From Williamsia muralis NBRC 105860 (GTDB lineage Bacteria > Actinomycetota > Actinomycetes > Mycobacteriales > Mycobacteriaceae), in assembly GCF_001598915.1 (NCBI RefSeq), contig NZ_BDAP01000006.1:248001-312000 (forward strand): a stretch of DNA of 64,000 nucleotides, in the 5' to 3' direction. Of the stretch, positions 1 through 64,000 are shown piece after piece. The position numbers and the translations under genes are program-made. Position 1 is the first letter of the stretch. Every line of letters starts with the position of its first letter. The notes beneath the pieces are model-generated. The model did no database searches, had not been told where the DNA came from, and saw only the letters and a program-made list of their open reading frames with translations.

Positions 1-95
1 CCGATGATGGCGAACTTGATGAGCTCATGGTGACGCATTACCAGCGCTCTCAGCGGCGCTGGCATACGGGCCATGAGCCCATCGGTGAGTGACAC
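1..95 (-). CDS. GtrA-like membrane protein, N-terminal fragment
   Basis: Reading leftward, a GTG at 95 (or the in-frame ATG at 74) opens a frame that runs off the window edge. It encodes a basic N-terminus with the stretch RALVMRHHELIKFAIIG, which resembles the start of GtrA-family proteins (small four-helix membrane proteins implicated in moving lipid-linked sugars). From memory, mycobacteria carry a GtrA-like gene divergent from purK, which supports the call. Only about 31 residues are visible, so no membrane segment can be confirmed. Neither start has a clear ribosome-binding site. The 104 bases up to purK form a shared divergent promoter region with no clear motif. Confidence 0.6.
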   Translation of the reverse strand, partial: MSLTDGLMARMPAPLRALVMRHHELIKFAII

Positions 96-199
96 AAGGA
101 TGGAGTCTACGAAACAAGTTCGTCGAGAAACCAATCCCGGCACGTCCCGGTGCCTCCCGTGTCGTCCGATCGACGCCGCCCGTGACACGATGGATAGCC

Positions 200-1531
200 G
201 TGACGAGTGATCCGACCCCTGCCTCGACGGCACCCGTGCCCGCTGTTCCCACGGCCACCGATTCGGCAGTCCCACCTGCACCGGCGTCGCCGGAGGCCAG
301 TCGTGACGCGGCTGCCCCGGGGATGCCCGTGGTCACCATGATCGGCGGCGGTCAGCTGGCGCGCATGACCCATCAGGCCGCCATCGCATTGGGGCAGCGT
401 CTGCGTGTCCTGGCGGCGTCCGCCGACGAGCCGGCCGCCCAGGTCAGCCCCGATGTGGTGTTCGGCAGCCACAACAGCCTCGACGACCTCCGTACGGCCG
501 CGCGTGGCAGCCACGCGCTGACCTTCGACCACGAGCACGTGCCGATCGAGCATCTCGAGGTGCTGGTCGGTGATGGCGTCAGTGTGCTTCCTCCGCCGAG
601 CGCGCTGATCTTTGCCCAGGACAAGCTCGCCATGCGGCGGCGCCTCGCCGACTTCGGCGCGCCCATTCCCGCGTACGCCGAACTGCCCCAGGACAACCCC
701 ATGGAGGCGCTCATCGAGTTCGGTGAGCAACATCACTGGCAGGTGGTCCTCAAAACCATCCGCGGCGGCTATGACGGGCGCGGGGTGTGGCTGGTCGACA
801 GTCGCGAGGAGGCACTCGAGGCGCTTGCGGCGGCACCAGCGGGTTCGTCCCTGATGGTCGAGCAGAGGATCGCGCTGCGTCGGGAGCTGTCGGCGATGGT
901 GGGACGCTCGCCGTTCGGCCAGGGCGCCGTGTGGCCGGTGGTGGAAACGGTGCAACGCAAAGGACAGTGCGCGGTGGTGATCGCGCCGGCACCGAACCTG
1001 TCGGAAGAGACGGCCACCTCGGCGCAGCGCCTCGCGTTGTCGCTGGCCGGCGAACTGGGTGTGGTCGGGGTGATGGCGGTTGAGCTGTTCGAGACCACCG
1101 ATGGCTCGCTCCTGGTGAACGAGCTGGCGATGCGACCGCACAACAGTGGTCACTGGTCGATGGACGGCAGTGTCACCGGTCAGTTCGAACAGCACCTTCG
1201 TGCTGTCCTCGACTACCCACTGGGCGACACCGGAACGCGGGCCCCGGTGACCGTGATGGCCAACATCCTCGGTGCGGCGCAGGCTCCGGCGATGTCGATG
1301 GACGAGCGACTGCACCATCTGTTTGCACGTATCCCGCAGGCGAAGGTGCATCTGTACGGCAAGGGAGAACGCCCCGACCGCAAGATCGGACACGTGAACG
1401 TGCTGGGATCGGCGGGCGGCAACGTGGACGACCCCGAGCACGTGGCGCACGTGCGGGAGATCGCGGAGCGGGCGGCACACTGGATGTCGCACGCGGAGTG
1501 GACCGACGGATGGGATGTGCACGGTGGGTGA
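200..1531 (+). CDS. purK: N5-carboxyaminoimidazole ribonucleotide synthase PurK
   Basis: ATP-grasp enzyme of de novo purine synthesis. It carboxylates aminoimidazole ribonucleotide with ATP and bicarbonate to give N5-CAIR, which PurE then isomerises. The protein has the N-terminal nucleotide-binding motif [10 protein letters not shown], the ATP-grasp stretch [13 protein letters not shown], and the C-terminal signature [14 protein letters not shown]. The GTG at 200 gives 443 residues with a 45-residue Pro/Ala-rich leader before the first beta strand. An ATG at 323 would remove most of that leader and is a real alternative. The frame stays open upstream to 89, but that part has no family similarity. 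The 3' end overlaps purE by 17 bases, so the two are probably translated together. Confidence 0.95.
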
Positions 1532-2060
1532 GAACGGCGAAGGTTCGGGCAACCGGCCACAGGGGCCGCGGGTCGGCCTGATCATGGGCAGCGACTCGGA
1601 CTGGCCGACGATGGAGGCCGCTGCGGAGGCCCTCGCCGAGTTCGGGGTCCGATTCGAAGTGGGTGTCGTCTCCGCGCACCGAACTCCTCAGCGCATGCTC
1701 GACTACGCGAAAGAGGCTGCCGGGCGCGGACTCTCGGTCATCATCGCGGGTGCAGGCGGAGCGGCCCACCTACCCGGCATGGTGGCCTCGGCAACGCCAC
1801 TGCCGGTGATCGGTGTTCCGGTGCCGCTCAAATATCTCGACGGCATGGATTCGCTTCTGTCGATCGTGCAGATGCCCGCCGGGGTGCCGGTGGCGACTGT
1901 GTCGGTGGGTGGGGCACGTAATGCTGGTCTGCTGGCGGTGCGCATTCTCGCGGCGGCGGACCCGGGACTGCGCGCGCAGATGGAACGGTTCCAGGCCGAC
2001 CTGTCGGACATGGTTCTGGCGAAAGATCAGGCCTTGAAGCAGAAACTTCTCGGAGGCTAG
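1515..2060 (+). CDS. purE: N5-carboxyaminoimidazole ribonucleotide mutase PurE
   Basis: Class I PurE, which moves the carboxylate of N5-CAIR to carbon 4 to give CAIR. The N-terminal motif [12 protein letters not shown] and the later stretch [16 protein letters not shown] carry the substrate-binding residues, and the 181-residue length is normal for the family. The ATG at 1515 lies inside the end of purK; a GTG at 1524 would also work. The stop codon sits within a CTAG shared with the stop of the convergent gene on the other strand, so the two genes end back to back with no spacer and no visible terminator. Confidence 0.95.
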
Positions 2061-2890
2061 CTGTCGGCTTCGACCAGCAGTTTGCGCCGGAAGAGGTCGA
2101 GAACCTCGTCGAGAGCGGCTCGGGTGGGCTGGCCTGGTTCGTCGATGAGGTGCTCGGTGAGCGGCGAGTGCGGTGGCATCGGAGACGGGCCCGCGTCGGC
2201 GTCGTCTATCTCGATGGCCACGAAGGCGTCGCCCAATTCTCTGCGCAGGTAGTCGAACCGGGCAGCGGGGGAGAGCTTGTCTTTCCTGAACCGGACGCCC
2301 ATCACTTCCAGACCTGCGGCGCACCGCCCTTTGACAACCGCGAGATCGTCGGGCGAGATGTCGATGTTCGCCGCGCCGACCGGCCGAAACGGCATGGAGG
2401 GCTGGGCGAGCACGGGGGCCAGGAGTCGGTCGTCCGCGGCCATCGCGAGGGCGAATCCGCCGGTGAAACACATCCCTATGGCGCCGACACCCGGGCCACC
2501 GCACCGCTCGTGCTCATCGGCGGCCAGTGCCCGCAGCCAGGTCACCACAGGTGACGACTTCCCCGTGGCGAGGACTGTGAACTCGCGGCTGATGCAGGTC
2601 GGGACCAGAACCGACGTCAGGACCCCGACGGATTTTAGATACCCCAGGTTGTCCGGCATGGGGTCGAGGCCGTCGACTCCGAACAGGCTGGGGACCACAG
2701 CAGTGCACCCGATGTCGGACACCTTGCGAGCGAAGTTCAGCACCTTCGGCGTGATTCCCGGCATCTCCGCGATGACAACCACGGCCGGCCCCTCGCCTCG
2801 CCGGTAGATCGTGCGCGTCTTGCCGGAATGGGTGAACTCGGCGCGGTCGAAGTCGGCGAGTTCTGCTTCGGGCGACTGCTTGGGGGTCAT
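2057..2890 (-). CDS. dienelactone hydrolase family protein
   Basis: Alpha/beta hydrolase of the dienelactone hydrolase type, 277 residues. Early on it has [12 protein letters not shown], the usual DLH opening with a glutamate, and at mid-length [16 protein letters not shown], in which the nucleophile elbow G-x-C-x-G carries the catalytic cysteine of this family. The substrate cannot be read from the sequence, and many actinobacterial members have none assigned. The ATG at 2890 was chosen over an upstream extension because family similarity begins just after it. It diverges from fadE25 across a 164-base gap that holds a palindrome, and it converges on purE with overlapping stops. Confidence 0.85.
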
Positions 2891-2968
2891 GGCTTCCTCA
2901 CTGGCACGGCGGGTGCAATTCATCGTCAGGCTAGCGTCTGCCGCGGTCGGGCACGGCCCTGTCTTTTC

Positions 2969-2986
2969 AGTTACCCGTGAGTAACT
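2969..2986. promoter_or_regulatory. palindromic operator candidate upstream of fadE25
   Basis: AGTTAC-N6-GTAACT is a perfect 6-base inverted repeat with a 6-base spacer (18 bases in all). It lies between the divergent dienelactone hydrolase gene and fadE25. Its size and symmetry suit a TetR-type dimer. A TAGGAT hexamer at 3003-3008 could be the fadE25 -10 box, which would put the palindrome around -35. No cognate regulator is encoded next to it. Confidence 0.45.
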
Positions 2987-3054
2987 CTGGGCGCGCAAGT
3001 ATTAGGATCGACGGGAAGAACCGAGTTTTTCTGGCGTATACGAGGAGTGTTCTG

Positions 3055-4215
3055 ATGGCCGGCAACCCCGATTTTGGTCTGTTCAAGCTCGGCGAAGAGC
3101 ACGACGAGCTACGTGCGGCGATCCGGGCTCTTTCCGAGAAGGAGATCGAGCCCCACGCTGCTGATGTCGATGAGAACTCCCGCTTTCCCGAGGAGGCGCT
3201 GGCTGCGTTGACGGCCTCGGGTTTCAACGCGATCCATGTGCCCGAGGAGTACGAGGGTCAGGGTGGGGACTCGGTGGCTGCGTGCATTGTGATCGAAGAG
3301 GTCGCGCGGGTGGATGCGTCGGCGTCGTTGATCCCGGCGGTCAACAAGTTGGGCACCATGGGCCTGATCTTGAAGGGCTCTGAGGAACTCAAGCAGCAGG
3401 TGTTGCCATCGATCGCGTCGGGTGAGGCGATGGCCTCGTACGCATTGTCCGAGCGTGAGGCCGGTTCGGATGCGGCGGCGATGAAGACCCGGGCCCGCGA
3501 AGAGGGCGACAACTGGGTGCTCAACGGGTCGAAATGCTGGATCACCAACGGCGGGAAGTCCACCTGGTACACGGTGATGGCGGTGACCGATCCGGAGAAG
3601 GGCGCCAACGGTATCTCCTCGTTCATGGTCCACAAGGATGATCCCGGGTTCACCGTCGGTCCGTTGGAGAAGAAGCTCGGCATCAAGGGTTCACCCACGG
3701 CCGAGTTGTATTTCGAGAACTGCACCATTCCTGGGGATCGGATCATCGGGGCGCCGGGCACAGGGTTCAAAACCGCGCTCGAAACTCTCGATCACACGCG
3801 TCCGACGATCGGCGCGCAAGCGTTGGGCATCGCACAGGGCGCTCTGGATCAGACGATCGCGTATGTCAAAGAGCGCAAGCAGTTCGGTAAGACGATCAGC
3901 TCGTTCCAGGGTGTGGAGTTCATGCTCGCGGACATGGCGATGAAGATCGAGGCCGCCCGTTTGATGGTGTACACCTCGGCCGCTCGGGCCGAGCGTGGTG
4001 AGAAGAACCTCGGCTTCATCTCCGCAGCGTCGAAGTGCTTCGCCTCTGATGTGGCCATGCAGGTCACCACCGACGCGGTGCAGTTGTTCGGTGGCTACGG
4101 GTACACCCGCGACTTCCCCGTCGAGCGCATGATGCGTGATGCCAAGATCACCCAGATCTACGAGGGGACCAACCAGATCCAGCGAGTGGTGATGTCACGC
4201 GCACTACTGCGCTGA
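3055..4215 (+). CDS. fadE25: acyl-CoA dehydrogenase (FadE25-like)
   Basis: FAD enzyme that introduces the alpha,beta double bond into acyl-CoA. The 386 residues align well, from memory, with mycobacterial FadE25, which also sits beside purK-purE. Visible marks include YALSEREAGSDAA and CWITNGG (FAD and substrate contacts), the RKQFG stretch, the C-terminal FGGYGYTRDFPVER, and the catalytic glutamate context QIYEGTNQIQR. The ATG at 3055 follows GAGGAG with good spacing. The frame is open further upstream, but that part is not similar to the family. A nearby palindrome suggests regulation by a fatty-acid-responsive repressor, which is an inference. The exact acyl substrate is unknown. Confidence 0.93.
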   Translation: MAGNPDFGLFKLGEEHDELRAAIRALSEKEIEPHAADVDENSRFPEEALAALTASGFNAIHVPEEYEGQGGDSVAACIVIEEVARVDASASLIPAVNKLGTMGLILKGSEELKQQVLPSIASGEAMASYALSEREAGSDAAAMKTRAREEGDNWVLNGSKCWITNGGKSTWYTVMAVTDPEKGANGISSFMVHKDDPGFTVGPLEKKLGIKGSPTAELYFENCTIPGDRIIGAPGTGFKTALETLDHTRPTIGAQALGIAQGALDQTIAYVKERKQFGKTISSFQGVEFMLADMAMKIEAARLMVYTSAARAERGEKNLGFISAASKCFASDVAMQVTTDAVQLFGGYGYTRDFPVERMMRDAKITQIYEGTNQIQRVVMSRALLR

Positions 4216-4218
4216 CCC

Positions 4219-4247
4219 ACGTCAGAAATCCTCCCGCGGTCTGATGT
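4219..4247 (+). terminator. weak hairpin after fadE25
   Basis: ACGTCAGA (4219-4226) pairs with TCTGATGT (4240-4247), with one G-T wobble, over a 13-base loop. It starts four bases after the fadE25 stop. No T-run follows, so this is a plausible but unproven terminator. Confidence 0.3.
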
Positions 4248-4267
4248 TGGGGCACCCGCCCGGGCGC

Positions 4268-4283
4268 TAGATTGACGAACATG
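4268..4283 (+). promoter_or_regulatory. leaderless promoter of the histidine kinase gene
   Basis: A TAGATT -10 hexamer at 4268-4273 is followed by 7 bases and then the ATG at 4281. There is no Shine-Dalgarno sequence. This matches the TANNNT and short-spacer layout of leaderless actinobacterial transcripts. A TTGGGG at 4247-4252 is a poor -35 candidate with a 15-base spacer. Confidence 0.5.
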
Positions 4284-5498
4284 GACTTCCAGCGGATCTT
4301 GCAGCGCTGGAACCGCTTCGCCGAACCGCGTCGGCTGCTGCTCGACTCGCTGCTGGCCGCGGCGCTGGCGTTGCTCAGCGTCGTTCCCGAACTGTGGGAA
4401 CACATGGGTACACCGCTCGTGTGGCGTATCGCGGTCGGCACGATCGTCTGTGTCGCCGTCGCGTTCCGCCGGACCCGCCCCGACGTCTCCGGTCTCGTCA
4501 TCGCTGCTGCGGCCTTCGCGCATCTGGCGGTCGACGAAAGACTCAGTCCAGCGGTGATGGTGACCGCGGTGATCAGTATCTATTCGATGGCCGCCTACGG
4601 TTCGACACGAGGCACCCAAGCCGCATTGGCCCTTGGCCTCGTCGGTTGTGTGCTGTCGTCGGGACGCCTGTACTCCGCAGCCGACGACACGGCCGCGTAT
4701 GAGTTCACCGCGCCCGGTGCGGTGAGTCTGGGTGTCATCGCCGTCGGCATCTGGGCCACCGGTATGTTGCGGCGCACGCGACTTCGGGAAGTGCAGGGAC
4801 TACGTGAGCGGGCCCGCCTGCTGGAACTCGAACGGGCACAGGAAGCCGAGATCGCCGCCATCGGCGAACGCACCCGGATCGCGCGCGAGATGCACGACAT
4901 CATCGCGCACACGCTCACGGTGGTGATCGCGCAGGCGGATGGCGGCCGATATGCGGCGCAGCAGGATCCGGCGCAGGCCGTCAAGGCGCTGGCCACCATC
5001 GCCGACAACGGGCGCCAGGCCCTCGCCGACATGCGGTCGCTGCTGGGGGTACTGCGTGACGACGGGCCACGCGAGATACGGGCGGTGCCAGGCATCGCCG
5101 ACATCCCCGAACTCGTGGAGTCCGTGCGGGCCGGGGGTTTGCCGGTTCGACTGGACTCTTTTGGTTCCGCTCGCGACGTTTCGGTGGGATGCGGGCTGAC
5201 GGCCTATCGAATCGTGCAGGAATCGCTCACCAACATCCTCAAACACGCGGGGCTCGGAGCCTCCGCGGACGTCGGGTTACATTGGCAGAGCGATGAATTG
5301 ACGATCATCGTCACCGATGACGGTCGAGGCGTCGCCCCTACCATCGGTGATGGCGAGCTGCGTCCGGCCGGCGGAAAGGGGTTGCTGGGCATGCGCGAAC
5401 GCGCCGAACTACATGGTGGGACGCTGCAGGCCGGCCCCCGTGACGACGGACCCGGATACCGTATTCGCGCGTCGCTGCCCACCGGGGAGGTTCGATGA
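4281..5498 (+). CDS. NarL-type sensor histidine kinase
   Basis: Membrane sensor kinase of 405 residues in the DesK/NarX-like class. About six hydrophobic segments fill the first 155 residues, for example around LLLDSLLAAALALLSVV and AVSLGVIAVGIWATGML. A short coiled stretch follows, then the HisKA_3 box REMHDIIAHTL with the phospho-accepting histidine near residue 205, and a C-terminal ATPase domain with a DDGRG G-box and GLLGMRERA. There is no extracellular sensor domain, so the stimulus is probably sensed within or at the membrane. It overlaps the response regulator by 4 bases (ATGA), so they form a cognate pair. The ATG at 4281 was preferred to the TTG at 4272 on promoter spacing. Confidence 0.92.
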   Translation: MDFQRILQRWNRFAEPRRLLLDSLLAAALALLSVVPELWEHMGTPLVWRIAVGTIVCVAVAFRRTRPDVSGLVIAAAAFAHLAVDERLSPAVMVTAVISIYSMAAYGSTRGTQAALALGLVGCVLSSGRLYSAADDTAAYEFTAPGAVSLGVIAVGIWATGMLRRTRLREVQGLRERARLLELERAQEAEIAAIGERTRIAREMHDIIAHTLTVVIAQADGGRYAAQQDPAQAVKALATIADNGRQALADMRSLLGVLRDDGPREIRAVPGIADIPELVESVRAGGLPVRLDSFGSARDVSVGCGLTAYRIVQESLTNILKHAGLGASADVGLHWQSDELTIIVTDDGRGVAPTIGDGELRPAGGKGLLGMRERAELHGGTLQAGPRDDGPGYRIRASLPTGEVR

Positions 5499-6229
5499 CC
5501 GAGGTGATCCGGGTAGCGCTTGTCGATGACCAGGCGCTGGTACGTGCGGGTTTCGGAATGGTCATCGATTCGCAGGCCGACATGACGGTGGTGCTCGAGG
5601 CATCCGACGGTGCCGCAGCCGTGGAGACTCTGCGCCGAACCCCCGCCGACGTGGTGCTCATGGATGTCCAGATGCCAGGCGTCGACGGCATCGCGGCCAC
5701 CAGGCAACTGCTCGCCGAGCAGGAAACGGGTGGGTTGGGGCAGCACCATGTACCGAAAGTCCTGGTACTGACGACGTTCGACACCGACGAGTACCTGCTG
5801 GCCGCAATCTCCGCTGGTGCCAGCGGGTTCCTGCTCAAGGACGCGCAACCGGAAGAGCTCTTGGCCGCGATCCGAACGGTTCATGCCGGTGACGCCGTGA
5901 TCGCGCCGCGGTCCACCCGACGCCTGCTGACCCACGTGGCGGGAACCGCCGCGATGCCGACGCCGCCCGCACCTGCCGGCCACGCCACCGTGGTGCCCGA
6001 CCTCGTCGATCCGCTGACCCCCCGGGAGACAGAGGTGTTGCGGGCCATCGCTGTCGGGATGACCAACGGCGAGATCGCCGCGGACTTTCATCTGTCCCTC
6101 GCCACGGTCAAGACGCATGTCGGCCGGGTGCTCACCAAGACAGGGTCACGCGACCGTGTGCAGGTGGTGTTGTTCGCCTTCCGTACCGGGATGATCGGGA
6201 TCGACGACATCCTCACCCTCCACCGGTAG
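5495..6229 (+). CDS. LuxR/NarL-family response regulator
   Basis: DNA-binding partner of the preceding kinase, 244 residues. The receiver domain begins VALVDDQALVRAGF (acidic pair for magnesium), has the phosphorylation site D57 in VLMDVQMPG, and ends with the conserved lysine in GFLLKDA. The C-terminal LuxR helix-turn-helix runs from about residue 170 with LTPRETEVLRAIAVGMTNGEIA and ATVKTHVGRVLTK. A 165-base gap separates it from the ABC transporter genes on the same strand. The simplest reading is that this regulator controls that transporter, but no direct repeat could be confidently picked as its binding site. Confidence 0.93.
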   Translation: MTEVIRVALVDDQALVRAGFGMVIDSQADMTVVLEASDGAAAVETLRRTPADVVLMDVQMPGVDGIAATRQLLAEQETGGLGQHHVPKVLVLTTFDTDEYLLAAISAGASGFLLKDAQPEELLAAIRTVHAGDAVIAPRSTRRLLTHVAGTAAMPTPPAPAGHATVVPDLVDPLTPRETEVLRAIAVGMTNGEIAADFHLSLATVKTHVGRVLTKTGSRDRVQVVLFAFRTGMIGIDDILTLHR

Positions 6230-6394
6230 GTTCCTCTTCTCGTCCTGGAGGACCACGCCGGGTACGGAGGGTCATCCCGGGGGCTGACCGGACGATCTGC
6301 AGATGTCCGCCCGCACGTCGATGTGTGGACCTCCTGCTCCGAAATAGGTTTGTGCCACAACGCAAGTCGGCGTGTGACACGAGAGGTGGGGCCA

Positions 6395-7153
6395 ATGTCA
6401 GATCCATACGCGGCAAGGACCATTGCATTACAGAAGACATACGGGCACGGGGACGCGGCGGTTCATGCGCTGCGAGATGTGAGCGTGGACATCCCCGTCG
6501 GCAAGTTCACGGCCATCATGGGGCCGTCGGGGTCCGGCAAGTCGACGCTGATGCACTGTCTCGCGGGACTGGATACCGCAACGGCGGGAACGGTGTTGAT
6601 CGGGGACACCGATCTGTCGCGATGCAACGATTCTCAGCGGACCCGGTTGCGGCGCCGAGAGCTGGGCTTTGTCTTCCAATCGTTCAACCTGTTGCCGGTG
6701 CTGACCGCGCGGGCCAACATCCTGCTCCCGCTCACCCTGGATCGGCGATCTCCCGACGAGCTGTGGTTCGACGAACTGGTGGCGGTGCTGGGAATCGGGG
6801 ATCGGCTGGACCACAAGCCGGGCGAATTGTCCGGCGGGCAGCAGCAACGCGTCGCGATCGCCAGGGCGTTGCTCGGCAGGCCGCGACTCATCCTCGCCGA
6901 CGAGCCGACCGGCAACCTCGACAGCAGGTCGGGCGCGCAGGTGCTGTCGCTGCTGCAGAGCAGCAGCCGCCGCATCGGCCAGACCATCGTGATGGTGACC
7001 CACGACCCTGTGGCCGCGAGCTATTGCGATCAGGTGTTGGTGATGGCCGACGGACGGATGGTGGACCGAATCCTCGCACCCACAGCAGATTCCGTGTTGG
7101 CAGCGATGCGTGGTCATGGCACCGATCAGGTCTCTGTGGGTGACCCACGATGA
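6395..7153 (+). CDS. MacB/LolD-type ABC transporter ATPase
   Basis: ATP-binding subunit of a MacB-family transporter, 252 residues. Walker A GPSGSGKST, Q-loop FVFQSFNLLP, signature LSGGQQQRVAIARAL, Walker B LILADEPTGNLD and the switch histidine in VMVTHDP are all intact. LADEPTGNLD is typical of the MacB/LolD/FtsE group. The ATG at 6395 follows AGGTGGGG. A TAGGTT at 6345-6350 is a candidate -10 box. It overlaps the permease gene by 4 bases (ATGA). With the kinase and regulator upstream, it looks like an inducible exporter or stress-response transporter. The substrate is unknown. Confidence 0.93.
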   Translation: MSDPYAARTIALQKTYGHGDAAVHALRDVSVDIPVGKFTAIMGPSGSGKSTLMHCLAGLDTATAGTVLIGDTDLSRCNDSQRTRLRRRELGFVFQSFNLLPVLTARANILLPLTLDRRSPDELWFDELVAVLGIGDRLDHKPGELSGGQQQRVAIARALLGRPRLILADEPTGNLDSRSGAQVLSLLQSSSRRIGQTIVMVTHDPVAASYCDQVLVMADGRMVDRILAPTADSVLAAMRGHGTDQVSVGDPR

Positions 7154-9603
7154 GGGGAGTAGCACTGGCCCAATTGCGGGCACACAAGGGACGCTATGTG
7201 GCGTCGGTCTTGGCGGTGGCCATCGGTGTGGCATTTGTCGCCGCGACACTCACACTGACCGCGACGTCCACCGAATCGGTGCGCGCGTCGGTGGCAGCAC
7301 AGTTCTCGACAACCGACGCGGCGGTATCGGTACCGTCCGAGTTCGCAGATCAGACGGGAGAGCAACTGGCGAATGTGTCCGGCGTACAAGCGGTTGCCGT
7401 CGACCGTAACCGCTTGGTCAGCGTGACCAGTGGCACGAAGACGTACTCGCAGGTGGAGCTGACCGCACTGGCAGACGACGAGCAGTTGCGATGGCAAAAA
7501 CTGACGGTCGGCGTGTTCCCACAGGGCGACCGTCAGGCGTTGGCATACGCGGGCTCGAACTTCGCTGTTGGACAACGGCTTTTCGTGCGACCGGACGTCG
7601 ACACCGCCACCGACCGGACCGCTGTGGAGATCACCGTGGTGGGTCTGGTCGAGCGTGGTGACGCCACGTCAGGCGTGCCGCAGTTGTTCGCGCCCGGCGC
7701 CGCCGTGTCCGCGGTGGACTCCGGGCGGAGCGATGATCGAGATGATGTGGTGATCAGACTCGCGTTCGCGGGGGACACCGACCCGGCGTCGGTCATGACT
7801 GCGGTGGACGACGTGGCCTCGACCGTCCCAGGGGCCGAGGCCATGTCGGGTGAGGCTGCCGCCGACCGGGTGGTCCAACAGTTCACCGGAGGGTCGGTGA
7901 TCCTGGCCTCCGTGCTGCTCGTGTTCGCCGCGATCACCGCCATGGTGTCGTGTCTGGTGATCGCCAACACCTTTGCCGTACTGATCACCTCACGAACCCG
8001 GGAACTCGCGCTGCTGCGTTGCATCGGGGCAGACGCATCCCAGGTGCGGTCCGGCGTTCGGATGGAGGCACTGCTCCTCGGTGTCGTGGCCTCGGTGGCA
8101 GGTGTGGTCCTCGGGATCGGAGGTGTCGCGCTGGCCACCTGGGTGACCCGGATGACCGGTGCCGAGTTGCCGTTGACCCACTTGGCGATCCCGTTCACAG
8201 CCGTGCTCGTGCCCGTCGTACTCGGCGTGGTGATGACGCTGCTCGCGGCCACCGTCCCGGCGCGACTGGCGACAAGGGTCTCCCCGCTGGCGGCCTTCAC
8301 CACTGTCGCCTCGTCGGAGCCGCGCGGCCGTAACATCTTCCGGATCACTGCCGCCACGGTTCTGGTTCTCTTCGGCACCACTGTGTTGATCTGGGGGATC
8401 GGACAGAAATCGGTTCCCGCAGCAGCATTGGGCGGCGGTGCGACGTTCCTCGCAATCATGCTGTCCGGTGTGGTTCTCGTGCCGCCGATCGTCCGGGCAG
8501 CGGGATCGGCTGCCGCACTGTTGCTTCGGCGCACGGCCGCGGGACCGGTCGCCGAACTGACGGGCGCAAACGCCGGGCGGGCTCCACGGCGCACGGCCGC
8601 AACGGCGTCGGCCCTCATCATCGGCATCACCCTGACGACGATGATGGTGGTGGGCGCGCAGGTGGTGCGGTCGAGCGTGAGCACGTTGATCTCCGACATG
8701 CACCCGGTCGATCTGATCGTGTCGTCCGGTACGCCGCTGTCGGCTCCACTGGTCGAGTCGATCCGGACCACTGAAGGCGTGGCTGCGGCAGTTCCGTTGA
8801 CCCGTACGAAGATCGATGTGAACGGGGTCGCGCTGAACATCGCCGCCGTGGACAGCTCGTCCTTGTCTGCGGTGATGAGGTCGGGCAGCGCCCCCACCGC
8901 GGATGAGATCGCGCTGGCATCAGAAGATCAAGCGCTCGCGGGCGTGCAGGGCGGTGAGCGGGTGACCGTTCTGGCCGGAGGGATCACGAAGACGATGACG
9001 GTGGTCGAAGGCGAAGCCGGTTCCTTCGCGGATCGCGCATCGGTGGGCGGGGCGCCGGTTCCGACCGGGATGGCCGTGCGTCTGTCCTCCTTCGGGACGG
9101 GCAGCGCGGACACGGTCACCACCCTGCGTGATCTTGTCGCCGCCTCGTCGCCCGACGCGACCTTCTCCGGCGGTGTGGAAACCCAGCAGCAGCTCGACGA
9201 CATCCTCACCCTGCTGTTGCGGATCGTATTGGCGCTGCTCGGTGTCGCCGTGGTGGTTGCTCTCATCGGTGTGGGAAACACCATGGCGCTGTCGGTGATC
9301 GACCGCCGACGTGAGAATGCGCTGTTGCGGGTGATCGGCCTGAGCAGCCGGGGGGTGCGTGCGATGCTCCTGGGCGAAGCCACGATCATCGCTGCGGTGG
9401 CGTCGGTCGCGGGAGTGGCTCTCGGTACCACCTACGGGGTGGCCGGCGCGGCCGCGATCGTAGGCGCTGACCGCGTGTCCATACCCGATCTTCCGTGGGT
9501 CGAGATGGTGGTGATCGTGGTGGTCGGTGGACTGGCTGGGCTGCTCAGTGCAGCTCTGCCCGCCAGGCGCGCGTTGCGCGCCGATCCCGCAGCCGCGCTG
9601 TAG
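7150..9603 (+). CDS. FtsX-like ABC transporter permease
   Basis: Permease partner of the preceding ATPase, 817 residues. It has the duplicated FtsX layout: an N-terminal transmembrane helix (about residues 16-36) and a large extracytoplasmic domain; three helices near 250-390; further helices and a second extracytoplasmic domain; and three final helices ending with the FtsX-like stretch ALPARRALRADPAAAL. MacB-type permeases do not conduct substrate through the membrane. They couple ATP hydrolysis to work on substrates or proteins outside it. The ATGA start overlap gives tight coupling to the ATPase. The substrate cannot be told from sequence. Confidence 0.92.
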   Translation: MRGVALAQLRAHKGRYVASVLAVAIGVAFVAATLTLTATSTESVRASVAAQFSTTDAAVSVPSEFADQTGEQLANVSGVQAVAVDRNRLVSVTSGTKTYSQVELTALADDEQLRWQKLTVGVFPQGDRQALAYAGSNFAVGQRLFVRPDVDTATDRTAVEITVVGLVERGDATSGVPQLFAPGAAVSAVDSGRSDDRDDVVIRLAFAGDTDPASVMTAVDDVASTVPGAEAMSGEAAADRVVQQFTGGSVILASVLLVFAAITAMVSCLVIANTFAVLITSRTRELALLRCIGADASQVRSGVRMEALLLGVVASVAGVVLGIGGVALATWVTRMTGAELPLTHLAIPFTAVLVPVVLGVVMTLLAATVPARLATRVSPLAAFTTVASSEPRGRNIFRITAATVLVLFGTTVLIWGIGQKSVPAAALGGGATFLAIMLSGVVLVPPIVRAAGSAAALLLRRTAAGPVAELTGANAGRAPRRTAATASALIIGITLTTMMVVGAQVVRSSVSTLISDMHPVDLIVSSGTPLSAPLVESIRTTEGVAAAVPLTRTKIDVNGVALNIAAVDSSSLSAVMRSGSAPTADEIALASEDQALAGVQGGERVTVLAGGITKTMTVVEGEAGSFADRASVGGAPVPTGMAVRLSSFGTGSADTVTTLRDLVAASSPDATFSGGVETQQQLDDILTLLLRIVLALLGVAVVVALIGVGNTMALSVIDRRRENALLRVIGLSSRGVRAMLLGEATIIAAVASVAGVALGTTYGVAGAAAIVGADRVSIPDLPWVEMVVIVVVGGLAGLLSAALPARRALRADPAAAL

Positions 9604-9630
9604 TACACGGCCCGGGCGGGCCGGGTCGGC

Positions 9631-9665
9631 TTGACAAGAAATAGAACGCGTGTTCGAATCTGGGC
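9631..9665 (+). promoter_or_regulatory. leaderless promoter of the radical SAM gene
   Basis: A perfect TTGACA -35 box at 9631-9636 is followed by a 17-base spacer and TCGAAT at 9654-9659 in the -10 position, then 6 bases to the ATG at 9666. Transcription should therefore start at or next to the A of the ATG. There is no Shine-Dalgarno sequence. The LexA-type box at 9642-9657 fills the spacer and overlaps the -10. Confidence 0.65.
9642..9657. promoter_or_regulatory. LexA-type SOS box
   Basis: TAGAAC-GCGT-GTTCGA matches the mycobacterial SOS consensus TCGAAC-N4-GTTCGA at 11 of 12 defined positions, with the correct 4-base spacer. The single mismatch is A for C at position 2. It sits between the -35 and -10 of the promoter for the radical SAM gene, where bound LexA would block RNA polymerase. 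Confidence 0.75.
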
Positions 9666-10706
9666 ATGCGGTGGGAAGGGCAGTTGCTGGACGCCGGAGA
9701 CGAGAAAGAGGCGAGCGATCCGTCTCCGGCGCTGCCCGGCCTGAGTCGCGCAGGGCTGGTCCGGTCGGTGCGCACCCCCGACTTCGACGGGGTCACGTTC
9801 CATGAGGTGCTGTGCAAGAGCGCGCTGAACAAGGTTCCGGAGAGTTCGCAGGTGCCGTTTCGCTGGACCATCAACCCGACCAGGGGCTGTCTCCATCAAT
9901 GTGTCTACTGTTTCGCGCGTACCACCCACGAATACCTCGATCTCGATGCCGGCCGTGACTTCGACACCCAGATAGTGGTCAAGGTGAATGTCGCGGCGGT
10001 GCTGCGAAAAGAGTTGATGCGCAAGAGTTGGAAGCGTGAGCCCGTGGCTCTGGGAACCAACACCGACCCCTACCACCGGGCTGAGGGCAGGTACCGGCTG
10101 ATGCCCGGCATCATTCGCGCGCTCGCCGATTCGGGTACGCCCATGTCGATCCTCACCAAGGGCACGCTGCTGCGTCGCGATCTCAAACTCCTTGCGGCAG
10201 CAGCCAAATCGGTGCCGGTGTCGGTGGGCGTCTCGCTGGCGCTGCTCGACGAGACCCTGTGCAAACAGGTCGAACCCGGCACGCCCTCGGCCCGTGCGCG
10301 CCTCGATCTGATCGAGGCTGTCCGTGAGTCCGGCCTGGACTGCCACGTGATGGCCTCACCCATCCTGCCCATGCTCAGCGATTCGCGCGCAGACCTCGAC
10401 AACCTGTTCGCACACCTGGCACAGGTGGGTGCAACGTCGGTCACCGCGTTTCCACTGCACCTACGCGGATCTACTCGGGGCTGGTACATGTCGTGGCTCG
10501 CCGAGCACCATCCTGCCCTGGTCGGCAAGTACCGCCGGCTCTACGGTCACGGCGCCTACGTGGCCCCGGAATACCGAACGTGGTTGCGCGACAGGGTTGA
10601 TCCGATGCTCGAGCACCACGGTCTCAGCGGCGACCGGCAGTCCGGCCTGCGTGAAGCGGTACGCGAGGCAGCGGCGGTCGAGACCCCGCAGCCGACGCTC
10701 TTCTGA
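9666..10706 (+). CDS. radical SAM protein, Rv2578c family, probably SOS-induced
   Basis: Radical SAM enzyme of 346 residues related to the SplB-like Rv2578c family. The iron-sulfur motif is CLHQCVYC (C-x3-C-x2-C) near residue 77, within the start of a partial TIM barrel (TINPTRGC). Family members resemble spore photoproduct lyase, but their reaction in non-sporulating actinomycetes is unknown. No intein interrupts the motif. The promoter carries a near-perfect LexA box, so induction by DNA damage is likely. From memory, M. tuberculosis Rv2578c is also listed among genes with SOS boxes. A DNA repair or nucleic-acid role is an inference from this regulation. The gene appears to be leaderless and monocistronic. 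Confidence 0.88.
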   Translation: MRWEGQLLDAGDEKEASDPSPALPGLSRAGLVRSVRTPDFDGVTFHEVLCKSALNKVPESSQVPFRWTINPTRGCLHQCVYCFARTTHEYLDLDAGRDFDTQIVVKVNVAAVLRKELMRKSWKREPVALGTNTDPYHRAEGRYRLMPGIIRALADSGTPMSILTKGTLLRRDLKLLAAAAKSVPVSVGVSLALLDETLCKQVEPGTPSARARLDLIEAVRESGLDCHVMASPILPMLSDSRADLDNLFAHLAQVGATSVTAFPLHLRGSTRGWYMSWLAEHHPALVGKYRRLYGHGAYVAPEYRTWLRDRVDPMLEHHGLSGDRQSGLREAVREAAAVETPQPTLF

Positions 10707-10748
10707 ACGGGTTCGGTCCGGACGATCCCGCGGCGTCGGAGCCGACGT

Positions 10749-10763
10749 CGGAGTCTGACTCCG
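10749..10763. terminator. short hairpin between convergent genes
   Basis: CGGAGT and ACTCCG form a 6-base stem around CTG in the 58-base gap between the convergent radical SAM gene and TIGR03089-type gene. No T-run follows on either strand. It could work as a weak bidirectional terminator. Confidence 0.25.
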
Positions 10764-10764
10764 C

Positions 10765-11481
10765 TCACGACAACGTCGCGGCGACCTTCTCGCTGCTCGC
10801 CCGGGCGGCCATCTTCTCCAGGTCCGGATTGGCAACCTGCACAAGGGAACCGCCGGCCACCAGGGTGGCGAGCAGGTTGACCACGAGGTTGTCGGCGCTG
10901 TCCCAGTGCCGGCTCGACATGATGCGCGATCCGGCGACGATGCCGGCCTCGGCGGCAAAGGTGGTGGCTTCGGTGATCACGTCGTCGACCGTGCGGTCGT
11001 CGAGAGCGAGATCACCGGGTCCACCGGGCCGGAACTGGTCCCCGTGCACGCGCACCGAGGCCGAGTAGTCGGTGAGCCCGATCGGCAGGTCACGCAACGG
11101 CATCCCGAACGGATCGAGTGAGACGACGGCGATCTCCGGCGCACCTTCCACCCGCTCGAGCGACGCCATCGAGCAGAACGCAAGTGCTGCATCGTCGGAG
11201 TAGCCCACCCGTACGTGCAGACCGGCCCACCAGGCGCCGAGTAGAACCGCGGCACTCTGCCAGTGCGCGGGCAGGTCGACCGCCACCACATCACCCGGCA
11301 TCAGCCCGAACTCGTCGCGCACGAGGTTGGCCGTCTTGGCTGCCCAGTTCGCCGCGGTGATGGCGGAGAGTTCGGTGCGCTCGCCGGTCGCGTCGTCGTA
11401 GTAGGTGATCAGAGGCTGCGAGCCGTCGCTGGACAACGCCGGGTTCAGCGCGGCATCGGTGAGAGTGGTCAATTCACGCAC
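10765..11481 (-). CDS. TIGR03089 family protein (ANL-like)
   Basis: A 238-residue protein resembling only the N-terminal part of acyl-CoA/acyl-AMP synthetases. It is typical of the actinobacterial TIGR03089 family found next to LCP genes (Rv3268 in M. tuberculosis, from memory). Visible regions are LITYYDDATGERTEL, NLVRDEFGLMPGDVVAVDLP and the C-terminal LATLVAGGSLVQV. The adenylation P-loop (T/S-S/T-G-T-T-G) and the C-terminal lid of active ANL enzymes are missing, so it is unlikely to activate substrates on its own. The GTG at 11481 overlaps the end of the LCP gene by 13 bases; a TTG at 11472 would overlap by 4. It is translationally coupled and its role is unknown. Confidence 0.8.
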   Translation of the reverse strand: MRELTTLTDAALNPALSSDGSQPLITYYDDATGERTELSAITAANWAAKTANLVRDEFGLMPGDVVAVDLPAHWQSAAVLLGAWWAGLHVRVGYSDDAALAFCSMASLERVEGAPEIAVVSLDPFGMPLRDLPIGLTDYSASVRVHGDQFRPGGPGDLALDDRTVDDVITEATTFAAEAGIVAGSRIMSSRHWDSADNLVVNLLATLVAGGSLVQVANPDLEKMAARASSEKVAATLS

Positions 11482-13298
11482 TCCGGTCCGGTGCCGCCGG
11501 CGGTGATCGCCGGAGCCGGTGGGGGCGTTGTCGCCTCGGTGCTCTGGCTGTCCTGCTGACCGTCGTCGACGATCGAGCCCGGACCGCTGTAGGTGTCGGT
11601 GAGAATCACCCGAACCGTGTTCGGTGCCAATGTCTTGTCCTCTTTCACGGGTAGTCCGCCGAGTTGGCCCGCAACGGCTTTCGCTCCGGCATTGTCGGCC
11701 GCAGCCGCAAGTACGGTGCTGTCGGTGGACGGGTTGGTGGCATTGCCGGTCTCGCCGGTCCGGAACCCCTTGGATGCGACGATCTTCGACACGTTGGTGG
11801 CAAGACCGTCGACGGTGCCCGAGTTGATCACGTCCACCGTGTATTGGCTCGGCACGAACTTCTTTTCGCCCGTACCGTTCTTCTCTCCGAGCAACCCATC
11901 GGTGAATGCCTTGACGGCCGCCGGGTCCACCTCGACCACGCTCTGGGTGCCGTCGTCGCTCCAGCCTTGCTCGGTGACCACCGGGATGGTCGCGAACTGC
12001 ACGCGTCCGCCGGACAGATCCTTGAGCTGCTCCACGAACTTGATGATGTCCCAGTCCTGGTCGATCACCACCGAACGTGACACCGCGTTCTCGAGATCGC
12101 CGAGTTTTCCGGGGTTGGACAAAGTGCCTGCCGACAGCACCTTCTGGGCCAGCGATGCCATGAAGACCTGCTGCCGCACGATGCGGTCGAGGTCGCCGCG
12201 GGGCAGATCGTGGCGTTGCCGGACGAAACTCAGCGCCTCTGGTCCGTCGAGTGTCTGGCGGCCGGCGGGGAAGTCCGCACCGGAAAACGGTTCGGAGACC
12301 GGCGCCTTGAGGCACACGTCCACACCGCCCACCGCGTCGGTGAGCAGGACGAAGCCGAGTAGCCCCACCTCGGCATAGTGGTCGACCTCGACACCCGTCA
12401 GGTCGGCGACCGTGGTGATGAGTGCGTCGCGTCCCGCCTGGACGGACTTCTTGTCGGCCTGCTCGAGATCCATCCCGTCGTTGACCAGGGCCTCGCGCCG
12501 GGCTTCTTTGGATGAGCCGTACGCCGAGTTGATCTTGGTCTTCCCGATGCCGGGCACCTCGACGTATGAGTCGCGGGGGATCGACATGGCCGTCGCGGAG
12601 GACCCGTCGTTCGGGATGCGGATCAACAAGATGGTGTCGGTGTTGGTCGCCACCTCGTCAGCGGAGTGCAGTTGCGCCAGTTCTTTTTCCGACAGCGGGT
12701 TGCCCTGGGCATCGGTTCGCGAGTCGGTGCCGACCATGAGGATGTCGACGGCTCCGTCCTTACCGCTGCCCAGGCTCAGACCACCCAGTTTGGTGATGCT
12801 GTTCTCCAGGTCGGTCATCTGGTTCCACGCATATCCGGTGGCGATCAGCACCAGCACCGACACGCCCGCCGCGATGATGCGCGTCAGCGGTCGCCCAGAG
12901 TGTGCCGGAGTAGGGGAGGCCGGCGCCGGTTCACGCGGCGGTCGCCCGCCCGCGTCGGCGCGGGACCTCGGTGCCCGACCCGGTTGATCACGGCGCTGTG
13001 ACCGTGCGACCCGTGCACTCGGTGGGGAGGCGCCGTCTCCGCGCCTGGGTCGGGGCGCGTCGGGGGGCAGGGGGTCGCGCGGCACCCGTCGGCGTGAGGT
13101 CTCATCGGCTCGGGGCCTACGGGGAACGTCCGATTCGGTGCCGCGGGGACGTCGCCGTCCGCCGGTGGGACCCTCACCTGGAAGGGGCCGCTGATGACGG
13201 CCGCCGGTGGAGTTGAGGCGTCGCCCGCCTGACGGTCGATCCGAAGATGGACGGTCCACGGCGGTGAGCGCTCCTAACGGGTAGTGGACGGATGGCAT
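11469..13298 (-). CDS. LytR-CpsA-Psr family cell-wall ligase
   Basis: LCP phosphotransferase that joins polyprenyl-linked polymers to peptidoglycan; in mycolata this is arabinogalactan. It has an Arg/Pro-rich cytoplasmic N-terminus of about 150 residues, one transmembrane helix (IIAAGVSVLVLIATGYAW), and the LCP core from DILMVGTDSRTD through SIPRDSYVEVPGIGKTKINSAYG to FVRQRHDLPRGDLDRIVRQQ, with the conserved Asp and Arg residues. A C-terminal LytR_C domain contains TVDVINSGTVDGLATNVS. The start is uncertain: GTG 13310, ATG 13298 and GTG 13259 (AGGAG 11 bases upstream) are all possible. It diverges from rmlD and is coupled to the TIGR03089-type gene, placing it in the arabinogalactan linker locus. 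Confidence 0.9.
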   Translation of the reverse strand: MPSVHYPLGALTAVDRPSSDRPSGGRRLNSTGGRHQRPLPGEGPTGGRRRPRGTESDVPRRPRADETSRRRVPRDPLPPDAPRPRRGDGASPPSARVARSQRRDQPGRAPRSRADAGGRPPREPAPASPTPAHSGRPLTRIIAAGVSVLVLIATGYAWNQMTDLENSITKLGGLSLGSGKDGAVDILMVGTDSRTDAQGNPLSEKELAQLHSADEVATNTDTILLIRIPNDGSSATAMSIPRDSYVEVPGIGKTKINSAYGSSKEARREALVNDGMDLEQADKKSVQAGRDALITTVADLTGVEVDHYAEVGLLGFVLLTDAVGGVDVCLKAPVSEPFSGADFPAGRQTLDGPEALSFVRQRHDLPRGDLDRIVRQQVFMASLAQKVLSAGTLSNPGKLGDLENAVSRSVVIDQDWDIIKFVEQLKDLSGGRVQFATIPVVTEQGWSDDGTQSVVEVDPAAVKAFTDGLLGEKNGTGEKKFVPSQYTVDVINSGTVDGLATNVSKIVASKGFRTGETGNATNPSTDSTVLAAAADNAGAKAVAGQLGGLPVKEDKTLAPNTVRVILTDTYSGPGSIVDDGQQDSQSTEATTPPPAPAITAGGTGPECVN

Positions 13299-13480
13299 CG
13301 GATGGAGCACGCCGCATCACCGGGAGAGTGCACCTGTTGAAGTAGTGGCAATGTTACGTGCGAACCTGTCTCCGCTCTGGGATGCCGGAAGCGGCGTGTA
13401 CCGGACCGCCGCGACGCGCAGGAGTGTGAATCTCGCCGTGCGAATGGCAGAGCACCTACGCAACCGGACATGATGGACCC

Positions 13481-14359
13481 ATGGGTACAGGTGTGCGCTC
13501 TGTCATCGTGACCGGCGCCGGGGGGCAATTGGGCAAACAGTTGAGTACGCGCGCCGAGGGCGCGGTACGTGCTTTGACGTCGGCCGATCTGGACATCACC
13601 GACGAGGAGTCGGTGCAGTCGGTACTCGGTGACATCGGCCCGGGGGACGTGGTGATCAACTGTGCGGCCTACACCGCTGTCGATGCCGCCGAAGACGACC
13701 GGGAGACCGCGATGGCGGTCAACGGCAAGGGGCCCGGCCACATCGCCCGGCTCACCGCCCGTACGGGTGCGCACCTCGTCCACATCTCGACCGACTATGT
13801 CTTCACGGGGGTTGCGTCGGGCCCGCTCGAACCGGACGACCCCACCGGCCCGGCCTCGGTCTACGGCATCAGCAAACTCGCGGGGGAGGAGGCGGTGCGG
13901 TCGGCGGACGCCGACGCCACGATTGTTCGCACCGCATGGGTGTACACCGGCATGCCCGACTCGTCGGACTTCGTCAGCACGATGCGCCGACTGGAATCGC
14001 AGCGCGACACCGTCTCGGTGGTCACCGATCAGGTCGGTTCCCCGACGTACTCCGCCGATCTGGCCGACGGGCTGCTCGAACTCGCCGAACAGGTCGTCCA
14101 CGGCGACTCGGGGGCCCGGAGAGCGACGCTGCACGCTTCGAACGCCGGCAGCTGCAGCTGGTTCGATCTGGCCCAGGCAGTCTTCGCCGAGATCGGGGCC
14201 GATCCGGCCCGGGTCCTGCCCACCACCTCCGCCGATTTTCCTCGGCCCGCGCCCCGCCCCGCGTATTCGGTGTTGTCGGGACGGGCGTGGCAGGAGGCCG
14301 GTCTCACCCCGCTGCGAGAGTGGCGGTCGGCGTTGTCTGCGGCGCTGCACGTTCGGTGA
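13481..14359 (+). CDS. rmlD: dTDP-4-dehydrorhamnose reductase RmlD
   Basis: Last enzyme of dTDP-L-rhamnose synthesis, reducing dTDP-4-keto-L-rhamnose with NAD(P)H. The 292-residue Rossmann protein begins with VTGAGGQLGKQL, has VINCAAYTAVDAAE and the STDYVFTG stretch, and carries the catalytic YGISK (Y-x3-K). dTDP-rhamnose is the donor for the rhamnose in the arabinogalactan linker, and the next gene uses it. The upstream hexamer CATGAT (13469-13474) lies 6 bases before the ATG with no Shine-Dalgarno sequence, so a leaderless start is possible. It overlaps the next frame through GTGA if the longer wbbL start is used. Confidence 0.94.
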   Translation: MGTGVRSVIVTGAGGQLGKQLSTRAEGAVRALTSADLDITDEESVQSVLGDIGPGDVVINCAAYTAVDAAEDDRETAMAVNGKGPGHIARLTARTGAHLVHISTDYVFTGVASGPLEPDDPTGPASVYGISKLAGEEAVRSADADATIVRTAWVYTGMPDSSDFVSTMRRLESQRDTVSVVTDQVGSPTYSADLADGLLELAEQVVHGDSGARRATLHASNAGSCSWFDLAQAVFAEIGADPARVLPTTSADFPRPAPRPAYSVLSGRAWQEAGLTPLREWRSALSAALHVR

Positions 14360-14412
14360 GCTCGGACGACGGACTGTCCCACGGGGTGCCCGGCGACCCA
14401 GTGGTCTCCGGT

Positions 14413-14427
14413 TACGCTGAGCCGGTG
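14413..14427 (+). promoter_or_regulatory. possible internal leaderless promoter for wbbL
   Basis: TACGCT at 14413-14418, then exactly 6 bases, then GTG at 14425, with no Shine-Dalgarno sequence. This fits a leaderless promoter inside the operon, just after the end of rmlD. It would support the shorter of the two possible wbbL starts. Confidence 0.4.
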
Positions 14428-15342
14428 ACGACTGAGCCGGTTCCCGAGCGATTCGCAGTGGTGACGGTGACGTACTCGTCAGGCGAGTATCTGTCCCGTT
14501 TCATCCAGACGCTCGAACACGCATCGACCACCCTCCCGACGGTGATCCTCGCCGACAACGGTTCCGATGACGGCGCCCCTGAGGCGGCCGCAGAGAAGTA
14601 CGACCACGTGTCGCTGCTGTACACGGGCGGAAACATCGGCTACGGAGGCGCGGTCAACCGCGCGGTCGCCGAGATCGATCCCTCCATCGAGTTCGTGGTG
14701 GTGGCCAATCCCGATGTCGAGTGGGGGCCCGGTTCCATCGATCAACTCCTCGAGGCAGCAGAGCGATGGCCGCAGGCCGGGGCACTGGGACCGCTGATCC
14801 ACGAGCCCGACGGCAGCATCTATCCGTCGGCCCGCCGGGTGCCCGACATCGTGTCGGGGACAGGGCACGCGGTCCTCGGAACGGTCTGGAAGTCCAACCC
14901 GTGGACTGCCGCCTACCGGCAGGCGGACGAGGACATCTCCGAGCGGCCGGTCGGGTGGCTGTCCGGGTCATGTCTGCTGCTCCGTCGTCGCGCGTTCGAT
15001 GCCATCGACGGATTCGACTCGCGCTACTTCATGTACATGGAGGACGTGGACCTCGGCGACCGGCTCGGCCGCGCCGGCTGGCTCAATGTCTACGTGCCAG
15101 ACGCGGAGGTCCTGCATGCCAAGGGGCACGCCGCCGGCCGCAATCCCGAGCTGATGCTCCCCGCGCACCACCGCAGTGCCTACCGATTCCAGGCCGACCG
15201 TCACCCGCATTGGTGGCAAGCGCCCCTGCGGCTCGCACTCCGTGCCGGTCTCGGTGCGCGCTCGGCGGTTGTCGTGGCTGCGGCAAAACGAGCTCAACGA
15301 CGTGAGAAGTCCCCAACCGGATCGGCGAAAGGTACTCCGTGA
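14425..15342 (+). CDS. wbbL: N-acetylglucosaminyl-diphospho-decaprenol L-rhamnosyltransferase WbbL
   Basis: GT2-family glycosyltransferase, 305 residues, that adds rhamnose to decaprenyl-PP-GlcNAc to form the arabinogalactan linker at the inner membrane face. It begins AVVTVTYSSGEYLSRF and has LADNGSDDGAPEAA (nucleotide binding), VVVANPDVEWGPGSID (the DxD-like acidic site), PVGWLSGSCLLLRR and the signature FMYMEDVDLGDRLGRAGW. From memory, the mycobacterial WbbL1 is about 301 residues, favouring the GTG at 14425. A GTG at 14356 that overlaps the rmlD stop (GTGA) would add 23 residues. It lies between rmlD and manB and overlaps manB by 4 bases. Confidence 0.94.
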   Translation: MTTEPVPERFAVVTVTYSSGEYLSRFIQTLEHASTTLPTVILADNGSDDGAPEAAAEKYDHVSLLYTGGNIGYGGAVNRAVAEIDPSIEFVVVANPDVEWGPGSIDQLLEAAERWPQAGALGPLIHEPDGSIYPSARRVPDIVSGTGHAVLGTVWKSNPWTAAYRQADEDISERPVGWLSGSCLLLRRRAFDAIDGFDSRYFMYMEDVDLGDRLGRAGWLNVYVPDAEVLHAKGHAAGRNPELMLPAHHRSAYRFQADRHPHWWQAPLRLALRAGLGARSAVVVAAAKRAQRREKSPTGSAKGTP

Positions 15343-16457
15343 CCACCATCGACACCGCCCAGACGACCAACGACGACCCGGCGCGGCACAGCGACGTCCA
15401 GGCGGTGATCTTGGTGGGCGGCAAGGGAACCCGCCTGCGGCCACTCACCCTGTCTGCCCCCAAGCCGATGCTCCCGACCGCGGGACTTCCGTTCCTCACC
15501 CACCTCCTCGCGCGGATCAGCGCGGCGGGGATCACCAGGATCGTGCTCGGCACCTCGTTCAAATCCCAAGTGTTCGAACAGTATTTCGGTGACGGATCGA
15601 AGATGGGGTTGTCCATCACGTACGTCCACGAGTCCGAGCCACTCGGTACCGGCGGCGGCATCCGTAACGTGCTCTCCGAGCTGACCGCGGAAAACATTCT
15701 CGTGTTCAACGGAGATGTGTTGTGCGGCACCGACGTCCGGGCGGTTCTCGACACCCACCAGACCTCCGGGGCGGAGGTGACCCTGCATCTGGTCCGGGTG
15801 GGCGACCCACGTGCCTTCGGGTGTGTGCCGACCGACGACACCGGCAGGGTGACCGCATTCCTCGAGAAGACCCAGGATCCCCCGACGGACCAGATCAACG
15901 CGGGCTGCTACGTCTTCAAGCGGTCGGTCATCGAGTCCATCCCGGACGATCGGCCGGTGTCGGTGGAGCGTGAGGTGTTCCCGCAACTCCTCGCCGACGA
16001 CCACCATGTCCAGGGCCACGTCGACTCCGGTTACTGGCGCGACATGGGAACTCCCGAGGACTTCGTGCGTGGCTCGGCCGACCTGGTCCGCGGGATCGCG
16101 CCTTCGCCGGCACTCACCGGTCCGCGCGGCGAATCGTTGGTGCACGAAGGCGCCGGCGTGGGGCCGGGTGCACTTCTGATCGGCGGCACAGTGGTCGGAC
16201 GCGGTGCGGAGATCGGTGCGGGCGCACGCCTCGACGGCGCCGTGATCTTCGACGGAGCCGTGGTGGAGGCCGGCGCGGTGATCGAACGCAGCATCATCGG
16301 CTTCGGCGCGCGCATCGGACCCCGCGCCCTCGTCCGCGACGGGGTGATCGGTGACGGCGCCGACATCGGGGCGCGCTGTGAGTTGCTCCGTGGCGCGCGT
16401 GTGTGGCCTGGTGTGACCATCCCCGACGGTGGCCTGAGGTTCTCGACCGATGTCTGA
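15339..16457 (+). CDS. manB: mannose-1-phosphate guanylyltransferase (ManB/RmlA-like)
   Basis: Nucleotidyltransferase making GDP-mannose (or a related NDP-sugar), 372 residues. The N-terminal domain begins AVILVGGKGTRLRPLT with the catalytic Arg, followed by PKPMLPTAGLPFL, the metal site in VFNGDVLCGTD, and QINAGCYVF. The C-terminal 110 residues form a left-handed beta-helix, with hexad-like repeats such as GALLIGGTVVGRGAEIGAGARL. GDP-mannose feeds phosphatidylinositol mannosides, lipomannan and protein mannosylation. Older annotation of the mycobacterial homologue (Rv3264c) used both manB and rmlA2, so nucleotide preference needs an assay. The GTG start overlaps wbbL in GTGA. Confidence 0.9.
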   Translation: MTTIDTAQTTNDDPARHSDVQAVILVGGKGTRLRPLTLSAPKPMLPTAGLPFLTHLLARISAAGITRIVLGTSFKSQVFEQYFGDGSKMGLSITYVHESEPLGTGGGIRNVLSELTAENILVFNGDVLCGTDVRAVLDTHQTSGAEVTLHLVRVGDPRAFGCVPTDDTGRVTAFLEKTQDPPTDQINAGCYVFKRSVIESIPDDRPVSVEREVFPQLLADDHHVQGHVDSGYWRDMGTPEDFVRGSADLVRGIAPSPALTGPRGESLVHEGAGVGPGALLIGGTVVGRGAEIGAGARLDGAVIFDGAVVEAGAVIERSIIGFGARIGPRALVRDGVIGDGADIGARCELLRGARVWPGVTIPDGGLRFSTDV

Positions 16458-17238
16458 GACGTCTCCCAGCTTCAAACGCTTTGTCGCCATAGGAGATTCG
16501 TTCGCCGAGGGCGTGGGAGACGTCGAACCCCGCTGCCCGAACGGGGTGCGCGGCTGGGCCGATCGGGTCGCGGAGGTGATGGCCAGGGAGGACCCCGAGT
16601 TCCGGTACGCGAATCTGGCTATCCGCGGACGGCTGATGCCCGCGGTACTCGGCGAACAACTAGAGCCCGCCCTGGCGATGAAACCGGACCTGGCGACCAT
16701 CTGCGCAGGGGCCAACGATCTGCTTCGTCCCAGCGTCGACATCGACGCGTTGATCGAGTCGTACGACGCGGCGGTCGGCCGGCTCCAGGACGCAGGCGCG
16801 ACCGTGATCGCTTTCACCGCGTACGACACCGGAGGGAAATCCGTCTTCGGCGCACTGCGCGGCCGGTTCGCTGTCTTCAACGAGTTGCTGCGCGAGGTCG
16901 TGGAGGAGCGCAACCTCGTGCTCGTCGACTTCTGGCGGATGCGGATCTTCCGCGAGCGTCGCATGTGGGAGTTCGACCGGATGCACATGTCGTCGGCCGG
17001 CCACGTCTACATGGCGATCGAGGTGCTGCGGGCGCTCGGCATCGAGCACGATCTCGTCCCGGTGGATTTCGGTCCGGCGCAACTGGTCTCGCCGACCCAG
17101 CGGCGCCGCGAGGGTCGTCAGTGGACGGTCGAGTACGCGATCCCGTGGGTCGGCCGTCGACTCCGTGGGGTCTCCACCGGCGACACGATCGCACCGAAGT
17201 ATCCCGAGTTGACCGCGATGGCGCCCAGCGCCGACTGA
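16450..17238 (+). CDS. SGNH/GDSL-family hydrolase
   Basis: Esterase/lipase-fold protein of 262 residues without a signal peptide, so cytoplasmic. The four SGNH blocks are visible: VAIGDSFAEGVGD (catalytic Ser), the Gly of block II near LAIRGR, CAGANDLLRP (block III Asn), and DRMHMSSAGHVYM (block V Asp and His). It overlaps manB by 8 bases and closes the rhamnose/mannose operon, so a role in trimming or deacylating a glycolipid or sugar intermediate is possible. The substrate is unknown. The last 60 residues, rich in Arg and Pro, lie beyond the SGNH core. Confidence 0.88.
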   Translation: MSETSPSFKRFVAIGDSFAEGVGDVEPRCPNGVRGWADRVAEVMAREDPEFRYANLAIRGRLMPAVLGEQLEPALAMKPDLATICAGANDLLRPSVDIDALIESYDAAVGRLQDAGATVIAFTAYDTGGKSVFGALRGRFAVFNELLREVVEERNLVLVDFWRMRIFRERRMWEFDRMHMSSAGHVYMAIEVLRALGIEHDLVPVDFGPAQLVSPTQRRREGRQWTVEYAIPWVGRRLRGVSTGDTIAPKYPELTAMAPSAD

Positions 17239-17278
17239 CTCGACCTCCCGCTAACCCTCGGCAGGTGGGGCAGACCGC

Positions 17279-17986
17279 TCAGCCGAGGTCCGTGCGTGCC
17301 TTGGCCGCTGCGAGCAGGCCCCGGCCGAGCGGGATCACCACCGGGAGCAGTGTGTCGTCATCGGCGATGAGCAAGGCGCCCTCACGCGCGGCCTGGGCCG
17401 CGGGATCGGTGCTGGCAGGATCTGCGACCGTGCCGTCGGCCGACGCGTTGTGCACGATGAGGATTCCTCCGCCGCGCAGCAGACGCAGGCCCTCGGCGAC
17501 GTAGCGCGGTTGATCGGTCACCGCGCCGTCGACGAACACCAGGTCGTAGCTCGCGTCGGCGAGGCGGGGGAGCACCTCGGCTGCCCGACCGTTGATCAAC
17601 CGGGTCCGCGACGCGCTGATCCCGGCGGTGGTGAAGGCAAGTCTCGCTGCCCGGTGGTACTCGGCCTCGGCGTCGATGGTGGTCAGGACGCCGTCGGTCC
17701 GCATGCCATTGAGCAACCACAGCCCGCTGATACCTGCGCCGGTACCCACCTCGACAACCGCTTTCGCATCGACCAATCGCGCCAGCAGCGACAGGGTTGC
17801 ACCGACTGCCGGGGTGATCGCCGGCGCACCCAACTCGTCGGAACGTTCACGAGCGAGGCGCAGTGCCTCGTCTTCGACGATCGCGGATTCGGCGTAGCGG
17901 CTCAGCACGGCCGGGTCGATGGCGGGACCGGACGCTCCGGACGGGGCAGTCGCATCTGGATCGGCGGGGGAGCTGTGGTCGGACAC
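17279..17986 (-). CDS. SAM-dependent O-methyltransferase (Rv1220c-like)
   Basis: Class I methyltransferase of the catechol O-methyltransferase type, 235 residues. The SAM-binding motif VVEVGTGAGISGLWLL is followed by the acidic residue in TTIDAEAEY, DLVFVDGAVTDQ, and GGGILIVHNA. From memory, M. tuberculosis has a similar gene (Rv1220c) in the same divergent position next to sigE. The natural substrate is unknown. The start is GTG 17986; TAACCT lies 7 bases upstream (minus strand, 17994-17999) with no Shine-Dalgarno sequence, so the transcript may be leaderless. The first 25 residues are a Pro/Ser/Ala-rich extension. Confidence 0.88.
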   Translation of the reverse strand: MSDHSSPADPDATAPSGASGPAIDPAVLSRYAESAIVEDEALRLARERSDELGAPAITPAVGATLSLLARLVDAKAVVEVGTGAGISGLWLLNGMRTDGVLTTIDAEAEYHRAARLAFTTAGISASRTRLINGRAAEVLPRLADASYDLVFVDGAVTDQPRYVAEGLRLLRGGGILIVHNASADGTVADPASTDPAAQAAREGALLIADDDTLLPVVIPLGRGLLAAAKARTDLG

Positions 17987-18128
17987 AGGGTCGAGGTTAA
18001 CTCCGGGGTCACCGATAGGGTCGCAGGCGCGCTGAGCAGCGATTCTGCCGCAGCGAGGGCCGCCACACTCTCAGGTAACACTCAGCCCGCTCATAGTGCC
18101 CGCACACCCCCGTCGGACAAGGTCATAG

Positions 18129-18155
18129 GGGAACAACGAGGCAGGCTTTGATGTT
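18129..18155 (+). promoter_or_regulatory. ECF-type (SigH/SigE-like) promoter of sigE
   Basis: GGGAACA at 18129-18135, a 17-base spacer, then GTT at 18153-18155. This resembles the mycobacterial SigH/SigE consensus GGGAAYA-N16/17-cGTT. A transcript from here would begin near 18160, downstream of the ATG at 18151, and could only use the ATG at 18208 or later. From memory, mycobacterial sigE also has stress-specific promoters and alternative starts. Confidence 0.5.
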
Positions 18156-18924
18156 GACCGAACTGGGTATGAATACTTCAGCGAATCAGCTAAAAGGGTG
18201 CGAACCAATGACCGTCCACCGACGGTCCGCGGAGAAAGTGGAGCTGACCGTGGCTGATGTCAACCGAGACGCCGACAACACCGGGACCGACGCAGTCGTG
18301 GGCGAGTTCGATCTCGCCCGGGAAGACGCGGTCGATGCGGTGGTGCCCGAGTCCGGGACGGCGCGGTTCGATGCCACCGGTGACACGGCTCTGATGCCGG
18401 CGTGGGACGACCTGGTTCGTGAACATGCCGACCGCGTGTACCGCCTCGCCTACCGGCTTTCCGGTAATCAGCACGACGCCGAAGACCTCACCCAGGAGAC
18501 ATTCATCCGGGTGTTCCGATCGCTGTCGAGTTACCGGGCCGGAACGTTCGAGGGCTGGCTGCACCGCATCACCACCAACCTGTTCCTGGACATGGTGCGT
18601 CGCCGCAACAAGATCCGCATGGAGGCACTGCCCGAGGACTACGAGCGCGTGCCGGGCAACGACCCCAATCCCGAGCAGATCTTCCACGACGCGAACCTCG
18701 ACCCCGACCTGCAGACCGCCCTCGATTCGTTGGCCCCGGAGTTCCGTGCAGCGGTGGTGCTCTGCGACATCGAAGGATTGTCGTACGAGGAGATCGCCGC
18801 GACGCTCGGAGTCAAACTCGGAACAGTCCGTAGCCGGATCCACCGAGGTCGCCAAGCCATCCGAGACAACCTCGCGGCCAGCGGCCACCACTCCGGTCGA
18901 TCGGTTCTCGCTCACGATTTCTGA
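18151..18924 (+). CDS. sigE: ECF RNA polymerase sigma factor SigE
   Basis: Group IV sigma factor for envelope and surface stress, 257 residues from ATG 18151. After a variable N-terminus of about 80 residues, region 2 begins with [19 protein letters not shown] and includes [17 protein letters not shown] and [20 protein letters not shown]. Region 4 has [23 protein letters not shown] and [16 protein letters not shown]. Identity to mycobacterial SigE is high, and rseA-htrA-tatB follow as there. Two starts look usable: ATG 18151 (weak GAGGCAGG) and ATG 18208 (AAAGGG 9 bases upstream). The shorter form would come from the ECF-type promoter overlapping the first start. Confidence 0.95.
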
Positions 18925-19093
18925 GCGCGGTCGCCGGACATCGGGCGCGTTGATGGGAACTCCGCCGCCGCGCTGACCGTTCTTCTTCCAGGAAATCCGT
19001 CCGTTTCGATGGGTTTCGTGCGGCGTGGAATGGCCGCAGTCCGTACAGTCGAGTCCGGGCATCGAGTAGACGGCAGCGGAAGGGGCGATCGTG

Positions 19094-19591
19094 ATGAGCG
19101 ACCACACACCCGACGACTCCGCCGACGAGACGGTCGACGCGCGAGACGAGTCCAGGGGCATGCGCAATCGGCGCCGCGTCCTGGGGTGGTTGCCGACCTC
19201 GGCGATGGTCACCACCAACAAGAACTATCGGGCCCCCGGCACGCAGGGTGGTCGCAAGTTCCTGTCGACCGAACACCTCGCGACCGAGGCTGTCGCTGCT
19301 TACGTCGACGGCGAATTGCGGATGAACGCCTACATGCGAGCGTCTCAGCATCTCGAGATGTGTGCCCAGTGCCGTGCAGAGGTCGAGGCGCAGAGTGCGG
19401 CACGGTCGGCGCTCCGGCGCTCCGGCGAGATCCCAATGCCTGCGCGACTACTCGGCGAACTCAATCAGATCCCGACGCGGGAGATCGACCTCCGCGCGGC
19501 AGGTGATGCCGGTACGCAGGCCAAGGCCGATTCCCACCTCGACGCACCCGGATTCCCCGTTCATCGCGGTCAGCGGCGACGCGATCGTTAG
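19094..19591 (+). CDS. rseA: anti-sigma-E factor RseA
   Basis: Soluble zinc-associated anti-sigma factor, 165 residues from ATG 19094 (a GTG three bases earlier, at 19091, is also possible). The ZAS core FLSTEHLATEAVAAYVDGELRM is followed by HLEMCAQC, the H-x3-C-x2-C metal and redox motif that holds SigE in reduced cells. A GGAAGGGGCG stretch upstream can bind the ribosome. It lies 169 bases after sigE and before htrA, the same order as in mycobacteria. Family members release SigE after phosphorylation and proteolysis or oxidation. There is no membrane segment. Confidence 0.92.
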   Translation: MSDHTPDDSADETVDARDESRGMRNRRRVLGWLPTSAMVTTNKNYRAPGTQGGRKFLSTEHLATEAVAAYVDGELRMNAYMRASQHLEMCAQCRAEVEAQSAARSALRRSGEIPMPARLLGELNQIPTREIDLRAAGDAGTQAKADSHLDAPGFPVHRGQRRRDR

Positions 19592-19709
19592 CGACTGTGC
19601 CAGGTAGCCTCGGTGAGGATCTCACCGGCGCCGCCGGAGTGATCCTCCAGCGATCAGCCGCAAGCGAGGGGTTCGAGTTTTTCATGACACCGGTGACACG
19701 GGCGGGCCG

Positions 19710-21233
19710 ATGACCGAGACCGACAAGCACGGCTCCACGCCATCATCGAATCCCTACACGGCTCCGCCTGCCGCCGGCACAGGCGGTCAGGCACCTCGAC
19801 TCGCGCCCCGGCCCAACGATCATCCTCCTGTTCCCGAGCGAACGGCCGCCGTCTTCGGTAGGCCCGAGGGGGTCACAGGGGCCTTCGCTGCCCCGGAGTA
19901 TGCCCGGAGTCGTCCCCAGCAGCCCGTGGTCGCCAACCCGGACCCGGTGTTGCGCGAGGCCTTTTCTCGACCTGAGGGTGCCGGCACCCTGCAACGCGAC
20001 CCTGATTCCCGCTTCGGGGAATCAGAGGAACCCGAGTCCACACGTGACCCCTGGCGGGACCCGGACGCTCCGGCGCAACTGAGTTCGCCTGCTGTGGACA
20101 CCCCGCCGCCTGCCGAACCCACGGTGCCCGGACGCAAACTCGGTGTCCGCGAAGTACTCTTCGACCGCAAGGTCAGCTGGCGGGCCCTGACCGTGCTGGC
20201 CGTGATCGCGCTGGTGGTCGGGGTGATCGGTGGTGTGGTCGGCCGGGTCACCGCGGAGGTCACCGAACCCCTTCATTCGAATACCGTCAGCCTCTCGGGC
20301 AGCGATGACGACAACGAAGACGAACCACGTAGTCAGGTCGCCCGCGTCGCCGAAGCAGTGGAAAAAGCGGTGGTGATGGTCGATGTCCGGTTGCCGAACG
20401 GCGGGGGAACCGGATCCGGTGTGGTGATCGACAAGGCCGGCTACATCGTCACGAACAACCACGTGATCTCCATGGCGGCGAATGACCGCAGCGCGAAGCT
20501 AGAGGTGGTGTTCTCCGACCGCACCCGCGTTCCCGCCCGCATCGTGGGCCGCGACATCCGCACCGACCTCGCCGTGCTCAAGGTCGACGGGGTCGACAAC
20601 TTGACGGTTGCCAAATTGGGCGACTCGGACAAACTCCAGATCGGCGAAGAGGTGGTGGCGTTCGGCGCGCCGCTGGGACTCGATCGCACGGTCACCAGCG
20701 GGATCATCAGTGCCACCAACCGGGCTGTACCGCTGCGGCCCGACGAGACGTCCGACACCGACGCGGTCATCGATGCCATCCAGACCGATGCCGCGATCAA
20801 CCCGGGTAACTCGGGCGGGCCCTTGGTCGACGACCAGGGCCGGGTGATCGGCATCAACACGGCCGGCCTGGCTCCGGGCGGCGGATCCATCGGTCTGGGC
20901 TTCGCCATTCCGGTCAACGAGTTCCTCCCCGTCGCGCAGTCCCTGATCAAGGACGGCCGAGTGGTGCACGCGCAGATCGGTGTCAACGCCAGTTCGGTTC
21001 GTAATGACAGGGTGCTCGGAGCGCAGGTGCGCAACGTCGTGGAGGCATCACCTGCCGCGGCGGCCGGTATCCGCGAGGGCGACGTCATCACCAAGTTCGG
21101 CGATCGTGTCATCGAGGATGCCGATGAGCTGACCGTGGCCGTCCGTACGTCGAAGATCGGCACGCCGGTGCCGTTCCAGTACTGGCGCGACGGACGCACC
21201 TTCGACGGCACCATCACACCCGCCGCGGACTAG
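19710..21233 (+). CDS. htrA: HtrA-like serine protease with PDZ domain
   Basis: Membrane-anchored periplasmic-side protease for envelope quality control, 507 residues. A Pro-rich cytoplasmic region of about 160 residues precedes one transmembrane helix (ALTVLAVIALVVGVIGGVV). The trypsin-like domain shows the catalytic histidine in TNNHVIS, the aspartate in RTDLAVLKV, and the serine in NPGNSGGPLVDD. A PDZ domain follows (EASPAAAAGIREGDVI through SKIGTPVPFQYWRDGR). Its position after sigE-rseA suggests it belongs to the SigE envelope-stress response. From memory, the mycobacterial homologue Rv1223 is similar in length and order. Confidence 0.94.
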   Translation: MTETDKHGSTPSSNPYTAPPAAGTGGQAPRLAPRPNDHPPVPERTAAVFGRPEGVTGAFAAPEYARSRPQQPVVANPDPVLREAFSRPEGAGTLQRDPDSRFGESEEPESTRDPWRDPDAPAQLSSPAVDTPPPAEPTVPGRKLGVREVLFDRKVSWRALTVLAVIALVVGVIGGVVGRVTAEVTEPLHSNTVSLSGSDDDNEDEPRSQVARVAEAVEKAVVMVDVRLPNGGGTGSGVVIDKAGYIVTNNHVISMAANDRSAKLEVVFSDRTRVPARIVGRDIRTDLAVLKVDGVDNLTVAKLGDSDKLQIGEEVVAFGAPLGLDRTVTSGIISATNRAVPLRPDETSDTDAVIDAIQTDAAINPGNSGGPLVDDQGRVIGINTAGLAPGGGSIGLGFAIPVNEFLPVAQSLIKDGRVVHAQIGVNASSVRNDRVLGAQVRNVVEASPAAAAGIREGDVITKFGDRVIEDADELTVAVRTSKIGTPVPFQYWRDGRTFDGTITPAAD

Positions 21234-21304
21234 ACCCAGCTGTGCTGCCGACCGCCCACAGTGACTTGGCAGCCCGTTCGATTCGACAGAGCCGCCGAGG
21301 CCAG

Positions 21305-21319
21305 TAACCTGGAACGGTG
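21305..21319 (+). promoter_or_regulatory. leaderless promoter of tatB
   Basis: TAACCT at 21305-21310 is followed by 6 bases and the GTG at 21317. There is no Shine-Dalgarno sequence. The predicted start of transcription is the G of the GTG. Confidence 0.55.
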
Positions 21320-21817
21320 TTCAGCAGTGTTGGTTGGGGTGAGATCGCGATCTTGATGATCGCCGGCTTGGTGATCCTCGGGCCCGAGCGTCTCCCGGGT
21401 GCGGTGACCTGGGCGATGAAGTCGGTGCGCCAGGTTCGTGACTACGCCACCGGGGCCACCGCGCAGCTCAAGGAAGACCTCGGCCCCGAGTTCGACGATC
21501 TGCGCAAACCACTGTCCGACCTGAACGAGCTGCGCGGTATGACCCCTCGATCGGTGATCACCAAGCACCTCCTCGATGGCGATGATTCCTTCTTCACCGG
21601 AAAGTTCGATTCCGGCGACGCCAAGATCAAACCGGTCTCCCAGCCACTGCCGACCACGGACGAGAACTCACAGGTGATCTCGCTGAACAAGGCAGGTATC
21701 GAGCCGTCGAAGCCCGAGGCTCTGGGCGCAGGCACCTCCACGACGTCCCCCGTGGCCGCCGATGCCGACAACGTCGCGCCGGCGCCCTCAGGCGTCGAGC
21801 GCTGGGACGCCACCTGA
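21317..21817 (+). CDS. tatB: Sec-independent translocase subunit TatB
   Basis: Component of the twin-arginine export complex, 166 residues. The N-terminal membrane helix [23 protein letters not shown] contains the conserved Glu and the FGP-like hinge (LGPERLP), followed by an amphipathic helix ([22 protein letters not shown]) and an acidic, disordered tail. The long tail and its place after htrA match mycobacterial TatB rather than TatA. It would act with TatA and TatC encoded elsewhere. Its own leaderless-type promoter suggests expression independent of sigE and htrA. Confidence 0.93.
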
Positions 21818-21833
21818 GTCAGCTCATTCCAGG

Positions 21834-22658
21834 TCAGGTGCGCAGGCGCCGGTACGACCGCGCCGACAGAGCGATGAACACCGCACTGATCAGCAGTGGC
21901 CAACCCACAGCGAGGGGGATGGCCCACTCGGTCAACGGCCCCTCGGTGAGTCCGGTCGGATTCCCGCACAGATCGCGAACAGCGGTGGCGGTGGCGGAGA
22001 TCGGGTTCCACGCCGCGATCGCTCCCAGCCAGCCCGGCATCGTCTCCGCGGACACCACCGCGGTCGACAAGAATCCCACCGGCCAGACCAGAACCTGAAC
22101 GGCAGACGTCGCAGCGCTGCCGTGAAAGGTGAGGCCGAGGAAGATGCCCACCCACAGCAGCGCGAAACGCAGGAGCAACAGCAATGCGACGGCGGCCAGG
22201 GCAGAACCGACTTCGGCACCGATTGTCCACCCGATGAGCAGACCTCCGACGATCAGGACAGCAAGCTCGACGACCGAGTTGATCATGTCGGCGCCGACGC
22301 GCCCGAGTGAGACCGCGGATCTGCTGATCGGCATCGATCGGAACCTGTCCGTGATCCCCTTCCGGGCATCCGCGGACATGGCCGAGGTGGTGGACTCGAC
22401 ACCGAACATCATCGTCATGGTCAGCATGCCGGGCAGCAGGAAGTCGATGTAGTCACCGCGGTCGGACCCGCCGGTCCCCGGGATCTCGATTGCGCCGCCG
22501 AACAGGAACCCGAAGATCAGCAACAGCATGATCGAGAACATCAGGCCGAAGATCGGGGTCCACGGATCTTTCACCCAGTGGGCGAGGTTTCGTCGGGTGA
22601 TGACCCAGGCGTGCGTGAACAGTGCCGGCGTGGTGGCGATGGGCTGCGTCGATGTCAT
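21834..22658 (-). CDS. ABC-2 type transporter permease (DrrB-like)
   Basis: Membrane subunit of a DrrAB-type exporter, 274 residues, with about six transmembrane helices: around IFGLMFSIMLLLIFGFLFGG, FLLPGMLTMTMMFGV, LAVLIVGGLLIGWTI, LLLRFALLWVGIFLGL, VLVWPVGFLSTAVV and WPLLISAVFIALS. The AMSADARKGITDRFRSMPISR loop and the NP motif in AWNPISATATAVRD are typical of the ABC-2 family. It overlaps the ATPase gene by 4 bases (ATGA) and is downstream in the same operon. The substrate is unknown; relatives export drugs or lipids. It converges on tatB with a 16-base gap. Confidence 0.9.
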   Translation of the reverse strand: MTSTQPIATTPALFTHAWVITRRNLAHWVKDPWTPIFGLMFSIMLLLIFGFLFGGAIEIPGTGGSDRGDYIDFLLPGMLTMTMMFGVESTTSAMSADARKGITDRFRSMPISRSAVSLGRVGADMINSVVELAVLIVGGLLIGWTIGAEVGSALAAVALLLLLRFALLWVGIFLGLTFHGSAATSAVQVLVWPVGFLSTAVVSAETMPGWLGAIAAWNPISATATAVRDLCGNPTGLTEGPLTEWAIPLAVGWPLLISAVFIALSARSYRRLRT

Positions 22659-23695
22659 TTGTCGCCTCCGGTGAGATCCGTTGCTTCCGTGGGCCTTTGG
22701 GGTGGTTCCGTAGCGCTGTGGTTTCCCTCTTCTGTGCCGCTGCCGCTGCCGCTGCCGCTGCCGGTGAGGTGCAGGAACACCTCGTCGAGTGTGGGTCGGC
22801 GCAGTGTCAGGTCGATGGGTGTGATGCTCGCGGCCTCGAGCGCATGCACCACCGTGGCCAAACCGATGACCGCGGAGTCGATTTCGAACGTCGCCGAGTG
22901 TGTGTACGCGTCAACCGAGGTCGCGGGGCTTCCGACGGCGTCGGCCAGGCTGGAGGTGAGCCGGTCGAGCGAATCGTCGGCTGTCACGGTCACGGTCACC
23001 CGATCGCCGCCGATGCGGCGCTTGAGTTCGTCAGGTGAGCCCTCGGCGATCACACGCCCGTGATTCATCACCGAGATACGGGCGGCCAATTGGTCGGCCT
23101 CGTCGAGATACTGAGTGGTGAGCAGCACCGTGGTCCCTGCTGCGGCGACCTCACGGACGGTGCGCCACACGTCATTTCGCCCGCGAGGGTCCAGGCCGGT
23201 GGTCGGTTCGTCGAGGAACAGGACGGCAGGCGTCAGGACCAGTCCTGCCGCGATGTCGAGGCGTCGCCGCATCCCGCCGGAGTAGCTGGACACCGACCGT
23301 CCTGCGGCATCGGTCAGGCCGAAGCTTTCGAGCAACTCGTCGGCCCGCGCGCTCGCCCTGTTCTTGGTGAGCCCGAAGAGGCGGCCGAACATCACCAGGT
23401 TCTGGCGTCCGGTGAGCAGTTCGTCGACGGCCGCGTTCTGCCCGACCAAGCCGATCGCGCGTCTGACCGACCCGGCCCCGCCGCCGACGTCGTGGCCGGC
23501 CACCGTGGCGACTCCGGCGTCCAGGTCGATGAGGGTGGCCAGGGCCCGCGCGGCCGTGCTCTTGCCGGCCCCGTTGGGACCGAGCAGGCCGTGGATGGTG
23601 CCGGCTTCCACGGTGAGGTCGAAGCCGTCGAGGGCGCGGGTGTTGCCGTAGCGCTTGTGGAGGCCGATCGCTGAAATTGAAGGAGGTGACGTCAT
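22655..23695 (-). CDS. DrrA-like ABC transporter ATPase
   Basis: ATP-binding subunit of the exporter, 346 residues. Walker A is GPNGAGKST, the signature is YSGGMRRRLDIAAGL, Walker B is VLFLDEPTTGLD, and the switch histidine region reads LLTTQYLDEADQLA; Q instead of H at the switch is common in DrrA-type ATPases. The C-terminal extension ends in a run of Gly-Ser repeats encoded by a hexamer repeat. The ATG at 23695 has AAGGA 7 bases upstream. It is divergent from a TetR gene with palindromes between them, so repression by that TetR and induction by an exported compound are likely. Confidence 0.92.
   Translation of the reverse strand: MTSPPSISAIGLHKRYGNTRALDGFDLTVEAGTIHGLLGPNGAGKSTAARALATLIDLDAGVATVAGHDVGGGAGSVRRAIGLVGQNAAVDELLTGRQNLVMFGRLFGLTKNRASARADELLESFGLTDAAGRSVSSYSGGMRRRLDIAAGLVLTPAVLFLDEPTTGLDPRGRNDVWRTVREVAAAGTTVLLTTQYLDEADQLAARISVMNHGRVIAEGSPDELKRRIGGDRVTVTVTADDSLDRLTSSLADAVGSPATSVDAYTHSATFEIDSAVIGLATVVHALEAASITPIDLTLRRPTLDEVFLHLTGSGSGSGSGTEEGNHSATEPPQRPTEATDLTGGDK
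22737..22763. repeat. CCGCTG hexamer tandem repeat in a coding region
   Basis: Four perfect copies of CCGCTG and a partial fifth encode the (Gly-Ser)n run near the C-terminus of the DrrA-like ATPase (minus strand). It looks like a slippage-prone microsatellite that can change in units of two residues without a frameshift. Confidence 0.8.
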
Positions 23696-23707
23696 CGGAT
23701 CCTTACT

Positions 23708-23722
23708 TCGTATGGTGTACGA
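23708..23722. promoter_or_regulatory. TetR operator candidate, site 1
   Basis: TCGTA-N5-TACGA is a perfect 15-base inverted repeat 13 bases upstream of the ABC exporter ATPase start. Its inner TGGTGTACG (23713-23721) recurs inverted as CGTACACCA at 23743-23751, with centres 30 bases (about three helical turns) apart. Confidence 0.55.
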
Positions 23723-23741
23723 GGTTGAGTGCGAAAGTTCA

Positions 23742-23756
23742 CCGTACACCACACGG
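23742..23756. promoter_or_regulatory. TetR operator candidate, site 2
   Basis: CCGT and ACGG flank a 7-base core, and the site contains CGTACACCA, the exact inverse of a sequence in site 1. It lies just upstream of the TAGTGT -10 hexamer of the TetR gene, so it could mediate autorepression. Confidence 0.45.
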
Positions 23757-23759
23757 GGA

Positions 23760-23774
23760 TAGTGTGGGCGGATG
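23760..23774 (+). promoter_or_regulatory. leaderless promoter of the TetR gene
   Basis: TAGTGT at 23760-23765, then 6 bases, then the ATG at 23772. No Shine-Dalgarno sequence is present. Confidence 0.5.
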
Positions 23775-24533
23775 GAAGACGCAGCCGAACAACCACCGAA
23801 CGTCGACCGGACCCTGACTCTGCTGTGGCGGTCGAAGGTGGGGGAGCCGCAGGGGACGCGCGGCCCTCGGCAAAGGGTCAGTGTCGACGAGGTGGTCGCC
23901 GCCGGGATCGCGACTGCGGACGAGGAAGGGTTGGCCGCGTTCTCCATGCGCAAGGTGGCCGAACGCGTCGGCCTCGGCGTGATGTCGGTGTACACGTACG
24001 TGCCGGGCAAGTCCGAGCTCATCGGGTTAATGGTGGACGAGGTGGCCGGAGAGGTCGACTATCCGCCGCACCGCGGTGACCTGCGCGAACGGATGACCGC
24101 CATCGCACGGCAGCTATGGGACGAGTATCACCGGCACCCGTGGTTGCTGCACGTGCAGAAGAGCCGCCCCTGGATCGGACCCCACGCATCGGCGCGGTAC
24201 GAATGGCAGCTCGCGGCCATCGAAGGGATCGGTCTGGACGATCTGGAGATGGATGCCACGCTCGCGGTCATCGCAGGCTTCACCGAGAGCGCTGCCCGCT
24301 CGTCGATCGAAGCTGCCCGGGCGCGTACCGAGTCCGGGATGTCAGACGAACAGTGGTGGGAGATCAACGCGCCCGTGCTCGCCCGATTGATGGACGGAGA
24401 CGACTATCCGGTGTCCGGCCGGGTCGGTACGGCAGTGGGTGCGGAATACCAGTCCATCGGTAGTCCGGAGCGGTCGTTCGAGTTCGGGCTCGCTCGGATC
24501 ATCGACGGCGTCGAGGCGTTGCTGGATCGCTGA
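23772..24533 (+). CDS. TetR/AcrR-family transcriptional regulator
   Basis: DNA-binding repressor, 253 residues. The helix-turn-helix lies near residues 45-80 (VAAGIATADEEGLAAFSMRKVAERVGLGVMS then VYTYVPGKSEL). The C-terminal ligand domain resembles the tetracycline-repressor-like C-terminal group. It is divergent from the DrrAB-like exporter and separated by 76 bases with two related palindromes, so it most likely represses both the exporter and itself. The effector is unknown. The ATG at 23772 fits the leaderless promoter. It converges on mrp with an 18-base gap. Confidence 0.92.
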   Translation: MEDAAEQPPNVDRTLTLLWRSKVGEPQGTRGPRQRVSVDEVVAAGIATADEEGLAAFSMRKVAERVGLGVMSVYTYVPGKSELIGLMVDEVAGEVDYPPHRGDLRERMTAIARQLWDEYHRHPWLLHVQKSRPWIGPHASARYEWQLAAIEGIGLDDLEMDATLAVIAGFTESAARSSIEAARARTESGMSDEQWWEINAPVLARLMDGDDYPVSGRVGTAVGAEYQSIGSPERSFEFGLARIIDGVEALLDR

Positions 24534-24551
24534 AACCCCGGGCTGAGTGCG

Positions 24552-25697
24552 TCAGTTGCGCCGAGTGGTGTCGATCCCGAGGTTCATCCCGGCCAGTCCC
24601 CGCTTGCGGATGGCCAGGCGATCGGCCACTTGACGCAGTGCTGCGCCGGCGGCGGAATCAGGTGACGAGAGGACCAACGGAACTCCCGCGTCTCCGCCCT
24701 CGCGCAGAGCCGGGTCGAGCGGGATCTGGCCGAGGAGGGGTACCTCCGCGCCGACGGCGATGGTCAGACGCTCGGACACCCGGGCTCCACCACCGGAACC
24801 GAAGGGCTCGATCCGGCTTCCGTCGGGGAGTTCCATCCACGACATGTTCTCCACGACACCCATGATCTTCTGGCGGGTCTGCAATGCGATGGCGCCGGCG
24901 CGTTCTGCCACCTCGGCTGCGGCCTGCTGCGGCGTGGTGACCACCAGGATCTCGGCGCCGGGGATGAGCTGCGCCACCGAGATTGCCACATCGCCGGTGC
25001 CGGGCGGCAGGTCGAGGAGGAGGATGTCCAGATCGCCCCAGAAGACGTCGGCGAGGAACTGTTGCAGAGCACGGTGCAGCATCGGTCCGCGCCAGACGAC
25101 GGGGGTGTTGCCACTGGTGAACTGGGCGATCGAGATGAACTTCACGCCATGACTCATCGGCGGCATGATCATCTTCTCGACCTGGGTGGGTTTTGCGTCG
25201 TTGCCGAGCATCCGTGGCACCGAGTGGCCGTAGATGTCTGCGTCGAGCACGCCCACCTTGAGGCCCCGATCAGCAAGTGCGGCAGCAAGATTCACCGTGA
25301 CGCTGGACTTGCCGACACCACCTTTGCCCGAGGCGACCGCGTAGACCCGGGTGAGTGAGCTCGGCTGGGCGAAGGGGATGACGGGTTCGGCGCGATCACC
25401 GCGCAAACTCTTGCGGAGTTCGGTGCGTTGCTCGTCGTTCATCACATCGAGCTCCACCGACACCGATCCGACCCCCGGCACGTCGGCCGCCGCCGCGGTG
25501 ACCCGTTCGGTGATCTCGGTGCGCAGCGGGCAACCCGAGGTGGTGAGGTAGATACCGATACCCACACTGGAGTCGTCGGCGACGGTGATGGATTTGACCA
25601 TGCCGAGTTCGGTGATCGGTTTACCGATCTCGGGGTCGTTCACCTTGGCCAGCGCGGCGCGAATCGATGATTCGGTCGGCAACGTTGCTTGTGTCAT
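24552..25697 (-). CDS. mrp: Mrp/NBP35-family iron-sulfur carrier ATPase
   Basis: P-loop ATPase that holds and transfers Fe-S clusters, 381 residues. The N-terminal MIP18/DUF59 domain (ALAKVNDPEIGKPITELGM) is followed by the deviant Walker A AVASGKGGVGKSSVTVNLA and by LLDLPPGTGDVAIS. The C-terminal cluster-binding C-x2-C of eukaryotic NBP35 is not obvious, as is usual for actinobacterial Mrp. From memory, it matches Rv1229c in place and length. A minus-strand TAAACT (25706-25711) lies 8 bases before the ATG, so transcription may start nearly at the start codon. Confidence 0.93.
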   Translation of the reverse strand: MTQATLPTESSIRAALAKVNDPEIGKPITELGMVKSITVADDSSVGIGIYLTTSGCPLRTEITERVTAAAADVPGVGSVSVELDVMNDEQRTELRKSLRGDRAEPVIPFAQPSSLTRVYAVASGKGGVGKSSVTVNLAAALADRGLKVGVLDADIYGHSVPRMLGNDAKPTQVEKMIMPPMSHGVKFISIAQFTSGNTPVVWRGPMLHRALQQFLADVFWGDLDILLLDLPPGTGDVAISVAQLIPGAEILVVTTPQQAAAEVAERAGAIALQTRQKIMGVVENMSWMELPDGSRIEPFGSGGGARVSERLTIAVGAEVPLLGQIPLDPALREGGDAGVPLVLSSPDSAAGAALRQVADRLAIRKRGLAGMNLGIDTTRRN

Positions 25698-25763
25698 CAG
25701 CCCCGAGTTTACGCGCGCATCAACCTCCCGCCCCCACGGGCTGCCACTGCGAGCGCGGGCGTG

Positions 25764-26843
25764 CTATCTCGCCGGCGGCGGTGGTGGCGGGAGCGTGGGC
25801 AGCACGATCGTCGGCAGGCAGATGATCGGGCACGGTGTGGGCGTGGTGGTGGAGGGTTTGGACGACGACGGGCTCTCACTCGGCGGAGCACTGCTGCTCG
25901 GCGAGGTGGACGACGACGTGCTCGGTGGGGTCGACGAACCCGACGTCGGCGCGGGCAGGGGACCGGTGTCGGTGGGGGTGACGCCCGTTGCGTAACCGGC
26001 CGCCCACGCCAGCACGTTGGCCGCGTACTCGGCGGAGTGGTTGTAGCGCATGACCGCGCTGACCTTGGTCTTCTCGGCCATGATGTCGGTGACTCCGGCA
26101 CAGAGGTAACGGCCTGCGGAGTAGGTGGCGTCGAAGATGTTGTTCGGGTCGGACTTGCCGTCACCGTTCGCGTCGCTGCCCCACGACGCCCAGGTCGAAG
26201 GGATGAACTGCATCGGTCCCATGGCCCGGTCGTGGCCGGCGTCGCCGTCGAGACGTCCTCCGTCGGAGTCGACGATCACCTCGTTACCGGCGAGGGTGCC
26301 GTTCAGGATGGGACCTGCGATGGGGGTCACCGTGGTTCCGGAGCTGTCGACATTGCCGTTACCGGCATGCCCCGACTCGATACGGCCGATGCCTGCGAGC
26401 AGGAACCAAGGCAGTTTGCACTGGGGCGACTCTGCGCCGACCCGCTGTTCGGCCAGCTTGTAGGCCTGCAACACGATGCCGGGGATACCCAGAGGTCCGT
26501 CGGGAAGTGCTGCCGCCCTCATCCGGGGGACTGCCAACGGATCCGGCATCGCGGGAAGCGCCGGGCTGACCGCCGGGGGACGGAACTCGAGTTCGGGCCG
26601 GGCCGGGATGGGAAGGATCTCCGGGGCGGCCGCCGCGACCGTCTGATCCGCCGACACGACGGTGAGGGTGGGCGCGGGTCCGATGTGCGCGCTCGACGAG
26701 ACCGCGGCCATCAATCCCACTCCGATGACAGCACACCCGGTGAGCAGCTGAACGCGTCCCCACCGCACGGAGGAGAGGTCGAAAGCATGCTTCGACGGCT
26801 CTGTTTCCTGGCTCCCGCCCTTGCCCAAACGACCCCAGCGCAC
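25764..26843 (-). CDS. secreted lytic transglycosylase (Rv1230c-like)
   Basis: Peptidoglycan-cleaving protein with an N-terminal signal or anchor helix (VQLLTGCAVIGVGLMAAVSSS). The SLT-like domain has the catalytic glutamate in GIGRIESGHAG, then AMGPMQFIPSTWASWGSDANGDG, NIFDATYSAGRYLC and MRYNHSAEYAANVLAWAAGY. The tail is a Ser/Thr/Pro-rich linker ending in poly-Pro. The GTG at 26843 was chosen because AGGAG sits 8 bases upstream. ATG 26879 and GTG 26900 extend the frame but lack ribosome-binding sites. In M. tuberculosis, Rv1230c next to mrp is similar, from memory. There is no LysM or peptidoglycan-binding repeat. Confidence 0.88.
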   Translation of the reverse strand: MRWGRLGKGGSQETEPSKHAFDLSSVRWGRVQLLTGCAVIGVGLMAAVSSSAHIGPAPTLTVVSADQTVAAAAPEILPIPARPELEFRPPAVSPALPAMPDPLAVPRMRAAALPDGPLGIPGIVLQAYKLAEQRVGAESPQCKLPWFLLAGIGRIESGHAGNGNVDSSGTTVTPIAGPILNGTLAGNEVIVDSDGGRLDGDAGHDRAMGPMQFIPSTWASWGSDANGDGKSDPNNIFDATYSAGRYLCAGVTDIMAEKTKVSAVMRYNHSAEYAANVLAWAAGYATGVTPTDTGPLPAPTSGSSTPPSTSSSTSPSSSAPPSESPSSSKPSTTTPTPCPIICLPTIVLPTLPPPPPPAR

Positions 26844-27041
26844 TTTCGGCACTCCTGTTGACTCCCCGACCCCGAACATCACGAACTGATTGTGACCCAC
26901 GATACATATTCGTTATCGATGCCCGCGGGCGAACCATACTTATTGACCGGATCGGCGTGCGTTCGCCGGCGGGCTCGGCGTGGTCGGGAGGGGTCGGGGA
27001 GGGTCGACCGTCAGACGAGTGGACCCGGCAGGGGAACGGGG

Positions 27042-27650
27042 TCAGTTCCCGTCGTCGCGCTTCTTGTCTCCGCGTTTGCGGTCGTCGCCCTTCTTGGGCT
27101 CGTCACGTTTGCGCTGGTCGCCGAGGATCCGCTCGGTGAGTTCGGTCAGCAGGTCGTCGAGCTCGCGGCGCAGGTAGTCGCGGGAGACGGTGTCGCCGAC
27201 GGCCAGGCGTACCGCGGCCAGCTCCCGCGCCAGGAACTCGGTGTCCGCCTTGGTCTGTTCGGCCCGCATCCGGTCCTCTTCGAGTGAGACCTTGTCCCGG
27301 TTCTCCTGCCGATTCTGGGCCAGCAGGATCAGCGGCGCGGCGTAGGCCGCCTGGGTCGAGAACGCCAGGTTGAGCAGGATGAACGGGTAGGGATCCCACT
27401 GCAGGCTGATCACGGCGAGGTTGAGGAAGATCCACACGATCACCAGGGCGGTCTGGATGGCGAGGTACCGGCCGGTGCCGAGGAAGCGGGCGATGCGTTC
27501 GCTGTAGACACCGACAAGGTCGCTGTCGAGGTTCAGTTTCGGCATCCACCGGCGGGTTTCGGTGGGGGTGTCGAGACGGCGGGCCGACCGCGACGACTGG
27601 CGCTCGGCCCGGCCCGACGCAGCGCGGTCGCGGTCCATGGGCCCCGTCAT
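27042..27650 (-). CDS. DUF1003 family membrane protein
   Basis: A 202-residue protein with the DUF1003 core: FLGTGRYLAIQTALVIVWIFLNLAV, then DPYPFILLNLAFSTQAAYAAPLILLAQNRQ (two membrane helices), then a predicted coiled coil and a very basic tail rich in Lys, Arg and Asp. The function of DUF1003 is unknown. It overlaps the upstream MgtE_N/CBS gene by 4 bases (ATGA), and the pair is conserved in mycobacteria (Rv1231c-Rv1232c, from memory), suggesting a joint role in magnesium or divalent-cation homeostasis. The 198 bases up to the next gene hold only promoter-like AT-rich patches. Confidence 0.87.
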   Translation of the reverse strand: MTGPMDRDRAASGRAERQSSRSARRLDTPTETRRWMPKLNLDSDLVGVYSERIARFLGTGRYLAIQTALVIVWIFLNLAVISLQWDPYPFILLNLAFSTQAAYAAPLILLAQNRQENRDKVSLEEDRMRAEQTKADTEFLARELAAVRLAVGDTVSRDYLRRELDDLLTELTERILGDQRKRDEPKKGDDRKRGDKKRDDGN

Positions 27651-28942
27651 CGTGGCCCCTCCGTGGTCAGCTCGTCCTCACCCTCGGTTTCTCGCCAGTC
27701 CTCGGGCAGCAGGTGGTCGAGGAGGTCGTCGACCGTCACCGCGCCAAGCAGATGACCGTCGTCGTCGATGACCGGACCGCACACGAGGTTGTAGGTGGCG
27801 AAATACCGGGTCACTTTCTCGAGAGAGTCCTCGGAGCCCAGATGCGGCAATCTGTCGTCGATGATGCCGCCGACGAGGTTGGCCGGCGGTTCGCGAAGCA
27901 GGGCCTGGATGTGCACGCAGCCGAGGTACTTTCCTGTCGGGGTGGCGGTTGGTGGTCGCACCACGAAGGTGAGCGACGCCGACGCCGGGGTGAGATCTGG
28001 ATTGCGTGCCCGGGCCAGGGCTTCGGCGATGGTGGTGGAGGCGGTGACCACCAACGGCTCGGTGGTCATCAGACCACCTGCGGTGTCCGGTGAATGCAAC
28101 ATGAGTCGACGAACCGGCTCGGATTCCTGGGGATCCATCAACTGCAACAGCGCCTCGGCCTCGGAATCCGGGAGTTCACCGAGCAGGTCGGCGGCATCGT
28201 CGGGGTCCATCGCCTCGAGTACGTCCGCGGCCCGTTCGACCTCCATGTGCCCGAGCAGGTCCGTCTGGTCGTCGGTGGGCAACTCCTGCACCACGTCGGC
28301 CAGCCGTTCGTCATCGAAGGCCGACGCGATCTCCTGGCGGCGTTTCGACGGCAGTTCCCGGAGTGCGTGGGCGACGTCCGCAGCCCGCATGCCGTCGAAC
28401 TGAGACAGGATCTGGGTGACGCCCTGACCGGGCAGCGACAGCGCGCTCTGGGTGAGTCCGAGTACGTGATTCCATTCCACGACATGGGTTTCCCCGCGTC
28501 GACCGAGCCGCGACCGTGCACCGCGAACGGCGACCCGGGAGATCACCCAGTCGCGGGTGCGGCGACGTTCGATCGCCAGGTCGACCACCGTGAGGTCATG
28601 ACCACGAAGGTGCTCGAGATCCGGATCATCCACTTGCACACGCGATTCCACGATCTGACCGAGAACCAGCGCCTCGCCGGGACGCAGGATGAGGCGTCGC
28701 AGACTGACCGTTCCGGTGTTGAGCGTCACAGATGTCGGCTCGATTGCCGTGACGCGCAACATCGGAACGAAGATGCGCCGACGGGTGGTCAGTTCCACCG
28801 CCAAGCCCAGAACCCGGGGTTGGCCGGTTCCGAATCGGATCGACACCACCACATCTCGGACACGGCCGATGGATTCACCATCGGGGCCGAGTACCGCCAG
28901 ACCGGCCAGCCTGGCCACGAACGCCTTGCTCACCGCTGCCAT
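27647..28942 (-). CDS. MgtE N-domain/CBS protein without a channel
   Basis: A soluble 431-residue protein. An N-terminal PRC-barrel-like region (FVARLAGLAVLGPDGESIGRVRDVVV) is followed by the MgtE_N superhelix (ADVAHALRELPSKRRQEIA, VVQELPTDDQTDLLGHME, AMDPDDAADLLGELPD), then two CBS domains with TTEPLVVTASTTIAEAL and NLVCGPVIDDDGHLLGAV. MgtE_N and CBS form the magnesium-sensing part of MgtE channels, but the five transmembrane helices are absent. It may sense magnesium and act on another protein; the coupled DUF1003 membrane protein is the obvious candidate. The ATG at 28942 diverges from the lyase gene across 49 bases. Confidence 0.88.
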   Translation of the reverse strand: MAAVSKAFVARLAGLAVLGPDGESIGRVRDVVVSIRFGTGQPRVLGLAVELTTRRRIFVPMLRVTAIEPTSVTLNTGTVSLRRLILRPGEALVLGQIVESRVQVDDPDLEHLRGHDLTVVDLAIERRRTRDWVISRVAVRGARSRLGRRGETHVVEWNHVLGLTQSALSLPGQGVTQILSQFDGMRAADVAHALRELPSKRRQEIASAFDDERLADVVQELPTDDQTDLLGHMEVERAADVLEAMDPDDAADLLGELPDSEAEALLQLMDPQESEPVRRLMLHSPDTAGGLMTTEPLVVTASTTIAEALARARNPDLTPASASLTFVVRPPTATPTGKYLGCVHIQALLREPPANLVGGIIDDRLPHLGSEDSLEKVTRYFATYNLVCGPVIDDDGHLLGAVTVDDLLDHLLPEDWRETEGEDELTTEGPR

Positions 28943-28991
28943 GGCTGTAAGGGTAGTGGTCGCGAGCCCCGGTCGACGACAAAGGAGTCCC

Positions 28992-29948
28992 ATGCCAGCC
29001 TCTGACACCGCGATCCGACGGTCGGTGCTGGCCGTACCCGCCAGCAGTCCGAAGATGCTGACCAAGGCGCGGGGGCTGCCCGCAGACGAGGTCTTCCTCG
29101 ATCTGGAGGACGCGGTGGCGCCCTCGGTGAAAGAGGCCGCACGCGCGTCGGTCATCGCGGCGCTGGGCGCGGCGGACTGGTCCGGGCAACAGCGGGTGGT
29201 CCGGGTCAACGACTGGACCACACCGTGGACCGTCGACGACGTGGTCACCGTGGTCAAGGGCGCCGGCGCTCACCTCGACTCCATCCTGCTGCCGAAGGTC
29301 ACCTCGGCTGCGCAGGTCACCGCACTCGACCTGATGCTGGGCCAACTCGAGTCGGGTTGTGGTCTGTCGGCGGGGAAGATCGGGATCCAGGCCCAGATCG
29401 AGAACGCCGCCGGATTGACATGCATCAACGAGATCGCTTCGGCCAGTCCGCGGTTGCGCTCGTTGGTCCTGGGACCCGCCGACATGATGGCCAGTCTCGG
29501 TATGCGGTCGCTGGCCGTCGGTGAACAGCCCCAGGGCTATCTGAAAGGCGATGCGCATCACCACGTGTTGATGACCATCCTCGTCGCCGCTCGCACTCAC
29601 GGTCTGCAGGCGATCGACGGTCCCTACCTGAAAATCGATGACGCAGCGGGTTTTAGGACAGTCGCCGAGTCCTCGGCGGCGCTCGGCTACGACGGCAAGT
29701 GGGTGGTGCACCCGAGCCAGATCCATGTCGCAAACGAGGTGTTTCGGCCGCGGCAGGCCGACTACGACGACGCCGAGGAATTGCTCGACGCCTATGCACA
29801 CGCGGCGACCGCCGAAGGTGGCGAACGCGGCGCCGTCCGGTTCCGCGGTGAGATGATCGATGAGGCGAGCCGGAAGATGGCCGAGGTGATTGCCGGCAAG
29901 GGCCGCGCGGCGGGCATGTCCCGTTCACCGTCGCCTGTGGACGTCTGA
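28992..29948 (+). CDS. HpcH/HpaI aldolase/citrate lyase family protein
   Basis: CoA-ester lyase of the CitE/malyl-CoA lyase type, 318 residues. RRSVLAVPASSPKMLTKA and VFLDLEDAVAPSVKEAAR carry the conserved Arg and acidic metal ligands. IQAQIENAAGL supplies the second metal-binding Glu, and GKWVVHPSQIHVANEVF is the C-terminal signature. The length and C-terminal region look more like L-malyl-CoA/beta-methylmalyl-CoA lyase (Mcl) than the roughly 270-residue CitE. The likely reaction is cleavage or thioester handling of malyl-, methylmalyl- or citramalyl-CoA. AAAGGAG lies 8 bases before the ATG. There is no CitD/CitF partner, so it is not a citrate lyase complex. Confidence 0.88.
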   Translation: MPASDTAIRRSVLAVPASSPKMLTKARGLPADEVFLDLEDAVAPSVKEAARASVIAALGAADWSGQQRVVRVNDWTTPWTVDDVVTVVKGAGAHLDSILLPKVTSAAQVTALDLMLGQLESGCGLSAGKIGIQAQIENAAGLTCINEIASASPRLRSLVLGPADMMASLGMRSLAVGEQPQGYLKGDAHHHVLMTILVAARTHGLQAIDGPYLKIDDAAGFRTVAESSAALGYDGKWVVHPSQIHVANEVFRPRQADYDDAEELLDAYAHAATAEGGERGAVRFRGEMIDEASRKMAEVIAGKGRAAGMSRSPSPVDV

Positions 29949-29990
29949 CGGCCGCGAATCGAATCGAGCGTTCGAACAAGGAGTGAAGAC

Positions 29991-30476
29991 ATGAGCAATC
30001 CGATGAAACCCGCGCCGGGGCCCGGCCTGCCCACGCCGCCCAAGGGCTGGCCGATCGGGTCGTACACCACCTATGCCGAGGCGCAGCGTGCCGTCGACTA
30101 CCTCTCGGACGAGAACTTCGCCGTGCAGGACGTCACCATCGTGGGTGTGGACCTGATGCAGGTCGAGCGTGTGCTCGGCCGATTGACATGGGGGAAGGTG
30201 ATCGGCGGAGGTGTGGTGTCCGGCGCCTGGCTGGGACTGTTCTTCGGGCTGCTCGTCGGCATCGTGGTGGACACCAATCCATTGGTGCCGCTGCTCTTCG
30301 GGCTCGTCGGCGGCATCGTCTTCGGCGTGGTGTCCACCTCTATTCCCTATGCGGCCACGCGCGGACAGCGTGACTTCTCCTCGACGATGCAGCTGGTCGC
30401 CGGACGGTACGACGTGTTGTGTGATCCGCGCAGTGCCGAACGCGCCCGCGACATGTTGAGTCGCCTGCAGCCGTAG
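29991..30476 (+). CDS. general stress protein (Rv1234-like)
   Basis: A 161-residue protein of the heat-induced/general stress 17M-like family. The N-terminal region GWPIGSYTTYAEAQRAVDYLSDENF is a ferredoxin-like domain, and the middle holds two hydrophobic glycine-rich helices (GKVIGGGVVSGAWLGLFFGLLVGI and LVPLLFGLVGGIVFGVV). The C-terminal ELVAGRYDVLCDPRSAERAR-like end closes the fold. AAGGAG precedes the ATG. From memory, M. tuberculosis Rv1234 has the same position upstream of lpqY. The function is unknown. Confidence 0.82.
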   Translation: MSNPMKPAPGPGLPTPPKGWPIGSYTTYAEAQRAVDYLSDENFAVQDVTIVGVDLMQVERVLGRLTWGKVIGGGVVSGAWLGLFFGLLVGIVVDTNPLVPLLFGLVGGIVFGVVSTSIPYAATRGQRDFSSTMQLVAGRYDVLCDPRSAERARDMLSRLQP

Positions 30477-30532
30477 CTGCCCGCCCGGCGCAGGTCAGGG
30501 CCTTTCTGCAGTCAACGATTTGGTCTCGAGTT

Positions 30533-30546
30533 GGCACGATCATGCC
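30533..30546. promoter_or_regulatory. operator candidate upstream of lpqY
   Basis: GGCACGATCATGCC is a 14-base palindrome with one mismatched pair. It lies 7 bases upstream of the lpqY -35 box and could bind a LacI- or GntR-type sugar regulator or an activator. No regulator gene is adjacent. Confidence 0.35.
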
Positions 30547-30553
30547 GATTGTG

Positions 30554-30581
30554 TTGCGTGTCACTATTTAACGCCTATAAC
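30554..30581 (+). promoter_or_regulatory. promoter of lpqY-sugABC
   Basis: TTGCGT at 30554-30559, a 16-base spacer and TATAAC at 30576-30581 make a good housekeeping-type promoter. The predicted leader is about 65 bases and ends in GAGGAGG (30641-30647), 4 bases before the GTG of lpqY. Confidence 0.55.
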
Positions 30582-30651
30582 GTACGTCGCAGGCAATCAA
30601 TGGTGTGCGCCGAGATCCCTGCGCGCACCGGCGACTCATCGAGGAGGCTGC

Positions 30652-32154
30652 GTGCAGTGCAACGGTGATCCACCCGCGGTGGACGACAAATCCGCAAGAG
30701 CCAAGACAATCGGTGGGCCCAAGAAGGTCGCCGCCTGGAAGAAGCTCGGAATATCTTGTGCTGCAGTGGCTGTGGCACTGCCGGTGCTCAGCGCGTGCAG
30801 TTCGGGTTCCACGCCGGGCACGCTCAACGTGTACGCACCCGCCGACGGCGCATCGTTCATCAAGCAGGCCGCCGAGACCTGCGCAGCGAATTCCAAAGGC
30901 GAATACAAGATCAACACGTTCGCGTTGCCCAAGGCAGCCGACGATCAGCGTCTGCAATTGGCACGACGGCTCGCGGGCAACGACCACGGCCTCGACCTGA
31001 TGGGTATGGACGTGGTGTGGACCGCCGAGTTCGCCGACGCGGGCTGGATCGAGCCGGTTCCTGACGAGTTGGCCGCACGCATCAAGGCCGACACCCTCGG
31101 TGGGCCATACGAAACCGCTGTCTGGAAGACCGACGACGACGAGGCCAAACGCCTCTACGCCATTCCCACGTGGACCAACACCCAGCTCCTCTGGTACCGA
31201 CCCGATGTGCTGCAGCAGTTCCTCAACAAGGACACGCCGCCGGTCACGTGGGACGAGATGCTTGCGGACAACGAGATCATCCGCAAGGCCGGTGGACCGA
31301 GCTACATCATGGTCCAGGGCAAGCAATACGAGGGTTTGATGGTCTGGTTCAACTCGGTGCTCTCCAGTGCCGGGGGCCAGGTCGTCGACCCGAATGATCC
31401 GAACAAGCAGACGCTCAACGACACCCCGGAACATCGCGCGGCGACGGTGAAGGCACTGCAGACCCTCAAGTCGGTCGCGACAGCGCCCGGCGCCGACCCG
31501 TCCATCACCAACAGCGATGAGTCCTCGGCCCGCCTGGGTATGGAATCGGGCAAGGCGACCTTCGAGGTCAACTGGCCGTTCGTGTTTCCCTCGATGCGGT
31601 CCAACGCCGGAGCCGGTGATGTGGCGTTCCTGCCCGAGGTGAAGCAGGAGTTCGGCCCCTTGTTCGCCGATCCGGACAACCCGCCGCCGGACAACGAACT
31701 CGCACCTGTGAACGACGTGGTGCGCACCAAGTTCGACTTCGCCAGGTACCCGGGTGTCCTTCCGGAGGTTCCCTCCAAGGTGACCCTCGGCGGCGTGAAC
31801 ATCGCGGTCGCCGACACCTCGGAGCAGAAGGATCTCGCGTTCAAGGCTGCCGAGTGCATGACCAACGAGGAGTCGCAGAAGCTGTACTCCATCAGTGGTG
31901 GTACCCCGCCCACGTTGGCGGCGATCTACGACGACCCGGACTTCCAGGCCGCGTACCCGATGGGGCAACAGATCAAGACGCAGCTCGAGAGCGAGAACGC
32001 CGCGTTGCGGCCGGCATCGCCCGTCTATCAAGCAATTTCGACGTTGCTGGTGGCCAAGCTCAGCCCGGTCGGCGCCTGGGATCCGGAGACCCTGGTCGAC
32101 CAGCTCGCCGATCAGGTCGACAAAGCCATCAAGGGTGAGGGGCTGATCCCATGA
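30652..32154 (+). CDS. lpqY: trehalose-binding lipoprotein LpqY
   Basis: Substrate-binding protein of the LpqY-SugABC trehalose importer, 500 residues. A long basic N-terminus precedes the signal helix LGISCAAVAVALPVLSAC with lipobox LSAC; the Cys is lipidated and anchors the protein outside the membrane. The mature part is a family 1 extracellular solute-binding fold, with TLNVYAPADGASFIKQAAE, GLDLMGMDVVWTAEFADAGW, YAIPTWTNTQLLWYRPDVL and KATFEVNWPF. In mycobacteria this system recycles trehalose released during mycolic acid transfer, which suits a mycolate-bearing host. GTG 30652 is set by the GAGGAGG upstream. It overlaps sugA by 4 bases. Confidence 0.93.
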   Translation: MQCNGDPPAVDDKSARAKTIGGPKKVAAWKKLGISCAAVAVALPVLSACSSGSTPGTLNVYAPADGASFIKQAAETCAANSKGEYKINTFALPKAADDQRLQLARRLAGNDHGLDLMGMDVVWTAEFADAGWIEPVPDELAARIKADTLGGPYETAVWKTDDDEAKRLYAIPTWTNTQLLWYRPDVLQQFLNKDTPPVTWDEMLADNEIIRKAGGPSYIMVQGKQYEGLMVWFNSVLSSAGGQVVDPNDPNKQTLNDTPEHRAATVKALQTLKSVATAPGADPSITNSDESSARLGMESGKATFEVNWPFVFPSMRSNAGAGDVAFLPEVKQEFGPLFADPDNPPPDNELAPVNDVVRTKFDFARYPGVLPEVPSKVTLGGVNIAVADTSEQKDLAFKAAECMTNEESQKLYSISGGTPPTLAAIYDDPDFQAAYPMGQQIKTQLESENAALRPASPVYQAISTLLVAKLSPVGAWDPETLVDQLADQVDKAIKGEGLIP

Positions 32155-33092
32155 CCGCGACCATCGACACGCAGAACGCGCCGCAGAGCACCGGTAAGAA
32201 GAAGCCGGCGCTCAGCGAGGGAAAGCGCGCCGAACGCCGGCTGGGGTTGCTGCTGATCGCACCCGCCGTGGTCCTGATGATCCTGGTGACCGGATACCCG
32301 ATCGTGTACGCGTTCTGGCTGAGTCTGCAGAAGGCAAGCCTCTCGGCACCCGGGCAGGACGAGTTCGTCGGGTTCTCGAACTACGCGACCGTGCTGAGCG
32401 ACAGTTACTGGTGGACGGCCTTCAGCGTCACGATGGGCATCACCGTGGTCTCGGTGGTGATCGAGCTGGTGCTGGGCATGGCCATCGCGCTGGTGATGCA
32501 CCGAACCCTGTTCGGCAAGGGCGCGATTCGCACCTTGGTGCTGATCCCTTACGGCATCGTCACCGTGGTCGCCGCGTTCTCGTGGTACTACGCGTGGACG
32601 CCGGACACCGGCTACCTGGCCAATCTGCTGCCCGACGGCACAGCGCCTTTGACGGAGCAGTGGCCCTCGTTGGCGGTGATCGTGTTGGCCGAGGTCTGGA
32701 AGACCACGCCGTTCATGGCGCTACTCCTCCTGGCCGGCCTGGCGCTGGTGCCCGACGACCTGCTCAAGGCCGCACAGATGGACGGCGCCGGAGCGTGGAC
32801 ACGCCTGACGAAGATCATCCTGCCGCTGATGAAGCCGGCGATCCTCGTCGCACTCCTGTTCCGCACCCTGGACGCGTTCCGGGTGTTCGACAACATCTAC
32901 ATCCTCACCCGAGGTAGCAACAACACCTATTCGGTGTCGATGTTGGGCTACGACAACCTCTTCAAGGCATTCAACCTAGGAGTTGGATCAGCGATCAGTG
33001 TGCTCATCTTCCTGTGCGTGGCGATCATCGCCTTCGTCTTCATCAAGCTGTTCGGTGCTTCGGCGCCCGGCTCCGACGCAGAAGGACGGTGA
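32151..33092 (+). CDS. sugA: trehalose ABC transporter permease SugA
   Basis: Inner-membrane permease of the trehalose importer (MalF type), 313 residues. It has six predicted helices, including LLLIAPAVVLMILVTGYPIVYAF and SVLIFLCVAIIAFVFI. The EAA loop that docks to the ATPase reads LLKAAQMDGAGAWTRLTKIILP. A Lys-rich, Gln/Asn-containing N-terminus of about 25 residues is cytoplasmic. The ATGA overlap with lpqY and the 7-base gap to sugB show a single operon. Confidence 0.93.
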   Translation: MTATIDTQNAPQSTGKKKPALSEGKRAERRLGLLLIAPAVVLMILVTGYPIVYAFWLSLQKASLSAPGQDEFVGFSNYATVLSDSYWWTAFSVTMGITVVSVVIELVLGMAIALVMHRTLFGKGAIRTLVLIPYGIVTVVAAFSWYYAWTPDTGYLANLLPDGTAPLTEQWPSLAVIVLAEVWKTTPFMALLLLAGLALVPDDLLKAAQMDGAGAWTRLTKIILPLMKPAILVALLFRTLDAFRVFDNIYILTRGSNNTYSVSMLGYDNLFKAFNLGVGSAISVLIFLCVAIIAFVFIKLFGASAPGSDAEGR

Positions 33093-33099
33093 CTGAGCC

Positions 33100-33930
33100 A
33101 TGAACACTGTGATGGGCCGACGTGTCGGCTGGACCGTCATCAACCTGCTGGTTGTCCTCTACGCACTGATCCCGGTGCTGTGGATCATCAGCTTGTCGTT
33201 CAAGCCACCCGGCTCTGTCAAGGACGGCAAGTTCATCCCGACTTCCTGGACCTGGGAGAACTACACCAGCATCTTCGACACCAGTGCGTTCACCTCGGCG
33301 CTGATCAACTCGATCGGAATCGGGCTGATCACCACGGTGATCGCGGTGACCCTGGGCACGATGGCCGCCTACGCTGTTGCGCGGCTTGACTTCCCGGGCA
33401 AGAAGGCGCTGATCGGCGCAGCCCTGCTGATCGCCATGTTCCCGCAGATCTCGCTGGTGACACCGTTGTTCAACATCGAGCGGCGTCTCGGGCTCTTCGA
33501 CACCTGGGCCGGCCTGATCATCCCGTACATCACCTTCGCGCTGCCGCTGGCGATCTACACGTTGTCCGCGTTCTTCCGTGAGATCCCTTGGGAGCTGGAG
33601 AAAGCCGCGAAGATGGACGGCGCCACCCCGGCTCAGGCCTTCCGCAAGGTGATTGCGCCACTGGCCGCACCGGGCATCGTGACCGCTGCCATCCTCGTGT
33701 TCATCTTCGCCTGGAACGACCTGTTGCTAGCGATCTCGCTGACATCGACGGAGCGTTCGATCACTGCCCCGGTGGCGATTGCGAACTTCACCGGCAGCAG
33801 CCAGTTCGAAGAACCCACGGGATCCATCGCGGCTGCGGCCGTGGTCATCACGATCCCGATCATCATCTTTGTCCTCTTGTTCCAACGTCGTATCGTTGCC
33901 GGTTTGACCTCCGGCGCCGTGAAGGGATAG
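33100..33930 (+). CDS. sugB: trehalose ABC transporter permease SugB
   Basis: Second permease (MalG type), 276 residues, six predicted helices beginning with [22 protein letters not shown]. The EAA loop is [23 protein letters not shown]. Like other MalG-type proteins it ends with a helix and a short basic tail ([17 protein letters not shown]). It forms a heterodimer with SugA. It sits 7 bases after sugA and 3 bases before sugC. Confidence 0.93.
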
Positions 33931-33933
33931 CCA

Positions 33934-35106
33934 ATGGCCGAAATCGTGCTGGACAAGGTGAGCAAGAAGTACCCGGACGGTTCTGTGGCCGTCAACGACG
34001 TCGACATCACCATCGCCGACGGCGAGTTCATCATCCTGGTGGGCCCGTCGGGTTGTGGAAAGTCCACCACCCTCAACATGATCGCCGGTCTGGAGGACAT
34101 CTCCTCCGGTGAACTCCGCATCGCGGGAGAACGGGTCAACGAGAAGGCACCGAAGGACCGCGACATCGCGATGGTGTTCCAGTCTTACGCGCTGTACCCG
34201 CACATGACGGTGCGTGACAACATCGCGTTCCCGCTGACCCTGGCGAAGATGCCCAAGGCCGAGATCTCGCAGAAGGTCGACGAGGCAGCGCGCATCCTCG
34301 ACCTCGGTCAGTACCTCGACCGCAAGCCGGCCAACCTCTCCGGTGGTCAACGGCAGCGGGTGGCCATGGGCCGCGCGATCGTGCGCTCTCCCAAGGCGTT
34401 CCTGATGGACGAGCCGCTGTCGAACCTCGATGCGAAGCTGCGTGTGCAGACCCGTACCGAGATCGCCCAGCTGCAGCAGCGTCTCGGCACCACCACGGTC
34501 TACGTCACCCACGACCAGACCGAGGCCATGACCCTCGGCGACCGGGTTGTGGTCCTGCGCGCCGGCCTGGTGCAGCAGATCGGTTCTCCGCAGGAGCTCT
34601 ACAACCGGCCGTCGAACCTGTTCGTCGCCGGGTTCATCGGCTCGCCGGCCATGAACTTCCTGCCCGGACGCCTCACCCAGAACGGCATCGAAACCGCGAT
34701 CGGTGAGGTGGCGGTCAGCGATATGCGGCGAGTGGTGGAGAACGCCAAACATGCTCGCAGCAATGGCGAGGTACTCATCGGCATCCGGCCGGAGCACTTC
34801 GAAGATGCTCGTCTGGTCGACCCACTGGCGCGGTCCAAGGGAGCCACCTTCACCGTGCAGATCAGCGTGCTCGAGTCGATGGGCTCGGACAACTACGCGC
34901 ACTTCACCGTCGAGGGCGGGCAGTCGTCCGCCAAGGCGCTTGCGGACATCGCGGCGGATGCCGGTGCGCAGATGGGTAGTGGCCAACTGATCGCCCGCCT
35001 CTCACCGGAATCCAACATCGGCAAGGGGCAGCAGGCAGAGCTCTTCTACGACACCTCCAAGGTGTCGGTGTTCGATCAGGCGAGCGGTCACAACCTCAGC
35101 CTGTAG
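33934..35106 (+). CDS. sugC: trehalose ABC transporter ATPase SugC
   Basis: ATPase of the importer, MalK/UgpC type, 390 residues. Walker A GPSGCGKST, Q-loop MVFQSYALYPHM, signature LSGGQRQRVAMGRA, Walker B FLMDEPLSNLD and the switch histidine in VTHDQTEAMTLGD are intact. The C-terminal 130 residues form the OB/TOBE regulatory domain, including IGIRPEHFED. Two copies would drive SugA-SugB. A strong hairpin terminator follows 18 bases after the stop. Confidence 0.94.
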   Translation: MAEIVLDKVSKKYPDGSVAVNDVDITIADGEFIILVGPSGCGKSTTLNMIAGLEDISSGELRIAGERVNEKAPKDRDIAMVFQSYALYPHMTVRDNIAFPLTLAKMPKAEISQKVDEAARILDLGQYLDRKPANLSGGQRQRVAMGRAIVRSPKAFLMDEPLSNLDAKLRVQTRTEIAQLQQRLGTTTVYVTHDQTEAMTLGDRVVVLRAGLVQQIGSPQELYNRPSNLFVAGFIGSPAMNFLPGRLTQNGIETAIGEVAVSDMRRVVENAKHARSNGEVLIGIRPEHFEDARLVDPLARSKGATFTVQISVLESMGSDNYAHFTVEGGQSSAKALADIAADAGAQMGSGQLIARLSPESNIGKGQQAELFYDTSKVSVFDQASGHNLSL

Positions 35107-35123
35107 TAGTACCGATCGACAGT

Positions 35124-35153
35124 CGAGCCCGGCGGGTCATCCCGCCGGGCTCG
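35124..35153 (+). terminator. strong hairpin terminator of lpqY-sugABC
   Basis: A perfect 13-base-pair stem (35124-35136 with 35141-35153) closes a TCAT loop. It is GC-rich with no T-run, as is common in actinobacteria. It can also stop leftward transcription coming from the minus-strand pair at 35212-36796. Confidence 0.8.
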
Positions 35154-35160
35154 CTGCGTT

Positions 35161-35180
35161 GTAGATGCGTGTAGATGCGT
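35161..35180. repeat. perfect tandem duplication of a decamer
   Basis: GTAGATGCGT occurs twice in direct succession just after the sugC terminator, with further TGCGTTGT fragments on both sides. It looks like a recent slippage duplication in non-coding DNA. No function is evident. Confidence 0.75.
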
Positions 35181-35211
35181 TGTGGACAGGGCGCGTGGGC
35201 AACGCGTGCGA

Positions 35212-36075
35212 TCAGGTCGACTTACGCCTGCGACGGGAATGTTCACGCAGCTCGTCGATGATCGCTTCGTCCCAGATGTGCTTGCGTACCAAGCGGTATC
35301 GTTCCGAGGCCAGCCACAGATAGAGCTCGGCGTCGCTCGTCACCTCGGGAAGTATCTCGGCGCGCCGAGCCATCCGCACCACCGGCAGGAACTCCTCGCC
35401 GAACCACCGACGGGCGACCTCCACCCGGCTCAGGAACGTGCCGATCTCCTGGCTGAGCCGAAACCCCCAGGCCTCCACGTTCTCGGCGCACTCGGCGTAG
35501 TCGAAGGGGTCCTCGAACGAAATGGCCTCGCGTTGCTTGCCTTCCAGCGGGACCCGGGACAAGAACAGACGCCGATGGTCCTTGAGGACAAGATCGGATC
35601 GAGCGGTGATGCCCTCGGGGGAGATGCGGGTGTGGATCACGGTCACGTATGCGTCGATGGTCGTGAAATGGCGGGAGATCGCGATCGAGACGCGGTGGTG
35701 CCCGTCGATGACGAAGTGCATGTCGCCGATGCGGTAGAGCTGCACCGGCGGTACGGATTCACCGCGCCGCTGGGCGGTGGCAAGGCGCTGCCAACGCTCG
35801 CGTACGCGGGCCGACGTGGGCCGGAAGTAGCGGTCGAAGTCGCGGGTGCGGTCCACGCTGCCGACGATCGTGGAGACCTCGACAACGGTGAGCCCGAGGA
35901 ACGTCTCGCCCGTCTTACCCAGGGCCGCAACGACTTCGTCGAACGGCAAGACCGTGTTGACGTCTGCGGGTTGGCGGGTGAGCCAGGCCGACAGACGCGC
36001 CAGCTCGGCTCGTCTGCGTTGCCTGCTGAAGTCGTTCTCGGCGTCGGCGCTGGGAAAACCGGTGTCACGCGCCAT
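35212..36075 (-). CDS. ParB-like nuclease domain protein
   Basis: A 287-residue cytoplasmic protein. The middle carries a ParB/Srx-type core, with VPPVQLYRIGDMHFVIDGHHRVSIAISRHF, where GHHR replaces the GERR of classical ParB. There is no ParB helix-turn-helix or dimerisation domain and no ParA neighbour, so it is not the segregation protein. Free-standing ParB/Srx folds can bind or hydrolyse nucleotides such as CTP. The C-terminal half (about 100 residues, rich in Arg, Trp and Leu) matches nothing I recognise. It overlaps the upstream phosphoesterase gene by 11 bases, so the two probably act together. It lies inside an otherwise conserved sugC-corA interval. Confidence 0.75.
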   Translation of the reverse strand: MARDTGFPSADAENDFSRQRRRAELARLSAWLTRQPADVNTVLPFDEVVAALGKTGETFLGLTVVEVSTIVGSVDRTRDFDRYFRPTSARVRERWQRLATAQRRGESVPPVQLYRIGDMHFVIDGHHRVSIAISRHFTTIDAYVTVIHTRISPEGITARSDLVLKDHRRLFLSRVPLEGKQREAISFEDPFDYAECAENVEAWGFRLSQEIGTFLSRVEVARRWFGEEFLPVVRMARRAEILPEVTSDAELYLWLASERYRLVRKHIWDEAIIDELREHSRRRRKST

Positions 36076-36796
36076 GGCGTCTCCGGTGTATCCGGATCCC
36101 GGTTCCGCCGGGCTCGATGTCGAACAGGCAGTAGCCGACGGTGTTCAGCGAGAGTGTGCTGCGGCGCAGGGTCTTGCCCGGGATCGTCTTGAGCAGGATG
36201 GTGTGATCCATCGGGGTCTGGCCGTGGGGATGGATGTGGCCATGGAGCAGGAGCTGTGGACGCAACCGGTAGACCAGCGGGAGGAAACAGCGGAACCCGC
36301 GATGCGGGCCGTCTTCGGCGTCCCCGATGCCGCGCGCCGGACTGTGCGTGAGCAGGATGTCGACAGCCGACTTCCCGGGCATCATCCGATACGCGAAGCG
36401 GCGCAAGGCCAGTCGATTGGCCCGTTGACGCTGGGCCGCCTCCCGGTACTGATTGGGGCCGTCGTTGTAGCGGATACAGCCACCCAGTCCGGCAATGCGC
36501 ACACCGGCCACCGTGACGATGCGGCCGTCGGCGTTCACCGCGCCCTCGGGCCCCGGATCGCGGACCGGCAACCCGGCCTCGGTCCAGCCCGCCCTGGTCT
36601 TCTTGAAGCCGGACAGGTCCCGGTCGTGGTTGCCGGGTACAAACACGCACGGAACACCGAAATGGGCCATGAGCTTCTCGAGATAATCGAAGGGCAGGTC
36701 ACCGGCAGCGACGATCAGGTCGGGCGCCAACTCCTCGGCAACCCCGTAGTAGAGGCTGTCGACGACCTCGTCCGATACCGAAAGCACACGCACCAC
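36065..36796 (-). CDS. calcineurin-like metallophosphoesterase
   Basis: A 243-residue metallophosphoesterase. Motif II is AAGDLPFDYL, motif III VFVPGNHDRD, motif IV LLTHSPARG and motif V LLLHGHIHPHG. Motif I reads VSDEVVDSLYYG, so the usual DxH is replaced and the first metal site lacks its histidine. This is a recognised variation in some bacterial subfamilies. There is no signal peptide. Possible substrates include nucleotides, cyclic nucleotides or phosphoproteins. GTG 36796 opens the frame, 82 bases divergent from the SUFU gene. The overlap with the ParB-like gene suggests a two-protein unit. Confidence 0.85.
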   Translation of the reverse strand: MVRVLSVSDEVVDSLYYGVAEELAPDLIVAAGDLPFDYLEKLMAHFGVPCVFVPGNHDRDLSGFKKTRAGWTEAGLPVRDPGPEGAVNADGRIVTVAGVRIAGLGGCIRYNDGPNQYREAAQRQRANRLALRRFAYRMMPGKSAVDILLTHSPARGIGDAEDGPHRGFRCFLPLVYRLRPQLLLHGHIHPHGQTPMDHTILLKTIPGKTLRRSTLSLNTVGYCLFDIEPGGTGIRIHRRRHGA

Positions 36797-36866
36797 GCCT
36801 TCGACCCTAGACGCGGCCGGGTGATGACGCGCCGAAGACCGCGATTACGGGTCAGATGAGGGGGAT

Positions 36867-36881
36867 TACCCTGAGCGTGTG
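36867..36881 (+). promoter_or_regulatory. leaderless promoter of the SUFU gene
   Basis: TACCCT at 36867-36872 is followed by 6 bases and the GTG at 36879. There is no Shine-Dalgarno sequence. Confidence 0.55.
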
Positions 36882-37490
36882 AGCGAGTCGGAGTCGTCGG
36901 TGATCGATCGGGTGGCGGCGCACCTGCGTGAGATGTTCGACGACGTCGAACCCCAGCGGGCGTCGGTCACCTTCCTCGGGCTCGAATCGATTGACGTCCT
37001 TCGTTTTTCGATCGTGCCGGACAGCGTGGCGTACGTGTCGCTCGGCTGCAGCCGGCATCCGATGGGGGAACCGGACCAGCTGATCGTCGACCCGACGGCG
37101 GGGCCCCGGGCGGAGGTATTGGTCCGGATGCGTCTGTCCGATGCCTCAGCGCGGTCCACACAGCTGCGCGGGCTGCACCGCACGGTCGCGATGCTGGCCG
37201 CGGCGCCGGCGGTAGAAGGGTTGGTCTTGACCGCCGATGCGCTGATCGATCTCGGCGAACCCCTCTGGGAAGGGGCGACCTTCACAGCCGTCGTACTCGA
37301 GGACGACAAGATCGCGCCGTGCGAGATACCCGGTGACCTCGAAGACGTGCATTTCTTCCGGGCGATCCCCGTCACGGCAAACGAGGCGGCGTGGGTCCGG
37401 CTCAAAGGTGTGGACGCACTCCGCGCAGCGTGGACCGAAGCGGGGATCGACGTGAACGACCCCGTCAGGGCAGGCGCCACCATCGGTTGA
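36879..37490 (+). CDS. suppressor-of-fused (SUFU) domain protein
   Basis: A 203-residue soluble protein with the bacterial SUFU fold: VIDRVAAHLREMFDD, VSLGCSRHPM, GPRAEVLVRMRL, TFTAVVLEDDKI and VHFFRAIPVTANEAAWVRLKG. Some bacterial SUFU-domain proteins serve as immunity proteins to secreted toxins, while many are orphans of unknown use. No toxin or secretion gene lies nearby, so an immunity role cannot be claimed. It starts at GTG 36879 with a leaderless promoter and converges on corA with a 27-base gap. Confidence 0.8.
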   Translation: MSESESSVIDRVAAHLREMFDDVEPQRASVTFLGLESIDVLRFSIVPDSVAYVSLGCSRHPMGEPDQLIVDPTAGPRAEVLVRMRLSDASARSTQLRGLHRTVAMLAAAPAVEGLVLTADALIDLGEPLWEGATFTAVVLEDDKIAPCEIPGDLEDVHFFRAIPVTANEAAWVRLKGVDALRAAWTEAGIDVNDPVRAGATIG

Positions 37491-37517
37491 CCGTCGGCCG
37501 CGGGCCCGGGCGCATGG

Positions 37518-38585
37518 TCACAGCCAGTGATTTCGCCGGAACGTCCGCCAGAGTCCCACGCAGATCGTGGCCAGCAAGGTCAGCACCACGAAGTAGCCGT
37601 ACTTCCAGTGCAGTTCCGGGATGTTGTCGAAGTTCATCCCGTAGATACCCGCGATCATCGTGGGCACCGACGCGATCGCCACCCATGCCGAGATCTTGCG
37701 CATGTCGGTGTTCTGCTGGATACCGACCTTGGCCAATGCGGCGTCGATCAGCGATGTCAGGACCTCGTCATAACTCGCGATCCGCTCGTTCACGCTGGTG
37801 TGATGGTCCTGGACGTCGCGGAAATAGCGCCGTACCTCTTTCGGGATCAGCTTGTCCTCGGACGAGGTGAGCCGGCGCAGCGCCGCGTCGAGTGGGTCGA
37901 CGGCCCGTCGCAGCTCCATGACCTCACGCTTGAGGAGGTAAACGGGTTCGATCTCGATCCGGCGGCCGGGCGAGAAGACGTTCTCTTCGAGCGCATCGAC
38001 GTCGAACTCCACGGCGGTGGTGACGTCGACATAGGTGTCGACCACATGGTCGGCCACGGCATGCATCACCGCGGTGGGCCCCAGAGCCAGGCGCTCGGGA
38101 AGTTCCTCGAGTTGCTTGCGAACCCCAGAAAGCCCCGTGTGGTCACCGTGACGCACCGTGATCACGAACTCGTTGCCCGCCATCACCATGATCTCGCCGG
38201 TCTCGACGACCTCGTTCGCCACCTGTAAAGATTCGTGGGCAACGTATTTGACGGTCTTCAGTACCAGGAACAACGTGTTGTCGTATTGCTCCAGTTTCGG
38301 CCGCTGATGGGCTTGCACAGCGTCTTCGACCATCAGTTCGTGCAGGCCGAACGTGTTGGCCACCCCTTCCATCTGCCGGCTGTCGGGGGAGTGCAGACCC
38401 ACCCACACGTAGCCCCGTCCGGTGGAGCGCACCTCGTCGAGGGCGTGACTGAACGTGCGCAGCCCCGGCAGGCGTTTGCCGTCGACGTACACCGCACAGT
38501 CGACGACTGCACGCGACGGCGGGATGGGCACCCTGGAGGAGGGTTTGCCTGGTGTGCTGGTACGCAGATGCGGCCGTGGCGGCAT
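37518..38585 (-). CDS. corA: magnesium/cobalt transporter CorA
   Basis: CorA-type divalent cation channel, 355 residues, working as a pentamer in the membrane. The soluble alpha/beta N-domain and long stalk helix end in two C-terminal helices. Between them is the selectivity signature YGMNFDNIPEL, followed by YFVVLTLLATICVGLW and a basic end. The ATG at 38585 has GGGAGG 4 bases upstream. From memory, M. tuberculosis corA (Rv1239c) also follows sugC. Two other genes near here (27.0-28.9 kb) also point to magnesium handling. No magnesium riboswitch was seen in the 241 bases upstream. Confidence 0.93.
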   Translation of the reverse strand: MPPRPHLRTSTPGKPSSRVPIPPSRAVVDCAVYVDGKRLPGLRTFSHALDEVRSTGRGYVWVGLHSPDSRQMEGVANTFGLHELMVEDAVQAHQRPKLEQYDNTLFLVLKTVKYVAHESLQVANEVVETGEIMVMAGNEFVITVRHGDHTGLSGVRKQLEELPERLALGPTAVMHAVADHVVDTYVDVTTAVEFDVDALEENVFSPGRRIEIEPVYLLKREVMELRRAVDPLDAALRRLTSSEDKLIPKEVRRYFRDVQDHHTSVNERIASYDEVLTSLIDAALAKVGIQQNTDMRKISAWVAIASVPTMIAGIYGMNFDNIPELHWKYGYFVVLTLLATICVGLWRTFRRNHWL

Positions 38586-38813
38586 GGCACCTCCCTTGTC
38601 TGTGCGTGGCGAAAGTCCACGGGGGATGCTACGCCCGGAACCGTGACGCCCGCCGATTCCGGCGGTTGCGCGGGGCCCCGCCAGCGGGATTGCGTCTGGA
38701 TCATCGGTGCTGGTTGATGTCGAATCGGTGGAGTGCGGGCTGCGAACACGTCACGACCACCCAAGACAACCTCACGACTACCAGGTATGGCCGTGAGAGC
38801 TTTTGGGTTGAAG

Positions 38814-38829
38814 TAGCGTGATCGGCGTG
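38814..38829 (+). promoter_or_regulatory. leaderless promoter of the malic enzyme gene
   Basis: TAGCGT at 38814-38819, then 7 bases, then GTG at 38827. No Shine-Dalgarno sequence is present. It excludes the GTG at 38818, which lies within the -10 box itself. Confidence 0.5.
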
Positions 38830-40020
38830 ACTGACCTGATGGGCAGTGAACTGCCCGCCCCCGACGCCGACGCATCGACAATCACCCGCGACGAGATCTT
38901 CGCCGGCCATGAGGGTGGCAAATTGTCCGTGAGTATCACCTCGCCGCTCGACACCAAGCGTGCTCTGTCGATCGCCTACACACCCGGCGTCGCCGAGGTG
39001 TCCCGCGCCATCGCGGCCGACCCCGAATTGGCCCGGCGCTACACCTGGACCAATCGTCTCGTCGCGGTGGTCAGCGACGGCAGTGCGGTGCTGGGGCTCG
39101 GTGACATCGGTCCGAGCGCCTCACTGCCCGTCATGGAGGGCAAGTCGGCGCTGTTCAAGAACTTCGCCGGGCTCGACTCGATCCCCCTGGTGCTCAGCAC
39201 CAAGGACCCCGACGAGATCGTCGAGACGCTGATCCGCCTGCGGCACTCCTTCGGTGCGGTGAACCTCGAGGACATCTCGGCACCGCGGTGTTTCGAGATC
39301 GAGAAGCGGGTGATCGAAGCCCTTGACTGTCCGGTCATGCACGACGATCAGCACGGCACCGCCATCGTGGTGCTCGCCGCGCTGAAGGCGGCCACCAAGC
39401 TGCTGAAGAAGGACCGCAGTGCCCTCAAGATCGTCATCTCGGGGTGCGGCGCTGCCGGCGTGGCCTGCGCCAACATCCTGCTCGCCGACGGCATCGCCGA
39501 CGTCACGGTGATCGACAGCAAGGGCATCGTGCACAGTGGCCGCGACAACCTGCACGACGTCAAGGTCGACATGGCCGGGCGCACCAACCCCGACGGCAGG
39601 ACCGGATCGTTGTCGGACGCCCTCGTCGACGCCGATGTGTTCCTGGGGGTGAGTGCCGGAAAGGTGCCCGAGGAGGCCCTCGCGACGATGAACTCCGATG
39701 CGATCATCTTCGCTCTGTCCAATCCTGACCCCGAGGTCCATCCCGACGTCGCACGCAAGTACGCGGCAGTGGTCGCCACGGGTCGCAGTGACTTCCCGAA
39801 CCAGATCAACAATGTGCTGGCCTTCCCCGGAGTGTTCCGTGGAGCGCTCGATGCGGGCGCACGACGCATCACCGAGGAGATGAAGTTGGCGGCCGCCGAC
39901 GCGATCGTCGAGGTCCTCGGCGATGACCTGTCCGCAGAGATGATCGTGCCGAGCCCGCTGGACCCCCGAGTGGCACCTGCGGTCGCCGACGCGGTTGCCA
40001 GGGTGGCCAAGCAAGAGTGA
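38827..40020 (+). CDS. NAD(P)-dependent malic enzyme, short type
   Basis: Oxidatively decarboxylates malate to pyruvate and carbon dioxide. The 397-residue length is the short bacterial type, unlike the roughly 550-residue Mez of M. tuberculosis. Visible motifs are SIAYTPGVAEVSRAI, LGDIGPSASLPVMEGKSALFK, VNLEDISAPRCFEIE with the metal ligands, MHDDQHGTAIV, and the Rossmann glycines in IVISGCGAAGVA. It occupies the position held by mdh in M. tuberculosis (after corA, before lpqZ; from memory). GTG 38827 fits the promoter; ATG 38839 is an alternative. It overlaps lpqZ by 4 bases (GTGA). Confidence 0.92.
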   Translation: MTDLMGSELPAPDADASTITRDEIFAGHEGGKLSVSITSPLDTKRALSIAYTPGVAEVSRAIAADPELARRYTWTNRLVAVVSDGSAVLGLGDIGPSASLPVMEGKSALFKNFAGLDSIPLVLSTKDPDEIVETLIRLRHSFGAVNLEDISAPRCFEIEKRVIEALDCPVMHDDQHGTAIVVLAALKAATKLLKKDRSALKIVISGCGAAGVACANILLADGIADVTVIDSKGIVHSGRDNLHDVKVDMAGRTNPDGRTGSLSDALVDADVFLGVSAGKVPEEALATMNSDAIIFALSNPDPEVHPDVARKYAAVVATGRSDFPNQINNVLAFPGVFRGALDAGARRITEEMKLAAADAIVEVLGDDLSAEMIVPSPLDPRVAPAVADAVARVAKQE

Positions 40021-40895
40021 ATTCCGCTCTACTGCAGCACATCCGACGAGGTCTGCCGGTCCTGGTGGTGGCCTGCGCGCTGATGGTCGCCGGTTGTTCG
40101 GACCCGGGACCCGCGCCGCAGGAGCTGGTGATGGGGTCGACGGCCGATACGCCGAGTCGAGTTGCCACAGCCATCTATGCGGGAGCTCTTCGCGGGGCAG
40201 GGGCGGCGGTCTCGGACGAACATCCGGTGGCCGACTACGGTGGCCTGCTCGACCAGATGGACAACCGCACAGTGGATCTGTTCCCGGCGTGGTCCGGAGA
40301 ATTGCTGGCACAGCTCGACCCGGGGGCATCGGGACGCACCTCGGAGGACGTCTACAACCAGCTCAATCAGGCACTACCGCAGGGTGTCTCGGCGGGCGAC
40401 GCCACCACGGTGCAGAACAAGCCGCTGGTGTTCGTGTCCAGTGACCTCGCGGCCACAGCCGACATCGATGAACTCGCAGAGTGCGCCGCACTCCCGGCAG
40501 GGCTGCCCCTGGTCACCGTGGAGGAACCGGCGCCGCAGACGGTCAGCGACTTGGCCGGGGCGGGATGCGCCTTCGGTCCTGCTCGGGTGATGGATGCGCA
40601 GGCGGCGGTCGCGGAAGTGGCCGCGGGCCGCGCCGCAGGGTTGTTCTCGGCATTGGGTGTGGTGGCCGACGACGCCGGCCTCCAGGGTCTCGACGACGGC
40701 AACGACGTGATGCGGGCGCAGGACCTGGTGCCGATCTTCCGCACCGCTGCCCTCAGCCGCACGTTGTTCCGTGCGATGAACAAGGTTGCGGGCGAGTTGA
40801 CCACCGCCGACCTGACCACCATGGCGGCCGAGGTCGACGGTGGTGCGGAGCTATCCGGCGTTGCGACCCGCTGGCTCGGCGAGCACAGCCTGTGA
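40017..40895 (+). CDS. lpqZ: glycine betaine/osmoprotectant-type binding lipoprotein (LpqZ-like)
   Basis: OpuAC-type substrate-binding lipoprotein, 292 residues. The signal helix GLPVLVVACALMVAGC ends in lipobox VAGC. The mature part has LVMGSTADTPSRVATAIYAGALRGAGA and VDLFPAWSGELLAQL, typical of OpuAC/ProX-like folds that bind quaternary amines. No matching permease or ATPase lies nearby, so it either works with a distant system or has another role. Coupling to malic enzyme by a GTGA overlap is unexpected for a transporter component. The last 45 bases overlap the convergent hydrolase gene. Confidence 0.85.
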   Translation: MNSALLQHIRRGLPVLVVACALMVAGCSDPGPAPQELVMGSTADTPSRVATAIYAGALRGAGAAVSDEHPVADYGGLLDQMDNRTVDLFPAWSGELLAQLDPGASGRTSEDVYNQLNQALPQGVSAGDATTVQNKPLVFVSSDLAATADIDELAECAALPAGLPLVTVEEPAPQTVSDLAGAGCAFGPARVMDAQAAVAEVAAGRAAGLFSALGVVADDAGLQGLDDGNDVMRAQDLVPIFRTAALSRTLFRAMNKVAGELTTADLTTMAAEVDGGAELSGVATRWLGEHSL

Positions 40896-41792
40896 GTACC
40901 GCAGCCGGTCACTGAGGAATCGACCCAGGTCGTCAACTGCGGCAGCAGCCTCGGTCACCAGCGGTGCCGCGGTGTGCGCCACGTGCCACAGCGGACCGAG
41001 ATCGGATGCGGTGACGTCGACCCCTGCCTCACGCAGCGACGCGACGAACTCGTTGACCTGCTCGAGCAACAGTTCACGCTGACCGATCTGGACCAGGGTG
41101 GGCGGCAGCCCCTCCAAAGATCCGACGGCCGGCGCATACCGGGGGTCGGTGGGATCGCCGTCTCCGAGGTAGGCGGCTGCGCCCTGACGCGACCACTCGA
41201 GGTTCACGACGATGTCGGTGCCGAGATCTTCCGACACCCCAGCAGGGTTCACCCATGGTGAGATCAGACCGAGCGCGGCGGGGGTGACCCCGTGCTCGTC
41301 GATCAACACCCGCGCAGTGGCCACGCTGAGCCCGCCGCCTGCCGAATCGCCCGCGATCGCCACGGACTCGGGACTGTATCCGCGTTCGAGCAGGGCGAGG
41401 TAGGCGGCAACCGAGTCATCGACTGCGGCGGGCATCGGATGCTCGGGTGCAAGCCGGTAGTCGAGGGCATAGACCTCGGCGCCTGCGGCCCGCGCGAGCG
41501 TGGTGGTCAGTGCCCGGTGGGTGGCCGGGGACCCGACGATGTAGGCACCGCCGTGCAGGTACAGCACCGCCCGACCGTGTTCGGTGGCCCCGACACTGAC
41601 CCGCTCGGCAGACCGATCACCCAGAGTCACCGACCGGATCACCGAGTGAGGCACCTTCGGCAGCAGCAACGTACTCATCTCCAGCAGCTTGCGCTGGGTC
41701 TGCGGCGACCACCGCGAATTGAGGGTGAGTGCAAACAGCGGACGGAAGATCAGTTCACCGGCCGGGACCGACAGAAATGGTTTCAGTTCCAT
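40851..41792 (-). CDS. alpha/beta hydrolase, HSL family
   Basis: Hormone-sensitive-lipase-type esterase, 313 residues. The oxyanion motif is LYLHGGAYIVGS, the nucleophile elbow is AIAGDSAGGGLSVAT (catalytic Ser), the acid lies near LEGLPPTLVQIGQRELL, and the histidine near GPLWHVAHTAAP. ATG 41792 is 12 bases after the stop of the SDR gene. A TTG at 41801 is an alternative. It is the last gene of an operon after a Baeyer-Villiger-type monooxygenase and an SDR. Together these three could oxidise a ketone or alcohol to an ester and cleave it, which is an inference. Its 3' end overlaps lpqZ by 45 bases on the opposite strand. Confidence 0.9.
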   Translation of the reverse strand: MELKPFLSVPAGELIFRPLFALTLNSRWSPQTQRKLLEMSTLLLPKVPHSVIRSVTLGDRSAERVSVGATEHGRAVLYLHGGAYIVGSPATHRALTTTLARAAGAEVYALDYRLAPEHPMPAAVDDSVAAYLALLERGYSPESVAIAGDSAGGGLSVATARVLIDEHGVTPAALGLISPWVNPAGVSEDLGTDIVVNLEWSRQGAAAYLGDGDPTDPRYAPAVGSLEGLPPTLVQIGQRELLLEQVNEFVASLREAGVDVTASDLGPLWHVAHTAAPLVTEAAAAVDDLGRFLSDRLRYSQAVLAEPAGRNAG

Positions 41793-41804
41793 GATCGTCA
41801 AGGG

Positions 41805-42668
41805 TCAGAGGAGCGGAGACGTGGAGGTCACGGGCGACGGGTCTGCCTTCGGCAGCAACCTGACCGCCAGCTTGCTGTTGACGATCTCGTACATGGATCC
41901 GCCGGCGCGAACCAGCAGATCGAGCACCTTGGCGTCGGCGCCGACGAGAACCCGTGGACGGTTGCGCTCGATTGCCTTGATGATGATCTCCGCTGCCCGT
42001 GCCGACGTGGTGTGGGCCAGCTTCTTGTCGAACAACTCGGCGGTGTTCTTCTGATCGTGCCCTTCGGACACGGTGGCGTTGCGGGCGATCGCGGTCTTGA
42101 TGCCACCGGGATGGACGCAGGTGACGTTCACGGGATGTCCGGCGATCCGCATCTCTTGATACAGCGATTCGGTGAAGCCGCGGACCGCGAACTTTGCCGC
42201 GTTGTAGGCACTCTGACCCGGCATGGCCAGGATGCCGAACAACGACGAGGTGTTCACGACATGCCCGTCGCCCGAGGCGATCAGGTACGGCAGGAACGCT
42301 TTGGTCCCGTTCACCACGCCCCAGTAGTCCACGTCCATCACGCGTTCGTACTGCTTGAACTCGGTCAGCTCGACTTCACCGTGATGGGCGATGCCTGCGT
42401 TGTTGATGACGAGGTTGACCTTGCCGAAATGCTGGGCGACATCATCCGCGTAGGTGAGGACGGCTTCGCGTTCGGCAACATTGAGCAGCTGCGAATGTAC
42501 TTCGGCGCCTTGCTCTTTGAGCATGCGCTCGGTCTCTTCGAGACCGGCGGGATTGACGTCCGAGATGGCGACCTTGGCGCCCTTGGCTGCGAGCTGGAGT
42601 GCCAGGTCGCGGCCCATGCCCGAACCGGCGCCGGTCACCACGGCCACTTTGCCCCTGAAGTCCTTCAT
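41805..42668 (-). CDS. short-chain dehydrogenase/reductase (Rv1245c-like)
   Basis: NAD(P)-dependent SDR of 287 residues. The cofactor motif is VAVVTGAGSGMGRDLA, followed by VINNAGIAHHGEVE, the catalytic Ser in VVNTSSLFGILAMPGQ, and YNAAK (Y-x3-K). The C-terminal 60 residues extend beyond the SDR core. From memory, Rv1245c is the syntenic M. tuberculosis homologue. It overlaps the monooxygenase start-side gene by 4 bases (stop of the monooxygenase at 42665) and lies 12 bases from the hydrolase, forming a three-gene operon. The substrate is unknown; an alcohol/ketone conversion feeding the monooxygenase would fit. Confidence 0.9.
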   Translation of the reverse strand: MKDFRGKVAVVTGAGSGMGRDLALQLAAKGAKVAISDVNPAGLEETERMLKEQGAEVHSQLLNVAEREAVLTYADDVAQHFGKVNLVINNAGIAHHGEVELTEFKQYERVMDVDYWGVVNGTKAFLPYLIASGDGHVVNTSSLFGILAMPGQSAYNAAKFAVRGFTESLYQEMRIAGHPVNVTCVHPGGIKTAIARNATVSEGHDQKNTAELFDKKLAHTTSARAAEIIIKAIERNRPRVLVGADAKVLDLLVRAGGSMYEIVNSKLAVRLLPKADPSPVTSTSPLL

Positions 42669-44206
42669 GACGTCACCGCTTCTTTCAGTGTGTTGGTCGT
42701 GTCATCGCCATCGCCTGCCGCGGGAGCGATCGCGGCTGCGGTCGAGGTGTCGTACGCAGCCAGGTCGAACTTACGGGTCAGGCGACGGTAGTTGAAGGTG
42801 AATCCGGGCCACAGCGTGGTGATGTTGCCGAACTTGTCCTTGTACCAGCTCGCGCAGCCGCCGGTTTCCCAGACACTCGTCTTGAGATTCTTCTGGATGG
42901 TGGCGTTGTAATCGTGCTGTGCGTCGGCCCGCACCTCCACCCGGGAGATGCCGTACTCGCGGGACAGTTTGAAGTAGTCGACGAGGTAGTTGAGCTGGGA
43001 CTCGATCATGTAGACCATCGAGGTGTGACCCAGCCCGGTGGACGGTCCCACCATCAGGAACATGTTGGGGAAGCCGTTGACGGTCGAACCCTTGTAGGCG
43101 TTCATCCCCTCGGCCTCCCAGACCTGAGCGAGGCTGCGCCCGTCCTTGCCGATGATGTGCTCGAACGTGGGGGAGTCGGTCACGTGGAAGCCGGTCGCGA
43201 TGACGATTGCGTCGACCTCGCGGCTCACGCCATCGGCAGTGATGATGCCGCTGGTGGTGACTTCCTTGATCGGGTCGGTGACCAACTCGACGTTGGACTG
43301 GTTCAGCGCCGGGTAGTAGGTGTTCGACAGCAGGATCCGCTTGCAGCCGACCTTCCAGTTCGGGGTGACCTTCGCCCGAAGCGCGGGGTCGGAGATTCCG
43401 CGAGCGATGTTCTGCTTGCCGATGATCTTCGCGGGTGCCAGGACGTTGGGCTGGTGGGTGAGGCCGAACGAGACCAGTTCGTGCGAGGCGTAGATGCTCG
43501 CGCGCACCGCACGCTGGAATCCGGGAATGTTCTTGAACGCCCAGTTCTCCTTGGCGGAGTAGGGCCGGTCGGCACGCGGCAGGACCCAGGGGGCAGTGCG
43601 CTGGTAGACGTCGAGCCGCCCGACCTTCTTGGCCAACTCGGGGATGATCTGGATGGCCGAGGCGCCGGTCCCGATCACTGCTACGCGCTTACCGGCCAGG
43701 TCGTAGTCGTGGTTCCATCGCGCCGAGTGGAAGATCTCGCCGGTGAAGCTCTCGATACCGGTGACGTCGGGGAGCTTGGGCTCGCAGAGGGGGCCGATCC
43801 CGCCGATGAGGAACTCGGCCTGCCACTGACCCTTGTCGGTGTCGATCACCCAGTGGCCGGCCTTCTCGTCCCAGGCGGTGTTGATGACCTCGGTGTTCCA
43901 CTGCGTCCGCGACCCCAGGTCGTACTTGTCGGCGACGCCGTTGATGTACTTGTGGATCTCGGGCTGCTGCGAGAAGGAGCGGGTCCACGAGGGGTTGAGC
44001 GCAAATGAGTAGGAGTACAGGTGCGAGGGGACGTCGCATGCCGCACCGGGATAGGTGTTGTCGCGCCAGGTACCACCGAAATTGCTGCCGCGGTCGAGGA
44101 TGACGAAGTCGTCGAACCCGTTCTGCTGCAGCTTGACGGCAGCACCCAATCCGGAAAAGCCTGCGCCGATGATGGCGATCTTTACAACGTTCATGGGTAC
44201 GAACAT
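42665..44206 (-). CDS. Baeyer-Villiger-type flavin monooxygenase
   Basis: FAD/NADPH monooxygenase of 513 residues. The first Rossmann motif is IAIIGAGFSGLGAAVKL, then FGGTWRDNTYPGAACDVPSHLYSYSF. The BVMO fingerprint region reads FTGEIFHSARWNHDYD, and the second dinucleotide motif is VAVIGTGASAIQIIPEL. Such enzymes turn ketones into esters or lactones or oxidise S and N atoms. ATG 44206 and ATG 44194 are both possible starts. It is first in the operon with the SDR and hydrolase and is divergent from a TetR gene with two operator-like repeats between them, so it is probably inducible. Confidence 0.9.
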   Translation of the reverse strand: MFVPMNVVKIAIIGAGFSGLGAAVKLQQNGFDDFVILDRGSNFGGTWRDNTYPGAACDVPSHLYSYSFALNPSWTRSFSQQPEIHKYINGVADKYDLGSRTQWNTEVINTAWDEKAGHWVIDTDKGQWQAEFLIGGIGPLCEPKLPDVTGIESFTGEIFHSARWNHDYDLAGKRVAVIGTGASAIQIIPELAKKVGRLDVYQRTAPWVLPRADRPYSAKENWAFKNIPGFQRAVRASIYASHELVSFGLTHQPNVLAPAKIIGKQNIARGISDPALRAKVTPNWKVGCKRILLSNTYYPALNQSNVELVTDPIKEVTTSGIITADGVSREVDAIVIATGFHVTDSPTFEHIIGKDGRSLAQVWEAEGMNAYKGSTVNGFPNMFLMVGPSTGLGHTSMVYMIESQLNYLVDYFKLSREYGISRVEVRADAQHDYNATIQKNLKTSVWETGGCASWYKDKFGNITTLWPGFTFNYRRLTRKFDLAAYDTSTAAAIAPAAGDGDDTTNTLKEAVTS

Positions 44207-44211
44207 ACCGC

Positions 44212-44232
44212 CTATTGACGAGCTGTCAATAG
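44212..44232. promoter_or_regulatory. TetR operator, perfect copy
   Basis: CTATTGAC-N5-GTCAATAG is a perfect 8-base inverted repeat starting 6 bases upstream of the monooxygenase ATG. It can clamp the promoter of the monooxygenase-SDR-hydrolase operon. Confidence 0.75.
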
Positions 44233-44255
44233 CGGAGCGGCGAGCACGACCCCGA

Positions 44256-44276
44256 CTATTGACGAAGAGTCAGTAC
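44256..44276. promoter_or_regulatory. TetR operator, imperfect copy
   Basis: CTATTGAC-N5-GTCAGTAC has the same left arm and spacer as the site at 44212-44232, with two changes in the right arm. Centre-to-centre distance is 44 bases. It overlaps the -10 (TACTAT, 44274-44279) of the TetR gene and would mediate autorepression. Confidence 0.65.
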
Positions 44277-44289
44277 TATCGGACGCGTG
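44274..44289 (+). promoter_or_regulatory. leaderless promoter of the TetR gene
   Basis: TACTAT at 44274-44279 is followed by 7 bases and the GTG at 44287. No Shine-Dalgarno sequence is present. Confidence 0.5.
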
Positions 44290-44898
44290 ACGACCGCTCG
44301 GCGAACCCGGATGAGCCCACAGGCACGGCGTGATCAGCTGATCAGCCACGGTCTGCGGATGCTCGACAACCGTGCGCTCGACCAGGTGTCCGTCGAAGAG
44401 GTCGCCGAGGCGGCCGGCGTGTCGCGGGCTCTGCTCTTCCACTATTTCGAGTCGAAGCAGGACTTCCTGGTGGCACTGACCACGGAGCAGAGCCGGCGGA
44501 TGCTCGCGCGAACCGAACCCGATCTGAGTCTCGGCGACCCGATCGAGATCGCCCGGGCATCGCTGGCCCAGTACATCGACTACGTGTCGGCGAACCGTTC
44601 GGCTTATCTCGCGATCTTGCAGGGGAGCGGTGCCTCGGATCCGGCGATGCGTGAGGTCGCCGAGCACACCCGGACCGTGATGGCCGAACGGGTGTTGTCG
44701 CTGGCCGAACTTCTCGATCTGACGCGCACGCCGCTGATCGAACTCGCCGTACACGGTTGGGTCACCTTCACCGAGCAGGTGACCGTTCGGTGGCTGCAAG
44801 ATTCGGCGGGCGTGGACCGCGACGCCCTCGTCGAATTGATCACCCGCGCACTGCCGCTCATCGCGACACTGGCAGCAGCCACCCCCGACCCCCGATAG
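44287..44898 (+). CDS. TetR/AcrR-family transcriptional regulator
   Basis: A 203-residue repressor. The helix-turn-helix is in RRDQLISHGLRMLDNRALDQVSVEEVAEAAGVSRALLFHYFESKQDFL, where YFESKQ is the classic TetR end of the recognition helix. The C-terminal ligand domain is variable. It is divergent from the monooxygenase operon, with one perfect and one imperfect copy of the same inverted repeat in between, so it is very likely the local repressor of both units. A long hairpin separates it from kgd. Confidence 0.92.
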   Translation: MTTARRTRMSPQARRDQLISHGLRMLDNRALDQVSVEEVAEAAGVSRALLFHYFESKQDFLVALTTEQSRRMLARTEPDLSLGDPIEIARASLAQYIDYVSANRSAYLAILQGSGASDPAMREVAEHTRTVMAERVLSLAELLDLTRTPLIELAVHGWVTFTEQVTVRWLQDSAGVDRDALVELITRALPLIATLAAATPDPR

Positions 44899-44902
44899 TG
44901 GC

Positions 44903-44945
44903 GGGTTTCGGTGAGCGTGACCTGCGGAAACGCTCACCAAAACCC
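44903..44945. terminator. bidirectional hairpin between tetR and kgd
   Basis: GGGTTT-C-GGTGAGCG (44903-44917) pairs with CGCTCACC-A-AAACCC (44931-44945): a 15-position stem with one mismatch and a 13-base loop. It lies between the convergent stops, 4 bases after tetR and 11 before kgd. Leftward, the stem ends in a CCGCCAC context with no T-run. Confidence 0.65.
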
Positions 44946-44956
44946 ACCAAGATCGG

Positions 44957-47900
44957 TCAGCCGAACGCGGTGTCGATGATCTCCTGCTGCTCGACGGCGT
45001 GCACCTTCGACGAGCCCGACGACGGGGCCGACATCGCCCGTCGCGAGACCCGGCGCAGGCCGTTGAAGAACTCGGGCAGCATCTCGGGGAGCGCCAGACC
45101 GAAGAAGGGCCACGGACCCTGGTTGGCCGGCTCTTCCTGGACCCAGAAGATCTCTTCCATGCTGGTGTAGCGGCTCAGTGCCGAGCGCAAACGCTTGTGC
45201 GGCACCGGGTAGAGCTGCTCGATACGGACGATCGCGACATCGTCACGCTTGTCCTTGGCCTTGCGTGCGGCCAGTTCGTAGTACAACTTGCCCGACACCA
45301 GCAGCACCCGCCGGACCTTCTCGCGTTCGGCATCGGAGGTGAAGGCCGGATCGTCGATGACCGACTGGAAACGACCTTCGGTGAACTCCGACACCGGCGA
45401 CACCGCAGCCTTGTTCCGCAGCATCGACTTCGGGGTGAAGACGACGAGCGGGCGGCTGATGCCATCGAGCACATGGCGCCGCAGCAGGTGGAAGTAACTC
45501 GCGGGGGTCGACGGTAGGGCCACGGTCATCGAGCCCTCTGCGCACAGCTGCAGGAACCGCTCGATACGTCCCGACGTGTGGTCGGGACCCTGACCCTCGT
45601 GACCGTGCGGCAGCAGCAGCACCACGTCGGAGGTCTGACCCCACTTGGCCTCACCCGACGAGATGAACTCGTCGATGATCGACTGGGCGCCGTTCACGAA
45701 GTCACCGAACTGGGCTTCCCACAGCACGAGGGCATCGGGATGACCGACCGAGTATCCGTATTCGAAGCCGACCACCGCATATTCGCTGAGTGCGGAGTCG
45801 TAGGCGAGGAATCGGCCCGGCTTGTCCGGGTTGGTCTCGGCGACCGTGCGCAGCGGTGTGTACTCCTCGCCGGTCTCCCGGTCGATCAGTACCGAGTGAC
45901 GCTGGGTGAAGGTGCCTCGGCGGGAGTCCTGACCGGACAGTCGCACGGTGCGGCCCTCTTCGACCAGTGAACCGAATGCGAGCAGCTCACCGAACGCCCA
46001 GTCGACATCGCCGTTACGCGACATCTCGTAGCGCTTCTTTAGCACGGGCTGGACACGCTGGTGCACGGTGAAACCCTCGGGCACGTTGATGAACGCGTCG
46101 CCGATCCGCTCCATCGTCTCTTTGCTGATGGCGGTGTCCAGCTTCACCGGTGCCTGCTGGTCGGCCTCGACCGACGGGCTCGGTGCAGCCTGGTACTTCT
46201 CCAACTCACGGACCTCGTTGAAGACCCGTTCGAGCTGACCCTGGTAGTCGCGCAGGGCGTCTTCGGCTTCCTTGGTGGAGATGTCACCACGGCCGATGAG
46301 CGCTTCGGTGTAGCTCTTACGCACCGACCGCTTGGTGTCGATGACGTCGTACATCGCCGGCTGGGTCATCGAGGGATCATCACCCTCGTTGTGGCCGCGA
46401 CGGCGGTAGCAGACCAGGTCGATGACAACGTCCTTGTTGAACGCCTGCCGGTAGTCGACGGCCAGCTTGGCCACCCACACACATGCCTCGGGATCGTCGC
46501 CGTTCACGTGGAAGATCGGCGCACCGATCATCTTCGCGACATCGGTGCAGTATTCCGACGACCGCGATGCCTCCGGGGCGGTGGTGAAACCGACCTGGTT
46601 GTTCACCACGATGTGGATGGTGCCGCCGGTGCGGTAACCCCGCAGCATCGCGAGGTTCAGCGTCTCGGCGACCACACCCTGGCCTGCGAACGCGGCATCG
46701 CCGTGCAACATCAGCGGCAGCACGGTGAACGCGCCGTCGCCCTTGTCGTGCAGGTCCTGCTTGGCCCGCACCAGACCTTCGAGGACCGGGTCGACGGCCT
46801 CGAGGTGAGACGGGTTGGCGGTGAGGGAGACGTTGATCTCGTTGTCGCCGAACATCTGGTAGTACTTGCCCTCGGCGCCGAGGTGGTACTTGACGTCGCC
46901 CGAGCCGTGCGCCTGCGACGGGTTCAGGTTGCCCTCGAACTCGGTGAAGATCTTCGAGTACGGCTTGCCGACGATGTTCGCGAGCACATTGAGCCGGCCG
47001 CGGTGGGGCATGCCCACAACCACTTCGTCGAGGCCGTATTCGGCGCTCTGATCGATCACGCCGTCCATCATCGGGATGACTGCCTCGGCACCCTCGAGCG
47101 AGAAGCGTTTCTGCCCGACGTACTTGGTCTGCAGGAACGTCTCGAATGCCTCGGCTGCGTTGAGCTTGGAGAGGATGTACTTCTGCTCCGCGACGGGTGG
47201 CTTGACGTGCTTGATCTCGACCCGTTCCTGCAGCCACTGCTGCTGCTCGGGCTCGAGGATGTGGGTGTACTCAACACCGACGTGGCGGCAGTAGGAGTCG
47301 CGCAGGATCGACAGGACATCGCGCAACTTCATCTTGTTCTCGCCGTGGAACCCACCGACGTTGAAGCTGCGATCGAGATCCCAGAGCGTCAGATCGTAGG
47401 TCAGCACGTTGAGGTCGGGGTGAGCCGACCGTGCGTCCGAATCGATCATCAGAGGGTCGATGTCGGCCATCAGATGGCCCCGGTTGCGGTATGCCGCAAT
47501 CAGTTCCAGCACACGGGCGTTCTTGTCGACGGCGCCCTCGGGGATGTCGCGACGCCAGCGGATCGGCTCGTACGGGATGTGGAGCGTGGTGAAGATCTGG
47601 TCGAAGAACTCGTCCGACAGCAGCAACTGATGGATGGTGCGCAGGAAGTCACCCGACTCCGCGCCCTGGATGATGCGGTGGTCATAGGTGGACGTCAGCG
47701 TCATCAGTTTTCCGACGCCGAGCGCTGAGATCTGCTCGTCGGAGGCGCCCTGGAACTCGGCCGGGTACTCCATCGCGCCCGCGCCCACGATCGCGCCCTG
47801 GCCCTTCATCAACCGCGGCACCGAGTGGACCGTGCCGATGGTTCCGGGGTTGGTGAGCGAAATCGTCACGCCCGCAAAGTCTTCGGCGGTCAGCTTGCCC

Positions 47901-48832
47901 TCGCGAGCCCGCCTGACGATGTCTTCGTATGCCGCGTGGAACTGCGCGAAGTTCATGGTCTCGCAACGCTTGATCGCCGCGACCACGAGCGTGCGCGAAC
48001 CGTCCTTGCCGGGCAGGTCGATCGCCAGGCCGAGGTTGGTGTGCGCCGGGGTCACCACGTTCGGCTTGCCGTCGACCTCTTCGAAGTGGCGGTTCAAGTT
48101 CGGGAACGACTTGATCGCCTGGACGATCGCGTACCCGAGGATGTGGGTGAACGACACCTTGCCGCCACGGGTGCGGGCGAGGTGGTTGTTGATGACCACC
48201 CGGTTGTCGATCATCAGTTTGGCGGGCACCGCGCGAACGCTGGTGGCCGTCGGAATCTGCAGCGAGGCCGCCATGTTCTTGGCAACCGCGGCAGCGGCAC
48301 CACGCAGGACCTTGTTGCTGGCCTCGGTCGGTGCATCGGCTGCTGCCGGCGCAGACTTCTTCGCCGGGGTGTCCTTCTTGGTGGGGGCGTCCTTGCGGGG
48401 GGCCGGCGCGGACTTCTTGGCCGCCGGTGCGGCGTCCTTGCTCACCGACTCCGCGGGTTTGTCGGTGGTCGACTCGGCCGAGGTGGTGGTCGACGACGAG
48501 GCGTCCCTGCTGTGCTCGGACTGGCCGGCAGCGGCCTTGCTCGCCGGGGTCGGGTCGACAGCGGGCTTGGCCGCGGAACCGTTGGCGGAGGATTTGGGAG
48601 CAGCAGAGCCATTCGATGAGGCGCCGGCCTTCGGCTGTGACCCAGCGGCCGCCTTCGGCGCCGACTTCGGCGGGGATTTCGCCTCCTCGGACCCATTACC
48701 CTCTGCGCCATAACTCTTCAGGAAGTCATGCCAACTCGGGTCCACCGAGCTCGGGTCTTCTTTGAAGCGCTGGTACATTTCCTCAACCAGCCACTCGTTC
48801 TGTCCGAAGTCTGAAATCGAACTGCTGCTCAC
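44957..48832 (-). CDS. kgd: multifunctional 2-oxoglutarate decarboxylase/dehydrogenase Kgd
   Basis: TCA-cycle enzyme of actinobacteria, 1291 residues: the E1 component of 2-oxoglutarate dehydrogenase fused to an E2-like acyltransferase domain. The N-terminal [19 protein letters not shown] tail is followed by an Ala/Lys/Pro/Ser-rich linker of about 120 residues, then the acyltransferase domain ([17 protein letters not shown]), and the ThDP-dependent E1 ([38 protein letters not shown]; the VNNQVGFTT cofactor motif; [10 protein letters not shown]). In relatives, GarA inhibits it. The linker is Lys-rich and longer than I recall for mycobacteria. GTG 48832 was chosen; a TTG at 48850 is possible. 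It ends after the hairpin at 44903-44945. Confidence 0.95.
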
Positions 48833-48969
48833 GGCAGTATCTCGCCTCAATTCCCTTTACGTATCCATGTCGAGTCCCGCGCCAGGGGCCGTCTCCGCCG
48901 CTATCACGCCGCCCGGAACTCCGTTCGAAGTATCCAGGTCTAAAGGTTAGTCCCCGAGTGCCGCCGAAG

Positions 48970-51900
48970 CTATGCCGGTCGGTTGCCGCCGTGTCCGGCT
49001 GTCGGTTCGCTCGCCTCGTCCGGTGTGATACCCGCCGTCCACAGGGCGCGATACCTTCCGTCCAACGCCAGGAGCTCGTCGTGTGTTCCGAGCTCCACGA
49101 TCTGCCCGCCGGCGACCACGGCGATGCGGTCGGCTCGCGCCGCGGTCGCCAGTCGATGGGCGACGATCACCGAGCTCCGTGATCCGGTGAGGTGCCGGCC
49201 GGCTGCCATCACCCGTCGTTCGGTGGCCTGATCGAGCGTGGCTGTCGCCTCGTCGAGCAGCAGGAGGTCGGGGTCCACCAGTTCGGCACGGGCGAGCGCG
49301 ATCAGCTGTCGCTGACCGGAGGACAGTCCTTGCCCCCGCTCACCGATCGGATGGTTCATGGCGCCCGGCAGCGCCGAGATCATCGACAACGCTCCCACCG
49401 CGCGAGCCGCCGCGACGATCTGCTCGTGGTCGGCGTCTGGTCTGCCGTAGGCGATGTTGTCGGCGACGGTGCCGGTGAACAGGTGGGGTTCCTGCGGGAC
49501 CACGCCCAGTCGGGAGCGGTAGTACGACAACCGGAAGCCGCGGATGTCGGTGCCGTCCATCCGCACCGATCCGCTTGTCGGGTCGTAGAACCGGGCGAGG
49601 AGCTTGACGATGGTCGACTTGCCCGCGCCGGTCTCACCCACCAGGGCCAGTGAGGTGCCGGCGGGAAGATCGAGGTCCACGCCTGCGAGCGCATCGGTTG
49701 TCGACCCGGGATAGCGGAACCCGACCTCTCTCAGTTCGGCGTGCCCGGTGAATCCGTTCTCCGGTGTTGCCACGGCGAGTTCGGGCACACCATCGGGACA
49801 GCGCACGCTACTGCGGGTGGCGAGCAGATCGGAGATCCGCCGAAGGCCGACCAGAGCTTGCTGGTACCCGTCGAAGACCTGCGACAGCTGTTGGACCGGA
49901 CCGAACAGCATGCCGAGATACAGGACGAACGCGACGAGGGTGCCTGCACTGGTGCCGCCGCCGGCAACCTGGTGGGCGCCGAAGGCGATCACCCCGGCGG
50001 TGGCGAGGTCGGACATCAGCGTGATGAACGGGAAGAAGATGGAGATCGCCTGCTGGGACACCATGCGAGCCCGAACGTACGCCGCAGCCCGTGCCGAGAA
50101 CTGCGCCATGGCGAAGCCGTCGTGCGAATAGGCCTGGGTGGTGCGCACTCCGCCGACGTTCTCCTGGAAGTCGGCGTTGACCTCGCTGACCAATTCCCGT
50201 GAGCGGGTGTAGGCGCGCGACGAGATCCGGCGGAACACGATCGTCGCCACGATGATCGGCGGGAACACCACCAGCATCAGCAGTCCGAGAGAGGCGTCGG
50301 TGATGATGAGGGCAACCGCCACACCGACCACCGTGAGGGTGCTGACGATCGCGGTCGACAGACCAGTCTGCAGGAACGTCGACAGCGCATCGACGTCGGT
50401 GGTCATGCGCGTCATGATCCGCCCGGACAGTTCGCGCTCGTAGTAGTCCAGGCCGAGTCGCTGCAGGTGCGCGTAACTCCGTACGCGCAGTGCATAGAGG
50501 ACGCGCTCGCCGGCGCGGGAGGTGATCACGGTCATCACGGCGGTAGCCACGAATCCGATCGCAACGGCGACCAGACCTGCGCCGGCTGCGAACCACAGAT
50601 GGCTCGACCGGTCGGACGTGGCGCCGTCGATGCCGTAGCGGGCGATCGTCGGGAAGGCCAGACCCACCAGGGTGTCGATGGATATGCACAGCACGACCAA
50701 CGCCAGCAACCAGCGAACCGGGCGCAGCAACTGACGAAGCGAGAAGTCGGGCCGATCGGTGCGGATGTCGTTGTCGTCGACCTCCGGTGACTCGTCGGCC
50801 GGGGGGAGCGCCTGCACCGCTTCGAGGAGTTTCGGGGTCGGAGCCATCGCACCGAGCGCGCCGGCCATCCCACCGCCGCCGCGCGGACCCATCGTCGCCG
50901 GTGCCGCGACCTTGCGCAGCCGCGGCTCGGGATCGGGCGCTTCGCTCGGCCAGAGCGCATCGACCGCCACCGGCTGATCGGCGGCGATTTCCTCGTCGAG
51001 GTCGTCGTCGCGGACATCCGTGCTCATCAGTGAGCGGAAGAGGGCGCAGCGAGCGTTGAGTTCGGCCTCGGTACCGACGTCGATGATGCGGCCTCCGTCG
51101 AGAACGGCGACACGGTCGGCAAGGGTCAGGGTGGACCGGCGGTGGGCCAGGATCAACATGGTCCGCGTGGAGGTGCGCAGATGGGTGAAGATGTCCGCCT
51201 CGGTCCGCGCGTCGACCGCGGAGGTCGCGTCGTCGAGGATCAGTACGCGGGGGTCGGCATAGAGCGCGCGGGCCAGTGCGATGCGCTGGCGTTGTCCGCC
51301 CGACAGTGTCAGTCCTCGTTCTCCGACGATGGTCCGGTATCCGTGTTCGAGTGCGGTCACGAAACCGTGTGCGCCGGCTCGTTCGGCGGCCGACATGATG
51401 CCCGACGGCAGTGGCTTCTCGTCGGTGGTGCTGTCGAATTTGCCGACGTGGGCGTTCGGGGCGATGTTGGCGGCAACGGTGTCCGAGTAGAGGAAGGCCT
51501 CGTCGAAGACCACGCCGACCGTCGACCGGAGTTCCTGTGTCTCCACCGTGGAGATGTCGAAAGTGCCGTGGCTGTTCGACAATTCGATCGTGCCGGCCTG
51601 GGGCCGGTAAAAGCGGTCGGCGAGTAGGGCGAGGGTCGATTTGCCCGAGCCGGGCGGACCGACGACGGCCACGACCTCACCGGGGGCGATGTGGAGGTCG
51701 ACCCCGTTCAGCACGGGTGTTCGGGCTCCCGGGTAGGTGAAGGTGACGTTTTTCAGCGCCAGTCCGAGGGCATCACCGGGAAGGGTGCCGCGCGCGGACA
51801 GAGCGGGATCGGGTGGTTCGTCGATCACCTGGTACACCCGCTCGACGGCGGCCCGCGCGAGTTGCGCCGACACCAGCAGTGAGGTGAGGAGTCGGGCGAG

Positions 51901-52788
51901 TCCGGTCATCGTGGTGACGTAGGTGGCGAACGCGAGGAAGGTGCCGACCGTGATCGAGCCCTGCATCGTCAGGTACCCGCCCAGGGCGATGATCGCGACC
52001 ATCCCCAGCTGCGGCACGGCCGCGAGCGACGGCGCGAAACGTGCGTTAATCTTCGCCGACCGCAGGCGCATGGAGTACAGCCGACGGCCAAGGCCCACGA
52101 GCTCGTCGACAGCCCGATCCTCCTGACCGAAGCCCTTGACGACCCGGACGCCGGTCACCGTCTCCTCCACGTGCTGGGCGAGGTCGGCGGCCGATTGTTG
52201 CGCGGACCAGGTGGCGGCGAACAGGCGTTTGCGACTGTTGAAGGCGATGGCCGACACGGCCGGGATGACCAGCAGGGCAACCACTGTGAGCAACGGTGAC
52301 AGGTAGAACATCACCCCGATGGCGAGAACCACCTGCACCATCGCGCCGAGCGAGAGGGGCACCATCGCGAGGAGGCCCTGCACCAGCTGCAGATCGGTGA
52401 TGCTGCGCGACACCACCTGTCCGGTGCGGATCTGATCCTGAGCCGCACCGTCGAGGCGGAGCACGCTGTTCAGGATCGACAACCGCAGCGCGTTCTGCAC
52501 GTTGAGCGATAGTCGTCCAGCGGTCAGGCGGCGACCGTACTGGCATCCGAATCGGACAAATGCCAGCGCCACCATGACCCCGGCGATCGCAGCGATCGAG
52601 TAACCGTGCTCGGCGGCCCCGGTGGCTTCATCGATCGCGGCCTTGGTCAGCAGGGGGATCGTGAGGTCGATCAGCAGCGCGAGGCCGGTGACACCGAGGA
52701 CGATGACAACCAGTCTGCGGTGACGCAGACATTCCCGGGTCAGCCGCCGGATCCACCCGGGTCGAACGTCTTCTGGCGGAGCGGTCAA
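48970..52788 (-). CDS. fused two-module ABC exporter with asymmetric ATP sites
   Basis: A single 1272-residue chain with two transporter halves (membrane domain-ATPase-membrane domain-ATPase), as in the multidrug exporter Rv0194. Each half has about six helices, for example LVVIVLGVTGLALLIDLTIPLL and LLALVVLCISIDTLVGLAFP. ATPase 1 (Walker A GPPGSGKST near residue 377) has D in the Q-loop (VVFDEAFLY) and Asp for the catalytic Glu (LILDDATSAVD); its signature LSGGQRQR is normal. ATPase 2 is canonical (GETGAGKST, VVPQEPHLF, LLLLDEATATLD) but its signature is LSSGQRQL. So one composite site is degenerate and the other active. TTG 52788 overlaps the upstream gene by 4 bases (TTGA). Confidence 0.93.
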   Translation of the reverse strand: MTAPPEDVRPGWIRRLTRECLRHRRLVVIVLGVTGLALLIDLTIPLLTKAAIDEATGAAEHGYSIAAIAGVMVALAFVRFGCQYGRRLTAGRLSLNVQNALRLSILNSVLRLDGAAQDQIRTGQVVSRSITDLQLVQGLLAMVPLSLGAMVQVVLAIGVMFYLSPLLTVVALLVIPAVSAIAFNSRKRLFAATWSAQQSAADLAQHVEETVTGVRVVKGFGQEDRAVDELVGLGRRLYSMRLRSAKINARFAPSLAAVPQLGMVAIIALGGYLTMQGSITVGTFLAFATYVTTMTGLARLLTSLLVSAQLARAAVERVYQVIDEPPDPALSARGTLPGDALGLALKNVTFTYPGARTPVLNGVDLHIAPGEVVAVVGPPGSGKSTLALLADRFYRPQAGTIELSNSHGTFDISTVETQELRSTVGVVFDEAFLYSDTVAANIAPNAHVGKFDSTTDEKPLPSGIMSAAERAGAHGFVTALEHGYRTIVGERGLTLSGGQRQRIALARALYADPRVLILDDATSAVDARTEADIFTHLRTSTRTMLILAHRRSTLTLADRVAVLDGGRIIDVGTEAELNARCALFRSLMSTDVRDDDLDEEIAADQPVAVDALWPSEAPDPEPRLRKVAAPATMGPRGGGGMAGALGAMAPTPKLLEAVQALPPADESPEVDDNDIRTDRPDFSLRQLLRPVRWLLALVVLCISIDTLVGLAFPTIARYGIDGATSDRSSHLWFAAGAGLVAVAIGFVATAVMTVITSRAGERVLYALRVRSYAHLQRLGLDYYERELSGRIMTRMTTDVDALSTFLQTGLSTAIVSTLTVVGVAVALIITDASLGLLMLVVFPPIIVATIVFRRISSRAYTRSRELVSEVNADFQENVGGVRTTQAYSHDGFAMAQFSARAAAYVRARMVSQQAISIFFPFITLMSDLATAGVIAFGAHQVAGGGTSAGTLVAFVLYLGMLFGPVQQLSQVFDGYQQALVGLRRISDLLATRSSVRCPDGVPELAVATPENGFTGHAELREVGFRYPGSTTDALAGVDLDLPAGTSLALVGETGAGKSTIVKLLARFYDPTSGSVRMDGTDIRGFRLSYYRSRLGVVPQEPHLFTGTVADNIAYGRPDADHEQIVAAARAVGALSMISALPGAMNHPIGERGQGLSSGQRQLIALARAELVDPDLLLLDEATATLDQATERRVMAAGRHLTGSRSSVIVAHRLATAARADRIAVVAGGQIVELGTHDELLALDGRYRALWTAGITPDEASEPTAGHGGNRPA

Positions 52789-53537
52789 CTAGAGGACGGC
52801 CCGTCGTATGGCGCGATGATGTGGGGACGGTTCGACGGCCATTCCCTGGGAGCAGGGCCGAAGACCTTGCGCGAATTGTTGATGATGATCTTGCCGAGTG
52901 TGCGGTTGCCGACGCCTCCGATGATCGCGCCGAGGCCGGCGGGAAGGAGTTTGCCGGCCGCCAACGGCAACTTCTGGAGGGTGTACTTGCGCAGGTAGCG
53001 CTTGACCAACCGCTGATTGAGTGTGCGCATGACCGGTGCCGGTATGACGCCGCCGAGCGCACGGCCCATGGTTCCGCCGGACTTCGCGCCGAGGGAGTCA
53101 CGCACCACAGCCAGCCCCGACTCACCGAGCGCCACCGTCAGCACGAGGGCTTTGCGGCGTTCGCGGTCGTCGATCGGGATGCCGTGTACATCGGCGATGG
53201 CCAGCGACAGGAGTGCCGATGCCTCGATGAAGAAGGCGGTCTCGGCGCCCAGGGATGCCAGGGACATCACGGTGCCCACACCCGGGAACGCAGCCGCGGC
53301 GCCGACCGCTCCGCCAGATCCGGTGACAGCCATCAGGAAGCGCTGTTCGAGCCTGGCGATGATCTGTGCCGGTGACTCGTAGGGGTGTTCTTGGCGCAGG
53401 TGGTTGACGTACTTGGCGACGGCGGGTGCCTGCAGGTGCTGCGCCTGACCGACCAGCGCGTCCAGGATGCCCTCGGGTTTGCGCCCGGCCCCCACGATCT
53501 GTCCGTCGCCGATGGACGACAGCTGCTTTTTGGCCAT
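52785..53537 (-). CDS. EcsC-like hypothetical membrane-associated protein
   Basis: A 250-residue protein of unknown function. A hydrophobic, Gly/Ala-rich middle (GSGGAVGAAAAFPGVGTVMSLASLGAETAFFIEASALLSLAIADVHGI, in two stretches) may insert in or lie on the membrane, and a second Gly-rich stretch near the C-terminus reads LPAGLGAIIGGVGNRTLGKIIINN. The pattern resembles EcsC/DUF697-type proteins, but this is not certain. From memory, M. tuberculosis has a 262-residue 'possible membrane protein' (Rv1249c) after kgd in the same orientation, probably the homologue. It is coupled by TTGA overlap to the ABC exporter, and only 3 bases separate it from the GST-like gene. Confidence 0.6.
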   Translation of the reverse strand: MAKKQLSSIGDGQIVGAGRKPEGILDALVGQAQHLQAPAVAKYVNHLRQEHPYESPAQIIARLEQRFLMAVTGSGGAVGAAAAFPGVGTVMSLASLGAETAFFIEASALLSLAIADVHGIPIDDRERRKALVLTVALGESGLAVVRDSLGAKSGGTMGRALGGVIPAPVMRTLNQRLVKRYLRKYTLQKLPLAAGKLLPAGLGAIIGGVGNRTLGKIIINNSRKVFGPAPREWPSNRPHIIAPYDGPSSS

Positions 53538-53540
53538 GGG

Positions 53541-54593
53541 TCAGGCTCCTTGTCCGGCGGGAACCACTTCGCCATCGATGGGAGGCGGTGGCGGGGTGCC
53601 GTCGCCGAACGGTCGACCGCCGAGTTCTTCACGGTGATGGGCGGTGCGCCAGCCGGACAGATCCGGTCCCTTGGGCACGATCTTCGTGGGATTGATGTCC
53701 TCGTGAACGATGTAGTAGTGCTGTTTGATCTGGGTGAAGTCGACGGTGTCGCCGAATCCGGGGGTCTGGAACAGGTCGCGTGCGTACGCCCAGAGCACGG
53801 GCATCTCACTCAATTTGGACCGATTGCACTTGAAGTGTCCGTGGTAGACGGGGTCGAATCTGACCAGGGTGGTGAACAGGCGCACGTCCGCTTCGGTGAT
53901 GGTGTCGCCCACCAGGTAACGCTGCTCGCGTAGCCGGTCGGAGAGCTGATCGAGACGTGTGAACAGACGATCGTAGGCTGTTTCGTAGGCGTCCTGACTG
54001 CCGGCGAAGCCGCACCGGTACACGCCGTTGTTGACGTCTTTGAAGACGACGTCGATGACCTCGTCGATCTCGCCGCGCAGATGTTCGGGGTAGAGGTCAG
54101 GAGCCCCGTCCCGGTGGTGGTCGACCCACTCGGTGGAGAAGTCGAGGGTCATCTGGCGGAACTCGTTGGTGACCACGGCGCCGGTGGGGATGTCGACGAT
54201 GGCCGGGACGGTGATGCCCCGCGGGTAGTCCGGGTATCGCGTCAGGTAGGCGTCTTTCAGGCGCGGGATCTTCAGGACCGGGTCGAGTCCGTCGGGGTCG
54301 AGGTCGAAGGTCCAGCTGTCCGAGTCATGGGTCGGGCCACAAAGGCCCATCGACAGCACCGACTCCAGACCCAGCAGTCGGCGCACGATGATCGCCCGGT
54401 TCGCCCAGGGGCATGCGCGGGCGACGATCAGCCGGTACCGGCCGGGCTCGACCTTGAATGTCTCGCCCGCTGGTCCGACGCCGTCACGCGTGATGCGGTT
54501 GTCGATGTATCGGGTGTCCCGCACGAACTCTTCACCGGTGGTCACGTAGGTGCCGGGGGTGTCGTGCGCTGAGTGTGTCGACTCGGTGCTCAT
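53541..54593 (-). CDS. glutathione S-transferase family protein, Xi/omega-like
   Basis: A 350-residue GST-fold protein of the glutathionyl-hydroquinone reductase type. The thioredoxin-like domain has the catalytic cysteine in ARACPWANRAIIVRRLLGLE. It is followed by TVPAIVDIPTGAVVTNEFRQM (the cis-Pro and G-site residues) and an all-helical C-terminal domain (YLVGDTITEADVRLFTTLVRFDPVYHGHFKCN). Actinomycetes make mycothiol rather than glutathione, so the physiological thiol is unclear. The C-terminal 30 residues are Pro-rich. It starts an operon with the unknown membrane protein and ABC exporter, and is divergent from a PadR gene. Confidence 0.88.
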   Translation of the reverse strand: MSTESTHSAHDTPGTYVTTGEEFVRDTRYIDNRITRDGVGPAGETFKVEPGRYRLIVARACPWANRAIIVRRLLGLESVLSMGLCGPTHDSDSWTFDLDPDGLDPVLKIPRLKDAYLTRYPDYPRGITVPAIVDIPTGAVVTNEFRQMTLDFSTEWVDHHRDGAPDLYPEHLRGEIDEVIDVVFKDVNNGVYRCGFAGSQDAYETAYDRLFTRLDQLSDRLREQRYLVGDTITEADVRLFTTLVRFDPVYHGHFKCNRSKLSEMPVLWAYARDLFQTPGFGDTVDFTQIKQHYYIVHEDINPTKIVPKGPDLSGWRTAHHREELGGRPFGDGTPPPPPIDGEVVPAGQGA

Positions 54594-54644
54594 CGTTTCC
54601 AGGGTAGCCGTTGATCAGGGCTGGGCAGACGGACTTCGGCGCGG

Positions 54645-54650
54645 TATATT
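54645..54650 (+). promoter_or_regulatory. -10 box of padR-MFS operon
   Basis: TATATT lies 47 bases before the padR ATG and overlaps the palindrome at 54646-54663. No convincing -35 was found. Confidence 0.45.
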
Positions 54651-54663
54651 CCACATGGACTAT
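54646..54663. promoter_or_regulatory. PadR operator candidate
   Basis: ATATTCCA-CA-TGGACTAT is an 18-base palindrome with 7 of 8 arm positions matched. It overlaps the -10 hexamer of the padR-MFS operon, as expected for a dimeric autorepressor. Confidence 0.5.
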
Positions 54664-54697
54664 TCGGGGCGGGCCGAAGGCCGGGTGGGGGAGGACG

Positions 54698-55333
54698 ATG
54701 ACGCAACGCAGTGCTGCTGCCGATGTCGAACTGACCCCGTTGGCCGTTCTTGTCCTCGGGCTGGCGGCGGAACGGCCGATGCATCCGTATGAAATGGTCC
54801 AGACGTTGCTCGAACGCAACGAGGACCGTTTCGCCAAGACCCGACCCGGATCGCTCTACCACACAGTCGACCGGCTGCACGCCCAGGATCTGTTACAGAT
54901 CAACAGTGTTCAGCGTTCCGGCAACCGGCCCGAACGAACCGTCTACGCCATCACCGAGGCGGGCACCAGCGCTTTGCGCCGCTCTCTCACGGCAATGCTC
55001 CGTACACCCGCGGTCGAGTACCCGAGCTTTTACCTCGCCCTGGCCGAGGCGCACTCGCTGGGCCGGCATGAGGTTGTCGGGCTTCTCACCGAGCGGCTCG
55101 GTGCGATGCGAGGCGAACTCGAATCGGTCAACCGGTCGGTGGAAGTGGCCTCGGAAGGCGGCATCCCCGAGATGTTCCTGCTGGATGCCGGTTGCCGGCA
55201 GGCGGTGATGCAGGCTGAGATCGCCTGGACCGAGAGCCTGCGAGATCGGCTGGAGAACGGCGACCTCCTGTGGATCGAGGAGTGGTTGGCGCGCACGACC
55301 CCATCGAACAGAACAGAGGAAGACAGTGAGTAG
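54698..55333 (+). CDS. PadR-family transcriptional regulator
   Basis: A 211-residue repressor. The winged helix occupies the N-terminus (LAVLVLGLAAERPMHPYEMVQTLLE and KTRPGSLYHTVDRLHAQDLL, the PadR signature region), followed by GNRPERTVYAITEAG. The C-terminal coiled-coil (Vir_C-like) domain mediates dimerisation. GGGGGAGG lies upstream of ATG 54698. It overlaps the MFS exporter gene by 8 bases and has a palindrome in its promoter, so it most likely represses its own operon until the drug or phenolic compound is present. Confidence 0.92.
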   Translation: MTQRSAAADVELTPLAVLVLGLAAERPMHPYEMVQTLLERNEDRFAKTRPGSLYHTVDRLHAQDLLQINSVQRSGNRPERTVYAITEAGTSALRRSLTAMLRTPAVEYPSFYLALAEAHSLGRHEVVGLLTERLGAMRGELESVNRSVEVASEGGIPEMFLLDAGCRQAVMQAEIAWTESLRDRLENGDLLWIEEWLARTTPSNRTEEDSE

Positions 55334-56912
55334 CCCCAGCCCCACCCCGGCCATCACCACCAGACCTTGGCTCGCGCTGGGCGCGTTGTGCATCGGGTTC
55401 TTCATGATTCTCGTGGACATGACCATCGTCTCGGTTGCCCAGCCCGCCATTCAGCGTGCGCTCGACACCGATGTCAACGGGGTCATCTGGGTTTCGAGCG
55501 CTTATCTGCTCACCTACGCGGTGCCCATGCTGGTCGCCGGACGTCTGGGTGACCGGTACGGACCGAAGAACGTGTATCTCGTAGGCCTCGTGGTGTTCAC
55601 GGTCGCGAGTGTGTGGTGCGGGTTCGCAGGTTCGATCGAGATGCTCATCGTCGCGCGCGGTCTGCAGGGTGTCGGCGCGGCGCTGATCACGCCGCAGACG
55701 ATGGCACTGATCACGAGGATCTTCCCCGAGAACAAGCGTGGCGCGGCAATGGGTGTCTGGGGCACCGTCGCGGGTGTCGCGACGCTGATCGGGCCGCTCG
55801 CGGGTGGCGGGCTCGTCGACGGTCTGGGCTGGGAGTGGATCTTCTTCGTCAACGTCCCCGTCGGCATCATCGGTCTGGCGCTGGCGTGGAAGCTGGTGCC
55901 GCAGGTGTCCACGAGCAAACGCCACTTCGACCTTGTCGGCATGGCACTCAGCGGCATCGGTCTGACGTGCCTGGTCTTCGGTATCCAGGACGGTGAGAAA
56001 TACGACTGGGCGGCCTGGATCTGGGGACTCATCGGCTTCGGCCTGGTGTTGATGGCGTTGTTCGTCTATTGGCAGCACAAGATCTTGACCGTGCGGCGGT
56101 CGGCTGAACCGCTTGTGCCCCTGCGCCTGTTCCGCGACCGGAACTTCTCACTGGCGAGTATCGGCATCACGACGATGGGTTTTGCGACGGCCGGGATGAT
56201 GGTCCCGCTGATGTACTACTTGCAGCTCGTCGCGGGTCTGACCCCGACGGAGTCGGCCGTGGTGACCGTGCCGATGGCGGTTCTCACCGGCGTGCTCGCG
56301 CCCATAGTCGGCCGGCAGGTCGACCGGATCCACCCTCGATACATCGTCGCCACGGCCTTGCTGCTCAACGCGGTGGCCATCGGCTGGCTCGCGATGATCG
56401 CCACGCCGACCACCCCGATCTGGCAGCTTCTGCTGCCCGTGGCGCTCATGGGCGCGGCGAGTTCGGGTATTTGGGCGCCGTTGGCTGCCACCGCGACGCG
56501 AAACCTCCCGATGACCAGTGCCGGGGCCGGTGCCGGCGTGTACAACACCACGCGTCTCATCGGCTCGGTGCTCGGTAGCGCTGCGGTGGGTGCCCTGATG
56601 CAGACCCGCCTCGCCGCAGAGGTCCCCGGGTTCGGGTCGTCGTCGATGGATCAGGCCGGACGGCTCCCGGAGTCGGTTCGGGACGGTTTCTCCGCAGCGA
56701 TGGGGCAGTCGCTCCTGCTGCCGGCTGCGGCCCTGCTGATCGGTGTCGTCGCTGCTGCAGCCTTTGCCAGGCCGCGGCACATGATGGAAGCGGTGGTGCC
56801 CGCGGGCGGGTCGCAACCAGGCGATGTCCCCGCCGGCACCGAGGGCGCAGCCGGGGTTCCGAAGGCGAACAGCACTGCGAAAGCCGCGGCGCAATCTGGC
56901 GCGGGGGACTGA
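55326..56912 (+). CDS. MFS drug exporter, EmrB/QacA (DHA2) family
   Basis: Proton-coupled 14-helix exporter, 528 residues. The N-terminal GFFMILVDMTIVSVAQPAIQRAL has the family motif D1, GRLGDRYGPKNVYL is motif A, and the motif C region is GVATLIGPLAGGGLVDGLGWEWIFFVNVPVG. The C-terminal 50 residues are a Pro/Ala-rich cytoplasmic tail. GTG 55326 follows AGAGGAAG and overlaps padR, so regulator and exporter are co-translated. The substrate is unknown. A TetR gene follows on the same strand 58 bases later. Confidence 0.92.
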   Translation: MSSPSPTPAITTRPWLALGALCIGFFMILVDMTIVSVAQPAIQRALDTDVNGVIWVSSAYLLTYAVPMLVAGRLGDRYGPKNVYLVGLVVFTVASVWCGFAGSIEMLIVARGLQGVGAALITPQTMALITRIFPENKRGAAMGVWGTVAGVATLIGPLAGGGLVDGLGWEWIFFVNVPVGIIGLALAWKLVPQVSTSKRHFDLVGMALSGIGLTCLVFGIQDGEKYDWAAWIWGLIGFGLVLMALFVYWQHKILTVRRSAEPLVPLRLFRDRNFSLASIGITTMGFATAGMMVPLMYYLQLVAGLTPTESAVVTVPMAVLTGVLAPIVGRQVDRIHPRYIVATALLLNAVAIGWLAMIATPTTPIWQLLLPVALMGAASSGIWAPLAATATRNLPMTSAGAGAGVYNTTRLIGSVLGSAAVGALMQTRLAAEVPGFGSSSMDQAGRLPESVRDGFSAAMGQSLLLPAAALLIGVVAAAAFARPRHMMEAVVPAGGSQPGDVPAGTEGAAGVPKANSTAKAAAQSGAGD

Positions 56913-56959
56913 CCAGCCGTGTGTCCACCGTGGTTGACGTCGGCGCTCGTCTCGGGATG

Positions 56960-56977
56960 TACTGTGCGCCATGCGCA
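56960..56977 (+). promoter_or_regulatory. leaderless promoter and palindrome over the TetR start
   Basis: TACTGT at 56960-56965 lies 5 bases before the ATG at 56971. A perfect palindrome, TGCGC-CAT-GCGCA (56965-56977), spans the start codon and may be the operator or a start-codon hairpin. No Shine-Dalgarno sequence was seen. Confidence 0.4.
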
Positions 56978-57615
56978 GTGACGTTCCAGGTTCGCGCCGG
57001 TTGTCGGTGGAGGACCGCCGCGCACAATTGGTGAACTGCGCTCTGACGCTTGCCGACCGCGGCGGGATGAGCGCGGTGACCGTGCGTGGTGTCGCCGAGG
57101 AAGCCAAGGTCTCCCTCGGCGTGGTGCATTACTGCTTCGACGACAAGGAACAACTCGTCGCCGCGATGATCGAGAAGGTGATCGCCGAGCAACTCGAGGC
57201 GCTTCTCGCTTCGGTGCCCACCGAAAACCTCGGTACCGGCCGGGACGCGCTCCGGATTTCCATCCAGGAGGCGGTCACTGCGGTGTGGGCACGCGCGGCC
57301 GAATTCCCGAATCGTTGGCTGCTCATGATCGAGTCCATGCTGTTCTCGCTGCGGCAGCCGACGGAATCGGCGTCGGCCGGTCAGGCGCTGCTGCAGCACA
57401 CGATCGCCGAGAAGTACGGACACACCTATCTTTCCGAGATCGGCGATCGCTGCGGGATGCGATGGGAAGTGTCCGAACGTGAATTGGTGCGGTCTGCGTT
57501 GCAGATGCTGTTCGGCACCGTGCAGTGGTGGCTCGTCGACCGCGATGATGCCGCAGCGCGGAGGTCGCTGGCTTTGCTCGCCGGATGGATGGCCGACTGC
57601 GCCGAGCCGCGCTAG
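56971..57615 (+). CDS. TetR/AcrR-family transcriptional regulator
   Basis: A 214-residue repressor. The helix-turn-helix is in RRAQLVNCALTLADRGGMSAVTVRGVAEEAKVSLGVVHYCFDDKEQLV. The C-terminal domain carries Trp-rich stretches (NRWLLMIESM, GTVQWWLVDRDD) suited to an aromatic or hydrophobic ligand. It lies 58 bases after the MFS exporter on the same strand and could be read from that operon or from its own promoter. It converges on the molybdenum enzyme gene with 1 base between stops. The targets are unknown. Confidence 0.9.
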   Translation: MRSDVPGSRRLSVEDRRAQLVNCALTLADRGGMSAVTVRGVAEEAKVSLGVVHYCFDDKEQLVAAMIEKVIAEQLEALLASVPTENLGTGRDALRISIQEAVTAVWARAAEFPNRWLLMIESMLFSLRQPTESASAGQALLQHTIAEKYGHTYLSEIGDRCGMRWEVSERELVRSALQMLFGTVQWWLVDRDDAAARRSLALLAGWMADCAEPR

Positions 57616-57616
57616 C

Positions 57617-59176
57617 TCAGGGCCGGACCTGCACCTCGACCGAATGCAGTCCGGTCGCTCCGTCCGGCACCGACGGCGTCTCCGATTCGATCTGCGCTGC
57701 GCCTTCGCCGTCGATGGCCCGAACCCTCAGGCGGTGCTCGCCGGATGGGGCATCCCACTGCCACCTCCACAGTCGCCATGCGTCGATCACGTTGGGATCC
57801 AACAGTTCTGCGTCGTTCCACGGCCCGTCGTCGACCTGCACCTGTACGCCCTTGATGCCGCGGTGCTGTGCCCAGGCCACGCCTCCGACGGTGACCGGGC
57901 CGCTGGTGAGTGAGGAACCGGTCCTCGGCACGTCGATGCGCGAACTGGTCTTGATCGGCCCCTTCTCGGCCCAGCCGAGCGTGGTCCAGTAGGCCTCCGC
58001 GCGATCGAATCTGGTGACCTCGAGCGACACGACCCACTTGGTCGCCGAGACGTATCCATACAGGCCCGGGACGACCATCCTGACCGGGTAGCCGTGTTCG
58101 AGCGGCAACGGTTCACCGTTCATCCCCACCGCCAGCATGGCGTCGCGGCCGTCGGTCAATGCGGTCAGTGGAGTACCGGCGGTCCATCCGTCGGCACTGG
58201 TCGACAACACCATGTCGGCGTCCGCGGACGGGCCGGCCGCAGCCAGGAGGTCCTTCAGGCGGTAGCCAGTCCAGGTCGCGTTGCCGACGAGGTCGCCGCC
58301 GACCTCGTTGGACACACAGGTCAATGTGATGACGGCGTCGAAGGCGCTGTTGTCTTGTTGTAGCTGGTCGAGATCAAGCCTGATCTCTCGATCGACCATC
58401 CCGTGGATGCGCAGCGACCAGCTTGTGCTCTTGACCTGTGGCACCACGAGCGCGGTGTCGATGCGATAGAAGTCGTCGTTGGGGGTGATGAACGAGCTGA
58501 CCTGAGCAATGGACGGCGCTTGTGTGGTGACCGGATTGCTCGCATCGGGCACGGCGAAGGCGGCACGATCGGCTCCCACCCCGCCACTGACCCGTCGGAC
58601 GGTCACACCGCCGAGTCCGGCCAGGACCGCCCCGCCGCCGACTGCACCGGCTCGGACCAGGAACCGGCGTCGGTCGGTGGCAGTGGCAGACCCGTCGCCG
58701 TGCGCATCGTTGTGGTCTGCGGGTTCGCCGCCCCGCGGGGGCAGTGCCCGTATCAGCCAGTGCAGTACGAGCACGGCGACCACCACCCCGGCGATCGTGG
58801 GTAGCGCCCACCCGAGCGACGCGTTCGGCCGCGCCACCGCCGCTGCGGCCCCGAGTGCTCCGACCAGGGCCACCATGACGAGTCCGGCCGGGGGACGCCG
58901 GTATTCGGCCACTCCGGCGCAAGCGGCGAGCACCGCCATGATTGCCGCGATGGTCACCAGCAGCACTGTCTTGTCGGCAGTGCCGAACGCATCGATGGCC
59001 GATTCCCTCAGACCCTCGGGCATGCGGTCGATCACCTCGGACCCCACGGCCTGTAAAGGCGACGAACTCCGATCGACGGCAGGTGCTAGCAGGTAGCCGA
59101 CGCCGAGTCCCAGCGCCACACTGGATGTTCCGGCGGCGGCAGCGAACACCATGTGGCTGCGGGGGGAGGGGTTCAT
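57617..59176 (-). CDS. membrane-anchored sulfite-oxidase-family molybdoenzyme
   Basis: A 519-residue molybdopterin-dependent oxidoreductase. Up to four N-terminal membrane helices (about residues 12-32, 68-88, 98-115 and 122-142) precede a twin-arginine-like RRRFLVRAGAVGGGAVLAGLG and the sulfite oxidase core. The core holds the molybdenum-binding cysteine near residue 287 (TLTCVSNEVGGD), YGYVSATKWVVSLE, and a C-terminal Ig-like dimerisation domain. There is no heme b5 domain. The RRxFL motif after membrane helices suggests Tat-dependent insertion of the catalytic domain to the outside, consistent with tatB in this window but not specific to it. The oxidised substrate is unknown. Confidence 0.9.
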   Translation of the reverse strand: MNPSPRSHMVFAAAAGTSSVALGLGVGYLLAPAVDRSSSPLQAVGSEVIDRMPEGLRESAIDAFGTADKTVLLVTIAAIMAVLAACAGVAEYRRPPAGLVMVALVGALGAAAAVARPNASLGWALPTIAGVVVAVLVLHWLIRALPPRGGEPADHNDAHGDGSATATDRRRFLVRAGAVGGGAVLAGLGGVTVRRVSGGVGADRAAFAVPDASNPVTTQAPSIAQVSSFITPNDDFYRIDTALVVPQVKSTSWSLRIHGMVDREIRLDLDQLQQDNSAFDAVITLTCVSNEVGGDLVGNATWTGYRLKDLLAAAGPSADADMVLSTSADGWTAGTPLTALTDGRDAMLAVGMNGEPLPLEHGYPVRMVVPGLYGYVSATKWVVSLEVTRFDRAEAYWTTLGWAEKGPIKTSSRIDVPRTGSSLTSGPVTVGGVAWAQHRGIKGVQVQVDDGPWNDAELLDPNVIDAWRLWRWQWDAPSGEHRLRVRAIDGEGAAQIESETPSVPDGATGLHSVEVQVRP

Positions 59177-59271
59177 CTGCCCAGTATCCCTGCGCCGAAT
59201 GGATGACAGGATTTTCCTTCACCCTGACCTACGATGTGACCTGCATTGGTGCCCAACGGGAGGAGCGCACT

Positions 59272-60567
59272 TTGCAACCAGGAACGGTGCCCCCATCGCA
59301 ACCCTCGGTTGTGTTGCAACGTCCGCCTTCGGCTTCGCTTGTCGGTGGCGCTCCGTGGGCACCCACGAGAGCAGACCGGATTCGCGACTTCTTGGCGGCT
59401 GTGGCGCTGCTGGCCTCGCTGGGTCTGGACTGGGACGCCGACACCCTCGCGTTGTTCCGCGTCGACGTCGCGATCGTCACGGGCCTCTCGCTGCTGTCGC
59501 TGTTGTTGCCGGCCGCGAGTCGGCGGGGAATGTTCGGGCAGACGTGGACGCCGGCGAAGCTGCGTGCGCTCAAACTGATCTGTGTGGCCCCCTATCTCGC
59601 AGTGGTCATGGTCTGCCTTGGCTGGGATATCTCATGCCGCTGGACCGAATGGGATTACGGCGGTACGGGTTTCGGTCCGGCGGTATGGATCGGGCTGGCG
59701 GGAGCGGTTCTCGCGGGGCAGCCGCGTGAGGCCGATCTCTTCGATGTCTCGGGCCACGACGGGTTCGGCGTAGCAGGTCGGCAGTCGCGGGCTCTTCTTC
59801 TTGTCGTCGGCGGGCTGTTCGCGGTGATGACGGTGTCCGCTGTGGTGATCGATGTGGTGCGTTTCGTGGAGAACCTCGATGCCGTCGCAGGCCTGCGCGT
59901 GAGCGTCCTCGATCCGCTGGTCTCCGCGGCCGCAGCCGTGGCCTGGCTGATCGTGGTCGGCCGCCTGATCCTGTCGGCGGCCACCGGTAAAACTGGTTCG
60001 TCCCTGTCGCTTTCGCTTCTGGGATGGGCTGCTGCAGGGTGGGCGCTGATGGTGTCGTTGCCGGGAGTGCCATACGAATCGGTTGATTCGGTGACCACGG
60101 GCTACCTCGGTATCGCCGTCCTCGGTGGGATCGGGGCTGCCGCGTTGTCGCCTGCGCTACCGCGCCGGATCGCGATGACGCAGCAGGAGTACTACAGTGC
60201 GCCGCTGGGAGTGGTGATGGCGGTGTCGTTGCTCTGGGTGGCGTTGTCGGTCGCCGGGCTCACCCTGTACTCGGCAACGTCCGCCGTGCTCGCAGCGCTG
60301 GTGTTCTTCACGCTCGCCCTGGCGGGGGCCACACTCGTGCGCGACAGGATGTCGAGTGGGCCGGGGGACCAGCAGAAAGCGTTGTTCGGCTTTGCGATCG
60401 GACTCGTCATCACTGCGATAGCGGTCCTGGTGGTGATGAGTGTGCGGGTGAACTGGAACCTGCCGGCGCCCTTGGCGCTCTGGCTTGTCGGGTTCGTGGT
60501 GCCGGCGTTCATCGTGTGGCGTGAGGCATTGGCGCCGTCCCTGGCCCGAAGTGGTGTGATCCGATGA
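59272..60567 (+). CDS. polytopic membrane protein of unknown function
   Basis: A 431-residue integral membrane protein, unrecognised. A Pro-rich cytoplasmic start precedes about eleven hydrophobic stretches, including FLAAVALLASLGLDW, LICVAPYLAVVMVCLG, ALLLVVGGLFAVMTVSAVVI, LGVVMAVSLLWVALSVAGL, LAALVFFTLALAGATL and LALWLVGFVVPAFIVW. The start is a TTG at 59272, set by GGGAGGAG 6 bases upstream; the open frame continues upstream but without hydrophobic similarity. TACGAT at 59230-59235 is a candidate -10 box. It overlaps the next gene by 4 bases (ATGA), so they are translated together. There are no transporter family signatures. It could be an actinobacterial DUF-family membrane protein. Confidence 0.7.
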   Translation: MQPGTVPPSQPSVVLQRPPSASLVGGAPWAPTRADRIRDFLAAVALLASLGLDWDADTLALFRVDVAIVTGLSLLSLLLPAASRRGMFGQTWTPAKLRALKLICVAPYLAVVMVCLGWDISCRWTEWDYGGTGFGPAVWIGLAGAVLAGQPREADLFDVSGHDGFGVAGRQSRALLLVVGGLFAVMTVSAVVIDVVRFVENLDAVAGLRVSVLDPLVSAAAAVAWLIVVGRLILSAATGKTGSSLSLSLLGWAAAGWALMVSLPGVPYESVDSVTTGYLGIAVLGGIGAAALSPALPRRIAMTQQEYYSAPLGVVMAVSLLWVALSVAGLTLYSATSAVLAALVFFTLALAGATLVRDRMSSGPGDQQKALFGFAIGLVITAIAVLVVMSVRVNWNLPAPLALWLVGFVVPAFIVWREALAPSLARSGVIR

Positions 60568-62192
60568 CCTACCCGTCGAATCCCGGCCCCGTTGCGCCGC
60601 AACCCGGACCGCCCGGCCCATCACGTATCCCCGGCCTTCTCAAGGCCATTGCGATCGTGGCTGCGATAGTTCTGGTGGCGACGGGCGGATTCGCGGTGAA
60701 CCGGCTACTCGTCACCCAGGTCAACGGGGCGTCGAGCGCCACGAACTCGGTGAAGGACTTCCTGGGCGCTCTCGAGGATGAGGACTGGACGAGGCTCGGA
60801 CTACTGTTGCCGCCGGATGAGACCGACCAGCTGGCCGGACTCATCGGTGACATCGGAGACCTGCAGAGCAAGCTGGGATCTGCCGGGCAGTCACCCATCG
60901 ATCAATTCGAAGGTATCTCGGTGGAGATATCGGATCTGCGTCTGACGTCCGACGCGGTGGAAGCCGATCTGACGAAGGTCTCGATCGAACGCGCCACCAT
61001 CATCCTGAAAATCGACGCCAGAACAATCGAGTCGCTGGCCGACCTCGTCCCCGACGTTGATCCGGCGGCGGTCGGTGCCGTCGAGATCGAGGTCTCGATC
61101 GCCGGACCCGAGGTCACCTACAAGACCACCACAGCCGACGACGTCGACACCGGCACCGAGACGGTGGTGGTCGGTGACCGCGAGCAGGCGCCTTTCCTGA
61201 TGTCGGTGCGGCGCGACGGTGGCTGGTTCGTCAGTCCCACATTCACTGCGGCCCAGTACACCGCAGAGGAACTGGGCTGGCAGACAGCTGATCCCGGCCC
61301 GCCCGAAGCCGGTTATGACTCTCCGGAACAGGCACTGGCCGGATTCGTCGAGGGACTGGTCGAGACCCTCCAGACCGCTGACGTCACTCATGTCGCGGAC
61401 GCGATGGGCGGGGTCGAGGCGCGACTGCTCAAGACATACGCCCCCGGCATCAATGCTGAGCTGGAGGCGGACTCCGAGTTCGACTTCGACTTCGGAATCG
61501 AGTCGCCGGTGACGATCGACGATCTCGATGTCGAGGTCACCAGGGGGGACCACGACCAGGCGCGGGTCCGGATCGACAAGTTCGAGGCCACACTCCGTTC
61601 CGAGGGCACCGAGGCAACAGTTGTCTTCGACGGTGACTGCGTACGCACGGTCGGGGAGGGCGACCAGGAATGCATCTCCGATGGCGGCCCTTTTGCCGAG
61701 CGTCTGTACGGTGCCTTCGGTCATGTGGTCGCGGTGCCGGCCGACGGCGGTTCGAAGATCAGTCCGGTGGCAACCTACTTCGACTGGATCGCGATCGCCC
61801 AGCGGGCCATCTCACGGGTCGACACCGACCTCTTGAAAGCCGTTGTCGGATTGGACTTCTCGGGTCTGGCCGCCCGAGATCCCGCGGCCACGATCGGATC
61901 GGGAGACGAGGTCACCGTCGATGTCGAAGCCGTGAGCCCGGAAATCTATGCCGGGGTGTCGGTGGTCGACCCGCAGCCGTCGCCGGAGCTGGTCGACTAC
62001 TCGTGCAGCGCCGAGACCCAACCGGGATTGTGCGAGATCATCGTGGTCGACGGAAGTGGTCGCCGACAGGACCGCGATTCGCGCTACGACATCGGGACGG
62101 GATACCAGTTCGGCTACGAGATCGCCGACGACACACGGCTGATCGTGCTCGCGGTGGCCGGACCGGTGGTGATCGAGAGCGAGCGATACTGA
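60564..62192 (+). CDS. single-pass membrane protein with large extracytoplasmic region
   Basis: A 542-residue protein that I do not recognise. A Pro/Gly-rich cytoplasmic tail of about 25 residues and one helix (ALLKAIAIVAAIVLVATGGFAV-like, near residue 26-47) are followed by about 490 extracytoplasmic residues. The region has two similar lobes: each has an acidic alpha/beta start (DFLGALEDEDWTRL and QALAGFVEGLVETLQTADVTHVADAM), a W-x-V-SP-T-type end (DGGWFVSPTFTAAQYTA), and a C-terminal lobe with Cys residues (DCVRTVGEGDQECI and YSCSAETQPGLC). The Cys pairs probably form disulfides. It is coupled by ATGA overlap to the membrane protein upstream, suggesting a complex. The function is unknown. 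Confidence 0.65.
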   Translation: MTYPSNPGPVAPQPGPPGPSRIPGLLKAIAIVAAIVLVATGGFAVNRLLVTQVNGASSATNSVKDFLGALEDEDWTRLGLLLPPDETDQLAGLIGDIGDLQSKLGSAGQSPIDQFEGISVEISDLRLTSDAVEADLTKVSIERATIILKIDARTIESLADLVPDVDPAAVGAVEIEVSIAGPEVTYKTTTADDVDTGTETVVVGDREQAPFLMSVRRDGGWFVSPTFTAAQYTAEELGWQTADPGPPEAGYDSPEQALAGFVEGLVETLQTADVTHVADAMGGVEARLLKTYAPGINAELEADSEFDFDFGIESPVTIDDLDVEVTRGDHDQARVRIDKFEATLRSEGTEATVVFDGDCVRTVGEGDQECISDGGPFAERLYGAFGHVVAVPADGGSKISPVATYFDWIAIAQRAISRVDTDLLKAVVGLDFSGLAARDPAATIGSGDEVTVDVEAVSPEIYAGVSVVDPQPSPELVDYSCSAETQPGLCEIIVVDGSGRRQDRDSRYDIGTGYQFGYEIADDTRLIVLAVAGPVVIESERY

Positions 62193-62322
62193 AAGCCGGT
62201 GTGTCCGCCTCGACAAGCGATGCGTGACCCACCGCTGGAGATCCAACGCTCTGTCGGACACCACTCGTAGGATCGGACCAGTCGTCACTGTGTTCGATCC
62301 GGGCCACGAGGGGAGGTCACCC

Positions 62323-63534
62323 ATGAGTGCAGCTCTGCCGTTGTCGCTGCCTGCACAGGAGGTGACCTTCATCCACACCGCGGACTGGCAGCTCGGCATG
62401 ACCAGGCACTTCCTCAAGGGCGATGCCCAGGCGCGGTACACAGCAGCGCGTCAGGAGGCCATCGGACGCATCGGTCGGCTGGCCGCCACGCACAACGCCG
62501 AGTTCGTCCTGGTGTGCGGTGACGTGTTCGAGGACCGGCAGGTGTCCTCGCGCGTCATCCGTCGAAGTCTCGACCACATGCAGCAGATCGGGTGCCCGGT
62601 GTACCTCCTCCCGGGCAATCACGATCCGCTCGACGCCGCGAGCATCTACAACTCGCGCGTGTTCACCGACCACAAACCCGACCACGTCCACGTTCTCGGA
62701 ACGGTCGGTGCGTTTCAGGTGCGCCCCGGCGTGCAGCTGATCGCCGCGCCGTGGACCAGCAAGGTGCCGCTGGCGGACACCATCGCACAGCAGGTCTCCA
62801 TGCTCGGGCCGAGCGAGGACATCCGCATCGTTGCCGGTCATGGACGGGTCGACACGCTCGCGCCCGACTCCGACGACCCGACCCTCATCCATGTCGCCGA
62901 ACTCGAACGCGCCATCGCGGACGGGTTGATCGACTATGTGGCGCTGGGAGACCGGCATTCGGTCACCGATATCGGTGACACCGGACGGATCTGGTATTCC
63001 GGGGCGCAGGAAGTCACCAACTACGATCACCGCGAGGAGGATCCGGGCCGAGCACTGGTGGTCACCCTCGCCCGCGGCCAGTACATGCCGGGTGTCACCC
63101 CTGCGCACGATGAGAACACCGTGCATGTCACTGCCGAACCCGTGGGGCAGTGGGCTTTTCGTACCGTCGAGCACGACATCAACAGCGCCGACGACATCTC
63201 CGGGTTGCGGCGGCGCCTCGACGCCTTCGACCACAAGGCGAACACCGTGGTGCAATTGGCGCTGCGTGGGTCCGTGAGCATCACCGAACGGTCAGAACTC
63301 GATGCGATGCTCGAGGAGTTCTCGGATCGATTTGCCGCACTGACGTTCTGGGATCTGCGTCACGACCTGGTGATCAGACCCGACGACGAGGACTTCGCCG
63401 GGATGGCACTGACGGGGTTCATCGGCGACGCCGTCACCGAACTGTCGGAGCTGGCACGCGCCACCGACTCGCAGGCAGCCGTGGCGCAGGAGGCCCTCGC
63501 CCTGCTCTTCCGGCTGGCCGGTGGTAGCCGGTGA
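62323..63534 (+). CDS. SbcD-like DNA repair exonuclease (Rv1277-like)
   Basis: Calcineurin-fold nuclease subunit, 403 residues. Motif I reads FIHTADWQLG, where Gln replaces the usual His of DxH. Motif II is LVCGDVFEDR, motif III LLPGNHDPLD, motif IV VAGHGRVDT and motif V DYVALGDRHSV. C-terminal residues follow the capping domain used to bind the ATPase partner. From memory, the M. tuberculosis Rv1277-Rv1278 pair has the same order and overlap. GGGGAGG precedes ATG 62323. It overlaps the ATPase by 4 bases (GTGA). It is likely to process DNA ends or hairpins, but it may instead belong to a defence-type nuclease. Confidence 0.88.
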   Translation: MSAALPLSLPAQEVTFIHTADWQLGMTRHFLKGDAQARYTAARQEAIGRIGRLAATHNAEFVLVCGDVFEDRQVSSRVIRRSLDHMQQIGCPVYLLPGNHDPLDAASIYNSRVFTDHKPDHVHVLGTVGAFQVRPGVQLIAAPWTSKVPLADTIAQQVSMLGPSEDIRIVAGHGRVDTLAPDSDDPTLIHVAELERAIADGLIDYVALGDRHSVTDIGDTGRIWYSGAQEVTNYDHREEDPGRALVVTLARGQYMPGVTPAHDENTVHVTAEPVGQWAFRTVEHDINSADDISGLRRRLDAFDHKANTVVQLALRGSVSITERSELDAMLEEFSDRFAALTFWDLRHDLVIRPDDEDFAGMALTGFIGDAVTELSELARATDSQAAVAQEALALLFRLAGGSR

Positions 63535-64000
63535 AGCTGCATCGACTGAGGCTGAGCCACTTTCGCGGGATCACCGAGCGGGAGATCATCTTTCCCGAGG
63601 TCGGGGTCACCGTGGTGGAGGGTGCCAACGAGGCCGGCAAGTCATCGATGATCGAGGCTCTCGATCTGCTGCTGGAGGTGCGCTCGGACAGCAAGAGCGC
63701 CAAGGTACGTGCCGTCGCCCCATCCGGTCTCGATGTCGGGTCGGTGGTGGAGGCCGACATCAGCTGCGGCCCCTACCGATTCACCTACACCAAGCAGTAC
63801 AACAGAGGTGCCCGCACGGAACTGGTCATCGATGAGCCGGTGAGAGAGCAGCTCAGTGGCCGCGCGGCCCACGAGCGTGTGTGCGCCATCCTCGATGAGC
63901 GTGTCGACGCGGGCCTGTTCAAGGCGTTGCGCCTGCTCCAGGCGGGAGACCCGGTGGTCGGCGAACTGTCGTCGAGCGCAGCGTTGTCTCGTGCACTGGA
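63531..64000 (+). CDS. SbcC-like AAA ATPase, N-terminal fragment
   Basis: Partial gene running off the right edge; 156 codons are visible with no stop. Start is GTG 63531, overlapping the SbcD-like stop (GTGA). The N-terminus KLHRLRLSHFRGIT is the usual SMC/RecF-type opening, followed by the Walker A GANEAGKSSMIEALDLLLE near residues 31-37. From memory it is the Rv1278-type partner of the SbcD-like nuclease. The coiled coil and Walker B lie outside the window. Whether a zinc hook follows cannot be seen. Confidence 0.88.
   Translation, partial: MKLHRLRLSHFRGITEREIIFPEVGVTVVEGANEAGKSSMIEALDLLLEVRSDSKSAKVRAVAPSGLDVGSVVEADISCGPYRFTYTKQYNRGARTELVIDEPVREQLSGRAAHERVCAILDERVDAGLFKALRLLQAGDPVVGELSSSAALSRAL

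Follow-up and report, generated by a model that had tools for sequence, protein, structure and literature searches.

How is a radical SAM gene of the soil bacterium Williamsia muralis controlled, and on what does its product act? The gene lies in the 64-kb stretch of DNA analyzed here (the window), and the original prediction, made from the letters of this stretch, had placed a LexA box within a leaderless promoter directly ahead of it. The observation is right, and its interpretation as LexA control is very likely right as well. Taken as a whole, we consider it highly probable that the gene is served by a LexA-repressed, leaderless SOS promoter in which one operator half-site is used twice and that it encodes a damage enzyme with a lyase fold. 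The features are collected in Table 1.

Table 1. Promoter and coding features of the radical SAM gene, in window positions
Feature	Position	Strand	Basis
-35 hexamer TTGACA	9631..9636	+	Read from sequence
LexA-type operator TAGAACGCGTGTTCGA	9642..9657	.	Predicted LexA binding; 1 mismatch to TCGAAC-N4-GTTCGA
TG, possible extended -10 element within the operator	9651..9652	+	T in 49/50, G in 50/50 promoters
-10-like hexamer TCGAAT	9654..9659	+	First 4 bases shared with the operator end
Putative transcription start, A of ATG (leaderless)	9666	+	Inferred
Rv2578c-family radical SAM gene, 346 aa	9666..10706	+	NF038135; Pfam Radical_SAM; MRW/VRW start
CX3CX2C cluster motif, C75-C82	9888..9911	+	C75, C79, and C82 invariant in 41/41

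The promoter has largely the layout that had been described. The perfect -35 box is present and is followed by a 17-nt spacer (9637-9653), but this spacer does not hold the entire LexA box, the last four bases of which (TCGA, 9654-9657) fall in the -10 hexamer. Similarly, the hexamer does stand six bases (CTGGGC) before the ATG, but it has C where a sigma-70-type promoter needs A and is therefore not of the form TANNNT. No sigma-70-type promoter with A at -10 position 2 was found by a scan of positions 9540-9760. The box itself matches the SOS consensus at 11/12 positions, as had been stated, with A replacing C at box position 2.

Weak matches to such a box are common, and the palindrome might thus have arisen by chance or be bound by a different regulator. 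Ten sites in the window have two or fewer mismatches, nine of them with two; the operator of the radical SAM gene is the only single-mismatch site. Across the whole genome, 83 places match with at most one mismatch, versus 14 for the reversed pattern. The same genome encodes LexA (TIGR00498, 260.4 bits versus a cutoff of 110.95), and three boxes with at most one mismatch each lie beside the lexA gene. Chance is contradicted by the homologous loci, where a LexA-type box occupies a nearly fixed place in 68 of 72 distinct contexts, as against 4 of 12,237 random 60-bp segments from these loci with a box of at most one mismatch (0.00033). In other phyla, the boxes before sister genes are of the LexA type proper to each lineage, which argues against a different regulator. 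We regard either origin as highly improbable, and the comparison argues well for the predicted LexA control.

The 72 contexts were derived from 80 homologous loci by dropping eight with identical 120-bp contexts, and the 68 boxes comprise 64 that were cleanly scored (three or fewer mismatches) plus four accepted after a second look (L023, L045, L078, and L095). The operator is thus kept ahead of orthologues, the comparison that the original prediction had proposed as a check. A box is absent from four contexts: L077, from a Tenericutes MAG; L092, which is a second copy; and L093 and L094, both located in dnaE2 operons. In 56/64 of the cleanly scored contexts, the box ends 7 to 9 nt before the start codon. 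Most of these close boxes have one mismatch (n = 45); the others have none (n = 6), two (n = 4), or three (n = 1). When the phylum was sampled more widely, the family was present in 68/149 genomes (12 above the cutoff), and a box was found upstream in 25/28 newly listed loci (among which L223 repeats L085) and in 9/14 further loci, with no clear box in 3/28 and 5/14, respectively. Loci L232 and L237, where the best box-like stretch lies within the coding sequence, were not counted as having a box. At L235, a fragmentary gene copy preceded by a LexA-type box (G139:C4:74599-74721) is situated some 0.5 kb ahead of the main copy; this box was also left uncounted. In a Tsukamurella orthologue (L201, about 1455-1500), 5 nt rather than 4 separate the half-sites, and the promoter spacing is still 17 nt.

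To describe the promoter column by column, 50 of the 56 close-box promoters were aligned on the box, six near-duplicates having been dropped. The first T of the -35 element is T in 50/50 and its G is G in 44/50, and the element lies 5 nt from the box in 44/50 promoters and 6 nt in 6/50. The GTTC of the 3' half-site is invariant (50/50) and is preceded by T in 49/50. The T that ends the -10 (9659) lies outside the operator and is also T in 50/50, with A or C ahead of it in 49/50. Mismatches in the inner four bases number 18 in the 5' half-site versus 0 in the 3' half-site; counted as changes on the protein tree, these become 13 versus 0 (sign test, P = 0.00024). We read this asymmetry as one half-site doing two jobs: the 3' GTTCGA would hardly vary, while the 5' half-site does, because the former is read as both operator and promoter. 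The TG within the operator, whose G is an operator base too, may contribute to the promoter in the same way.

Ten loci from the wider phylum have a 10-nt gap between box and start. In these, a canonical TANNNT -10 begins at box position 15 (judged by eye) and likewise stands six bases before the start; thus, the -10-to-start distance has been kept and the register of operator and -10 has moved. In the close-box promoters, by contrast with the sigma-70-type requirement, C, an unusual base there, occupies -10 position 2 in 50/50, which counts against reading the hexamer as a -10.

The original prediction also suggested that the A at box position 2 tunes LexA affinity, an idea that did not survive the comparison. 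This A is present in 14/50 promoters, through 8 parsimony changes, and is not special to the gene. It also occurs in two dnaE2 boxes (L145 and L148). One-mismatch boxes are the commonest kind at recA (16/30), dnaE2 (13/30), and ruvC (14/30) too; the recA and dnaE2 counts are lower bounds, as the reading direction is doubtful at 9/30 dnaE2 and 2/30 recA loci (in-frame stops).

The distance of 6 nt between -10 and ATG, together with the lack of a Shine-Dalgarno-like motif, points to a leaderless start. Such a motif was found in 0/56 close-box contexts, whereas 7/8 of the other contexts have a long leader and a Shine-Dalgarno-like motif (the eighth, L073, has a gap of 11 and no motif). The leaderless mRNA proposed earlier is therefore well supported by comparison of these upstream regions. 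LexA control could be real and the mRNA could nevertheless have a leader, if an upstream promoter or an ABC-permease operon were its main source and LexA a partial roadblock. Consistent with this, the radical SAM gene follows the stop codon of a same-strand FtsX-like permease gene by 62 nt, a scan of the intervening DNA detected no terminator, and the -10 is noncanonical. However, the promoter block is the sole conserved stretch upstream (mean information outside it, 0.15 bits from -100 to -15), and the division between close-box and longer-leader genes in Shine-Dalgarno-like motifs speaks for a leaderless message. We consider a predominantly leadered mRNA quite unlikely. Given the neighboring permease gene and the lack of a detected terminator, read-through could still add some unregulated expression.

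In the preferred reading, that of a LexA-repressed leaderless promoter, RNA polymerase would read TTGACA, the 17-nt spacer, and the -10-like TCGAAT and would start at or beside the ATG; the mRNA would therefore lack a leader with a ribosome-binding site. Bound to the operator, a LexA dimer would occlude the -10 together with the 3' portion of the spacer and block polymerase, and RecA-driven cleavage of LexA upon DNA damage would free the promoter. GTTCGA would be read twice, as operator and as the (TG)T-TCGA-x-T of the promoter.

Other LexA boxes encountered during the analysis have layouts of their own. Five of the nine perfect boxes in the genome (L001, L002, L004, L005, and L007) precede near-identical sequences; their flanks carry a TAGACT-like or similar -10 and are apparently copies of one repeated element. 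Some of these copies resemble a PafBC-type promoter. Another repeated element is represented by the one-mismatch boxes L096, L101, L102, and L103, which have a common flank (GCGGACGATC...CAGACCTGACTCTGAGA-like). At the dnaE2 boxes L145, L152, and L159, TACACT follows directly, with a possible GTG or ATG a few bases on. Judging from this dnaE2 layout, leaderless SOS promoters of other register may be common.

The product of the gene belongs to the Rv2578c family. It scores 513.5 bits against NF038135 (cutoff, 430), carries the CX3CX2C motif of the family, and matches Pfam Radical_SAM (E = 4.5e-14), and the start of the protein (MRW or VRW) is conserved. In an alignment of 41 sequences from 65 first-pass proteins, the best cysteine columns after those of the cluster are C226 (26/41) and C50 (18/41); no fourth invariant cysteine was found among the 41 sequences. 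The window protein is 99% identical to that of a W. muralis record and 72 to 73% identical to those of five further Williamsia records. It is also 99% identical to the protein of a record titled Kitasatospora arboriphila (L046, NZ_JNYV01000009.1), which is probably a mislabeled Williamsia; genome G008 (G008:C9) is placed in the genus of the window. Several family matches span about 1.8 to 2.0 kb versus the usual 0.95 kb (L045; G101, G193, G150, G096, G119, G088, and G073); inteins in the protein are therefore suggested, as the intein model NF038136 implies.

Some genomes hold a divergent copy of the gene near dnaE2. In two of them (L093 and L094; G043:C263 and G056:C90), the copy lies 18 bp after dnaE2, and in another (G048:C291), a copy near the dnaE2 end has an internal stop. 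A dnaE2 operon was rejected as the general context of the family, being found at only 2/137 loci and the third one (G048), with copies that score below the family cutoff.

The spore photoproduct is known from endospores, and C140 of spore photoproduct lyase is the hydrogen donor of that enzyme. The modeled structure of the Williamsia protein has the overall fold of this lyase (PDB entries 4fhf, 4fhc, and 4k9r), and the enzyme could on that account be a true spore photoproduct lyase. Identity between the two is only 14 to 15%, however, and although the lyase uses C140 (named in PDB titles) besides its cluster cysteines, the 41 sequences show no further invariant cysteine. The endospore origin of the substrate also argues against a true lyase, which we judge very unlikely. 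A further alternative is an RNA or protein substrate in place of DNA, SOS control then providing for a damage-time task besides lesion repair. This is somewhat unlikely: the lyase match lies 5 Z units above its competitors and covers residues 15-325, and the divergent copies 18 bp after dnaE2 also point toward DNA. The spore-photoproduct-lyase-fold enzyme would thus most likely act on damaged DNA, through a reaction other than that of the known lyase. A stronger version, which we advance tentatively as a possibility, is that the double-coded element (half-site as extended -10, with C at -11) is kept across the phylum and serves an SOS-induced lyase-fold enzyme performing a different, undescribed radical reaction on DNA lesions.

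The PA0069 family (NF033668) is a sister family, against which the Williamsia protein scores 209.3 bits, below the cutoff of 360, and is thus not a member. Genes of this family have LexA boxes of other types upstream. The sample consisted of 15 of 72 matching plasmid records, including three actinobacterial Rv2578c-like loci and one from Gemmatirosa. Among nine alphaproteobacterial loci, an exact GTTC-N7-GTTC lies upstream in 7 (two of these from one genus); L211 carries a one-mismatch version, and L208 lacks it. One of two gammaproteobacterial loci (L209) has CTGT-N8-ACAG, and the Legionella locus is without it. Over the 15 loci together (47,976 bases), GTTC-N7-GTTC occurs nine times forward and 0 times reversed. 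Because LexA boxes of three lineage types precede related genes, it can be argued that the damage role is either old or repeatedly selected.

On this reading, the locus would provide a clean, testable example of bases shared between an operator and a -10, with the start codon held in place behind them, and a widespread enzyme family would be marked as part of the DNA-damage response. Identifying the substrate could reveal another direct DNA-repair reaction, beyond that of the spore photoproduct system.

There is precedent for several parts of this explanation. In the portions of the literature available to us, SplB (COG1533) is described as an SOS-regulated gene of several species (PMC8565304), its SOS regulation is predicted in alpha- and betaproteobacteria (PMC3323433), and a radical SAM protein is listed in the Gram-positive core LexA regulon (PMC7739468). 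Between them, these portions place SplB/COG1533 radical SAM genes under LexA in Proteobacteria, Bacteroidetes, and Balneolaeota. Thus, the step from SOS control to a DNA-damage function in the original prediction was a fair one, but earlier publications had already placed SplB-like genes under SOS control. The same portions describe neither a leaderless geometry overlapping the -10 nor its conservation and leave unstated whether the actinobacterial gene belongs to the Rv2578c family. No SplB homologue is listed for M. tuberculosis in the available part of PMC2587704, and Rv2578c is unnamed in the main text of a mycobacterial mitomycin study. A literature search that excluded most subscription papers found none naming Rv2578c with LexA and likewise none naming PA0069 with LexA.

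Two individual genes offer further comparisons with the Williamsia gene. In Streptomyces venezuelae, the radical SAM gene vnz_31145 gives a LexA peak in ChIP and is induced 19.97-fold by mitomycin, according to the part of PMC9380542 available, which puts its box (TCGACCGTTCGCTC) at -61, unlike the close box of the Williamsia gene. A pattern combining this box with an Rv2578c-family start was found in 0/392 Streptomyces genomes, a draw that S. venezuelae may lie outside, and vnz_31145 can be counted as a possible member of the Rv2578c family. The lexA mRNA of M. tuberculosis is leaderless (PMC3062782); it is thus a leaderless SOS mRNA from the same order as Williamsia but from another gene, and the passage concerned discusses no operator inside the -10. 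In sum, SplB-like radical SAM genes were already known to be SOS controlled, and the geometry of the promoter and its conservation are what is added here.
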